Shown piece after piece: positions 1 to 38,288 of a DNA stretch of 38,288 bases (positions are counted from its first letter, which is position 1; every line of letters begins with the position of its first letter). Both the position numbers and the translations under genes were made by a program. The DNA comes from Acidobacteriota bacterium (GTDB lineage Bacteria > Acidobacteriota > Terriglobia > Acidiferrales > UBA7541): contig QHYN01000211.1 in the NCBI GenBank assembly GCA_003224145.1, forward strand, positions 1 through 38,288, read 5' to 3'. The notes under the pieces are model-generated. The model ran no database searches and was not told where the DNA came from. It saw nothing but the letters and a program-made list of their open reading frames with translations.

Positions 1-177
1 TACTCCGATCAGGTCTCTTATGGCTTCATACGGAGAAGCAACGGGCTCGTGCCGGTCCACCCACGCTTCGATGGCGCGCCGAACGACTTCGGAAGTGGAG
101 AGTTGCTTCCGGCTGGCGATCCGCGCAATGCGCTTCCGCGTTTTCTCGTCCAGTCTCAATGTCAGCGGAGAGGCCAT
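1..177 (-). CDS. CopG/RHH-family DNA-binding protein (5' part, runs off left edge)
   Basis: Reading the minus strand from an ATG at 177 gives 59 uninterrupted codons to the window edge. The start MASPLTLRLDEKTRKRIARI is a short beta strand followed by a basic helix. It continues with LSTSEVVRRAIEAWVDRH, the second helix typical of ribbon-helix-helix (CopG/Arc) repressors. A good ribosome site (AAAGGGGA) lies just upstream of the ATG. Proteins of this size and fold are usually antitoxins or autoregulated repressors that bind as dimers to short palindromes. The two GTANTAC copies at 204-222 could be its operator. The C-terminus and any partner toxin lie outside the window, so the toxin-antitoxin role is only inference. 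Confidence 0.75.
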   Translation of the reverse strand, partial: MASPLTLRLDEKTRKRIARIASRKQLSTSEVVRRAIEAWVDRHEPVASPYEAIRDLIGV

Positions 178-203
178 GGTGTCCCCTTTGATTTCATCCT
201 ACC

Positions 204-222
204 GTATTACGCTGTGTATTAC
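204..222 (-). promoter_or_regulatory. Two GTANTAC half-palindromes, candidate RHH operator
   Basis: GTATTAC occurs at 204-210 and again at 216-222, separated by five bases, so the repeat period is 12 bp. Each copy is itself a GTA-N-TAC palindrome. They lie about 27-45 bp upstream of the RHH start codon. Short, regularly spaced palindromes here fit autoregulation by a ribbon-helix-helix protein, but this is inference from position and spacing only. Confidence 0.35.
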
Positions 223-396
223 AAGAGCCTACGAAGACCGCTCCGCGCGCCAGGTGCCGCAACTCTACGTTTCTCAGGCCTGCCCGCCGTGGGAGGGGTG
301 CGGGATTTGACTCTCTTTCAGCCCGAAGGTGTGTCTTTCTCTCGTCCATTTTGTAATTTCTAGTTTCGAATTTCTGTTTTCTCATTTCCATTAGCG

Positions 397-1989
397 CTAG
401 CGCTCGGTCGGTTTCGGGCGCGTCTTGGGAAGTGGCTTGCGCGGGACCATTTCGTCGCGGTTCGCCGTCAAGTACACGAAGGAAGCCACAATCACGGCCA
501 TCTGCTTCATGTCCGGCTCCTGGATGCGTTCGTACACGTCCATGTTGGAGTGGTGCGTGCGCGTGTCGTAATCCAGGGGATCCTGGACAAATTGAAAGCC
601 CGGCAAGCCCACAGCATCGAACGCGAGGTGATCGGTGCCACCGGTGTTCCGGATAGCTAGAGTGGTCATGCCCAGATTGTGGAACGGCTCCATCCACTGT
701 GAAAAGAGCGGCGCGACCGCTTCATTGCCCTGCAAATAGACCCCGCGGATTTTCCCCGATCCGTTGTCGACGTTGTAGTACGCGTCGAGCCTGGCGTGTT
801 CCGGCAACACTTTAATCTTTTCCCTGTCGGGCGCGACGTCGGGTTCCCAATCGGCAAAATGCTGCTTCACGTAGGCGCGCGAGCCGAGCAAGCCCTGTTC
901 TTCGCCCGTCCACAAGCCGATGCGCACGGTGCGGCGGAGCTTCACGCCGGTGGCTTTGAGGATGCGGATGGCTTCCAGCATAACTCCGGAACCAGCGCCA
1001 TTATCGGTGGCTCCGGTTCCCGCGTGCCAAGAATCGAAATGCGCTCCGATCATCACCACTTCGTCCGCTTTGCTTTTTTCCGAGCCGGGAATTTCGCCAA
1101 CGATGTTGAAGGAATTCAGGTCGTCTTCGTAGAACTTGTTCTGAATATCCGCCTGCAGCGTGACCGGCACCTTCTTTTCCAGCATGCGCACGAGGCGACC
1201 ATAGTTTTCGCTAGCAACAGCCGCGCGCGGCGGAGCAGGCGGATCTTTGGAATCGCGCCCTCCGCCGGATTGCACGAAGACGGTTCCGTCGTCGCCTCCC
1301 GACGGCTCGAGCCACACGGCGACGCCCTCTTCCACGAGGAACTTCTGAATTTTCTGGTTCAGCTCCCGCTGCGCGCGAAATCTGGCGCGGCGCTCATCGG
1401 CAGCCGCCTGGGCCGCCGGAACCGGCTGAGTTGCTTCCTCGGCAAGCTCGGCATCGGTGTAGCGATGAAACTGTGCTTCGGAGCGCGCTGGAATTTCGGG
1501 TTGCTGAGCGGTGAGCACAAATTTTCCCTTGAGCTTCCCACGATACTTTTCGATGTCCTCTTCTTTTTGGATGGGCACCCACACTGCCTCTGCCGTCACC
1601 GCACCATTCGTGCCGGGCGTCCAGGCTTTGGCGTATGCGATGAGAGGAAATGGCCGCGGCGAAATCGCCTGCAGGGAAAAACGTTCGTTGGACCAGCCCT
1701 TGCCGAACGGCCCCCACGGCTCGAGGTGCACGTTGGCGAGCTGCCACTCCTTCATTTTGCCCGTGGTCCATTCCGCCGCCTGCTTGATGTTCGGTGAATT
1801 GGTCAGCCGCGGTCCATGGACATCGGTGAGGTAGCTCATGATCTCCATCACCTGAGAATGATTGAAGCCCTCGTCTTTGATCTGATAAATCGCGGTTAGG
1901 TCCGAATGGCTTGGCGCTTGCGCGCTCAGCGGCAGGACAGCCGCCATCAACAACAGAATCACTAAGGCGTTTCTATGCTTTCGCACCAT
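397..1989 (-). CDS. Secreted M28-family zinc metallopeptidase
   Basis: This 530-residue protein is a predicted exported aminopeptidase of peptidase family M28 (a two-zinc enzyme acting on peptides). Residues 1-25 form a signal peptide (basic start, hydrophobic LVILLLMAAVLPL, then AQA). The zinc-site motifs are in family order: GAHFDSW near residue 314, ATDNGAGSG just after, TGEEQGLLGS near 361, a VDNGSG near 406, and GGTDHLAF near 452. The segment before the catalytic core fits an inserted PA-like domain. The start at 1989 is chosen because an AGAGGA site precedes it and the signal peptide begins there; the reading frame could extend 33 codons further upstream. It is separated by about 150 bp from the VWFA gene and may be transcribed with it. 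Confidence 0.88.
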   Translation of the reverse strand: MVRKHRNALVILLLMAAVLPLSAQAPSHSDLTAIYQIKDEGFNHSQVMEIMSYLTDVHGPRLTNSPNIKQAAEWTTGKMKEWQLANVHLEPWGPFGKGWSNERFSLQAISPRPFPLIAYAKAWTPGTNGAVTAEAVWVPIQKEEDIEKYRGKLKGKFVLTAQQPEIPARSEAQFHRYTDAELAEEATQPVPAAQAAADERRARFRAQRELNQKIQKFLVEEGVAVWLEPSGGDDGTVFVQSGGGRDSKDPPAPPRAAVASENYGRLVRMLEKKVPVTLQADIQNKFYEDDLNSFNIVGEIPGSEKSKADEVVMIGAHFDSWHAGTGATDNGAGSGVMLEAIRILKATGVKLRRTVRIGLWTGEEQGLLGSRAYVKQHFADWEPDVAPDREKIKVLPEHARLDAYYNVDNGSGKIRGVYLQGNEAVAPLFSQWMEPFHNLGMTTLAIRNTGGTDHLAFDAVGLPGFQFVQDPLDYDTRTHHSNMDVYERIQEPDMKQMAVIVASFVYLTANRDEMVPRKPLPKTRPKPTER

Positions 1990-2136
1990 CGCTTGCCGTT
2001 CCTCTGCTTTCTGAGCTGTTTGAGAATGACTGGCCCAACGGAATGTAAGACTAGATGTGAGACGCCCGCGCTCTGCAACACGTTTCACACTCAGCGATTC
2101 AACGGCGCGGCGCTTCCTGCATGCCCTTCAGACAGA

Positions 2137-3249
2137 TCAGGGATTCGAGGATGATCCCGAAGGACCAGGTGCCGGCTGAGAAGGGGTCTCACGATTCGCC
2201 CGCGCAAAATAGCCGCGGCGCGCGCGTACTTGGTAGCCCTTGTGCTCGGGTACTTCGATGCGGATTTTGTGATAGCGCCCGTCCAAGACGTAGTTCGCCG
2301 GAAGGTAGGCGATCGAATACTGGTTGCGGAGCTCGTCGCCGATGTCCTGAAAGGACTGGTCGAGATCGTCGACGTGGTACGGGAAAAACGCCCGGCCGCC
2401 GGTTTCTTCAGCAAGGTCTTGAAGAATTTTGTCGCCTTCCGTCAGATGATATTTGCGGTCGCTCGTTTTGTTCGGGTTGGTTTCCGAAAGCGAAACCCAT
2501 TGCGTGCTGGTGCTGATCGTATAAATGACCACGCTGGTGCGCTGCGCCATCTCGATCGCTTCCGAGCGCGTGTGCGTCGACAGATTGTCCTCGCCATCGC
2601 TAATCAGAATCATCACGCGCCGAACCACGTCGGGCTGATCTCCCGGCGGCCGAGGAGGGTGATTCAGCTGCTTGATACACGCTTCGTAGATGGCGTCGTA
2701 GATCGCCGTGCCGCCGCCAGCGCGGGTCCGCGTGATTTCGTCGCGTAGCGCTCCTGTGTCGCTGGTGAAGGCTTGAATGATTTGAGGCTCGTCGTCGAAG
2801 GTCATGACGAAAGCTTCATCTTTGTTGCGCCGCAGCACGCTGAAAAGAAAATTGACCGAAGCATCCTGCTCGAACTTGAGCCGGTCGCGAATGCTGTTGG
2901 AAGTGTCCATCAGGATGCCGATGCGCAGCGGCAAATCCGTCTGCTTGCTGAAGAAGCGAATCTCTTGCGGTTTGCCTTCGTCAAGAACTTTAAAGTCAAC
3001 TTTATCCAGGTCGGGCACCAGTTTGTTGCGCCGGTTCAGCACGGTGAAAAGCACGTCGACGAGAGTGACTTCCCGGGTGAACGTCTGATTGCTTTGCTGG
3101 GCAGGCTGTTGGTTTGGCGCCGTGCTCTGCGGTGGCGACGGGCTTTGCGGTTTAGCTTCGCCGGAAGGTTGCTGCGCCCGGACCACGAGCGGGACAAACG
3201 GGAGAGTCGCAACCAGCAGAATTAAGGCAAAAATGCGTCGCCTGCTCAT
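2137..3249 (-). CDS. Secreted VWFA-domain protein (acidobacterial VWFA-related family)
   Basis: This 370-residue protein has a signal peptide (MSRRRIFALILLVATLPFVP, then an AQQ site) and a low-complexity Pro/Gln/Ser linker to about residue 55. A von Willebrand factor A domain follows. The metal-dependent adhesion motif DTSNS is near residue 113, with a downstream GGGTAIYDAIYEAC and an ILISDGEDN strand. This arrangement matches the acidobacterial VWFA-related family (TIGR03436), whose function is unknown; extracellular or periplasmic protein binding is likely. The start at 3249 lies only 10 bp after the stop of the pseudouridine synthase gene, so the two are probably co-transcribed. No clear ribosome site precedes it, so an upstream in-frame start at 3288 cannot be excluded. 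Confidence 0.85.
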   Translation of the reverse strand: MSRRRIFALILLVATLPFVPLVVRAQQPSGEAKPQSPSPPQSTAPNQQPAQQSNQTFTREVTLVDVLFTVLNRRNKLVPDLDKVDFKVLDEGKPQEIRFFSKQTDLPLRIGILMDTSNSIRDRLKFEQDASVNFLFSVLRRNKDEAFVMTFDDEPQIIQAFTSDTGALRDEITRTRAGGGTAIYDAIYEACIKQLNHPPRPPGDQPDVVRRVMILISDGEDNLSTHTRSEAIEMAQRTSVVIYTISTSTQWVSLSETNPNKTSDRKYHLTEGDKILQDLAEETGGRAFFPYHVDDLDQSFQDIGDELRNQYSIAYLPANYVLDGRYHKIRIEVPEHKGYQVRARRGYFARANRETPSQPAPGPSGSSSNP

Positions 3250-3259
3250 GGATAACCGA

Positions 3260-4327
3260 TTATAGGTACCCCGCCAGCGCAGCGTCAATTCGACCTTGCG
3301 GCTCGCCCGCCGCGGCGCAAAGTCTTTTCAGAAAATCGTACAGTTCCGCAGGAAGGCCCGCGCGAACCTCGATCCATCCTTCCGTCCTCGGCTGCGCAAA
3401 CCCGACCCTCGCCGCGTGCAGAAAGTTGCGTTCCAACTTTGGGAAGACGACTTTGCCGACCCGCAATTGCGACGCCGCCCCATAAAGCGTATCGCCCACT
3501 ACCGGATGTTTCAGCGCGGAGAAGTGTACGCGGATTTGATGCGTGCGCCCGGTGTGCAGTTGGACCTCGACCAGGGTCGTGTTGCCGATCTTCGCGAGGG
3601 CGCGCCAGTCCGTGCTTGCTTCGCGCGCCCGCGAGATGGCTGCCCCGCGCCAGGACTTCCGCGGCGTGGTCATTCGCGTGCGATGGATGGGATCCCGGCC
3701 GATAGCCAGTTCGATTCTCCCACTCTTCTCCTTCAGAATCCCCTGCACCAGCGCGACATACGTTTTCTTCACGGCTCGCTGCCGGAACGCTTCTACCAGT
3801 TTTGCGTGAGCCGCATCGTTCTTAGCAATGAGAATCACCCCGGACGTCTCTTTGTCCAGGCGGTGCACGATTCCCGGCCGCAGAGGATCGCCGCCTTGCG
3901 AAAGGGCCTGCCCGCGCCCTAGCAGCGCATTCACCAGCGTGCCGGAAACATTCCCCGCTCCCGCATGCACCATCATCCCCGCCGGTTTATTGATGGCGAT
4001 GACGTCTCCATCTTCGTAGAGAACGTCCAGCGGGATCGCTTCCGCTCTGGCGACGATAACGGGCCGTTCCGGAGCTTCCACGGTGATCTCTTCACCGCCC
4101 CGAAGACGGACCGAACCCTTCTTTGCCGCACTGCCGTCCACCAGAACGAGTCCGGCGTCGATCAGCTCCTGCACGCGTGTCCGGCTCAACTGCGCGCAAT
4201 GCAAGGCGACGGCACGGTCCAGCCGCTGGCCCGCTTCGCTACTCTCTACTGTGAAATGTTTGTGAAATTCTCCGGCAGCGGATGCACGCTGTCCGGTGTC
4301 TTCCTCTTCTTGCTCCGGTAATTCCAT
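3260..4327 (-). CDS. rluD: RluA/RluD-family pseudouridine synthase
   Basis: This 355-residue protein isomerises uridine to pseudouridine in RNA, most likely 23S rRNA. It has an N-terminal S4 RNA-binding domain (residues about 25-80, RLDRAVALHCAQLSRTRVQELI). The catalytic domain carries the family motif GIVHRLDKETSGVILIAKND near residue 155, containing the active-site aspartate, and the later TGRTHQIRVH motif. The ATG at 4327 overlaps the TGA stop of the upstream glycosidase by one base (TGATG), which implies translational coupling and decides this start over a longer in-frame extension inside the glycosidase gene. RluD is the closest named member by layout, but RluA-family paralogues are hard to separate without a tree. 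Confidence 0.85.
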   Translation of the reverse strand: MELPEQEEEDTGQRASAAGEFHKHFTVESSEAGQRLDRAVALHCAQLSRTRVQELIDAGLVLVDGSAAKKGSVRLRGGEEITVEAPERPVIVARAEAIPLDVLYEDGDVIAINKPAGMMVHAGAGNVSGTLVNALLGRGQALSQGGDPLRPGIVHRLDKETSGVILIAKNDAAHAKLVEAFRQRAVKKTYVALVQGILKEKSGRIELAIGRDPIHRTRMTTPRKSWRGAAISRAREASTDWRALAKIGNTTLVEVQLHTGRTHQIRVHFSALKHPVVGDTLYGAASQLRVGKVVFPKLERNFLHAARVGFAQPRTEGWIEVRAGLPAELYDFLKRLCAAAGEPQGRIDAALAGYL

Positions 4328-5802
4328 CACTCGAGGTCGCCGGTTTCCGCTAACTTCGCGTACCATTTTCCGGAATCCTTGATCATCCTCTTCTGCGTCC
4401 GGAAATCCACATAAACCAAGCCAAAGCGTTGCGCGTAGCCTTCGGCCCATTCGAAATTGTCCATCAAACTCCAGTGATGATAAGCCCGGACATTAACGCT
4501 GTGCAGCATGGCCCGGCCCAGCTCGTCCAAATACCCACGGAGGAACTGAATGCGGCGCTCGTCGGGAACACGGCCGTGCTCGTCGGGCGAATCGAGATAA
4601 GAGCAGCCGTTCTCGGTGATTTCGAGTGGTACCCCTTTGTATTCATGAGAGATGCGCATCAGCAGCTCGTAGAAGCCGGTGGGCCAGACTTCCCAGGCGA
4701 AATCGGTCAGCGGGCCTTCATGCGCGTCAAAATTGTGCACCCCGGTGGCGGATTCGCCTTCGCCCGGCGGAATCGCCGAAACCAACTGGCGGCGATAGTA
4801 ATTGATCCCGAGAAAATCGAGCGGCGCGCGGCACTGCTCCAGATCTCCGGACTTCACTCCCATCATCTCCAGTGGATTCGGTCCGGGAAAGGCCGCGGGG
4901 TAATCGCCCCGCAAGGCCGGCTGAACGAACCACACATTGCCGAGCGCGTGCGCGCGGTCCGCAGCCTTGCGGTCCTCTTGCAAAGCCGTCGCCGGCTGGC
5001 AGTGCGCCATACTGAACGCCGTGCCGATCTGTAATTTGGGATTGACCGTTTTCATGGCCCGGAACGCCTGCCCTTGGGCGATGTTCACCACATGCGTGGC
5101 GCGCATGCATTCGGCGAAATTTGTTCGCGCCGGCGCGTGAATGCCCCACGAATATCCCAGAAAGGTGAACACCCACGGCTCATTGAAAATGCACCAGTGG
5201 GAGATCCGGTCACCTAGCGCGCGGGTGACGATCTCCGCGTATTCCGTGAAGCGCCCCGCGAGCTCGCGATTCGGCCAGCCTCCGGCATCTTCCAGCTTTT
5301 GCGGCAGATCCCAGTGATAGAGCGTGCACAGCGGACGAATTTTCGCTTTAAGCAACTCGTCCGTGAGGCGCTTGTAATAGTCCAAGCCCTTAGGGTTGGG
5401 TTTGCCGGTGCCATCGGCCTGAATTCGCGGCCAGGAAATGGAAAAACGGTAGCTCTTCAAATTCAACTTCTCCAGAAGCTCCACATCTTCCTTGTAACGA
5501 TGATACGAATCGCAAGCCACGTCGCCGGTAGACCCGCCTTTCACTTTGCCGACGGTGTGCGCAAAGCGGTCCCAGATCGATTCCCCTTTGCCGTCTTCGT
5601 TCCACGCGCCCTCGATCTGATATGCGGCTGTCGCGGCTCCAAAAATAAATTCCTCCGGAAAGCTGAAGGGCGCGAAACGCATCTGTGGGTTTAGCAATTC
5701 ACCCGCGAGGCCATGACCGGGAGGCAGGACATAAAAAGAGGCTGCGGCACTGAGTGCGCTTGTCAGGAATTCGCGGCGGTTCAGATTGTTCCACCTGCCC
5801 AT
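4327..5802 (-). CDS. Tat-exported GH1 beta-glucosidase/beta-glycosidase
   Basis: This 491-residue glycoside hydrolase family 1 enzyme is predicted to hydrolyse beta-linked glucosides or galactosides with retention of configuration. The acid/base glutamate is in FNEPW (near residue 206) and the nucleophile is in ITENG (near 397). FIFGAATAAYQIEG near the start is the usual GH1 N-terminal signature. Residues 1-35 carry a twin-arginine-like signal (NRREFLTSALSAAASF), so export in folded form is likely; most GH1 enzymes are cytoplasmic, so this is notable. The start at 5802 is set by a strong GAGGAGGAG site directly upstream, whereas the alternative start at 5820 lies before that site. The gene sits between lspA and the pseudouridine synthase and overlaps the latter by one base. 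Confidence 0.93.
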   Translation of the reverse strand: MGRWNNLNRREFLTSALSAAASFYVLPPGHGLAGELLNPQMRFAPFSFPEEFIFGAATAAYQIEGAWNEDGKGESIWDRFAHTVGKVKGGSTGDVACDSYHRYKEDVELLEKLNLKSYRFSISWPRIQADGTGKPNPKGLDYYKRLTDELLKAKIRPLCTLYHWDLPQKLEDAGGWPNRELAGRFTEYAEIVTRALGDRISHWCIFNEPWVFTFLGYSWGIHAPARTNFAECMRATHVVNIAQGQAFRAMKTVNPKLQIGTAFSMAHCQPATALQEDRKAADRAHALGNVWFVQPALRGDYPAAFPGPNPLEMMGVKSGDLEQCRAPLDFLGINYYRRQLVSAIPPGEGESATGVHNFDAHEGPLTDFAWEVWPTGFYELLMRISHEYKGVPLEITENGCSYLDSPDEHGRVPDERRIQFLRGYLDELGRAMLHSVNVRAYHHWSLMDNFEWAEGYAQRFGLVYVDFRTQKRMIKDSGKWYAKLAETGDLE

Positions 5803-5825
5803 GGACTCCTCCTCGAACAAAACCT

Positions 5826-6329
5826 TCAGGGACTTTGACGGGATGTTTCGTGCTTGCGGCTAAATAATACGTCAAGAAGGATGAGCACAGCGCCGATTGT
5901 TATGGCCGAATCTGCTACGTTGAATGCTGGATAGTGATACGTCCCGAACCACACTTCGAAAAAGTCGGTCACTGCGCCGTGAAAGATGCGGTCGGTCACG
6001 TTACCCGCAGCTCCGCCAAGCAGCAGCGCCAGGCCGGCCGCGCCCATTGCACTGCCACTTTTGCCCGCCACCAACAGCCATGCCAGCACGCCCATCACCA
6101 CCAGGGAGCCCGCAATTAAAATGACGCGCGTTGTTGGCGAAGCGGAATCCGCCAGGACACCGAACGCAATTCCCGGATTGCGGCTGTGCACCAGGTAAAT
6201 GAAATTGGGAATGATTTCCTGCCGCCAACCTTCGACGGTCCGCGCTTCGAACCAAGCCTTCGTCGCGCGATCGAGCAAGACGATGCAGAGTGTGAGCCAA
6301 AACCACCGGAGGCGGAATGGAAGATGCAC
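5826..6329 (-). CDS. lspA: Lipoprotein signal peptidase (signal peptidase II)
   Basis: This 167-residue inner-membrane aspartyl protease removes signal peptides from diacylglyceryl-modified prolipoproteins. The sequence shows four hydrophobic segments (about residues 10-22, 68-88, 92-106 and 138-156). The two catalytic aspartates sit in the expected contexts: NVTDR (D113) and FNVADSAI (D140). The NPGIAFG motif matches the family's N-x-G-x-A-F-G. Its start is a GTG at 6329 with AAAGG upstream; an ATG at 6331 is in another frame. It lies just downstream of ileS, the common bacterial ileS-lspA pairing, and about 20 bp before the GH1 gene. Length is normal. Confidence 0.93.
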   Translation of the reverse strand: MHLPFRLRWFWLTLCIVLLDRATKAWFEARTVEGWRQEIIPNFIYLVHSRNPGIAFGVLADSASPTTRVILIAGSLVVMGVLAWLLVAGKSGSAMGAAGLALLLGGAAGNVTDRIFHGAVTDFFEVWFGTYHYPAFNVADSAITIGAVLILLDVLFSRKHETSRQSP

Positions 6330-6388
6330 ATGAGCCTTTCTATAGCGCTCGAATGACCGAACTTTTTACTCGTTCGACTTAGAAAAGC

Positions 6389-6408
6389 GCACAGCCTGAA
6401 GGCTGTGC
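6389..6408 (-). terminator. Hairpin downstream of ileS (terminator or REP-like palindrome)
   Basis: GCACAGCC-TTCA-GGCTGTGC on the minus strand is a perfect 8-bp stem with a 4-base loop. It begins 16 bases after the ileS stop and is followed by GCTTTTCT. It would serve as a partial terminator between ileS and lspA. It also resembles short palindromes scattered through acidobacterial intergenic DNA, so it may be a repeat element rather than a dedicated terminator. Confidence 0.5.
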
Positions 6409-6424
6409 CACTGGTGCCGATACA

Positions 6425-9283
6425 TCAGTTGTGCGCGGCGAGCGCATTCTCGATTTCCGCGAGGGCTTCGCTGCAGCGTTCACAAACCGTCGGGTAGCGC
6501 TTGTTCTCGCCCACATGCGTCGAGTAATTCCAGCAACGCTCGCACTTCTTGCCCGAAGCACGTGCAACCGAAATTTCAAGGCCGGGAAGCGTGATAGGCC
6601 TGAGAATCGGAGGTTCCATCGCACCTCCAAGCTGGACCTGAGAAACGATAAGCAGGGCCGGAAGAATACCAGCGTGCTTCTCGAGCAGGTCCGCCAGGGA
6701 ATGGCTGGCATGCAGGATTACCTTAGCCTCCAAACCGCTGGAGATCTTCTTAGCATTGCGCGCGCCCTCGAGAGCCTTCAGTGCTTCGTCGCGAACGAGG
6801 AGGATTCGTTGCCACTCCTCTCTTTGCGCGGCTGTCATGTTGGTCTGAAACTCGCTAACTTCAGGGAACAAAGCGATGTGGATACTTTCGGGGTCGACGG
6901 ACGTCTTGGGGAAGAATTTCCAGATTTCTTCGGCCGTGAAAACCAGCACTGGCGCAGCAAGGCGCACCAGCGCGCTGGTGATTTTCCAGATCGCGGTTAG
7001 CGCCGAGCGCCGCGCTTTGCTCTTCGCCGCCTTCGTGTACAAGCGGTCTTTCAGCACATCGAAATAAAACGCGCTAAGGTCCACAACGCAGTAATCGTGG
7101 ATCGCGTGATAGACGCGGTGGAATTCGTAATTGGCATACCACTCGCGGCACTTCTTTACCAGTTCCGCCGTGCGGTCCAGCATCCAGCGGTCAATTTCTT
7201 CGAGCTGGTCGTTTGTCAGCGCATCCCGCGAGGGAGCAAAATCGCTCAGGTTGCCCAGTGCGAACCGGAACGTATTTCGAATCTTGCGGTACGCCTCGCT
7301 GAGCTGCGTCATCACCCGCTCGCTCATTTTCATGTCGGCCTGGTATTCCACCGACGCCACCCACAGCCGCAGCAAATCCGCGCCCCAGCGCTCGCAAATT
7401 TCAATCGGATAAAGTGCATTCCCCAGCGACTTGGACATCGGCCGGCCGTGCTCGTCGAGCGTCCAGCCGTGCGACACGACGCCACGGTACGGCGCGGCGT
7501 CCCGCACTCCCGTCGCCACCAGCAGCGAGCTATGAAACCATCCGCGATACTGGTCCGGCCCTTCCAGGTAAACGTCCGCCGGCCGCCAGTCCTGCCCTCG
7601 TTCGACAAGCCCGTTCTCGGGCGTGAGTACCGCCAGATTCGATGAGCCAGAATCAAACCACACATCCAAAATGTCGTTCTCTTTGCGCCACTTGGAGGCG
7701 CCACAAGGGCACTTCGTGCCGGGCGGAAGCAATTCTTCAGGGGAGTGCTGGTACCACGCGTCCGCCCCTTCTTTCTCGAACCATTTCACCACATTGCGCA
7801 GCGCCTTGTAATCTTCGAGCCGCTTACCGCAGCCGTCGCAATAGAAAACAATGATCGGCACGCCCCAGAAGCGCTGCCGTGAAACGGTCCAGTCCGGCCG
7901 CTTCTCAATCATCTCGTACATCCGGTCTTCGCCCCACGCGGGAATCCATTTCACCTGGTGAATTTCTTCCAGCGCTTCCTGACGCAGCGTCTTTTGCCTG
8001 CCTTGCGCGGCCTGATCCATCTTGATAAACCACTGTTCCGTCGCCCGGAAAATCACGGGATTGTGGCAGCGCCAGCAATGCGGGTAGCTGTGCTTATAGT
8101 CGTGATTGCCGAGCAGCGCGCCACGATCCTCCAGAAGCTTCACGACGATGGGATTCGCGCTGAATACATCCTTGCCTTTATATTCCGGCAAGCCTTCGAG
8201 ATACACGCCCTTGTCGTCAAGCGGCGCGTAAATCTCCAGTCCATATTTCTGCCCCGAATAAAAATCGTCTGCGCCGTGGCCCGGAGCCGTGTGCACAATC
8301 CCGCTGCCCTGATCCAGCGTCACGTAATCCGCCAGAATCCCGGGCACTTCGATAGGCACAAAGGGATGCTGGAACTTCATCCCCTCGAAATCGCTGCCCT
8401 TGAACGTGCCGCGGACTTTCGCTTCCTTGATCCCGCTCTCTGCTTGCAGGGCGGTCACGCGGTCGGCGGCCAGCAACAGCGCGCCTTTTTCCGTCTCCAC
8501 GACCACATATTCAGAACCGGGATGAAACGCCAGCGCGCGATTGTGTGGCAGCGTCCAGGGCGTGGTGGTCCAAATCACTGCGCTCACGTCCTTGCCGATC
8601 TTCGCCGCGTCTCCTTTGCCACCGCCTACTACGCCAAACTTCACCCAGATCGACGGGCTGCTGTGATCTTCGTACTCGACTTCTGCTTCCGCCAGTGCCG
8701 TGCAATCGTAGATGCACCAATACACCGGCTTGCGCCCGCGGTAGACGTAACCTTTCTCCATGAAATCCAGAAACGCGCCCGCGATCGTGGCTTCGTAGCC
8801 AAAGCTCATCGTCAAGTACGGATCGTTCCACCGCCCGAAAATCCCCAAGCGTTTGAAATCCCGTTTGTGCTGCTCCACATAGCGCGTCGCAAATTTCCGG
8901 CACAGCTTTCGAAACTCTGCCGGCGGCACTTTTCCTTTTTCCCCGAGCTCTTTTTCCACTTGTGTCTCGATGGGCAGGCCGTGGCAATCCCATCCCGGCA
9001 CGTACGGAGCGTAGTGCCCCGCCATGCTCTTGGTCTTGACAATCAAATCCTTCAGAATCTTGTTCAGCCCCGTTCCGAGGTGAATCTCCCCCGTCGGATA
9101 CGGCGGCCCGTCGTGCAACACGAACAGTGGTTTGCCTTTCCGCGCTTCCAGGATGCGTTCATAAATCTTTCTCGCATACCATGCTTCCAGTTGCTTCGGC
9201 TCGTTCTGCGGCAGGTTGGCCTTCATCGGAAAATCCGTCTTGGGCAGGTTCAGCGTCTTTTTCAGTTCCAATGGTTCGGTCAT
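6425..9283 (-). CDS. ileS: Isoleucyl-tRNA synthetase
   Basis: This 952-residue class I synthetase charges tRNA-Ile with isoleucine in the cytoplasm and edits misactivated valine. The HIGH-type motif is HLGTG at residues 68-72, within PYPTGEIHLG. The KMSKS loop reads MSKSLGN near residue 617. The C-terminal zinc-binding segment has two cysteine pairs, CERCW and CERCS, in the last 40 residues, as in the bacterial-type enzyme. The length is normal for that type. No T-box leader motif is visible in the roughly 200 bp upstream, so tRNA-dependent leader control is not supported. The ribosome site is weak. The gene is followed by lspA on the same strand. Confidence 0.97.
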   Translation of the reverse strand: MTEPLELKKTLNLPKTDFPMKANLPQNEPKQLEAWYARKIYERILEARKGKPLFVLHDGPPYPTGEIHLGTGLNKILKDLIVKTKSMAGHYAPYVPGWDCHGLPIETQVEKELGEKGKVPPAEFRKLCRKFATRYVEQHKRDFKRLGIFGRWNDPYLTMSFGYEATIAGAFLDFMEKGYVYRGRKPVYWCIYDCTALAEAEVEYEDHSSPSIWVKFGVVGGGKGDAAKIGKDVSAVIWTTTPWTLPHNRALAFHPGSEYVVVETEKGALLLAADRVTALQAESGIKEAKVRGTFKGSDFEGMKFQHPFVPIEVPGILADYVTLDQGSGIVHTAPGHGADDFYSGQKYGLEIYAPLDDKGVYLEGLPEYKGKDVFSANPIVVKLLEDRGALLGNHDYKHSYPHCWRCHNPVIFRATEQWFIKMDQAAQGRQKTLRQEALEEIHQVKWIPAWGEDRMYEMIEKRPDWTVSRQRFWGVPIIVFYCDGCGKRLEDYKALRNVVKWFEKEGADAWYQHSPEELLPPGTKCPCGASKWRKENDILDVWFDSGSSNLAVLTPENGLVERGQDWRPADVYLEGPDQYRGWFHSSLLVATGVRDAAPYRGVVSHGWTLDEHGRPMSKSLGNALYPIEICERWGADLLRLWVASVEYQADMKMSERVMTQLSEAYRKIRNTFRFALGNLSDFAPSRDALTNDQLEEIDRWMLDRTAELVKKCREWYANYEFHRVYHAIHDYCVVDLSAFYFDVLKDRLYTKAAKSKARRSALTAIWKITSALVRLAAPVLVFTAEEIWKFFPKTSVDPESIHIALFPEVSEFQTNMTAAQREEWQRILLVRDEALKALEGARNAKKISSGLEAKVILHASHSLADLLEKHAGILPALLIVSQVQLGGAMEPPILRPITLPGLEISVARASGKKCERCWNYSTHVGENKRYPTVCERCSEALAEIENALAAHN

Positions 9284-9380
9284 AGTTCTGAGCGCTCGGA
9301 TACCCCTTCTTTGCCTGCATGCCGTCCGTTAGTGCAGGTGTACGGCGGGAAACATCGGAAAGCAGTTGAACCACGTATGT

Positions 9381-9386
9381 TACAAT
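9381..9386 (+). promoter_or_regulatory. Extended -10 element, candidate promoter for the first TonB-like gene
   Basis: TGT-TACAAT is an extended -10 (TG-N before a TACAAT hexamer). No good -35 is at the right spacing. It lies about 115 bp upstream of the GTG at 9501 in the divergent region between ileS and the TonB-like genes. Confidence 0.3.
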
Positions 9387-9464
9387 GAATGCTAGGCGGT
9401 GTCAGCCGCTAGGACGCGCAACCTTTCCCGGCCTGCGCGAATCCTATCGGTGTAGACTTACCGA

Positions 9465-9488
9465 ACGCAGGAGACCTGCGTCTATAAT
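9465..9488 (+). promoter_or_regulatory. Perfect inverted repeat beside a TATAAT box, candidate operator/promoter
   Basis: ACGCAGG-AGA-CCTGCGT at 9465-9481 is a 7-bp perfect inverted repeat with a 3-base centre. It is followed directly by a perfect TATAAT at 9483-9488. No strong -35 is present. If this is a true -10, transcription would begin only a few bases before the GTG at 9501 and leave almost no leader. A repressor bound to the repeat would block such a promoter. Confidence 0.35.
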
Positions 9489-9500
9489 TAGAGGTACACG

Positions 9501-10739
9501 GTGCCGGGCAAATTTATCGATCTTCTGCCAGCTCAATCTTCGAGGCCCAGAGTGTCTGCCACTGGCTCACAGCCTTCCGTTCGCGCCCCTTATGTCCCAA
9601 GGTTCGGCAGGCCCCCTATTCTCGTCCCCGACAATTTTTGGTCCAATCTCAAGCAATTCCTCACCGAGCGGCCCATCAAGGTGCGCGAGCGCAAGGATGC
9701 GCCCTTCACGCAGACTTCCTTCGGTACTGGGTTCGCTGCCAACCTCTCGGAATTTTTCCGCTCCAGCCCCGCTGCGAATCGCCCCGTCAACAGTAGATTG
9801 GCTGTAGCTTGGGGCGCGAATTTTGGCGGCTTCGGCACGCGCATCAGGGACTTTTTCTCGCCTCCGAAGCAGCCCCCTCTTCCACCGGGGATCAAGCCCA
9901 TCAAGGTCAAAGACATCTGGTCCAAGGACGAAAAGTTCGGCACGAGTCAGGCGATTGCCATTGCGCTGCACGGGTTGGTGGTGTTTGCAATGATTGCCGT
10001 GCCGATTTGGACGAGCGTGGTGCCGGCGACTGAAGCGAAAAACAAACAGCTCGACATCACGCCCTTGGATATTTCGCCTTACGTCGCCAAGCTTCCCGCG
10101 GGCGCCAACAAAGCCGGCGGTGGTGGTGGCGGTGGGACCCACGAGCAGCTGCCGCCCACAAAGGGCCGGGCGCCAAAGTTCCAGTGGACGCAATATACTC
10201 CGCCGGTGGCAACCATTAGGAATCCGAATCCCAAGCTTCCGATGGATCCTTCGCTCCTCGGTCCTCCGGATTTGAAGGTCAGCAATCCGGCTCTCAACAA
10301 CATGGGTGATCCGCTGGCCGCTTCCGTCAACTTCTCCGGTGGTCCCGGCGGTGGCGGCGGCATCGGCACCGGCCAGGGTGGAGGCATCGGCAGCGGCTCC
10401 GGCGGCGGTCTTGGTCCCGGTGAAGGCGGCGGCACGGGCGGCGGTATGTTCCGCGCCGGCGTGAACGGCGTCGGCCAGCCTGCTTGCATCTATTGTCCGG
10501 ATCCCGAATATTCCGACGAAGCCCGCAAGGCCAAGTACCAAGGCGTCGTGACGCTACAGATCACTGTCACTGTGGATGGGCGCGTGCTTGATCCGCGCGT
10601 ACTACGCGGCCCCGGCCTCGGACTGGAAGAAAAAACCATCTCAGCCGTAAGAACCTGGAGAATGCGCCCATGTACCGGGCCGAACGGCAAACCCGTCAAC
10701 TGCAGCGCCGTCATCGAAGTCGGCTTCCGGCTCCTTTGA
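9501..10739 (+). CDS. TonB C-terminal-domain protein, Gly-rich (paralogue 1)
   Basis: This 412-residue protein has a long cytoplasmic N-terminal part (about 1-148, Pro/Arg-rich). One membrane helix follows at about 149-172 (IALHGLVVFAMIAVPIW), then a periplasmic linker with glycine-rich stretches. It ends in a TonB-type domain from about residue 325. That domain begins CIYCPDPEYSDEARKAKYQG and ends in VIEVGFRLL, the layout of TonB proteins that pass proton-motive force to outer-membrane receptors. No ExbB or ExbD is in the window. The long cytoplasmic N-terminus is unlike classic TonB. The start is a GTG preceded by AGAGG at good spacing. It is divergent from ileS and followed by a paralogue with the same C-terminal motif. 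Confidence 0.82.
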   Translation: MPGKFIDLLPAQSSRPRVSATGSQPSVRAPYVPRFGRPPILVPDNFWSNLKQFLTERPIKVRERKDAPFTQTSFGTGFAANLSEFFRSSPAANRPVNSRLAVAWGANFGGFGTRIRDFFSPPKQPPLPPGIKPIKVKDIWSKDEKFGTSQAIAIALHGLVVFAMIAVPIWTSVVPATEAKNKQLDITPLDISPYVAKLPAGANKAGGGGGGGTHEQLPPTKGRAPKFQWTQYTPPVATIRNPNPKLPMDPSLLGPPDLKVSNPALNNMGDPLAASVNFSGGPGGGGGIGTGQGGGIGSGSGGGLGPGEGGGTGGGMFRAGVNGVGQPACIYCPDPEYSDEARKAKYQGVVTLQITVTVDGRVLDPRVLRGPGLGLEEKTISAVRTWRMRPCTGPNGKPVNCSAVIEVGFRLL

Positions 10740-10966
10740 GTCTTGTCCCGCTATAGGTAGCTCCGTTCTCGAATTTTTGCTGTCCCTTTTGCTCCGTGCT
10801 TTCTGTGTTTTCCATGGACTTTGCACTGATTCTGTTTTCTTCACATCCATCCATCGTATCTCTCTTCAGGCAACCAATCTTCTGCCCTTTGCTTCTCACC
10901 ACGCGTCGCCCGCTCGCCTCCAACAGTTCGTCGGGATAATCCAGAGGCGTGCTTGGAGGCCCGCCC

Positions 10967-11914
10967 ATGCCCGATCCATTTTCCCGGGCCCCGTTCTCCT
11001 TTTCGTCTTCGCAGAATTCCTTGTTTCATCGCGTCCGCGAGAATTTCTATCAACTCCTCGCGTCCCCGCCCGCCTTCCCTTCCACCGCCAACGGCGCTCC
11101 CCTCCACCTCTTGAAATGGCGGAACGCTTCTGCTGCCAGCGGATCGCGTACGATCTCCTTCCTCGCGCACATGGCGTTCATCTTAGGAATGCTCTTCGTT
11201 CATGTTCAGTTGCGCAACCCACAAGCGGCTGGTTCTGGACCGGAGATTCCGTCCAGGGGGCCTTTTGCATTCTTTGCCATGACCGACCATAGCCATTTCG
11301 GTCAGGCGTCCCTTGGATTGAAGAGTGGCGGCGGCGAATCTGACCCAAGACCGGCAAGGCACGGTCTTCTTGCCCCCGGCTCGTCCGTGCCTCTGCTGCC
11401 TCCGCGTCGGACCGTCAACCCGACTCCCGAACTTCCCGTTCCGTCATCGGTGTTTGATCCGAATGCACCTCAGTTCCCGGTTCCGGTTACGAATCTGGGA
11501 TTGCCTTGGATGAAAGACGATTCCAACTCAGCGGGCCCAGGCAAAGACCACGGTTTCGGTTCGGGCAAAAAGGGCGGGATGGGCGATGACGAAGGACCTG
11601 GCGTCGGCCAAGGCGATTCCTACAATGGCCCTTACGCGAACATCGTCACCCGCCCGGCCTGCGCCTACTGCCCCGATCCGCAATATACCGACGAAGCTCG
11701 CGAGGCCAAGCTACAAGGAAAAGTCACGTTGCGTGTTTTGGTCGGCGCCGACGGCCGCGCTTCGCAAATCCAAATCGTTCAGGGAATCGGCATGGGCCTC
11801 GATGACCGCGCCGTGCAATCCGTCCGCGCCTGGAAATTTGTTCCCGCGCAAGACGCCGCTCGTCACACCGTTCCCACGTGGGTCACCATCGAAGTTGTCT
11901 TTCGCCTTATCTAG
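10967..11914 (+). CDS. TonB C-terminal-domain protein (paralogue 2)
   Basis: This 315-residue paralogue has the same layout as the preceding gene. It has a cytoplasmic N-terminus, a single membrane helix at about 60-80 (ISFLAHMAFILGMLFVHV), a low-complexity Gly/Pro/Asp linker, and a C-terminal TonB domain. The domain starts CAYCPDPQYTDEAREAKLQG near residue 234 and ends EVVFRLI. The shared CxYCPDPxYxDEARxAK signature suggests tandem duplication. The ATG at 10967 follows a GGAGG site with 8-base spacing; a GTG six codons earlier lies before that site. Function is presumed energy transduction to outer-membrane transporters, but the cognate receptor and ExbBD are unknown. Confidence 0.82.
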   Translation: MPDPFSRAPFSFSSSQNSLFHRVRENFYQLLASPPAFPSTANGAPLHLLKWRNASAASGSRTISFLAHMAFILGMLFVHVQLRNPQAAGSGPEIPSRGPFAFFAMTDHSHFGQASLGLKSGGGESDPRPARHGLLAPGSSVPLLPPRRTVNPTPELPVPSSVFDPNAPQFPVPVTNLGLPWMKDDSNSAGPGKDHGFGSGKKGGMGDDEGPGVGQGDSYNGPYANIVTRPACAYCPDPQYTDEAREAKLQGKVTLRVLVGADGRASQIQIVQGIGMGLDDRAVQSVRAWKFVPAQDAARHTVPTWVTIEVVFRLI

Positions 11915-12004
11915 ACACCCTTCCACCAACTCACTAACTCGGTCCACCGCCATCCTGCGTCTCCTTTATACTGTTTCTCTCAAGTCTTTTCTCAGGAGGC
12001 CGCC

Positions 12005-12376
12005 ATGCGTGAATCCCGGCGTGCATTCGTCATGAGCGTCGCCGCTGCCGCCAGTGCCCTGGCAACAATGCCCACAATGCTCTGCGCGCAGCGACCGATC
12101 ATTCCTCCGCCACCTCCCGAGCCGGCTGAAAAAGGCAACCCGGCAGACGTTCACTCCAGTCCCGCCGCGGACGCCGCCGCCAAACGCACCCTCCTCCTCA
12201 AAAACGAAAAGGAATTCCGCGAAGGCGTCGAGCGCCTCTACGAACTCACCTCCGCTCTGCGCGACGAACTCCAGAAAACCGCGACCACCGACGTTTTCTC
12301 CCTCCACATCGTCAAACAAACACAAGAAATCGAAAAGCTCGCCAAATTACTCAGGTCCAAAGCCAAATCCGCCTAG
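12005..12376 (+). CDS. Small secreted protein of unknown function, Tat-like signal
   Basis: This 123-residue protein is preceded by a strong AGGAGG ribosome site. The N-terminus (RESRRAFVMSVAAAASALATM) has two arginines before a hydrophobic stretch and ends in CAQ, like a Tat or Sec signal. A proline-rich patch (IIPPPPPEP) follows. The rest is a charged helical region of about 60 residues (KNEKEFREGVERLYELTSAL and onward) that may form a coiled coil. I do not recognise a family. A TATACT box at 11967-11972 could be its -10, without a clear -35. It sits between the TonB pair and a beta-barrel gene, so an envelope role is plausible but unproven. Confidence 0.7.
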   Translation: MRESRRAFVMSVAAAASALATMPTMLCAQRPIIPPPPPEPAEKGNPADVHSSPAADAAAKRTLLLKNEKEFREGVERLYELTSALRDELQKTATTDVFSLHIVKQTQEIEKLAKLLRSKAKSA

Positions 12377-12630
12377 CCCGCGCACCCTCTTCCGATTAAC
12401 AGACCACGCCTGCCCTCTCTCCCGTCGCGTAGGTACGAGGCTTGCCCCGCCCATCGTACCCGCTGTTGCGCCTGTGGAAAACTCCCTATGCTTTCCAGCC
12501 AATCTCCGCCAGGCTCCCTCACAATTAGGATGAGTCCGAGTCCCCGCGACGGCTGCTCGCTCCGTCCCTGCTGCCTCGTAAGCGGCTCTGCACGTTCAAC
12601 GCTCAATCACGCTCGAAAGGACACAGTCCG

Positions 12631-13125
12631 ATGAAAAAGCTGATCTTCTTGGGCTTCGGGTTATTCTTATTCGCCATTCCGTCGCGCGCGCAGTCCGTAG
12701 ACGTCTCCGGCAGCTATTCCTACTTCCGCTTGGGCGGCTCAAACGGCATCAACCAGAACGGGGCCAGCGGCTCCATCGCCTACAACCCTAACCGGTGGCT
12801 GGGTCTTGTGGGCGATTTCGGCGCTTACCACGCCTCTCCCGGCGGCGTTTCCCTGAATACCTACACCTATCTCTTTGGCCCGCGCCTGACTCTTCGCAAC
12901 CCCGTCAAAATCAATCCTTTCGTGCAAGCCCTGGTCGGCGGCTCGCGTGTCAGCGGTGGCGGCCTTTCCTCCGACCAATTTGCCTTTAGCGTCGGCGGCG
13001 GCGTGGATCTCGGATTCGCTCCGCATCTGGCTATCCGCCCGCAGGTGGACTATGTTGGCCTGCACAACTCGGGCAACACCGTCAATTGCACTCGCGCCTC
13101 CATCGGCATCGTCATCCATTTCTGA
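12631..13125 (+). CDS. Small outer-membrane beta-barrel (OmpA/OmpW-like) protein
   Basis: This 164-residue protein has a signal peptide (MKKLIFLGFGLFLFAIPSRAQ). The mature part alternates hydrophobic and polar residues as in an 8-strand barrel: VDVSGSYSYFRLGG, WLGLVGDFGAYH, TYTYLFGPRLTL, INPFVQALVGGS, FAFSVGGGVDLGF and LAIRPQVDYVG. It ends in phenylalanine (IGIVIHF), as many outer-membrane proteins do for BAM recognition. An AAGGA site precedes the ATG. Ligand or transport role is unknown; such barrels are common in acidobacterial genomes. Confidence 0.82.
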   Translation: MKKLIFLGFGLFLFAIPSRAQSVDVSGSYSYFRLGGSNGINQNGASGSIAYNPNRWLGLVGDFGAYHASPGGVSLNTYTYLFGPRLTLRNPVKINPFVQALVGGSRVSGGGLSSDQFAFSVGGGVDLGFAPHLAIRPQVDYVGLHNSGNTVNCTRASIGIVIHF

Positions 13126-13291
13126 CGCTGCCCGCGCCCTGGAAAGCAGCAAGTCTACCGCGACTCCTGTCGGGGCCAAGCTGCCGCTTTCTCTTCGTCC
13201 AAGGCCGCTCCGGCATCCCACCGATGCTTCAGGGCTTTACCGGACCGTAGAACTCGCATTCTTCCGCCCAACAATTGCTGTCCCCACCCGA

Positions 13292-13319
13292 TTGAAAACC
13301 CACTCGCAGCAACTATAAT
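13292..13319 (+). promoter_or_regulatory. Near-consensus sigma-70 promoter (TTGAAA-16-TATAAT)
   Basis: TTGAAA at 13292-13297 and TATAAT at 13314-13319 are separated by 16 bp. This is the best housekeeping-type promoter in the window. Transcription would start near 13326 and give a leader of about 100 bases before the small HTH gene at 13430. Confidence 0.65.
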
Positions 13320-13361
13320 GCGAATCAGGAGGAGAAGGGCCACGAATACAGGTCCAACGCC

Positions 13362-13387
13362 CCGCGCTGTAGCCCCCGCCAGCGCGG
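13362..13387 (+). repeat. 8-bp perfect inverted repeat in the leader of the small HTH gene
   Basis: CCGCGCTG (13362-13369) and CAGCGCGG (13380-13387) pair perfectly around a 10-base loop containing GTAG. It lies in the predicted leader RNA, 42 bp before the ATG. It may be a REP-like element or a regulatory hairpin. Confidence 0.5.
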
Positions 13388-13429
13388 AGCCATGGGCCTC
13401 TCCTTGGATTGAGGATTGAGGGCAAAGCC

Positions 13430-13648
13430 ATGATCAAGGTCAAGTCGAGCCAGAAGGTCTTCACAGACACGGAGACTGCCACCCTGACGGGCATCTGCCT
13501 CGAGCATCTCCACAATCTGGCGCGCACCCGGCACATCGGCTTTATCGTGCGCGCGGCAGCTGCGGCGGGTAAGCAGGCGGACCAGTGGCTGTTTACGCTG
13601 TCCGACCTCATGGTCCTGGCGACGCTGTACCGCCGCTGCCAGCACTAA
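13430..13648 (+). CDS. Small helix-turn-helix (MerR/excisionase-like) protein
   Basis: This 72-residue protein looks like a single winged-helix DNA-binding domain of the MerR/HTH_17 type. It has a TDTETATLTGICLEHLHNLA helix-turn-helix, then IGFIVRAA, and a C-terminal LFTLSDLMVLATLYRRC helix. The ATG at 13430 has GAGGG eight bases upstream; a TTG 21 bases earlier is in frame but lacks its own site. A near-consensus promoter and a hairpin leader precede it, and structured repeats follow. No target is evident. It is not obviously part of an operon. Confidence 0.6.
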   Translation: MIKVKSSQKVFTDTETATLTGICLEHLHNLARTRHIGFIVRAAAAAGKQADQWLFTLSDLMVLATLYRRCQH

Positions 13649-13651
13649 GCT

Positions 13652-13674
13652 GTAGCGGCGACTTTATGTCGCCG
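13652..13674 (+). repeat. REP-like GTAG palindrome
   Basis: GTAG (13652-13655) is followed by CGGCGAC-TTTAT-GTCGCCG, a perfect 7-bp stem with a 5-base loop. The GTAG-plus-palindrome layout is that of REP sequences mobilised by RAYT transposases. It begins right after the stop of the small HTH gene, so it may also act as a terminator hairpin, but there is no T tract. Confidence 0.5.
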
Positions 13675-13678
13675 TCTC

Positions 13679-13737
13679 GTAGCGCCGGGTTTTCCTCCGA
13701 TTTGTGGAGGTCCCTGCGATTTGTCGCGAAGCCCGGC
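13679..13737 (+). repeat. Compound (cloverleaf-like) GTAG repeat
   Basis: GTAG at 13679-13682 precedes an outer stem GCCGGG (13684-13689) pairing with CCCGGC (13732-13737). It encloses two inner hairpins, CCTCC/GGAGG (13694-13698 with 13706-13710) and GCGA/TCGC (13716-13719 with 13724-13727). The three-way folding is seen directly by pairing. A REP-family origin is inferred from the GTAG start and the adjacent simpler copy. Confidence 0.45.
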
Positions 13738-13837
13738 ATCCTCTAACGTTCCGACGATCCCATAAAGGCCCTCCTTCCAACTAGCTCACCCGCGTGCCAC
13801 AGCATTGCACACCCCGCGCGGATGAGGCTCCGGCGCT

Positions 13838-14471
13838 TCAATGGCAGCAAGGTTTGCCCTTCCTCGCTTCCCAGCCTTCACGCACAATCAGCGGCAGCAA
13901 TGCTAGCGCGGCGACGGGGTCTGCCCAACTCACTTTCCAAACCGCACTGACGACCAGACCCACCAAAGCGATCAAAGCCAAGTAGCCGCAGACTGCGGAC
14001 TCGGCAGAGTCCGCCCGCAATGCGGCGCTGGCAGTAGTAATTGAGAGCCGCCGCTTTTGTGCTGCAAGCCAAGGCATGATCATCGCGGCAAGCACGAGGA
14101 GGGCTATCCCAATGGGACTAGGACGGGGTTCGAGGTGTCCCAAGAGCGTCAGAACTGAAGCACTAGCAATAAAGGCCGCCAGGACGAAGAGCAAGAGGCC
14201 AGCAATTCTGCCCCCGGTCCTCCGCATGGTCCCGTTGAGATCGTGTGTAAAAACGCCAAAACACAACAGCCGCTGAGAGAAGTTCGACCGCGCTATCGCC
14301 TCCGAAGGCGAGAAGGGCTGGACTGCGGGCCATCCAAGCTTCTCCCAAAGACACCACCGCTTCCACACTCATCCAGATGAGCGTTAGGGTCTGAATCCAA
14401 ATTACGCGTCGCAACACTTCCGGCGAGATGGTGTTTTGTTCAGCACACATATTGACATTATGGCTCGCCAT
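13838..14471 (-). pseudogene. Cation-diffusion-facilitator-like transporter, frameshifted
   Basis: Two overlapping minus-strand frames together make one membrane protein. The first (from the ATG at 14471) gives SPALLAFGGDSAVELLSAAVVFWRF, like the second helix of CDF metal exporters. It then goes out of frame after RDHAEDRG. The second frame continues with GRIAGLLLFVLAAF, LRADSAESAVCGYLALIALV and VSWADPVAALALLPLIVREG, like helices 3-6, ending in KPCCH. Removing one G from the GGGGG run (CCCCC at 14211-14215 on the plus strand) joins the frames into 210 residues with no stop. It is either a real pseudogene or a homopolymer sequencing error. There is no cytoplasmic CDF domain. It lies downstream of the tlpA-like gene on the same strand. 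Confidence 0.65.
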
Positions 14472-14528
14472 CTGACGCCCCGGGGCCCCTGGTTCAACTT
14501 ATTAAGAGCTGTAGAGGGGACGCGCCAT

Positions 14529-15061
14529 TCAAAGAAGCGGTTTTAGTTCCGATTCGATCACTTCCGTGTATTCAAACCCGATGACCTTCTTCCGGAGTAT
14601 TCCATGGCGGTCGTAGAGCAGCGTGGTCGGTAAACCTTCAATGCCGCCGAACTTCTGCTTCAAGTCATCAGCAGCTACCGCCAGCGGATAACGGACTCCG
14701 ATTTTCTTCGCAAACGTAACTGGGTCTTCCATATCCATCATGGTGTCAAATTTGAACCCGATAACCGCGAATCCGCGAGACCATAGCGATCCAAGAGGTT
14801 CTGATAACCCGGCATTTCCTTTTTGCACGGTTGGCACCATGTGGCCCAAAAATCAATCAGCACCACCTTGCCGCGAAGATCAGCGGAGGAAACCTCGCGC
14901 CCTTGCAAATCCTTTATGGAGAAATCAGGCAACCGTGAACCTATCTCACCTGCCGCGATTACGGCTTCTTCTTTCGGCTGAGGGGGACTTGCCGAATGCT
15001 GATTGCATCCGACAAGGCCGACCCCAGAAAGGCTCAGAACCCACAGACGTTTTCTCAGCAT
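14529..15061 (-). pseudogene. TlpA/ResA-like thioredoxin-fold lipoprotein, frameshifted
   Basis: The first frame (ATG at 15061) starts with a lipoprotein signal (VLSLSGVGLVGC, cysteine 19). It continues with LPDFSIKDLQGREVSSADL and the redox motif FWATWCQPCKK (C76 and C79), typical of periplasmic TlpA/ResA reductases. After GYQNLLDRYG it leaves frame. Another frame carries the expected rest: SRGFAVIGFKFD, IGVRYPLAV, a GIEGLPTTLLYDRHG cis-proline loop, and ESELKPLL. One missing base near 14780-14783 explains this, and restoring it gives 177 residues. The ATG follows directly on the TAA of the phosphoesterase gene (TAAATG), with GAAGGGG as the ribosome site, so the two form an operon. Confidence 0.75.
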
Positions 15062-16186
15062 TTACCCCTTCTTTTGCACCTCGAGAATCAGCAGCTTGAG
15101 CGAAGCCGAAGGATCTGCTTTCTTTTTCCCTATGGGCTTTTTGTACAGCTGACCAGGTGGTGGCAAGGGATTTTGCGTGAAGTCAAAGCAATCGGACATA
15201 TCATCCGAAGCCGCGTCTCGCGTGTTGATCGGCTTCAACCCAAACGTCACTTCGCAGAACTTCACCAGGCTGACATGCGAATGAAACGCCTTGGAAATTC
15301 CCCGCTTGGAGTAGGGACTGATCACGAGGCACCCGACGCGCGTCCCATAGCTGAATTGGGTATTCGCATAACTCGGTCCTTTCGCCGGACTTCCACCCGT
15401 CCACTTGCTCTGCAGCGGTGGCTTCGCCAGTGGTGGCGGATCGACATGGTCGTACCAGCCGCCCCAATCGTCCCAGGTAATAAAGGTCACCGAGTTCGCC
15501 CAAAGCTTGCTCTGCCCCAGTTTGCGGACGCGGTCTGCCGTCCACTGGCTCCCTAATTTCACCGTTTTCTCCCCGGTGTTTTTCCCGTAGGGCGGGTGCT
15601 CGGAAAGCTCGACGGGACTGCCCGGCGCGTACACCCACGACACGTTCGGCAATTTCCCTGCCGCCGCGTCCGTGTCGAATTTTGTCCACGAAAGAATATT
15701 CTTGCTGCCTTTCAGCTCCACGATTTTCTTGAAGTAGCTAGACCCCGGGTCGCCGTACGTGGCCCAGGTCAGCTTCGCTTTCTCCAGCGCCTTCGGCAGC
15801 GTCGGAATTTTGAAGGGTTCCTGCGGCTGGTACCTCCGGTTCTTGTTGGCATTGTCGATGATCGGCGAAGCCGCCGCGATGAGCATCAGATGGTTGGGTT
15901 CGGACTGGCTGGCCACTTCGGTGAAATAGTTGTCACACAGCGTGAATTGTCTCGCAAACGAAAAATAGGCGGGAATGTCCGCTTCGCTGTACTGCTCCTT
16001 CGTCGCGTGCGTCGCCCGCTCCAGCCACGCCGCGTGATCATGCCGTGGGTCGCCGCCGGCCGGAGGGTCTTGCGCTGCCGGAAGGTTTGCGCCATTGGCG
16101 CCGGGGAAGGTGCCAAAATAATTGTCAAAGCTGTGGTTTTCCTTAACGATGATCACCACGTGGTCGATTGGATTGTGCGGTTTCAT
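15062..16186 (-). CDS. Phosphoesterase (PF04185; phospholipase C / acid phosphatase AcpA-like)
   Basis: This 374-residue protein belongs to the phosphoesterase family that includes bacterial non-haemolytic phospholipase C and AcpA. It begins with the family signature IDHVVIIVKENHSFDNYFGT, containing the metal- and phosphate-binding Glu-Asn. It later has CDNYFTEVASQSEPNHLMLI and TFITWDDWGGWYDHVDPP, the second metal-binding block. These enzymes cleave phosphate mono- or diesters. No signal peptide is visible, though relatives are often exported. The ATG follows TAGGAG at short spacing. It is shorter than typical phospholipase C and lacks its C-terminal domains, closer to the AcpA-like group. 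It is adjacent to and translated just before the tlpA-like gene. Confidence 0.87.
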   Translation of the reverse strand: MKPHNPIDHVVIIVKENHSFDNYFGTFPGANGANLPAAQDPPAGGDPRHDHAAWLERATHATKEQYSEADIPAYFSFARQFTLCDNYFTEVASQSEPNHLMLIAAASPIIDNANKNRRYQPQEPFKIPTLPKALEKAKLTWATYGDPGSSYFKKIVELKGSKNILSWTKFDTDAAAGKLPNVSWVYAPGSPVELSEHPPYGKNTGEKTVKLGSQWTADRVRKLGQSKLWANSVTFITWDDWGGWYDHVDPPPLAKPPLQSKWTGGSPAKGPSYANTQFSYGTRVGCLVISPYSKRGISKAFHSHVSLVKFCEVTFGLKPINTRDAASDDMSDCFDFTQNPLPPPGQLYKKPIGKKKADPSASLKLLILEVQKKG

Positions 16187-16603
16187 GAGCTCCTAAGAAC
16201 CTCCGGTGAAGTCCCAACCTACTGCGGCTGAAATCCAGATTCTCGGGGCCGACCCGGATGGATTGCCAAAGAATGGCATCTTGCTCCTTTTGCCCAATAA
16301 CAATTCCTCTCCGGTATCCATATTGTGTTCTCCGTGAGCTAATCGTTGCACCGCCTTATCGGGGTTTTGACCTTTCCTCGATGCGCTTGCATTCTCACCA
16401 AAACTTTTCCACAGATCGTTCGAATCGCAGCGCCCCACTGTGTCCCGCCTGTCACATCCATTCCCATTTGCCCTCTCTATTTCTCTTCTCACATGCCGGA
16501 GGTTCGACCCGGCAAATGAGATCCTTCCCTTTGCGCGGCCAACGGATTCAACAACCGCCACTTCCTTTTACTTCACCCTGCCGCAATCTGCTACGATTTC
16601 GCC
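16187..16603 (+). other. 417-bp region between divergent genes
   Basis: This divergent spacer precedes the phosphoesterase (minus) and a secreted protein (plus). The only coding candidate is the minus-strand ORF at 16193-16321. TACGAT at 16592-16597, seven bases before the plus-strand ATG at 16604, could be a -10. Otherwise I see no RNA gene, repeat or strong promoter. Confidence 0.5.
16193..16321 (-). CDS. Doubtful 42-codon ORF upstream of the phosphoesterase
   Basis: An ATG at 16321 follows a good GGAGAA site at 7-base spacing and opens a 42-residue frame (MDTGEELLLGKRSKMPFFGN and onward, ending GWDFTGGS). Its TAG stop overlaps the ribosome site of the phosphoesterase gene, as in many operons. 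The frame stays open further upstream to a GTG at 16561 (122 residues), so it may instead be the tail of a longer or decayed gene. I recognise no family. Evidence is only ribosome site and spacing. Confidence 0.3.
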   Translation of the reverse strand: MDTGEELLLGKRSKMPFFGNPSGSAPRIWISAAVGWDFTGGS

Positions 16604-17458
16604 ATGAGAAACGCAGCCACCTTCGCTCTCATTCTGTTCCTGCCGGCATTCCTGCTGGCGAGTTCCTCGCCCGCGCAAACCGCCACCGGCTCGCTCGAAT
16701 TCACTGCGCGCATCACCCCCACCGCCGCCAGGCCGGAGCCCGTCCGCCAATTCACCTTCTTCATCCTCACCAAGAGCTACACGCAGATTGTCAAGGAAGC
16801 CGAAGAAAAAGATCCTCCCCCTGCCCGCGACACATTCATCAACAGCCTCAAGGTCTCTCCCGAGCTGACCGCTTGGCTCAAGAGCCACGATACGTTCGAC
16901 CTCACCCAGCCCGACCTCGACAAATTGCTCTCCCCGGAGGACATCCTCCACGTCCCGGAATTCCTGCTGGCCTACCAGCGCTCCAACAGCGGCGGCGTCA
17001 CCGCCGGCCTTCCCAAGCCGAAATATACGGACGCGGATCGCACGCAGCATCCCGAGAAGTACGAAAAGCTCAAGCAGGACTATATGACCGCGCTTTTGAA
17101 ATTCATCCGCTCGCATCCGGAAAGCGTCTCCGGCGTCGAACTCGAATTGGACGGCGTCAATCCGCAAAGAAAATGGGTTGCCCTTCAGAGCGAGCGCCGC
17201 AAGCGCGTCCAGCGCACCGCGCCGGATCTCGCGCAGCTCCAATTTCTCGCCGCCAAGGCCGACACGGACCTCGAAGGCCACGCTTCCGTTTCCGGCCTCC
17301 CGCCGGGCAATTATTGGATTTCTTCGCTCAACCTCGACGCCAACGCCGGCGATATGCGCGTGCGCTGGGACGTCCCCGTGAAAATCGAAGCGGGCCAAAC
17401 CACTCGCGTCGAACTCTCGAATCTGAACACCACGGAAGCGCCCGGTTCGACCCCCTAG
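16604..17458 (+). CDS. Secreted protein of unknown function with C-terminal beta-sandwich-like segment
   Basis: This 284-residue protein has a signal peptide (MRNAATFALILFLPAFLLAS, then SPAQT). The first mature part starts with a beta-rich stretch (TGSLEFTARITPTAARPEPV) and a helical middle region. The last 60 residues (HASVSGLPPGNYWISSLNLD and onward to VEAGQ-type ending IEAGQTTRVELSNLN) resemble carboxypeptidase-regulatory or transthyretin-like sandwiches common in exported acidobacterial proteins. No catalytic motif is seen. There is no clear ribosome site; a TACGAT box 7 bases upstream suggests a leaderless or nearly leaderless transcript. It ends 18 bp before terC and may be co-transcribed with it. 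Confidence 0.65.
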   Translation: MRNAATFALILFLPAFLLASSSPAQTATGSLEFTARITPTAARPEPVRQFTFFILTKSYTQIVKEAEEKDPPPARDTFINSLKVSPELTAWLKSHDTFDLTQPDLDKLLSPEDILHVPEFLLAYQRSNSGGVTAGLPKPKYTDADRTQHPEKYEKLKQDYMTALLKFIRSHPESVSGVELELDGVNPQRKWVALQSERRKRVQRTAPDLAQLQFLAAKADTDLEGHASVSGLPPGNYWISSLNLDANAGDMRVRWDVPVKIEAGQTTRVELSNLNTTEAPGSTP

Positions 17459-17476
17459 CGCGCCAGCGCAGCCGCC

Positions 17477-18391
17477 ATGGGCACGCCGCTCAATTGGTTT
17501 GTTTTCAATCTTTTTGTGGTGATTTCCATCGCGCTCGACCTGCGCGTTTTCCATCGCCACCCGCACAAAATCAAGCTACGCGAAGCCGCCCTCTCCAGCT
17601 TCTGCTGGATTGCGATTTCCGTTCTCTTCGGCCTGGGCGTCCTTTATTTTCGCGGGGAGCAGCCCGCGCTCGAATTCTTCACCGGCTACCTGATCGAAAA
17701 AGCACTCAGCGTCGACAATCTGTTTTTGTTTCTGGTGATTTTCCGCGCGTTCGCCGTGGACGATCGCTTGCAGCACCGCTTGCTCGAGTGGGGAGTCGTG
17801 GGCGCGCTGGTCATGCGCGGCGTGATGATCGGCGTAGGCGCGGAATTAATCGAGCACTTTTCCTGGGTGCTGTACGTGCTGGGCGGATTCCTCGTGTACG
17901 CGGGAATTCGCATGTTTTTCAAAAAAGCGGATGTGCATCCGGAAAAAAGTCGCATCGTCCGATTTGCCAGCACGCATCTGCGCGTGACCCGCACCTACGA
18001 GGGCGAGCATTTTTTTGTGCGCAACGCGGGAAAATTATTCGCGACTCCGCTGTTTCTCGTGCTGTTGGTCGTCGAAATCACGGACGTGACGCTGGCGGTC
18101 GACTCGATCCCCGCCGTTTTCGGGATCACCCGGAATCCGTTCATCGTGTACACGTCCAATGTGCTGGCGATTCTCGGATTGCGTGCGCTTTATTTTCTGC
18201 TGGCGGGAGTCATTGACCGCCTGCGTTTCCTGGATGAAGGATTGGCGGTTGTTCTCGTCTTTATCGGCGGAAAAATGATCGGCGAGCGATGGCTGCACAT
18301 TCCGGTGAGCATCTCGCTCGCCGTGGTTGGCGGCGTGCTCTTGCTCGCGCTGCTCGCTTCGCTTCTGACACCGGCGGGGAGCAAAAGTTAA
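17477..18391 (+). CDS. TerC/Alx-family integral membrane protein
   Basis: This 304-residue protein has about eight to nine membrane helices. It has the two TerC family signatures: LIEKALSVDNLFLFLVIF near residue 72 and VVEITDVTLAVDSIPAVFGI near residue 200, each with acidic residues inside the membrane. TerC proteins take part in metal ion (notably Mn2+) export or in tellurite resistance; the Alx branch exports Mn2+. Only 18 bp separate it from the preceding gene, so the manganese riboswitch often found before alx/mntP genes is absent here. No tellurite-resistance partners (TerB, TerD, TerZ) are nearby. Length and topology match the Alx branch. Confidence 0.9.
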   Translation: MGTPLNWFVFNLFVVISIALDLRVFHRHPHKIKLREAALSSFCWIAISVLFGLGVLYFRGEQPALEFFTGYLIEKALSVDNLFLFLVIFRAFAVDDRLQHRLLEWGVVGALVMRGVMIGVGAELIEHFSWVLYVLGGFLVYAGIRMFFKKADVHPEKSRIVRFASTHLRVTRTYEGEHFFVRNAGKLFATPLFLVLLVVEITDVTLAVDSIPAVFGITRNPFIVYTSNVLAILGLRALYFLLAGVIDRLRFLDEGLAVVLVFIGGKMIGERWLHIPVSISLAVVGGVLLLALLASLLTPAGSKS

Positions 18392-18434
18392 ACCGCTTCT
18401 CCCAATGGGGCGAGTGTAAGCGCACAAGCAACTA

Positions 18435-18454
18435 GGGCGCGGCATGCTGCGCCC
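18435..18454 (+). repeat. 20-bp near-perfect palindrome (REP-like) between convergent genes
   Basis: GGGCGCGGCATGCTGCGCCC has 6-bp arms around a G-T pair and a GCATGC core. It follows CTAG rather than GTAG. Lying between the 3' ends of terC and the zinc-finger gene, it could be a REP-like element or contribute to bidirectional termination. Confidence 0.5.
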
Positions 18455-18463
18455 CTGCAAAGG

Positions 18464-18488
18464 AATTGGCGAGCGTGGCTCGCGAATT
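18464..18488 (-). terminator. Inverted repeat between convergent genes, possible bidirectional terminator
   Basis: AATT-G-GCGAGC-GTG-GCTCGC-G-AATT is symmetrical over 25 bases with a 6-bp GC-rich core. It lies 17 bases past the zinc-finger gene's stop on the minus strand, and about 70 bases past the terC stop on the plus strand. There is no strong T tract, so termination is only plausible. Confidence 0.4.
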
Positions 18489-18505
18489 GTGGGGAACATT
18501 AAAAT

Positions 18506-18772
18506 TCAATCTTCTTCGAACATGACTTCGTCGATGTAGCACCACATCCAGTTTTCGCCCGGCTCTTGCGAACGAATGACGGGATGCTTCGTAGCATGAA
18601 AATGTTTCGTGGCGTGTTTGTTTTTCGAAGAGTCGCAACAGCCGACGTGGCCGCAACTCAGACACAGGCGCAGATGCACCCAACTGTCGCCCATCTTGAG
18701 ACATTCTTCGCAACCTTTGGTCTTCGATTTGACTTTGTGAATCTGATCGAGATGCGTACACGGTTCCGCCAT
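18506..18772 (-). CDS. UBP-type zinc finger protein
   Basis: This 88-residue protein is almost entirely one ZnF-UBP domain. Ligand candidates are in family order: C5 and H7 (PCTHLDQI), C21 and C24 (CEEC), C37 and C40 (CLSC), C45 (GHVGC), and the histidines H53, H57 and H63 (KHATKHFHATKH). The GHVGCCDSSKNKHA block is the core signature. In eukaryotes this domain binds the free C-terminal glycines of ubiquitin; its bacterial role is unknown. The ATG at 18772 has AAGGAGAT upstream; the frame is open further upstream, but that part lies in the kinase gene. It starts 16 bp after the histidine kinase stop, so it belongs to the same three-gene operon. Confidence 0.9.
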   Translation of the reverse strand: MAEPCTHLDQIHKVKSKTKGCEECLKMGDSWVHLRLCLSCGHVGCCDSSKNKHATKHFHATKHPVIRSQEPGENWMWCYIDEVMFEED

Positions 18773-18788
18773 TTTGATCTCCTTCGAT

Positions 18789-20198
18789 TCACAGTGCGGC
18801 TTGAATGGGAATGCGCACTTGAAAGCGAGTGTCACCGGGCACGGACTTGACGGTGACAAGGCCGCGCATTTTCTGGACGATGCGGTGCACGACGTCCAAA
18901 CCGAGCCCCGTGCCTTCGCCCACGCCCTTGGTGGTGAAAAACGGCTCGAAGATCCGGGATTGCACTTCGGGAGGAATGCCCGGGCCATTGTCAACGATTT
19001 CCACGAGCACGTATTCATTTTCGCGGACGGCGCGCACGAGAAGTTTTCCCGTATTGCCCATGGCGTCGGCGGCATTGTCGATGAGGTTGGTCCACACCTG
19101 ATTCAGCTCGCTTCCGTAAGCCATCACTTTCGCCAAGTCCGGAGCATAATCGCGGGTCACCTCGATGCCGCGTTTCAGTTTGTGGTGCATGATGGTCAGG
19201 GTCGTTTCCAGGCTGTTTTTGATGTCTACTTCTTGGAGCGGCGCCTGGTCCATGAACGAATATTCCTTGATCGCTTTAATCAGATCGGAAATGCGCGCGG
19301 TGCTGTTTTCCAGCTCGGAAGCAATGCGCTCCATTTCGAGGAGCGTGGCGAAACGGGTCAATTCGGGTCCAAGCGATGTTTCCGCAGCACTCGCAAAGGT
19401 TTCGAGATGTTCGTTCGTCAGATTCGAATCGGCGAGGAGCGGAGCGAGCTTCCAGGCTTCCGCGACACCGCGGTTTTCCAGCCAGCTCTGGATGGCCTCC
19501 TCGCGGTCCACACGGGCGAACTCGTCTTTGTAATTTGCGGGCTTCAACCCGGCGCGGATCTGCTCCTCGCGCTGTGCCAGCAAGCCGCAATCCTCCGGCC
19601 CAAGGTTCGAATTGCGGCCGGCCACGCGGATGCGCTGCAAGCATTCGCGGAGGGCGGCCGCCGATCGCCGCGCCGCAGCGGAGGGATTATTCAGCTCATG
19701 CGCGAGGCCCGCCGACAATTTGCCGAGCGCGGCCAATTTTTCTCTCTGCTGCTCTTCGCGGGTGACGGTTCGAACGCGATCGGTCAACAATCCCACCAAG
19801 CGCTGGGACAGTTCTGGCATGCGTTGAAAGAGCTCGGGAAACTTGCTTGCTGGAAAGGCGAGCGTACGCATAGGGAGAACGGCGCGCACGGTCACGAAGA
19901 AGTTCTTCATCCGGGAAAACGGCAGGACGCCGGTGACATCGCCCGCCCCTGCGCTGTAGACCGGGCCATCTGCGGGACCGTTTTCGCGGCGAGCGCGCAA
20001 TTCTCCTTCCAGGATGACGAACATGGTGTCCGCTGGCGCGCCTTCCTTGACTGTGATTTCACCGACGGGTGTGCGGCGCTCCTCGGATTGGGAGACGAAC
20101 CATTCCAGATCGTCCTGGGATTGATCCGCGAAGGGCAGGACTTTGCGCAAGTCCGCTACCAGGGCTTCGATGCGCGCTTGGTCCATCGTTCGGCTCAT
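18789..20198 (-). CDS. Histidine kinase with N-terminal cyclic-nucleotide-binding domain
   Basis: This 469-residue protein is predicted to be a soluble sensor kinase with no membrane segment. Residues about 15-135 form a CNMP-binding-like beta-roll (ITVKEGAPADTMFVILEGEL). The dimerisation helix follows with the phospho-acceptor in LSAGLAHELNNP (H167). The ATPase domain has an N box NQVWTNLIDNAADAM, G1 DNGPGIP, FEPFFTTK and G2 GTGLGLDVV. The ATG overlaps the TGA of the upstream response-regulator fusion by 4 bases (ATGA), so the pair is translationally coupled and very likely a cognate kinase-receiver pair. The input ligand is unknown; the phosphate-binding cassette Arg of true cAMP receptors is not clearly present. 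Confidence 0.92.
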   Translation of the reverse strand: MSRTMDQARIEALVADLRKVLPFADQSQDDLEWFVSQSEERRTPVGEITVKEGAPADTMFVILEGELRARRENGPADGPVYSAGAGDVTGVLPFSRMKNFFVTVRAVLPMRTLAFPASKFPELFQRMPELSQRLVGLLTDRVRTVTREEQQREKLAALGKLSAGLAHELNNPSAAARRSAAALRECLQRIRVAGRNSNLGPEDCGLLAQREEQIRAGLKPANYKDEFARVDREEAIQSWLENRGVAEAWKLAPLLADSNLTNEHLETFASAAETSLGPELTRFATLLEMERIASELENSTARISDLIKAIKEYSFMDQAPLQEVDIKNSLETTLTIMHHKLKRGIEVTRDYAPDLAKVMAYGSELNQVWTNLIDNAADAMGNTGKLLVRAVRENEYVLVEIVDNGPGIPPEVQSRIFEPFFTTKGVGEGTGLGLDVVHRIVQKMRGLVTVKSVPGDTRFQVRIPIQAAL

Positions 20199-21868
20199 TG
20201 AACCTTGGCCAAGTATTGATGCATGAACTGCACGACAACGGCGCCTTCGCCAACACCCGAAGCGACGCGCTTGACCGATCCATGACGCACGTCGCCCACA
20301 ACAAAAATTCCGGGCACACTGGTTTCGAGCAAGCTGGGATCACGGCTGAGGGTCCACGATTCGGGCTTCTTGCCATCGCGGATCAAGTCCGGGCCGGAGA
20401 GAATGAAGCCCCGGTCGTCGCGTTCGACGGTGTTGCCAAGCCATGCGGTGCGCGGCTGCGCGCCGATGAAAATGAACAGGCTGGCGGCGGGCAGGTCTTT
20501 CGTTTCTCCGGAAGGAGAACACTGGATGGTGATGCCGCTGAGCCGCGATGTTCCCTGAACGGCGACCACGCTGGTGCGGGTCCAGACTTCGATGTTCGGA
20601 GTCTTTTCGATTTGCTCGATCAAATAGTGCGACATGGTGCTCGCGAGGGATGCCCCGCGGACGAGCATGATGACTTTTTCGGCAAACTTAGAGAAGTGCA
20701 TGGCGGCCTGGCCGGCGGAGTTTGCGCCGCCGATAATGTACACAGTTTCGCCCTTGCACGCGATGGCTTCCGAAGTTCCACCGCCATAATAAACGCCAGC
20801 GCCTTGAAAGCGATCGATGCCCGGCACGTCAAGAGTCCGCCATTGAACACCCATGGCGAGAAGAAGAACGTGACAGGAGATCTCGGAGCCGTCGGCGAGC
20901 TTCAAGTAACGATACGGACCATCGATTCGAACGCCGGTCGCTTCCTGCGGTGAAAGAATCTCAACGCCAAAGCGTTTTGCCTGCGCGACGGCGCGGCGGG
21001 CGAGATCGCTCCCCGTAAGCCCGGAAGGAAAACCGAGATAATTTTCGATGCGTGAGCTCAGGCCCGCCTGACCGCCGGGAGCCTCGCGCTCGATCATCAC
21101 GGTGCGCAAGCCTTCGCTGGCGCCGTAAACTGCCGCGGCGAGCCCCGCGGGGCCGCCACCGACAATGGCGAGGTCATAGAAGTGGGTCTGGGCATGGGTG
21201 CGCAAGCCAATCTTGTCTGCCACCAGCGGAAGAGGCGGCTCAGCAAGTCGCGCCCCATCGGGGAACAGGATCAACGGAAGTGTTTGCCCTTCAGGGCCCA
21301 GCGAATTGACAAGTCCGCGCACTTCGGGGTCGCTTTCCGCCAGCTCCACGTCAATCCACTGGTAGGGCACCTGATTGCGGGCGAGAAAATCGCGCAGTTC
21401 GTAGGAGCGATTGGACCAGCGCGTGCCGAGAACGCGGATGCCCTCGTAGGGCGGACGAAACACGGAAGCCCAGTCGTGAAGGAGGTCGTCCAGCGCGGGA
21501 AACAGCTTTTCTTCGGGAGGGTCCCAGGGCTTCATGAAGTAGTAGTGGACGCGGGCTTCGTTGATGGCATCGATGGCGGCGCTGGTATCGGCATAGGCAG
21601 TGAGCAAGGCGCGTTTGGCGAGCGGGTGCATTTCCATGGCTTCGGAAAGGAAGCCAACGCCGTCCATCTGAGGCATGCGCTGGTCGGCGAGAAGGAGGGC
21701 GACGGGATTGTTGCGGGTCTTTAATTCACGGAGAGTGGCGAGGGCCGCGCTGCCAGAATTCGCGCGCATGACGCGGTAGCGATCCGCATAGCGCCCGCGC
21801 AAATCCCGCTCGATAGCGCGAAGGACCTCAGGGTCGTCATCCACGGTAAGCAAAACTGGTTTTGGCAT
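20195..21868 (-). CDS. Response regulator fused to glutaredoxin-like and thioredoxin-reductase-like domains
   Basis: This 557-residue protein has three parts. Residues 1-125 are a receiver domain (VDDDPEV acidic pocket, phospho-acceptor D62 in ADQRMPQMDG, K113 in FMKPW). Residues about 142-220 look like a glutaredoxin fold (FLARNQVPYQWIDVE and onward), but the usual CxxC is replaced by WSNRS. Residues about 228-557 are a thioredoxin-reductase-like flavoprotein with FAD motif VGGGPAGLAAAVYGASEGL and NAD(P)H motif IIGGANSAGQAA. Where thioredoxin reductase has CxxC this protein has YYGGGTSEA, so no redox-active disulfide is visible. It resembles proteins annotated as fused response regulator/thioredoxin-disulfide reductase. 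It is probably a phosphorylation-controlled flavoenzyme partnered by the downstream kinase. The substrate is unknown. Confidence 0.92.
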   Translation of the reverse strand: MPKPVLLTVDDDPEVLRAIERDLRGRYADRYRVMRANSGSAALATLRELKTRNNPVALLLADQRMPQMDGVGFLSEAMEMHPLAKRALLTAYADTSAAIDAINEARVHYYFMKPWDPPEEKLFPALDDLLHDWASVFRPPYEGIRVLGTRWSNRSYELRDFLARNQVPYQWIDVELAESDPEVRGLVNSLGPEGQTLPLILFPDGARLAEPPLPLVADKIGLRTHAQTHFYDLAIVGGGPAGLAAAVYGASEGLRTVMIEREAPGGQAGLSSRIENYLGFPSGLTGSDLARRAVAQAKRFGVEILSPQEATGVRIDGPYRYLKLADGSEISCHVLLLAMGVQWRTLDVPGIDRFQGAGVYYGGGTSEAIACKGETVYIIGGANSAGQAAMHFSKFAEKVIMLVRGASLASTMSHYLIEQIEKTPNIEVWTRTSVVAVQGTSRLSGITIQCSPSGETKDLPAASLFIFIGAQPRTAWLGNTVERDDRGFILSGPDLIRDGKKPESWTLSRDPSLLETSVPGIFVVGDVRHGSVKRVASGVGEGAVVVQFMHQYLAKVQ

Positions 21869-21974
21869 ACCCCTCAGATGAAAGAAGAATTGCTTTCGTT
21901 GCGTCTTTTGGCGGTCGGCATCCCAAGGAAGCTTCTATTGGCTTCGCCCTCACGCTACAATTCCTGACGTTCCC

Positions 21975-22544
21975 ATGTCCAGTCCCGTAAGTGCAGCGAT
22001 TGCAAGTCTTTCGTCGCCAGAGCCGACCGTAAGGCAGACGGCGGCGGAAGAAATCTACGCTTTGGGGCGTGCGGCTGCCGGATCCGCCATTTCTGATTGG
22101 TGGACGGACAACGAGCTCGCCACTCTGCTCCTTGACCCCAAGCCGGACATAACGGTGGGAGTCGCGGTGCAACGCGATACATTTGGCCGAATTCGAATTG
22201 CCCATGGGACACCCAAGCTCGCGGAAATTCCCGCCGACCAGGATGCCGAGGAGTTCGAACTGCATTTTGCGAATGGCGTTTCGCTGGACATATTGACGAC
22301 GCGGGAGCCGGGCGGCTCAGGGGCTATTGCCAAATATCTAGCTAAGTTTGGAGAAGGGGTGCAGCAGGTGGAGTTTTGCTGTTCGAACGTTGAACGCGCG
22401 ACGGAACTCCTGAAGGAGAAATTCCGCGTCGCGCCCGTCTATCCTGAGACGCGGCCGGGCGCAGCCGGAACACGAATCAACTTTTTCCTGGTTCCATCTC
22501 CGGATGGGGGCAAAGTGCTTATCGAGTTGTACGAGAGGGATTGA
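21975..22544 (+). CDS. VOC-fold (glyoxalase/methylmalonyl-CoA-epimerase-like) domain protein
   Basis: This 189-residue protein has an N-terminal helical part (ASLSSPEPTVRQTAAEEIYA) resembling a HEAT-like repeat. A middle beta segment (VGVAVQRDTFGRIRIAHGTP) follows. The C-terminal 75 residues (VQQVEFCCSNVERATELLKE and the ending GGKVLIELYERD) resemble half of a vicinal-oxygen-chelate fold, closest by eye to methylmalonyl-CoA epimerase. Only one such module is present, and the metal ligands of epimerases are not all evident, so enzymatic function is uncertain. No ribosome site is seen. A TACAAT box ends 13 bases before the ATG, suggesting a very short leader. It is divergent from the response-regulator gene. 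Confidence 0.6.
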   Translation: MSSPVSAAIASLSSPEPTVRQTAAEEIYALGRAAAGSAISDWWTDNELATLLLDPKPDITVGVAVQRDTFGRIRIAHGTPKLAEIPADQDAEEFELHFANGVSLDILTTREPGGSGAIAKYLAKFGEGVQQVEFCCSNVERATELLKEKFRVAPVYPETRPGAAGTRINFFLVPSPDGGKVLIELYERD

Positions 22545-22617
22545 TTGGCCAGGTCCGCAAAGAATTCCATAAACCGGCTGCCGCTGTTTCCCGCCGTGCT
22601 CGCGGGGCATGAAAAAT

Positions 22618-23337
22618 TCAGGTGTCTCCGTAAACGGGGATGGCTGCGCCGTGGATGACCCTGGCCTCGTCAGTGCACAAGAACAAGATGACGCGCGCAA
22701 TGTCCTGGGGTTTGGGCCATTTCGAGAAATCCGCTTTCGGCATAGCCTTGCGGTTTGCCTCCGTGTCAATAATGCTGGGAAGAATCGTGTTGACGCGCAC
22801 GCCGCTGCCCCTTAAATCGGCGGCCAGAGAATCCAACATGGCAACCGCGGCCGCCTTGGAAGCGGCGTAAGCAGCGGCGCCAGCGGCGTGATCGAAGGCC
22901 GCCTTGGCGGCGACGTTCACAATCGCGCCGCGTCCCTGCTTGAGCATGGCGCGGACCGCGGCACGGGACAACGCATAACCAGACCGGAGATTTAAAGCCA
23001 ACATCTGCTCGAAAACTTTCGTGTCCATTTCCCAGAGTTTCAGTCCTCCCGCATACCCACCCACGGTATTTACCAGCGCATCCAGCCGACCATGTTTGGC
23101 AAAAATCTTCTCGACGAGCTGGCGCACTGCCGCTTCATCGGTGACGTCAACACTGTGCCCTTCGAGCCGCGTAGCATTCGCGCCCGCTGCACTTTTCAAA
23201 GCGTCCCACTCCGTCTGGCTTCGATACGTAACAACGACCCTGGCACCTTCTTCCAGAAACGCCAGGCTTACGGAACGCCCCAATCCACCCGTGCCACCGG
23301 CGACCAGAGCCACGCTGCCTTCGAATCTCCCACCCAT
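22618..23337 (-). CDS. Short-chain dehydrogenase/reductase, catalytic Ser replaced by Ala
   Basis: This 239-residue classical-SDR-sized protein has an NAD(P)-binding GGTGGLG at residues 14-20, NTVGGYAGG (the NNAG-like strand) near 90, and the YxxxK pair Y157 and K161 (AAYAASK). The position 13 residues before the tyrosine, normally serine, is alanine here (NVAAKAAFDH). The catalytic triad is therefore incomplete and activity may be altered or lost. Substrate cannot be told. It lies 49 bp after the GNAT 3' end region on the same strand and is convergent with the VOC gene. Confidence 0.88.
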   Translation of the reverse strand: MGGRFEGSVALVAGGTGGLGRSVSLAFLEEGARVVVTYRSQTEWDALKSAAGANATRLEGHSVDVTDEAAVRQLVEKIFAKHGRLDALVNTVGGYAGGLKLWEMDTKVFEQMLALNLRSGYALSRAAVRAMLKQGRGAIVNVAAKAAFDHAAGAAAYAASKAAAVAMLDSLAADLRGSGVRVNTILPSIIDTEANRKAMPKADFSKWPKPQDIARVILFLCTDEARVIHGAAIPVYGDT

Positions 23338-23385
23338 TGCTGCACCTCTAAACCGAATTGTCTCCCCCGCAGAGCCATTTGGTCA

Positions 23386-23823
23386 TTAAGAAGCGGTCGT
23401 GATCCATTTAGCCGGAGCGGCGGTAGAGTCAAGCGCGGAATCGTTGCCGTGATCCACTTCGAGGTGAACGGCGTTGACGCCCATTTCACGCGCTTTTTGT
23501 TCGATGAAAGCAATGGCTTGGCGGCCATAGCCGCGGCGGCGATGAGCGGGGGCAATGTACAGTTCGTCGATGAAGGCATCGTGGCCATGAAATTCGAAAC
23601 TGAAGCCGATGGTCAAGATGATATAGCCGACGGGGGCAGGGCCGGTGTAGAGGAGCCATACGCGACCAAAGGAATCCAGCGACAGGAATTGACGAAAGGC
23701 CATGCGAACAGCGGATTCGTCAAATGGAAGGGCATCGGGTTCATGTTCGGCGAGGCTGCGCATCATGGGTATAAGAGCCGCTTCGTCCTGCAAGGTAGCT
23801 TCGCGAAATTGCAGCGAGGACAC
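23386..23823 (-). CDS. GNAT-family N-acetyltransferase with a damaged C-terminus
   Basis: This 145-residue protein has the GNAT acetyl-CoA loop (RRRGYGRQAI) and preceding strand (DAFIDELYIAPAHR), then HLEVDHGNDSAL. The usual YRRxGF and xxHxRxxMxKxL ending is missing in this frame. The +1 frame on the same strand shows LYRRSG, then a TAA (23408-23410), then MDHDRFLMTKWL. One missing base near 23430 plus an in-frame stop would explain this, and without them the protein would be about 158 residues. The start is a GTG at 23823 with GGAG upstream, one base after the stop of the GH63-like gene. It may be an assembly error or a decaying gene; activity is uncertain. Confidence 0.7.
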   Translation of the reverse strand: MSSLQFREATLQDEAALIPMMRSLAEHEPDALPFDESAVRMAFRQFLSLDSFGRVWLLYTGPAPVGYIILTIGFSFEFHGHDAFIDELYIAPAHRRRGYGRQAIAFIEQKAREMGVNAVHLEVDHGNDSALDSTAAPAKWITTAS

Positions 23824-23824
23824 G

Positions 23825-26560
23825 TTATTCTCCGCTCTGCTCGATGAGTTTCGCGACGAGACCGGTCCAGCCGGTCTGATGGCTGGCGCCGATACCGGCG
23901 CCACTGTCGCCATGAAAATATTCGTAGAAAAGAAGCAAATCGCGCCAGTGAGCATCGCTCTGGAAAATTTCCGTGGCACCGGCGACGGGGCGTCGGCCGC
24001 TTTGATCGCGTAAAAAGATATGGACGAGACGGCGTGAAATTTCCGCAGCCACCTGCCAGAGATCGGCCTCGGAACCCGAGTGGGTGGGGCACTCGACTTT
24101 GAAGTCTTCGCCGTAATAGTGGTGAAATTTCTGAAGGGATTCGACCAGGAGATAGTTGACCGGAAACCAGATGGGACCGCGCCAATTCGAATTGCCGCCA
24201 AACAGACCGGTAGCGGACTCGGCCGGTTCGTATTCGACGCGGTTGGTATGCCCGTTGAAATAAACTTCGTAGGGATGGTCGAGATGGTAGCGGGACAGAG
24301 CACGCACGCCAAAGGGAGATAGAAATTCCTCTTCGTCGAGCATGCGCGCGAGAACGCGCTTGAGCTGTTTGCGATTGACGAGGGAGAGAAGGCGGCGGAC
24401 GCCACGCGCGGAGCGCTGTGTCATTTCGATATGTTCCGGCACGTCGGGATGATTGTCGACAAACCACTGCATGCGGCGCTTGAAGCCCGGCAAGCGATCG
24501 ACGATCTCCGGCTCCAATGTTTCCACGCCGAAGAGCGGGATCAGACCTACCATGGAACGGATCTTGAGGAAATGCTGGCTGCCGCCGGGCAGGCGGAGGA
24601 CATCGTAGTAAAAGCCGTCCTCGTTGTCCCACAAGGCCATGCCGTCCACGCCGATGTCGTTCATGGCGTGCGCGATGTACACGAAGTGTTCGAAGAACTT
24701 ACTGGCGACATCTTCGTAAGCAGGATCTTCCTTGGCGAGTTCCAGCGCAATGGCCAGCATGTTGAGGCAGTACATGCCCATCCAACTGGTGCCGTCGGAT
24801 TGCTCCAGGTGTCCCCCAGTGGGAAGGGGCGCGGAGCGGTCGAAGATTCCGATGTTATCGAGGCCGAGAAAGCCGCCTTGGAAGATGTTAGCGCCGTCAG
24901 GATCCTTGCGGTTGACCCACCAGGTGAAGTTCAAGAGGAGCTTGTGAAAAACCTTTTCAAGGAAAGCGCGGTCGGCGGTACCCCGGACGCGGCGCTCGAT
25001 TTTGTAAACGCGCCAGGCGGCCCAAGCGTGAACGGGAGGATTCACGTCGCTGAAGGCCCATTCGTAGGCGGGCAATTGCCCGTTGGGATGCATGTACCAC
25101 TCGCGGAGAAGGAGAATGAGCTGCTCTTTGGCGAAATCGGGATCCACCAGCGCAAGAGGGATGCAGTGGAACGCGAGATCCCAGGCGGCGTACCAGGGAT
25201 ATTCCCACTTGTCGGGCATCGAAATTACGTCGTCGTTGTAGAGGTGAGTCCAATCCTTGTTGCGGCCCTTCCAGCGCTCTTCGGGAGGCTTGGGGCCAGC
25301 GGGGTCGCCTTCTAGCCAGGTGCGGACATCGTAGTGATAAAACTGTTTGGACCACAGCATGCCGGAAAAGGACTGGCGCATGACGGCCTTGGCATCGGCG
25401 GATAAATTTTTGGGGATGCGTGAGTCGTAAAATTCATCGGCTTCTTTCTTGCGCATGGCGAAGAGGGAGTCAAATCCTTCAGCAAAGTCGTTAGTGCCGG
25501 GAACACCTTCAGCGCGCTCGGCGTGAGCAGGCGAAGTGATGATGCCGACGTTCGGGGAATTGGTATCCATGCCGCCAAGAGGCTCGATATCGGTAAGGCG
25601 CAGCTTCAGCGTGGCAGAGGCGCCAGCCTCCAGATGCAGAGGATAGTGCGCCGCCACTTTCGTGCCCATGAGACCGGGATTGACGGCGGCCTTGTTGCCA
25701 TGGATGAGGTAGTCGTGAAAGGCGTCTTTGACGTAAGGAGAGCGATTGTTGCCGTTGAAGAGGCGGGCGGAGTTGGTCTCGTTTTCGGTAAAGAGCAGTT
25801 CGGGATTGCCGGCACAGAGGAACCAGCGCTTGCCATACTGCCAATGCTGTAACTCGATGCAAGAGCTGCCGGTAAAGCTGGCGGCTTTTCGAGCGACGGG
25901 ACGACGCAAATCCCTGCCCCAGGACCAGGTATTGCGAAACCAGAATTGCGGAAGGAGATGCAAGGTGGCCGTTTCCGGGCCGCGATTGACGGCCGTGATT
26001 CGAATGAGGACGTCTTCGACGTCCGCCTTCGCGTACTCAACGAAAAGATCGAAATACCGGTTTTCGGAAAAGATGCCGGTGTCGAGTAACTCGAATTCGG
26101 GCTGAGCCCGGCCACGGCGGCGGTTTTCTTCGACGAGAAGCTCGTAGGGAAATTCAGCCTGCGGATATTTGTAGAGCATGCGCATGTAGCTGTGGGTCGG
26201 AGTGGAATCGAGGTAGAAGTAATACTCCTTCACATCCTCGCCGTGATTGCCCTGATTTCCGGTCAGGCCGAAGAGGCGTTCCTTCAGGATGGGATCGCGG
26301 CCGTTCCAGAGCGCGAGGCCAAAGCACATTATCTGGTGGCGGTCGCTGATTCCTCCGATGCCGTCTTCGCCCCAGCGGTAGGCGCGCGAGCGGGCGTGGT
26401 CGTGCGGGAAAAATTCCCAAGCTGTGCCGTAAGGGCTGTAATCTTCGCGGACTGTGCCCCACTGGCGCTCAGAAAGATAGGGCCCCCAGCGCTTCCAGTG
26501 CTTCTTGCGGAGGCGCGCTTCTTCGAGGCGGCGGTCTTCGATGGTTGGGATGCGTGGCAT
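23825..26560 (-). CDS. Large GH63-like / MGH1-type glucosidase
   Basis: This 911-residue protein has no signal peptide. The N-terminal part ([29 protein letters not shown] in pieces) and a middle beta region precede an (alpha/alpha)6-barrel-like catalytic domain. That domain has motifs such as [14 protein letters not shown] and [16 protein letters not shown], found in bacterial glucosidases of GH63 and the mannosylglycerate hydrolase (MGH1) group. These cleave alpha-linked glucose from oligosaccharides or glycerates. The start is set at the ATG 26560 with GAGGG upstream; the open frame continues about 150 codons further but that part is non-homologous and overlaps boxD. It ends one base before the GNAT start. 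Substrate is unknown. Confidence 0.87.
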
Positions 26561-26641
26561 GATGTGATGACCCTCTACGGGGAAGTCCACGTTATGGTCG
26601 CATTTTTTCGCAGAGAAGGGAGAGCGAGGGTTCTCCGTGGC

Positions 26642-26657
26642 GTGCCCGCTCGGGCAC
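26642..26657 (-). terminator. GTGCCCG/CGGGCAC hairpin between boxD and the GH63-like gene
   Basis: A perfect 7-bp inverted repeat with a 2-base centre lies in the 154-bp gap after the boxD stop, on the strand shared by both genes. There is no T tract. It may separate the transcripts of boxD and the glucosidase. The adjoining CTCGCGAATTG-like bases also occur beside the palindrome at 18464-18488, so it may be a repeat. Confidence 0.4.
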
Positions 26658-26714
26658 TCCTCGCGAATTGGGGAAAAATTCCGTAGATGAGCTGTCGCAT
26701 GTTGGTAGAAAATT

Positions 26715-28292
26715 CTATGAATATAAGAGATTGGTGTCGGCGCACAATGCGGACAATTCCTTGATGCAATGGATGGGTCCTTGTACGACAAACCGACGAT
26801 GATAGAGCAGGAGCGCGCGTAATCCCGCGAGTTCCTCACCTCCGCCGGCCCTTCCGGGACCGCCGTGCAAGCAACTGGGAACGACGTTGCCGTGGCCGGT
26901 GTGCTGGCCGCCAACCGAAGAATCCACGGCCAGAATTCTGCCGTGCAAGTCGCCGATTCCCAGCACGACTTCCTGAACAAAAGCGGAATCACTGGAAAAC
27001 ACAGAGGCAACCAGCGAGCCCTGGCCGCGGCGAATCATGGTAATCAAATCCTGGGGGCCATCGTAAGACAGCAAAGTTGCCACTGGACCGAACACTTCGA
27101 CATCGTGAACATGCTTTGCCGAAAGCCCATTTTCGCAGGAGAGAAGTGTGGGCTGAACAAAAGCAGACTTCTGCGGATCGGCGTCGACAGGCTGGAAGTC
27201 TTCGTTTCCGCCGAACAAAACCGAGCATTCTGCCGACAATTTTTTTAGGCCATCCAGGCAAGCGGACTGCTGCGCCTTGTTGACCACGGGCCCCACTTTT
27301 ACTTCGGAGTTGCGAGGATTACCGACTTTCATCGCACTCAAACGAGAAGAGACCGCTTCGCCGAAGGCATTGAACTCTTGAGCTGGCACCAGGATGCGCC
27401 GGATGGTGGTGCACTTCTGGCCGGCCTTCAGCGTCATTTCTTTCACGACTTCCTTGACGAGGAGGTCGAAGAGATCGGTTCCGGGAGCGCAATCCGGCCC
27501 AAGAATCGCGGAATTGATGCTGTCTGCCTCGATGTTTACGCGAACGGAACGGCGCAAGACATTGGCATGCGAGCGAATGCGCGCAGCGGTGTCCGCGGAA
27601 CCGGTGAAGGAGACGATGTCTTCTTCGCGAACGTGATCGAGCAGATCGCGGGCCGAGCCGCAAACCAGGGAAATCGCGCCCCGAGGCAAAATGTCAGCCT
27701 TTACAACATCTTCCACCATTCTGTGGGCCAGCCAGGCTGTGGGGGAGGCAGGCTTCACAAGGATGGGAACCCCTGAAAGAAGGGCGGGTGCCGCTTTTTC
27801 GCAAAAGCCCCAGGCAGGAAAATTGAAGGCGTTGATGAAAACTGCCACGCCTTTGGCGGGCACCAGAAAATGTTGGCCGGCGAATGTGTTTGTTTTGGAG
27901 AGAGGAAGGACCGCGCCTTCCTTGAGCATCTTCCCGCCCGCCAAGGCGCGGCCAATCTTCGCGTAATACTTCATGGTGTAGAGGGCGCCGTCGACATCGA
28001 AAGAGGCATCCGCTTGCGTGGCGCCAAGATTCAGCAGCGAGAGCCGAAAGTATTCGTCGCGATTCGCGGAGAGCACATCGGCCATTTTGGCGAGCAGATC
28101 GGCGCGTTGCGTGTAGGTGAGCTGGCGCAAAGCGGGTCCGCCTCGAGAACGCGCGAACTCCAGTGCGAGGTTCAGGTCGATGTTTTGCGAGGAGATGCGT
28201 GCAAGCTCCTCTCCGGTGACCGGATCGACCAGCGGTTCACCGGCGCCCGCGCCTTCCAGCCATTGGCCGGCGACATAATTGGGCAGCTTCAT
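26715..28292 (-). CDS. boxD: 3,4-dehydroadipyl-CoA semialdehyde dehydrogenase (BoxD-like)
   Basis: This 525-residue aldehyde dehydrogenase is predicted to oxidise the ring-opened aldehyde of the aerobic benzoyl-CoA (Box) pathway, 3,4-dehydroadipyl-CoA semialdehyde, to the acid with NAD(P)+. It has the catalytic cysteine in [11 protein letters not shown] (near residue 292), the glutamate region in [13 protein letters not shown], and the cofactor helix start [11 protein letters not shown]. The N-terminus ([20 protein letters not shown]) and [10 protein letters not shown] match BoxD/PaaZ-type enzymes. PaaZ is fused to a hydratase domain, which is absent here. A strong AAGGAGG site precedes the ATG. 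The gene is divergent from boxR-boxC-boxB, sharing a 293-bp control region. The roughly 20-residue C-terminal tail after VVQGP looks longer than usual. Confidence 0.88.
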
Positions 28293-28388
28293 GCAAGAAC
28301 CTCCTTAGACGATGGAAGCCACAGAATACCCCTCGAGTGAATGGCGAAGGGGTTAAAGCAAGAATCGTTGAGCAGGCATAATATTGCA

Positions 28389-28402
28389 TGTTCAGACGAA
28401 CA
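28389..28402. promoter_or_regulatory. TGTTC-N4-GAACA palindrome in the boxD/boxR divergent region
   Basis: TGTTC-AGAC-GAACA is a perfect 5-bp inverted repeat close to boxD, next to an AT-rich ATAATATT stretch that could be the boxD -10 on the minus strand. It is a candidate repressor site. The regulator is unknown; it could be BoxR or the TetR protein at 35157. It resembles in inverted orientation the GAAC-N4-GTTC palindromes near that TetR gene. Confidence 0.4.
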
Positions 28403-28531
28403 AAATCCAGTTCAACCTTTGAGGTACAAGACTGATGATCTTAGTCATTGCCTTGAAAATAAGACTCTTAACTGAGCTCGTACCGAGTGATCTGCCCATT
28501 GAAGAGTGTGCAGTAAAACTCCACTTAGGGA

Positions 28532-28562
28532 TTGACGAGCCCACCTCTCCGTGTAATATAAT
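28532..28562 (+). promoter_or_regulatory. Candidate boxR-boxC-boxB promoter (TTGACG ... TATAAT)
   Basis: TTGACG at 28532-28537 is followed by TAATAT at 28554-28559 (16-bp spacer) or by TATAAT at 28557-28562 (19-bp spacer). Transcription would start about 17 bases before the boxR ATG, which has no visible ribosome site. TGCA half-sites occur at 28385-28388, 28509-28512 and 28562-28565, but the TGCA-N6-TGCA palindrome known for the related BzdR regulator is not present. Confidence 0.55.
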
Positions 28563-28585
28563 GCAGGTGCTGCTACTGCTTCGCT

Positions 28586-29497
28586 ATGAGCACTCAAACA
28601 AGCCCCCAATCAAAGGTCTCTACTCTACACGGAACAGGCCTGTCTGCCGATGGCAATTTTTTGATTTCCCTAGGCAAGCGTGTCCGTGAGTTGCGCAACC
28701 GACGAGGCATGACCCGTAAACAGGTATCACAGGACGCAGATGTGTCGGAGCGCCATCTGGCCCAATTGGAGAGCGGCGAAGGAAATATCTCCGTGGTGCT
28801 GCTGCAGAGGATCGCCGCCGCGCTAAATGTGCCGGTCGCAAACTTGTTTGCGGCGCAAGCCGAAGAGCCCACCGAGAAAAGATTGATTCAACGATTCCTG
28901 GAACGGCTGCCCGCGCATCGTCTTGAGGACGTGGTGTTCCGCCTGATGCGCGACTTCGGTCACGAAGAAAAGATGCGGAGGATGCGCATCGCGTTGATCG
29001 GGATGCGCGGAGCGGGCAAGTCCACGCTGGGCTCGATGCTCGCAAAGGAGACGAAGAACCGCTTCGTGGAACTGGATGGCGAGATCGAAAAGGATACGGG
29101 GATGCCGCTGGGCGAGATTTTCTCGCTCTACGGGCAATCCGGCTTTCGGGCCATCGAAAAGCGGACGCTGGAGAGAGTACTGAAAGAAAATGAACGCGCG
29201 GTAATTTCGGTGGGAGGCGGAGTAGTATCCGAAAAAGAGACCTTTGATTATCTGCTTTCCAACTGCTATGCAGTGTGGATCAAAGCGCAGCCGGAAGAAC
29301 ACATGTCGCGAGTGATGGCGCAAGGAGATTTTCGCCCCATGGCGGCGAACGATCAAGCGATGGAAGACCTTCGGCACATACTGGAGGTTCGGGAACCGCT
29401 TTACCGGAAAGCCGACCTTGTGCTGGAGACCTCCGGGACTTCCGTGGAAGAGAGTTTTGCGAAGCTGAAAGCAATATTAGCGGCGAATTTGCAATAG
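28586..29497 (+). CDS. boxR: BoxR/BzdR-type regulator: XRE helix-turn-helix fused to shikimate-kinase-like domain
   Basis: This 303-residue regulator has an XRE-type HTH (about residues 30-85, RVRELRNRRGMTRKQVSQDA then SERHLAQLESGEGNIS). A linker leads to a shikimate-kinase-like domain with Walker A GMRGAGKST at 139-147 and VISVGGGVVSEKE downstream. In BzdR and BoxR of Azoarcus this domain binds benzoyl-CoA and relieves repression rather than phosphorylating shikimate. Its place directly before boxC, divergent from boxD, fits that role. It ends 15 bp before boxC. There is no ribosome site at the ATG. It is not a biosynthetic aroK: the HTH fusion and context argue against that. Confidence 0.92.
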   Translation: MSTQTSPQSKVSTLHGTGLSADGNFLISLGKRVRELRNRRGMTRKQVSQDADVSERHLAQLESGEGNISVVLLQRIAAALNVPVANLFAAQAEEPTEKRLIQRFLERLPAHRLEDVVFRLMRDFGHEEKMRRMRIALIGMRGAGKSTLGSMLAKETKNRFVELDGEIEKDTGMPLGEIFSLYGQSGFRAIEKRTLERVLKENERAVISVGGGVVSEKETFDYLLSNCYAVWIKAQPEEHMSRVMAQGDFRPMAANDQAMEDLRHILEVREPLYRKADLVLETSGTSVEESFAKLKAILAANLQ

Positions 29498-29512
29498 CAA
29501 TAGGAGGATGGC

Positions 29513-31195
29513 GTGGACGTAGCGGTATCTCAAGAGGTGAAAACAAAAGCGGCCCCTGTGGACTACCAGACGGAACCTTCGCGATACAAGCACTGGCGGC
29601 TCTCCTTCGACGGTCCGGTGGCAACGCTGACGATGGACGCAGAAGAAGACGGCGGGATTCGCCCAGGCTACAAACTAAAACTGAATTCCTATGACCTGGG
29701 TGTGGACATCGAGCTTCACGATGCGCTGCAGCGGATTCGGTTTGAGCATCCGGAGATTCGTTCGGTAATCATCACAAGCGCAAAGAACCGGATTTTTTGC
29801 TCCGGGGCCAATATCTACATGCTGGGACTTTCCTCGCACGCGTGGAAAGTGAATTTCTGCAAATTCACCAATGAAACGCGCAACGGGATCGAAGATTCGA
29901 GCAGATATTCGGGGCTGAAGTTCCTGGTAGCCTGCAATGGAACGACAGCCGGTGGAGGGTACGAGCTGGCGCTGGCCTGCGATGAAATCATCCTGGTGGA
30001 TGATCGTTCGTCCGCTGTGAGCTTGCCCGAACTGCCTCTGCTGGGAGTCCTGCCCGGAACGGGCGGGCTGACGCGCCTGACGGACAAGAGAAAAGTTCGC
30101 AAAGACCTTGCGGACATGTTCTGCACCAATCAGGACGGAGTGCGCGGGCAAAGAGCAAAGGATTGGCGGCTGGTGGATGAAATCGTCAAGCCGCAGCAGT
30201 TTGCTGAGCACGTCAAGCAGCGCGCGCTGAAGCTTGCGGAATTGTCCGACCGTCCCATGGGAGCGAAAGGCGTGCTGCTGACGCCGTTGAAGAAGCTGGC
30301 GGACGATGTTGGCTTGCATTATGAATACGTGGAAGTGCAATTCAACCGGACAGCGCGCACGGCGACGATCACGGTGCGGGCGCCAGAATTGGTTGCCGAG
30401 CAAACGGTCGAAAAAGCCCTCGCGGCGGGAGCGAACTGGTGGCCGCTGCGAATGGCGCGCGAACTGGATGATGCCATCCTCAGCTTGCGCACGAACGAGC
30501 TTGAATTGGGACTCTGGCTGATGAAAACGTCGGGGAACGCTGACGCCGTTCTCGCCATGGACAAATTTCTCTTGAGCCATCAAGACAACTGGTTCGTGCG
30601 CGAGGCGTTGGGGATGGTGAGGCGCACGTTTGCGCGGATGGAGGTCACTTCGCGCTCGATGTACGCGATTGCCGAGCCGGGATCGTGCTTCGCGGGAACA
30701 TTGCTGGAACTGGCGCTGGCGGCGGACCGAGTTTACATGCGGGATACGGAAGAAGCCGAGAGCGTGGCCACGATGGTGCTTTCGAAAATGAACTTCGGGG
30801 CGCTGCCGATGGTGAATCACCTTTCGCGGCTGGCGTCACGGTTCTATGAAGACCAGGCACAGATGAAGTCCTTGGGCAATCAGATCGGGAAAAAGCTTTC
30901 CGCACGCGAAGCGCTCGAACTAGGGCTCGTGACCGCGGCGCCCGACGATCTCGACTGGGAGGACGAAATCCGCCAGGCGATGGAATCGCGCGTTGCACAA
31001 TCGCCCGATGCCCTGACAGGACTCGAAGCTAATTTGCGATTTGGCCCCGTGGAAACGCCTGAAACGCGAATCTTCGGGCGGCTGTCGGCGTGGCAAAACT
31101 GGATTTTCGTGCGACCGAACGCAGTTGGTCCGAGCGGGGCGCTGAAAGTCTATGGTTCAGGCGCACCGGTGAAATTCGACTGGGAAAGGGTTTAG
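29513..31195 (+). CDS. boxC: Benzoyl-CoA-dihydrodiol lyase / 2,3-epoxybenzoyl-CoA dihydrolase
   Basis: This 560-residue crotonase-superfamily enzyme hydrolyses 2,3-epoxybenzoyl-CoA with ring opening and loss of formate to give 3,4-dehydroadipyl-CoA semialdehyde. The first half carries the enoyl-CoA hydratase fold (RSVIITSAKNRIFCSGANIY near residue 90, oxyanion strand CNGTTAGGGYELALACDEII near 145, and LPELPLLGVLPGTGGLTRL). The second half is a degenerate crotonase-like repeat (GTLLELALAADRVYM), as in characterised BoxC. Length matches the family. The start is a GTG with AGGAGG 5 bases upstream; an overlapping ATG is out of frame. It lies between boxR and boxB. Confidence 0.95.
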   Translation: MDVAVSQEVKTKAAPVDYQTEPSRYKHWRLSFDGPVATLTMDAEEDGGIRPGYKLKLNSYDLGVDIELHDALQRIRFEHPEIRSVIITSAKNRIFCSGANIYMLGLSSHAWKVNFCKFTNETRNGIEDSSRYSGLKFLVACNGTTAGGGYELALACDEIILVDDRSSAVSLPELPLLGVLPGTGGLTRLTDKRKVRKDLADMFCTNQDGVRGQRAKDWRLVDEIVKPQQFAEHVKQRALKLAELSDRPMGAKGVLLTPLKKLADDVGLHYEYVEVQFNRTARTATITVRAPELVAEQTVEKALAAGANWWPLRMARELDDAILSLRTNELELGLWLMKTSGNADAVLAMDKFLLSHQDNWFVREALGMVRRTFARMEVTSRSMYAIAEPGSCFAGTLLELALAADRVYMRDTEEAESVATMVLSKMNFGALPMVNHLSRLASRFYEDQAQMKSLGNQIGKKLSAREALELGLVTAAPDDLDWEDEIRQAMESRVAQSPDALTGLEANLRFGPVETPETRIFGRLSAWQNWIFVRPNAVGPSGALKVYGSGAPVKFDWERV

Positions 31196-31235
31196 GGAAC
31201 AGGTTTCAGCCTGAGGGGTACTGAGGGGACCGGCG

Positions 31236-32660
<1,425 letters not shown>

Positions 32661-32704
32661 TGTGTAACAAAGCCGGCACGGTCTGTGGCTAAGGGTGGAA
32701 TTTT

Positions 32705-33553
32705 GTGCAGCCGATTATCGATATCCACATCCACATCATGCCTTATCACATGGTCAAGCCTTCCGCACTGGAACTGATCAAGAAAGGCCGCAAGGACTAC
32801 GCCGAGGTGGAACGCTATTCTACGGATCCCAAAGCCTTTCTTGCATTTCTTGACACTCTCGGAGTGGAGCGCGCAGGGCTGATCAACTACGTCGCGCCGA
32901 AAATTATCGGGTTCACTCCGGAAGTCAATGACTGGAGCGCGAAATATTGCAGCGTGGCACCAGATCGGCTCATTGCATTCGGCGGCGTGCTCCCAGGAAC
33001 GGTTCCCGATCCCGGCGCGGAAGTGGACCGCCTCGCGAAGCTCGGGATTCGCGCCATCAAGATGCATCCTTCCCACCAGGTGCTTTCGCCGAATGATTAC
33101 ATGGATGGCAACCGAGGTCTTGCGGCGATTTATGAACGCGCGCAGGCGAATGGTTTGCCGATCATGATTCACACCGGAACTTCGATTTTCCCGGGAGCCC
33201 GCAATCTGCACGCGCAGCCCATGCTGTGCGACGACATCCCGATCGATTATCCTGATCTCGTGGTCATTTTGGCGCATGGAGGAAGGCCTCTCTGGATGAA
33301 CGAAGCGTTCTTCCTGGTTCGCCGGCATAAGAATATGCATATGGATATCTCCGGCATTCCTCCGCAGAAATTGATGGAATACTTTCCGCGAATTGAGGAT
33401 GTCGCCGACAAAGTGTTATGGGGCACGGATTGGCCCGGACCGGGCGTTCCGGAGATCAAAGGAAACATCGAGAAATTCAATGCACTGCCCATCGGGAAAG
33501 CCGCAAAAAGGAAAATTTTGTATGACAACGCCGCGCGGCTGTTTCCGAAGTGA
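32705..33553 (+). CDS. Amidohydrolase-2 family (ACMSD/decarboxylase-like) metalloenzyme
   Basis: This 282-residue TIM-barrel metalloenzyme has the amidohydrolase ligands in order: DIHIHIM (H8 and H10), IMIHTG (histidine near 156), ILAHGG (histidine near 191) and WGTDWPGPG (aspartate near 242). This subfamily includes decarboxylases such as gamma-resorcylate and ACMS decarboxylase, lactonases and hydrolases. The start is a GTG with AAGGGTGG upstream. It sits between boxB and an aryl-CoA ligase in the same direction, so a substrate feeding the benzoyl-CoA route (for example a hydroxybenzoate) is plausible. It is not part of the canonical Box pathway. The reaction cannot be assigned from sequence alone. 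Confidence 0.85.
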   Translation: MQPIIDIHIHIMPYHMVKPSALELIKKGRKDYAEVERYSTDPKAFLAFLDTLGVERAGLINYVAPKIIGFTPEVNDWSAKYCSVAPDRLIAFGGVLPGTVPDPGAEVDRLAKLGIRAIKMHPSHQVLSPNDYMDGNRGLAAIYERAQANGLPIMIHTGTSIFPGARNLHAQPMLCDDIPIDYPDLVVILAHGGRPLWMNEAFFLVRRHKNMHMDISGIPPQKLMEYFPRIEDVADKVLWGTDWPGPGVPEIKGNIEKFNALPIGKAAKRKILYDNAARLFPK

Positions 33554-33639
33554 AGCGCGATTCGAAGTGGCGCAAAACGACCTTATGAATTGGTTGGTCG
33601 GGCCACGTCGCGGGAAGTTTGAGGAGCCGGACAGAACCG

Positions 33640-34935
33640 ATGCCCACCTTCGACCAGTCAGTTGAGAAGCTGCCGCGCGAACAGTTGCGCGCGCTTCAGT
33701 TTCAGAAGCTGCAAGAAGTGCTTCGCCTGGTTTTTGGCCGCAACCGCTTCTACACAAAGAAATGGCGCGAAGCGGGCCTAACATCGCACGACATCCAGTC
33801 ACTGACCGATCTTCGGAAACTTCCTTTCACTTGCAAATCGGAGCTCATGCAGGCGCAAGAAGAAGCGCCTCCTTTTGGAACCAACGCAACTTTCCTGGAA
33901 AACGCGTACTCACGTGTCCATCAGACATCGGGAACCACGGGTACGCCTTTGCGCGTCGTAGACACTCCAGAAAGCTGGGAATGGTGGGGCAGATGCTGGG
34001 GACAGGTCCTGCGAGGCGCAGGCGTGACTGCGGAAGATCGCATCTTTTTGCCCTTCGCCTTTGGTCCCTTCATCGGCTTTTGGGCCGCCGTCGAGGGGGC
34101 GAGGCAGCTCGGAGCGATGATGATTCCCGGCGGTGGATGGGACTCCGTGCAACGCCTTCACATGATGCGGGACCTCAGAGCGACGGTGATCTGCTGCACA
34201 CCCACGTACGCCCTGCGGTTGGCAGAAGTCGCCCGCGAACAGCTTTTTGACCTACGATCCATTCCCGTCCGTGCATTGATTCACGCGGGGGAGCCGGGAG
34301 CGAACGTCGCGCGAACCAAGGCGCGCATCGAAGCCGCGTGGGAAGCGAAGTGCTTCGATCATGCGGGCGCCTCGGAAGTAGGCGCTCACAGTTTCGAATG
34401 CGAACTCCAGCCCGGTGGAATTCATATCATCGAGAGTGAGTTCATCATCGAAGTAATCGACCCGCAAACAGGAGCGGAACTGCCTCCCGGCGAAACCGGA
34501 GAGCTGGTCATCACGAATCTGGGGCGTCCCGGGTTTCCCGTCATTCGGTACCGTACGGGGGACCTGGTGCAGCTCAATCTGGCCCCTTGCGCCTGCGGGC
34601 GCACCTATGCGCGCTTCGACGGAGGACTGCTCGGCCGCAGCGATGACATGGTGACCATTCGCGGCGTGAATGTTTATCCCACAGCCATCGAAAACGTGAT
34701 CCGCCAGTTTTCCGCGGTCGACGAGTTTCAAGTGACGGTGAAAACCCTGCAGGAGATGCACTACCTCGAAGTGCAAATCGAAGTCATTTCCGGCCACAAT
34801 CCGGAAAACGTGCGCACCGACGTTGAACAGGCCATCTATCGTTCGCTGTCACTTCGACCCACGGTCACCGTGGCGCAACCCGGCGCCCTCGCGCGTTTTG
34901 AGCTGAAGGCTCGGCGCTTCCGGCGCCTCGATTGA
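33640..34935 (+). CDS. Aryl-CoA ligase of the phenylacetate-CoA ligase (PaaK) type
   Basis: This 431-residue AMP-forming ligase activates an aromatic acid with ATP and CoA. It has the P-loop motif HQTSGTTGTPLRV (near residue 95), an HAGASEVGAHSFEC block, RYRTGDLVQL, a cysteine pair in APCACGRTY, and the PaaK-type C-terminal GRSDDMVTIRGVNVYP. Its length is that of PaaK (about 430-440), not of the roughly 520-residue benzoate-CoA ligases BclA/BadA usually found with box genes. In this context benzoate or 4-hydroxybenzoate is a likely substrate, by inference. The ATG at 33640 is 13 bases after GAGGAG; a TTG within that site is in frame but less likely. Confidence 0.9.
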   Translation: MPTFDQSVEKLPREQLRALQFQKLQEVLRLVFGRNRFYTKKWREAGLTSHDIQSLTDLRKLPFTCKSELMQAQEEAPPFGTNATFLENAYSRVHQTSGTTGTPLRVVDTPESWEWWGRCWGQVLRGAGVTAEDRIFLPFAFGPFIGFWAAVEGARQLGAMMIPGGGWDSVQRLHMMRDLRATVICCTPTYALRLAEVAREQLFDLRSIPVRALIHAGEPGANVARTKARIEAAWEAKCFDHAGASEVGAHSFECELQPGGIHIIESEFIIEVIDPQTGAELPPGETGELVITNLGRPGFPVIRYRTGDLVQLNLAPCACGRTYARFDGGLLGRSDDMVTIRGVNVYPTAIENVIRQFSAVDEFQVTVKTLQEMHYLEVQIEVISGHNPENVRTDVEQAIYRSLSLRPTVTVAQPGALARFELKARRFRRLD

Positions 34936-35033
34936 CATTCAGCCCCCGCTCTTCCTAAAGCCACCTACTCCGCCGGCGACCAATCAAAATAGCCTTCGAG
35001 AGCGGCGATAATGGCGTTCCCTTATCGTGAACT

Positions 35034-35066
35034 GAACAGATGTTCGTTTTCTGAACTGTGGTTCAG
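35034..35066. promoter_or_regulatory. Two GAAC-N4-GTTC palindromes upstream of the TetR gene
   Basis: GAAC-AGAT-GTTC at 35034-35045 and CTGAAC-TGTG-GTTCAG at 35051-35066 (6-bp arms) are spaced 19 bp start to start. The second ends 6 bases before the -35 of the promoter at 35073. The spacing and position suggest cooperative binding by the TetR-family product of the next gene. Confidence 0.55.
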
Positions 35067-35072
35067 ATTACC

Positions 35073-35101
35073 TTGATACTGGCAAGGAAAAAGAGCATAC
35101 T
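35073..35101 (+). promoter_or_regulatory. Candidate promoter for tetR-hcrC-hcrA (TTGATA-17-CATACT)
   Basis: TTGATA at 35073-35078 and CATACT at 35096-35101 are 17 bp apart. Transcription would begin near 35108, about 50 bases before the TTG start at 35157. It would drive the regulator and the molybdenum-enzyme genes separately from the box operon. Confidence 0.5.
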
Positions 35102-35156
35102 AGACTCGCAGAATGTCTCTGGCTGCATTGCTTCTGCTTCTCAGCGGAGGATTAGA

Positions 35157-35867
35157 TTGTCACAAGGCCAATCCAAGAATCAGCGCAATGGCCGCGTCCG
35201 GCGGCGCTATCTTGCGCGGCGGCTAGAGATCCTGCGTGCCGCGGGGCGGGAGTTCCGCGCGCGCGGTTTTGCGGAAACCGGCATGCGCGACATTGCAGAA
35301 GCGGCAGCACTTTCTCCCGCGAATCTTTATAACTACTTCAAAGGCAAGCACGAGATTCTTTACTTCTGCCAGGACAACGCGCTGGATCGAATGATCGGCG
35401 CGCTGGGAACGGCACGCCGCAGAAAAACAAGTGCAGCGGCAAGATTACAGTCTGTGATTGTGTCGCATCTGCGCTGCCTGCTCGATGAAGTCGAAGGGTC
35501 TGCGGCGCATCTTTTGACAAGCGCTTTGCCGCCCCGCCAGCAACGGTATCTCGTGGCCAAACGCGACCGATACGAGCAGGGCGTTCGCAACATCGTCGCC
35601 GCGGGGATCCGTTCCGGTGAGTTTGCTCCCCGCGATGCGGCGCTTGCGGCGCGCGCGATGTTGGGAGCCTTGAACTGGAGCGTGCAGTGGTTCCGTCCGG
35701 AAGGGCCGCTGACCGCGACGGAGATCGCCGAAGATTTGGCGGATTATCTGATTCGAGGTTTGCTAGCCAAGCCGGATCCTCTTCAACGATTTTCCTCAGG
35801 TCGGGAAACACAGCAAGTGGTCCGGGAATTTGTTTCTCACGATGCGCGAAAACGTGCATCGGCTTAA
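35157..35867 (+). CDS. TetR/AcrR-family transcriptional regulator
   Basis: This 236-residue regulator has an N-terminal HTH (LEILRAAGREFRARGFAETG, MRDIAEAAALSPANLYNYFK, and KHEILYF), the classic TetR layout. The ligand-binding C-terminal domain is variable. The start is a TTG at 35157 with GGAGG six bases upstream, giving a conventional N-terminus; an in-frame GTG at 35058 overlaps the palindrome and has no ribosome site. It lies 25 bp upstream of the 2Fe-2S subunit gene on the same strand. It probably controls its own operon, perhaps responding to an aryl-CoA as several aromatic-degradation TetR proteins do, but the ligand is inference. Confidence 0.9.
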   Translation: MSQGQSKNQRNGRVRRRYLARRLEILRAAGREFRARGFAETGMRDIAEAAALSPANLYNYFKGKHEILYFCQDNALDRMIGALGTARRRKTSAAARLQSVIVSHLRCLLDEVEGSAAHLLTSALPPRQQRYLVAKRDRYEQGVRNIVAAGIRSGEFAPRDAALAARAMLGALNWSVQWFRPEGPLTATEIAEDLADYLIRGLLAKPDPLQRFSSGRETQQVVREFVSHDARKRASA

Positions 35868-35892
35868 CGGCGTCTCCAAGAGGTGATGTAAA

Positions 35893-36429
35893 GTGGCGAC
35901 AATCCCGATCGAATCGCAGAAAACAGCGCAAATCCGGTTTGCCTTGAACGGCGAAGAAATGGACGTCTCCTTCGCGCCTTACAAGACTTTGCTGGAAGTT
36001 CTGCGAGAGGATCTCGGCCATACGGGGACGAAGCATGGCTGCGAACTCGGAGAATGCGGCGCTTGCGCCGTTCTTTTGGACGGCAAGCCGGTGCTTTCCT
36101 GCCTTTTGCTGGCGCTCGAGTGCGATGGAAGGTACGTCCTGACGGTAGAAGGACTCGGAGAAGACGCCAAGCTTCACCCTCTGCAGGATGCTTTTGCCGA
36201 CCTTGGAGCAGCGCAATGCGGGTACTGCACGCCGGGAATACTGGTAACCGCAAAGGCCCTGCTCGACGGAAACCCGCATCCGAGCCGCGATCAAATCCGG
36301 GAAGCGCTCTCAGGAAATCTCTGCCGTTGCACGGGCTATCTTCAGATTTTCGAGGCCGTGGAAGCCGCAATGGTGAAGATCACGGAACAGAGAGAAGAAG
36401 CAAAACCGATTCCGCGGCGGCTTGCTTAA
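35893..36429 (+). CDS. hcrC: (2Fe-2S) subunit of a 4-hydroxybenzoyl-CoA-reductase-like molybdenum enzyme
   Basis: This 178-residue subunit carries both [2Fe-2S] clusters of the xanthine-oxidase family. The plant-type cluster is held by C50, C55, C58 and C70 (GCELGECGACAVL, LSC). The second is held by C109, C112, C144 and C146 (AQCGYCTPG, NLCRCTGY). It passes electrons to or from the molybdenum subunit. The start is a GTG with AGAGGTGAT upstream. It is followed after 22 bp by the molybdopterin subunit. The name hcrC rests on the partner's resemblance to HcrA and on the benzoyl-CoA context; the small subunit alone does not separate it from other molybdenum hydroxylases. Confidence 0.75.
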   Translation: MATIPIESQKTAQIRFALNGEEMDVSFAPYKTLLEVLREDLGHTGTKHGCELGECGACAVLLDGKPVLSCLLLALECDGRYVLTVEGLGEDAKLHPLQDAFADLGAAQCGYCTPGILVTAKALLDGNPHPSRDQIREALSGNLCRCTGYLQIFEAVEAAMVKITEQREEAKPIPRRLA

Positions 36430-36451
36430 CGAACGCGCGCCGGGAGGTCAG

Positions 36452-38288
36452 ATGTCGGATCAGAAAGATCCACCGAAAAAACTCGCTCAGGATTCTGGAG
36501 CGAACGGCGAAGCATTGCGTGTCATTGGTGTCCCGCGCCGTCGCGTGGACGCTCGCGCAAAGGTGACCGGGCAAACACGCTTCGCGGACGACATATTCCT
36601 CCCACGAATGGCGCATTGCAAACTCCTGCGCTCTCTCCATCCTCACGCGCGCATTCGAAAGATTGATGCTTCGCGGGCGCTCGCGCATCCCGGTGTGTAT
36701 CTGGTTCTGACCGGGAAAGACCTTCCCATCCAATACGGGATTCTACCGGTGAGCCAGGACGAGCAGGCGCTTTGCCTCGATCGTGCGCGGCATGTGGGTG
36801 ATCCGGTTGCTGCGGTTGTGGCGCGCGAAGAGTTGACGGCATTCGAAGCCCTGGATTTAATCGATGTGGACTATGAAATCCTGGCAACCATCTCCGATCC
36901 CGAAGAAGCGCTCGTGACTCCAGAGCCGCGCATTCACGAATACGGCGAGGAAGGAAACATTCACAAGCTCGTGGCCCTGGAGTTCGGAAACGTCGAGGAA
37001 GGGTTTGCCGAAGCAGATGAGATTTTCGAGGACACTTTTTTCTACCAGGGAAACACGCATCTTCCCATCGAGCAGCACGCCGCCGTAGCCATCAAGGATC
37101 CCGATGGAAAGCTGACCATCTGGTCGAGCACACAGACGCCCCATTACGTGCATCGCGCTCTGGCGAAAGTGCTCGAAATGCCGGCCGCGCACATTCGCGT
37201 GATCGCCACTCCGAATGGCGGGGGCTTTGGCGGGAAGAGCGATCCTTTCAATCACGAGATTGTTGTGGCCAAAGCGGCCCTGCTCCTTGACCGGCCGGTG
37301 AAAATCTGCCTGACGCGCGAAGAGGTTTTCTACTGTCACAGAGGGCGCCACCCGGTGCTCATGAAATTCAAAACCGGCGTAAAAAAGGACGGCAGGATCA
37401 CCGGAATGCATCTGCAAACACTGATCGATGGTGGTGCCTATGGCTCGTACGGAGTTGCGAGCACCTATTACGCCGGCGCGCTGCAGACCACCACCTACCA
37501 TATCCCGCGCTATCGCTATGAAGGCTGTCGGACGTTTACCAACAAACCGCCATGCGGCCCCAAGCGCGGCCACGGCACCCCTCAGCCTCGTTTTGGCCAG
37601 GAAGTCCAGCTCGACAAAATTGCAGAAAAAATCCAGATCGATCCGGCAGAATTGCGCCTACGCATTCTGGAATCTCCGAACACGGTGACGGCAAATTTCC
37701 TCCGGCTGGGAACGGTAAATCTCGCCGAGTGCATCCAGCGGGTCGTAAAGGTTTCCGACTGGAAAGAGAAATTTCGCAAACTCCCGGATGGACGCGGCGT
37801 GGGACTCGCTTGCTCTGCATATTTAACCGGCGCGGGTTTGCCTATCTACTGGAACAAGATGCCGCATTCCGGCGTGCAATTGAAATTCGATCGCGGCGGC
37901 GGTGTGGCGATTTTCTGCGGCGCCACGGAAATCGGGCAGGGGTCCGATGACGTTCTCGCGGCAATCGTCGCGGAAGTTCTCGGCATCGAGCCGTTTGATG
38001 TGCGCCTGTTTACCGGCGACACGGACCTTGGTCCCGTAGATTTGGGTTCGTATTCGAGCCGCGTAACATTGATGGCGGGAAACGCCGCACTGCAAGCCGC
38101 GGAACGCGGAAAAGCACTCCTGGCCGAAGCGGTTGCACTGAAATTGGAAGTACCCAAAGAAAGGCTGCGCTTCGCCGGAAAGCGCGTCTTCGATTTCGCC
38201 GCGCCTGAAAAAGGCGTTAGTTTCGCGGAAGCTATTTGCCTCGCGGAAGCGCGCTTCGGAACGATTGGTACGGTGGGCTCTTACACTC
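36452..38288 (+). CDS. hcrA: 4-hydroxybenzoyl-CoA-reductase-like molybdopterin subunit (3' end beyond window)
   Basis: An open frame of 612 codons from the ATG at 36452 (GGGAGG upstream) to the right edge encodes a xanthine-dehydrogenase-family molybdopterin subunit. Motifs in order are GDPVAAVVAREE, PNGGGFGGKSDPF (Mo-cofactor binding), GGAYGSYGVASTYYAGALQT, TNKPPCGPKRGHGTP, GATEIGQGSDDVLA and LGSYSSRVTLMAGNAAL. By memory of the family, these resemble HcrA of Thauera, which reductively removes the para-hydroxyl from 4-hydroxybenzoyl-CoA to give benzoyl-CoA; the GxLP and PCGxxRGHGT stretches fit best. About 150 C-terminal residues, including the catalytic-glutamate region, lie outside. The FAD subunit (hcrB) would be expected downstream. 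Other molybdenum hydroxylases remain possible. Confidence 0.75.
   Translation, partial: MSDQKDPPKKLAQDSGANGEALRVIGVPRRRVDARAKVTGQTRFADDIFLPRMAHCKLLRSLHPHARIRKIDASRALAHPGVYLVLTGKDLPIQYGILPVSQDEQALCLDRARHVGDPVAAVVAREELTAFEALDLIDVDYEILATISDPEEALVTPEPRIHEYGEEGNIHKLVALEFGNVEEGFAEADEIFEDTFFYQGNTHLPIEQHAAVAIKDPDGKLTIWSSTQTPHYVHRALAKVLEMPAAHIRVIATPNGGGFGGKSDPFNHEIVVAKAALLLDRPVKICLTREEVFYCHRGRHPVLMKFKTGVKKDGRITGMHLQTLIDGGAYGSYGVASTYYAGALQTTTYHIPRYRYEGCRTFTNKPPCGPKRGHGTPQPRFGQEVQLDKIAEKIQIDPAELRLRILESPNTVTANFLRLGTVNLAECIQRVVKVSDWKEKFRKLPDGRGVGLACSAYLTGAGLPIYWNKMPHSGVQLKFDRGGGVAIFCGATEIGQGSDDVLAAIVAEVLGIEPFDVRLFTGDTDLGPVDLGSYSSRVTLMAGNAALQAAERGKALLAEAVALKLEVPKERLRFAGKRVFDFAAPEKGVSFAEAICLAEARFGTIGTVGSYT

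What the first reader, a model, noticed from the sequence alone, without database searches (positions are those of the whole stretch)
26715..38288. Hybrid locus joining the O2-dependent Box pathway to a 4-hydroxybenzoyl-CoA-reductase-like enzyme in an Acidobacteriota-like genome
boxD, boxR, boxC and boxB are clear. They are followed by an amidohydrolase, a PaaK-type ligase, a TetR regulator and HcrC/HcrA-like subunits. In Thauera and Rhodopseudomonas, 4-hydroxybenzoyl-CoA reductase is known from anaerobic metabolism, while BoxB needs oxygen. A route 4-hydroxybenzoate to 4-hydroxybenzoyl-CoA to benzoyl-CoA to epoxide would be a new way to feed phenolic acids into the Box pathway in soil bacteria.
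Basis: partly seen in the sequence, partly recalled or inferred. Interest (0 to 1): 0.75.

Follow-up and report, generated by a model that had tools for sequence, protein, structure and literature searches.

The report
Benzoate epoxide cluster with dehydroxylase cousin
A soil acidobacterium keeps the oxygen-using genes for breaking down benzoyl-CoA next to a molybdenum enzyme related to one known mainly from anaerobic bacteria that strips hydroxyl groups from aromatic rings, which suggests a way to feed plant phenols into an aerobic pathway, although a residue normally needed for catalysis is changed in every close relative that could be read.

Summary
boxD, boxR, boxC and boxB pass curated cut-offs; an amidohydrolase, a PaaK-type ligase, a TetR regulator and hcrC/hcrA-like genes follow, and the contig ends inside hcrA. 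Relatives show hcrB next, with the four-cysteine [4Fe-4S] insertion. In the window's order, 22 of 95 genomes carry both this hcrA and boxB; in 19 they share a contig. Outside the order they co-occur but are not linked. The molybdenum subunit groups with HcrA, not CoxL or quinoline enzymes, as a sister clade ("type 1"). It misses the 4-hydroxybenzoyl-CoA reductase cut-offs and has Gln for the catalytic Glu in 81 of 81 readable rows. Membership is therefore not met, but "works like it" stays likely: in phylogenetically paired comparisons type 1 varies with a benzoyl-CoA consumer (BoxB or BcrC-like; p about 0.008, trait combined after seeing counts), not significantly with BoxB alone. Glu-bearing HcrA, over cut-off in the two members tested, also lies beside true boxB or a shorter BoxB-like gene elsewhere. 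BoxA was not found over cut-off. Aerobic reductive dehydroxylation before Box is already proposed for Aromatoleum. New variant of a known kind; substrate unproven.

The parts
26715..28292 (-). boxD, 3,4-dehydroadipyl-CoA semialdehyde dehydrogenase
   Evidence: NF008868 783 bits, cut-off 444
28586..29497 (+). boxR, regulator with HTH and shikimate-kinase-like domains
   Evidence: NF006015 401 bits, cut-off 204; HTH_3 and SKI domains
29513..31195 (+). boxC, 2,3-epoxybenzoyl-CoA dihydrolase
   Evidence: TIGR03222 918 bits, cut-off 712
31236..32660 (+). boxB, benzoyl-CoA 2,3-epoxidase
   Evidence: TIGR03225 873 bits, cut-off 499
32705..33553 (+). amidohydrolase-2 protein, reaction unknown
   Evidence: PF04909 143 bits; model pLDDT 88.5; best folds 3irs (uncharacterised) and 5-carboxyvanillate decarboxylase 4l6d
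33619..34935 (+). PaaK-type CoA ligase
   Evidence: 4r1l phenylacetate-CoA ligase 247 bits; below the NCBIfam PaaK cut-offs; a 72% relative lies next to hcrCAB in L111
35058..35867 (+). TetR regulator
   Evidence: PF00440, PF17932
35893..36429 (+). hcrC-like [2Fe-2S] subunit
   Evidence: PF00111/PF01799; no NCBIfam cut-off reached
36455..38288 (+). hcrA-like molybdenum subunit (type 1), cut by the contig end; the catalytic Glu/Gln site lies beyond the end
   Evidence: TIGR03194 best model; tree; 3' end seen only in relatives

Best explanation
The locus encodes an aerobic aryl-CoA route. A PaaK-type ligase (or the unlinked benzoate-CoA-ligase-family protein of the same genome) makes a hydroxyaryl-CoA, most likely 4-hydroxybenzoyl-CoA. 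An HcrCAB-like molybdenum enzyme takes the ring hydroxyl off reductively, with electrons entering through the extra [4Fe-4S] cluster of HcrB, and gives benzoyl-CoA. BoxB then epoxidises it with O2, BoxC opens the ring and BoxD oxidises the aldehyde. Shown here: gene identities, conserved linkage in the order, the 4Fe-4S site in relatives, grouping with HcrA, and co-distribution with benzoyl-CoA consumers. Inferred: the substrate, the direction of the Mo reaction and the electron donor. The Mo enzyme is a sister clade of known 4-hydroxybenzoyl-CoA reductase with Gln at the catalytic Glu position; how it manages without the Glu is not known.
For: Box genes over cut-off. boxB and hcrA in one locus in 13 of the 80 loci fetched with HcrA. 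In the 22 order genomes with both, 16 have them 1.4-4.8 kb apart and three more have boxB and hcr genes on one contig that breaks inside hcrC or hcrA. HcrB keeps all four cluster cysteines in 73 of 73 type-1 rows. Closest solved structure for both large subunits is Thauera 4-HBCR: 596 bits against 258 for the next for HcrA, 185 against 110 for HcrB. HcrA plus type 1 is one side of a branch at 96/91. Type 1 with BoxB-or-BcrC on the gyrB tree: 8.2 pairs for, 0 against, median p 0.008 (nine pairings were tried and this combined trait was chosen after seeing the counts, no correction). 28 of 30 type-1 genomes have one of the two. Type-1 HcrB and BoxB in 297 Acidobacteriota: 26/18/23/230, p 8e-13, not corrected for phylogeny, the window's genome set to 'neither' because its hcrB is off the assembly. 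A paaK 72% identical to the window's lies directly before hcrCAB in L111. A Glu-bearing HcrA over its cut-off lies 530 bp after true boxB with hcrC between, boxB and hcrC overlapping, in L097.
Against: Type 1 misses the cut-offs of all three Hcr models (794 against 994.55 and 265 against 404.55 for L010 A and B; 173 against 257.8 for the window's C). Gln at the catalytic Glu in 81 of 81 readable rows. In three of the 22 order genomes with both, boxB and hcr lie apart (G315, G357, G379). Outside the order, 0 of 26 genomes with both have them near each other; a one-contig genome has them about 3 Mb apart. Type 1 against BoxB alone is not significant on the tree (4.6 for, 0.4 against, p 0.125). 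18 of 44 Acidobacteriota with type-1 HcrB lack a BoxB over cut-off, one of them (G215) with a BoxB fragment. Six type-1 genomes of the order without BoxB have a BcrC-like reductase instead, so BoxB is not the only partner. Complementarity with PobA seen in raw counts is not seen on the tree.
Confidence: 0.55

Rival explanations
1. Type 1 is a Mo aryl-CoA enzyme with another substrate or reaction (another hydroxybenzoyl-CoA isomer, a dihydroxy- or methoxybenzoyl-CoA, or a reaction without oxygen transfer), whose product still enters Box or a benzoyl-CoA reductase.
For: Invariant Glu to Gln and eleven other columns fixed differently from HcrA proper, among them Q673E, A356P and M357K (one of the eleven, 606, rests on two type-1 rows); below cut-offs; separate clade.
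Against: The nearest solved relative is 4-HBCR on both large subunits, the 4Fe-4S entry point is kept, and none of the 52 order genomes with HcrA was seen with both types (30 and 22; p 1e-4 uncorrected; fragments below the E<=1e-150 threshold would be missed), as if they were alternatives for one job.
Confidence: 0.3
2. The Hcr-like enzyme serves an oxygen-free benzoyl-CoA reductase route and Box is the oxic alternative in a facultative organism; the two are neighbours because both handle benzoyl-CoA, not because they run together.
For: BcrC-like genes (E<=1e-40, one over cut-off) occur in 23 of 95 order genomes, all 23 with some HcrA; paired test 8.2 to 0, p 0.008; one contig (L110 and L101) carries bcr-like, box and hcr genes.
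Against: No BcrC-like match at E<=1e-40 in the window's genome or in any of the 18 type-1 genomes of its genus, of which 17 have BoxB. Class II reductase was not tested.
Confidence: 0.1
3. The neighbourhood is incidental: the Mo enzyme is an unrelated xanthine-dehydrogenase-type hydroxylase.
For: In many other Acidobacteriota the type-1 genes lie among other genes, for example panB/panC/folK-like ones by my reading of the sequences; HcrC itself is not diagnostic.
Against: Recurrent linkage in the order, co-distribution with benzoyl-CoA consumers, the HcrB 4Fe-4S site and the tree.
Confidence: 0.05

Closest known systems
4-hydroxybenzoyl-CoA reductase HcrABC of Thauera aromatica (PDB 1rm6/1sb3)
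   Same: Subunit make-up in relatives, [4Fe-4S] insertion of HcrB with the same four cysteine columns, closest solved structure for HcrA and HcrB.
   Different: 38-43% identity for type-1 HcrA; below NCBIfam equivalog cut-offs; Gln for Glu726; sister clade.
Box pathway (BoxB/BoxC/BoxD)
   Same: BoxB, BoxC, BoxD and BoxR over cut-off.
   Different: No BoxA over cut-off in 95 order genomes or in 47 BoxB-bearing Acidobacteriota, the window's included; benzoate-CoA-ligase family gene not in the locus but elsewhere in the genome.
Aerobic 3-(4-hydroxyphenyl)propanoate route of Aromatoleum aromaticum EbN1 (PMC9765128; passages and section 5 part 1 of 2 seen)
   Same: Presumptive reductive dehydroxylation to benzoyl-CoA listed as shared by anoxic and oxic growth; benzoyl-CoA then goes through Box in air.
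   Different: Facultative denitrifier; the parts I saw do not describe a linked hcr-box block.
Ucdh, xanthine-oxidase-family dehydroxylase of the gut bacterium E. bolteae (PMC12771579, passages seen)
   Same: Another dehydroxylase whose closest characterised relative is 4-HBCR.
   Different: Acts on urolithin C, not a CoA ester, in an anaerobic gut bacterium; 32.7% identity to 4-HBCR as the paper gives it.

Membership tests
4-hydroxybenzoyl-CoA reductase | Curated equivalog scores of the three subunits | tested here: not met
   A 794/994.55 and B 265/404.55 for L010; C 173/257.8 for the window
4-hydroxybenzoyl-CoA reductase | Catalytic Glu (Thauera Glu726) in HcrA | tested here: not met
   Gln in 81 of 81 readable type-1 rows, with at least two genomes apparently present twice; 3 of 84 rows too short, the window's among them
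4-hydroxybenzoyl-CoA reductase | [4Fe-4S] insertion in the FAD subunit | tested here: met
   73 of 73 type-1 and 9 of 9 type-2/3 HcrB rows keep the four cysteine columns; E. coli XdhB lacks them; E. coli PaoB has Cys in three of the four, so the trait is not exclusive. Seen in relatives; hcrB is off the window's contig.
4-hydroxybenzoyl-CoA reductase | Mo subunit groups with HcrA | tested here: met
   96/91 against CoxL, QorL, XdhA and two own-genome paralogues, 16 of 22 type-1 rows used (which warns of long outgroup branches); unresolved with two more long paralogues
4-hydroxybenzoyl-CoA reductase | Reduces 4-hydroxybenzoyl-CoA to benzoyl-CoA | not testable with these tools
   Needs an enzyme assay
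Box pathway | BoxB, BoxC and BoxD equivalogs | tested here: met
   All over cut-off
Box pathway | BoxA reductase | tested here: not met
   0 of 95 order genomes and 0 of 47 BoxB-bearing genomes (41 of the 50 plus six of the order) over cut-off; weak matches at E<=1e-10 in 16 of 95 and 4 of 47. The control genomes hold no BoxA over cut-off either, so there was no positive control.
Box pathway | Benzoate-CoA ligase | tested here: met
   Benzoate-CoA ligase family (a subfamily model, not specific for benzoate) at G000:C280:2119-3654, 524 bits, cut-off 375; not in the locus

The most novel reading that the evidence does not exclude
Acidobacteriota hold an old sister of 4-hydroxybenzoyl-CoA reductase that removes ring hydroxyls of aryl-CoA esters in air without the catalytic glutamate of the xanthine oxidase family (perhaps with the role moved to the type-1 Glu at Thauera position 673, a reciprocal Gln/Glu exchange), and that feeds a benzoyl-CoA epoxidase which works without a known BoxA, both perhaps drawing on the same low-potential donor.
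Probability: 0.3. Interest if true: 0.78.

Novelty: new variant of a known kind. Interest (0 to 1): 0.6.

Why it matters
From general knowledge: Acidobacteriota are abundant in soils and their use of lignin-derived phenols is poorly known. A linked hcr-box block predicts that some of them strip the para-hydroxyl reductively even in air instead of adding a second hydroxyl with PobA; by the textbook pathways this would need one O2 per ring (BoxB) instead of two (PobA and a ring-cleaving dioxygenase), at the price of reductant and CoA activation. The Gln-for-Glu clade is a natural test of what the conserved glutamate of molybdenum hydroxylases does in a reductive reaction, and the BoxA that was not found makes the electron supply of BoxB a testable question.

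Tried and rejected
PobA exclusivity: in raw counts type-1 HcrA and PobA avoid each other in the genus (1 of 18 against 12 of 18, p 3e-4), but on the gyrB tree the pairs go 2.7 the same way and 0.7 the other way (p 0.6), so I do not use it.

One search was a first gyrB tree with five rows turned the wrong way round; one search replaces it. That tree holds 80 of 95 genomes: 12 had no match at the threshold and 3 with short matches (G354, G359, G382) were left out. It has one long row (G301) and 44 of 77 inner branches well supported. Nine pairings of traits were tested without correction.

Type 1 as a CoxL-, quinoline- or xanthine-dehydrogenase-type enzyme: rejected by score order and tree. One search left the join of type 1 and HcrA unresolved.

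The amidohydrolase: fold search gives decarboxylases, hydratases and iron-bearing proteins such as SfbO within a few orders of magnitude in E-value, so no reaction is assigned. It also occurs beside boxB without hcr (L116) and beside hcrB in type-2 loci.

I first took four of the six genomes with boxB and hcrA on different contigs for contig breaks; reading the contigs showed three (G314, G319, G340), while in G315 the boxB contig runs on for 9 kb without hcr genes.

Rfam gave no match; promoter- and terminator-like sites were about as many as in shuffles. Literature searches (listings, capped) showed no paper on a linked hcr-box block. I opened seven papers, by passages and one section part. 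Subscription papers are missing, and a BoxB structure paper was not held.
Full report
What is there. The window is a whole contig (G000:C140) of a 4.8 Mb draft genome and ends inside the last gene. From 26715 on it holds boxD on the minus strand and boxR, boxC, boxB, an amidohydrolase, a PaaK-type ligase, a TetR regulator, an hcrC-like gene and a truncated hcrA-like gene on the plus strand. The four box genes pass curated cut-offs. HcrA is best matched by the 4-hydroxybenzoyl-CoA reductase model and HcrC matches its model less well than another; neither passes.

What lies beyond the contig end. A scan of genome contigs with the truncated HcrA kept the best 80 of 335 loci; 69 of the 80 bear acidobacterial names in their record titles, counted by eye. 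In 57 of 80 a protein of one cluster with a median of 342 residues lies in the locus, in most of them directly downstream of hcrA. It is HcrB: the best solved relative of the L010 copy is the beta subunit of Thauera 4-HBCR, and all 73 type-1 HcrB rows keep the four cysteine columns of the [4Fe-4S] insertion. E. coli PaoB has Cys in three of the four, so this trait does not by itself prove the function.

Linkage. 13 of the 80 loci hold boxB and hcrA together. In the window's order, 95 genomes, 40 have BoxB over cut-off and 30 have type-1 HcrA (best copy 76% identity or more; list). 22 have both. In 16 of these the two genes lie 1.4-4.8 kb apart on one contig. In three more (G314, G319, G340) boxB and the start of the hcr genes are on one contig that ends inside hcrC or hcrA. 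In G315 (the boxB contig runs 9 kb on without hcr genes), G357 and G379 they are apart. In 297 Acidobacteriota spread over the phylum, 26 genomes in 14 family codes (counted by eye) have both type-1 HcrB and BoxB, far more than expected without correction for phylogeny, but in 25 they lie on different contigs and in the 26th, a one-contig genome, about 3 Mb apart. So linkage is a feature of the order; co-occurrence reaches further.

What kind of Hcr. Two groups of HcrA occur. Type 1 (the window's) is 64-92% identical to the window. Type 2/3 is 45-49% identical, groups with Thauera HcrA (99/99, 100/98), and the two members tested pass the HcrA cut-off (1001.7 and 1004.5 against 994.55); their HcrB stays below its cut-off (335 and 321 against 404.55), as does type 1 (265). 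Full-length type-1 HcrA from L010 scores 794. In the alignment the catalytic Glu of the family (Thauera Glu726; the role of the conserved Glu is from PMC10420851, passages; its place in Thauera is recalled and agrees with the alignment) is Glu in Thauera and all nine type-2/3 rows and Gln in 81 of 81 readable type-1 rows. The five solved chains shown all have Glu there. Eleven other columns are fixed differently between the two groups, one of them resting on only two type-1 rows. One of them, Thauera Gln673, is Glu in type 1, a reciprocal exchange whose nearness to the Mo site I could not check. The window's own protein stops before both sites.

What the others show. Type-2 loci (L093-L095, L099, L100) carry a TetR gene, enoyl-CoA hydratase-type genes, an aldehyde dehydrogenase (not called in L099), a short BoxB-like protein of about 380 residues, hcrA and hcrB (hcrC where called), and a relative of the window's amidohydrolase. 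CoA-transferase-type genes were found in the two loci where such genes were scanned (L094, L099) and a 3-hydroxyacyl-CoA dehydrogenase in L094 and L095. L106 is similar but has no short BoxB-like gene; its genome, G329, has true box genes elsewhere. The short BoxB-like protein of L095 is closest to BoxB in the PDB and by eye keeps the six iron ligands, whose names are recalled. In 13 genomes of the order the type-2 HcrA and the short BoxB-like gene lie 1.7-5.3 kb apart. In L097 and L098 an HcrA (over cut-off in L097, the one tested) follows true boxB at 530 bp with hcrC between, and in L097 boxB and hcrC overlap by four bases.

Who consumes the product. BcrC-like benzoyl-CoA reductase genes (E<=1e-40; one of 23 over cut-off) occur in 23 of 95 order genomes, and all 23 have some HcrA. 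Of 30 type-1 genomes, 22 have BoxB and six more have BcrC-like; the other two are G318 (74% complete) and G356 (84%, with a short BoxB-like gene). Any HcrA goes with any consumer (BoxB, short BoxB-like or BcrC-like) in 51 of 52 genomes, against 22 of 43 without HcrA. On a gyrB tree of 80 genomes the paired test gives 8.2 pairs for and 0 against for type 1 with BoxB-or-BcrC (median p 0.008), 9.3 and 0 for any HcrA with any consumer (p 0.004), but only 4.6 and 0.4 for type 1 with BoxB alone and 4.6 and 0.3 for type 2/3 with the short BoxB-like gene (both p 0.125). The combined traits were chosen after the counts were seen, and nine pairings were tried. In the window's genus none of the 18 type-1 genomes has a BcrC-like gene. 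One contig (L110 and L101) holds bcr-like, box and hcr genes together.

Reading. The most likely function is a reductive dehydroxylation of a hydroxyaryl-CoA that feeds benzoyl-CoA to BoxB in air. The gene content, the 4Fe-4S site and the consumer association are shown; the substrate, the direction and the donor are inferred. Because two defining features of 4-hydroxybenzoyl-CoA reductase were tested and not met, I do not file type 1 as a member; it is a sister clade that probably works in a similar way.

What is known. Aerobic reductive dehydroxylation upstream of Box is proposed for Aromatoleum aromaticum (PMC9765128; passages, and section 5 part 1 of 2). hcrAB and boxB in one acidobacterial bin, with annotated bcrABCD, were listed in 2016 (PMC4842900, passages). 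I found no description of a linked hcr-box block or of the Gln clade in searches, which cover open papers only.

Open points. BoxA was not found over its cut-off in any genome tested (0 of 95; 0 of 47), without a positive control, so the electron supply of BoxB here is unknown. The amidohydrolase has no assigned reaction.

Noticed in passing
G000 and relatives: BoxA (TIGR03224) reaches its cut-off in none of 95 order genomes and none of 47 BoxB-bearing Acidobacteriota tested; BoxB there may use another reductase. No positive control was at hand.
   Followed up: partly
L095:6475-7593 and relatives; G073, G121, G084, G210, G265: A short BoxB-like diiron-type protein (about 380 aa, 215 bits to BoxB in L095 against a cut-off of 499) lies on one contig with type-2/3 HcrA or HcrB in many Acidobacteriota; possibly an unnamed aryl-CoA epoxidase family.
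   Followed up: partly
window 32705-33553; L093-L095, L099, L100, L106, L116: The same amidohydrolase family lies beside BoxB in the window's order, with or without hcr, and beside hcrB in type-2 loci; its reaction is unknown.
   Followed up: partly
L110 (1-12000) with L101, one contig of G387: Benzoyl-CoA-reductase-like genes, box genes and type-1 hcr genes on one contig: oxygen-free and oxygen-dependent routes side by side.
   Followed up: partly
L068 and L070: Type-1 hcrCAB sits after genes that look like folK, panB and panC and before a MobA-like gene (named by eye from the sequences; the clusters recur in other loci).
   Followed up: no
the 95 order genomes: No genome was seen with both type-1 and type-2/3 HcrA (30 and 22 of 95; p 1e-4 without correction for phylogeny).
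   Followed up: partly
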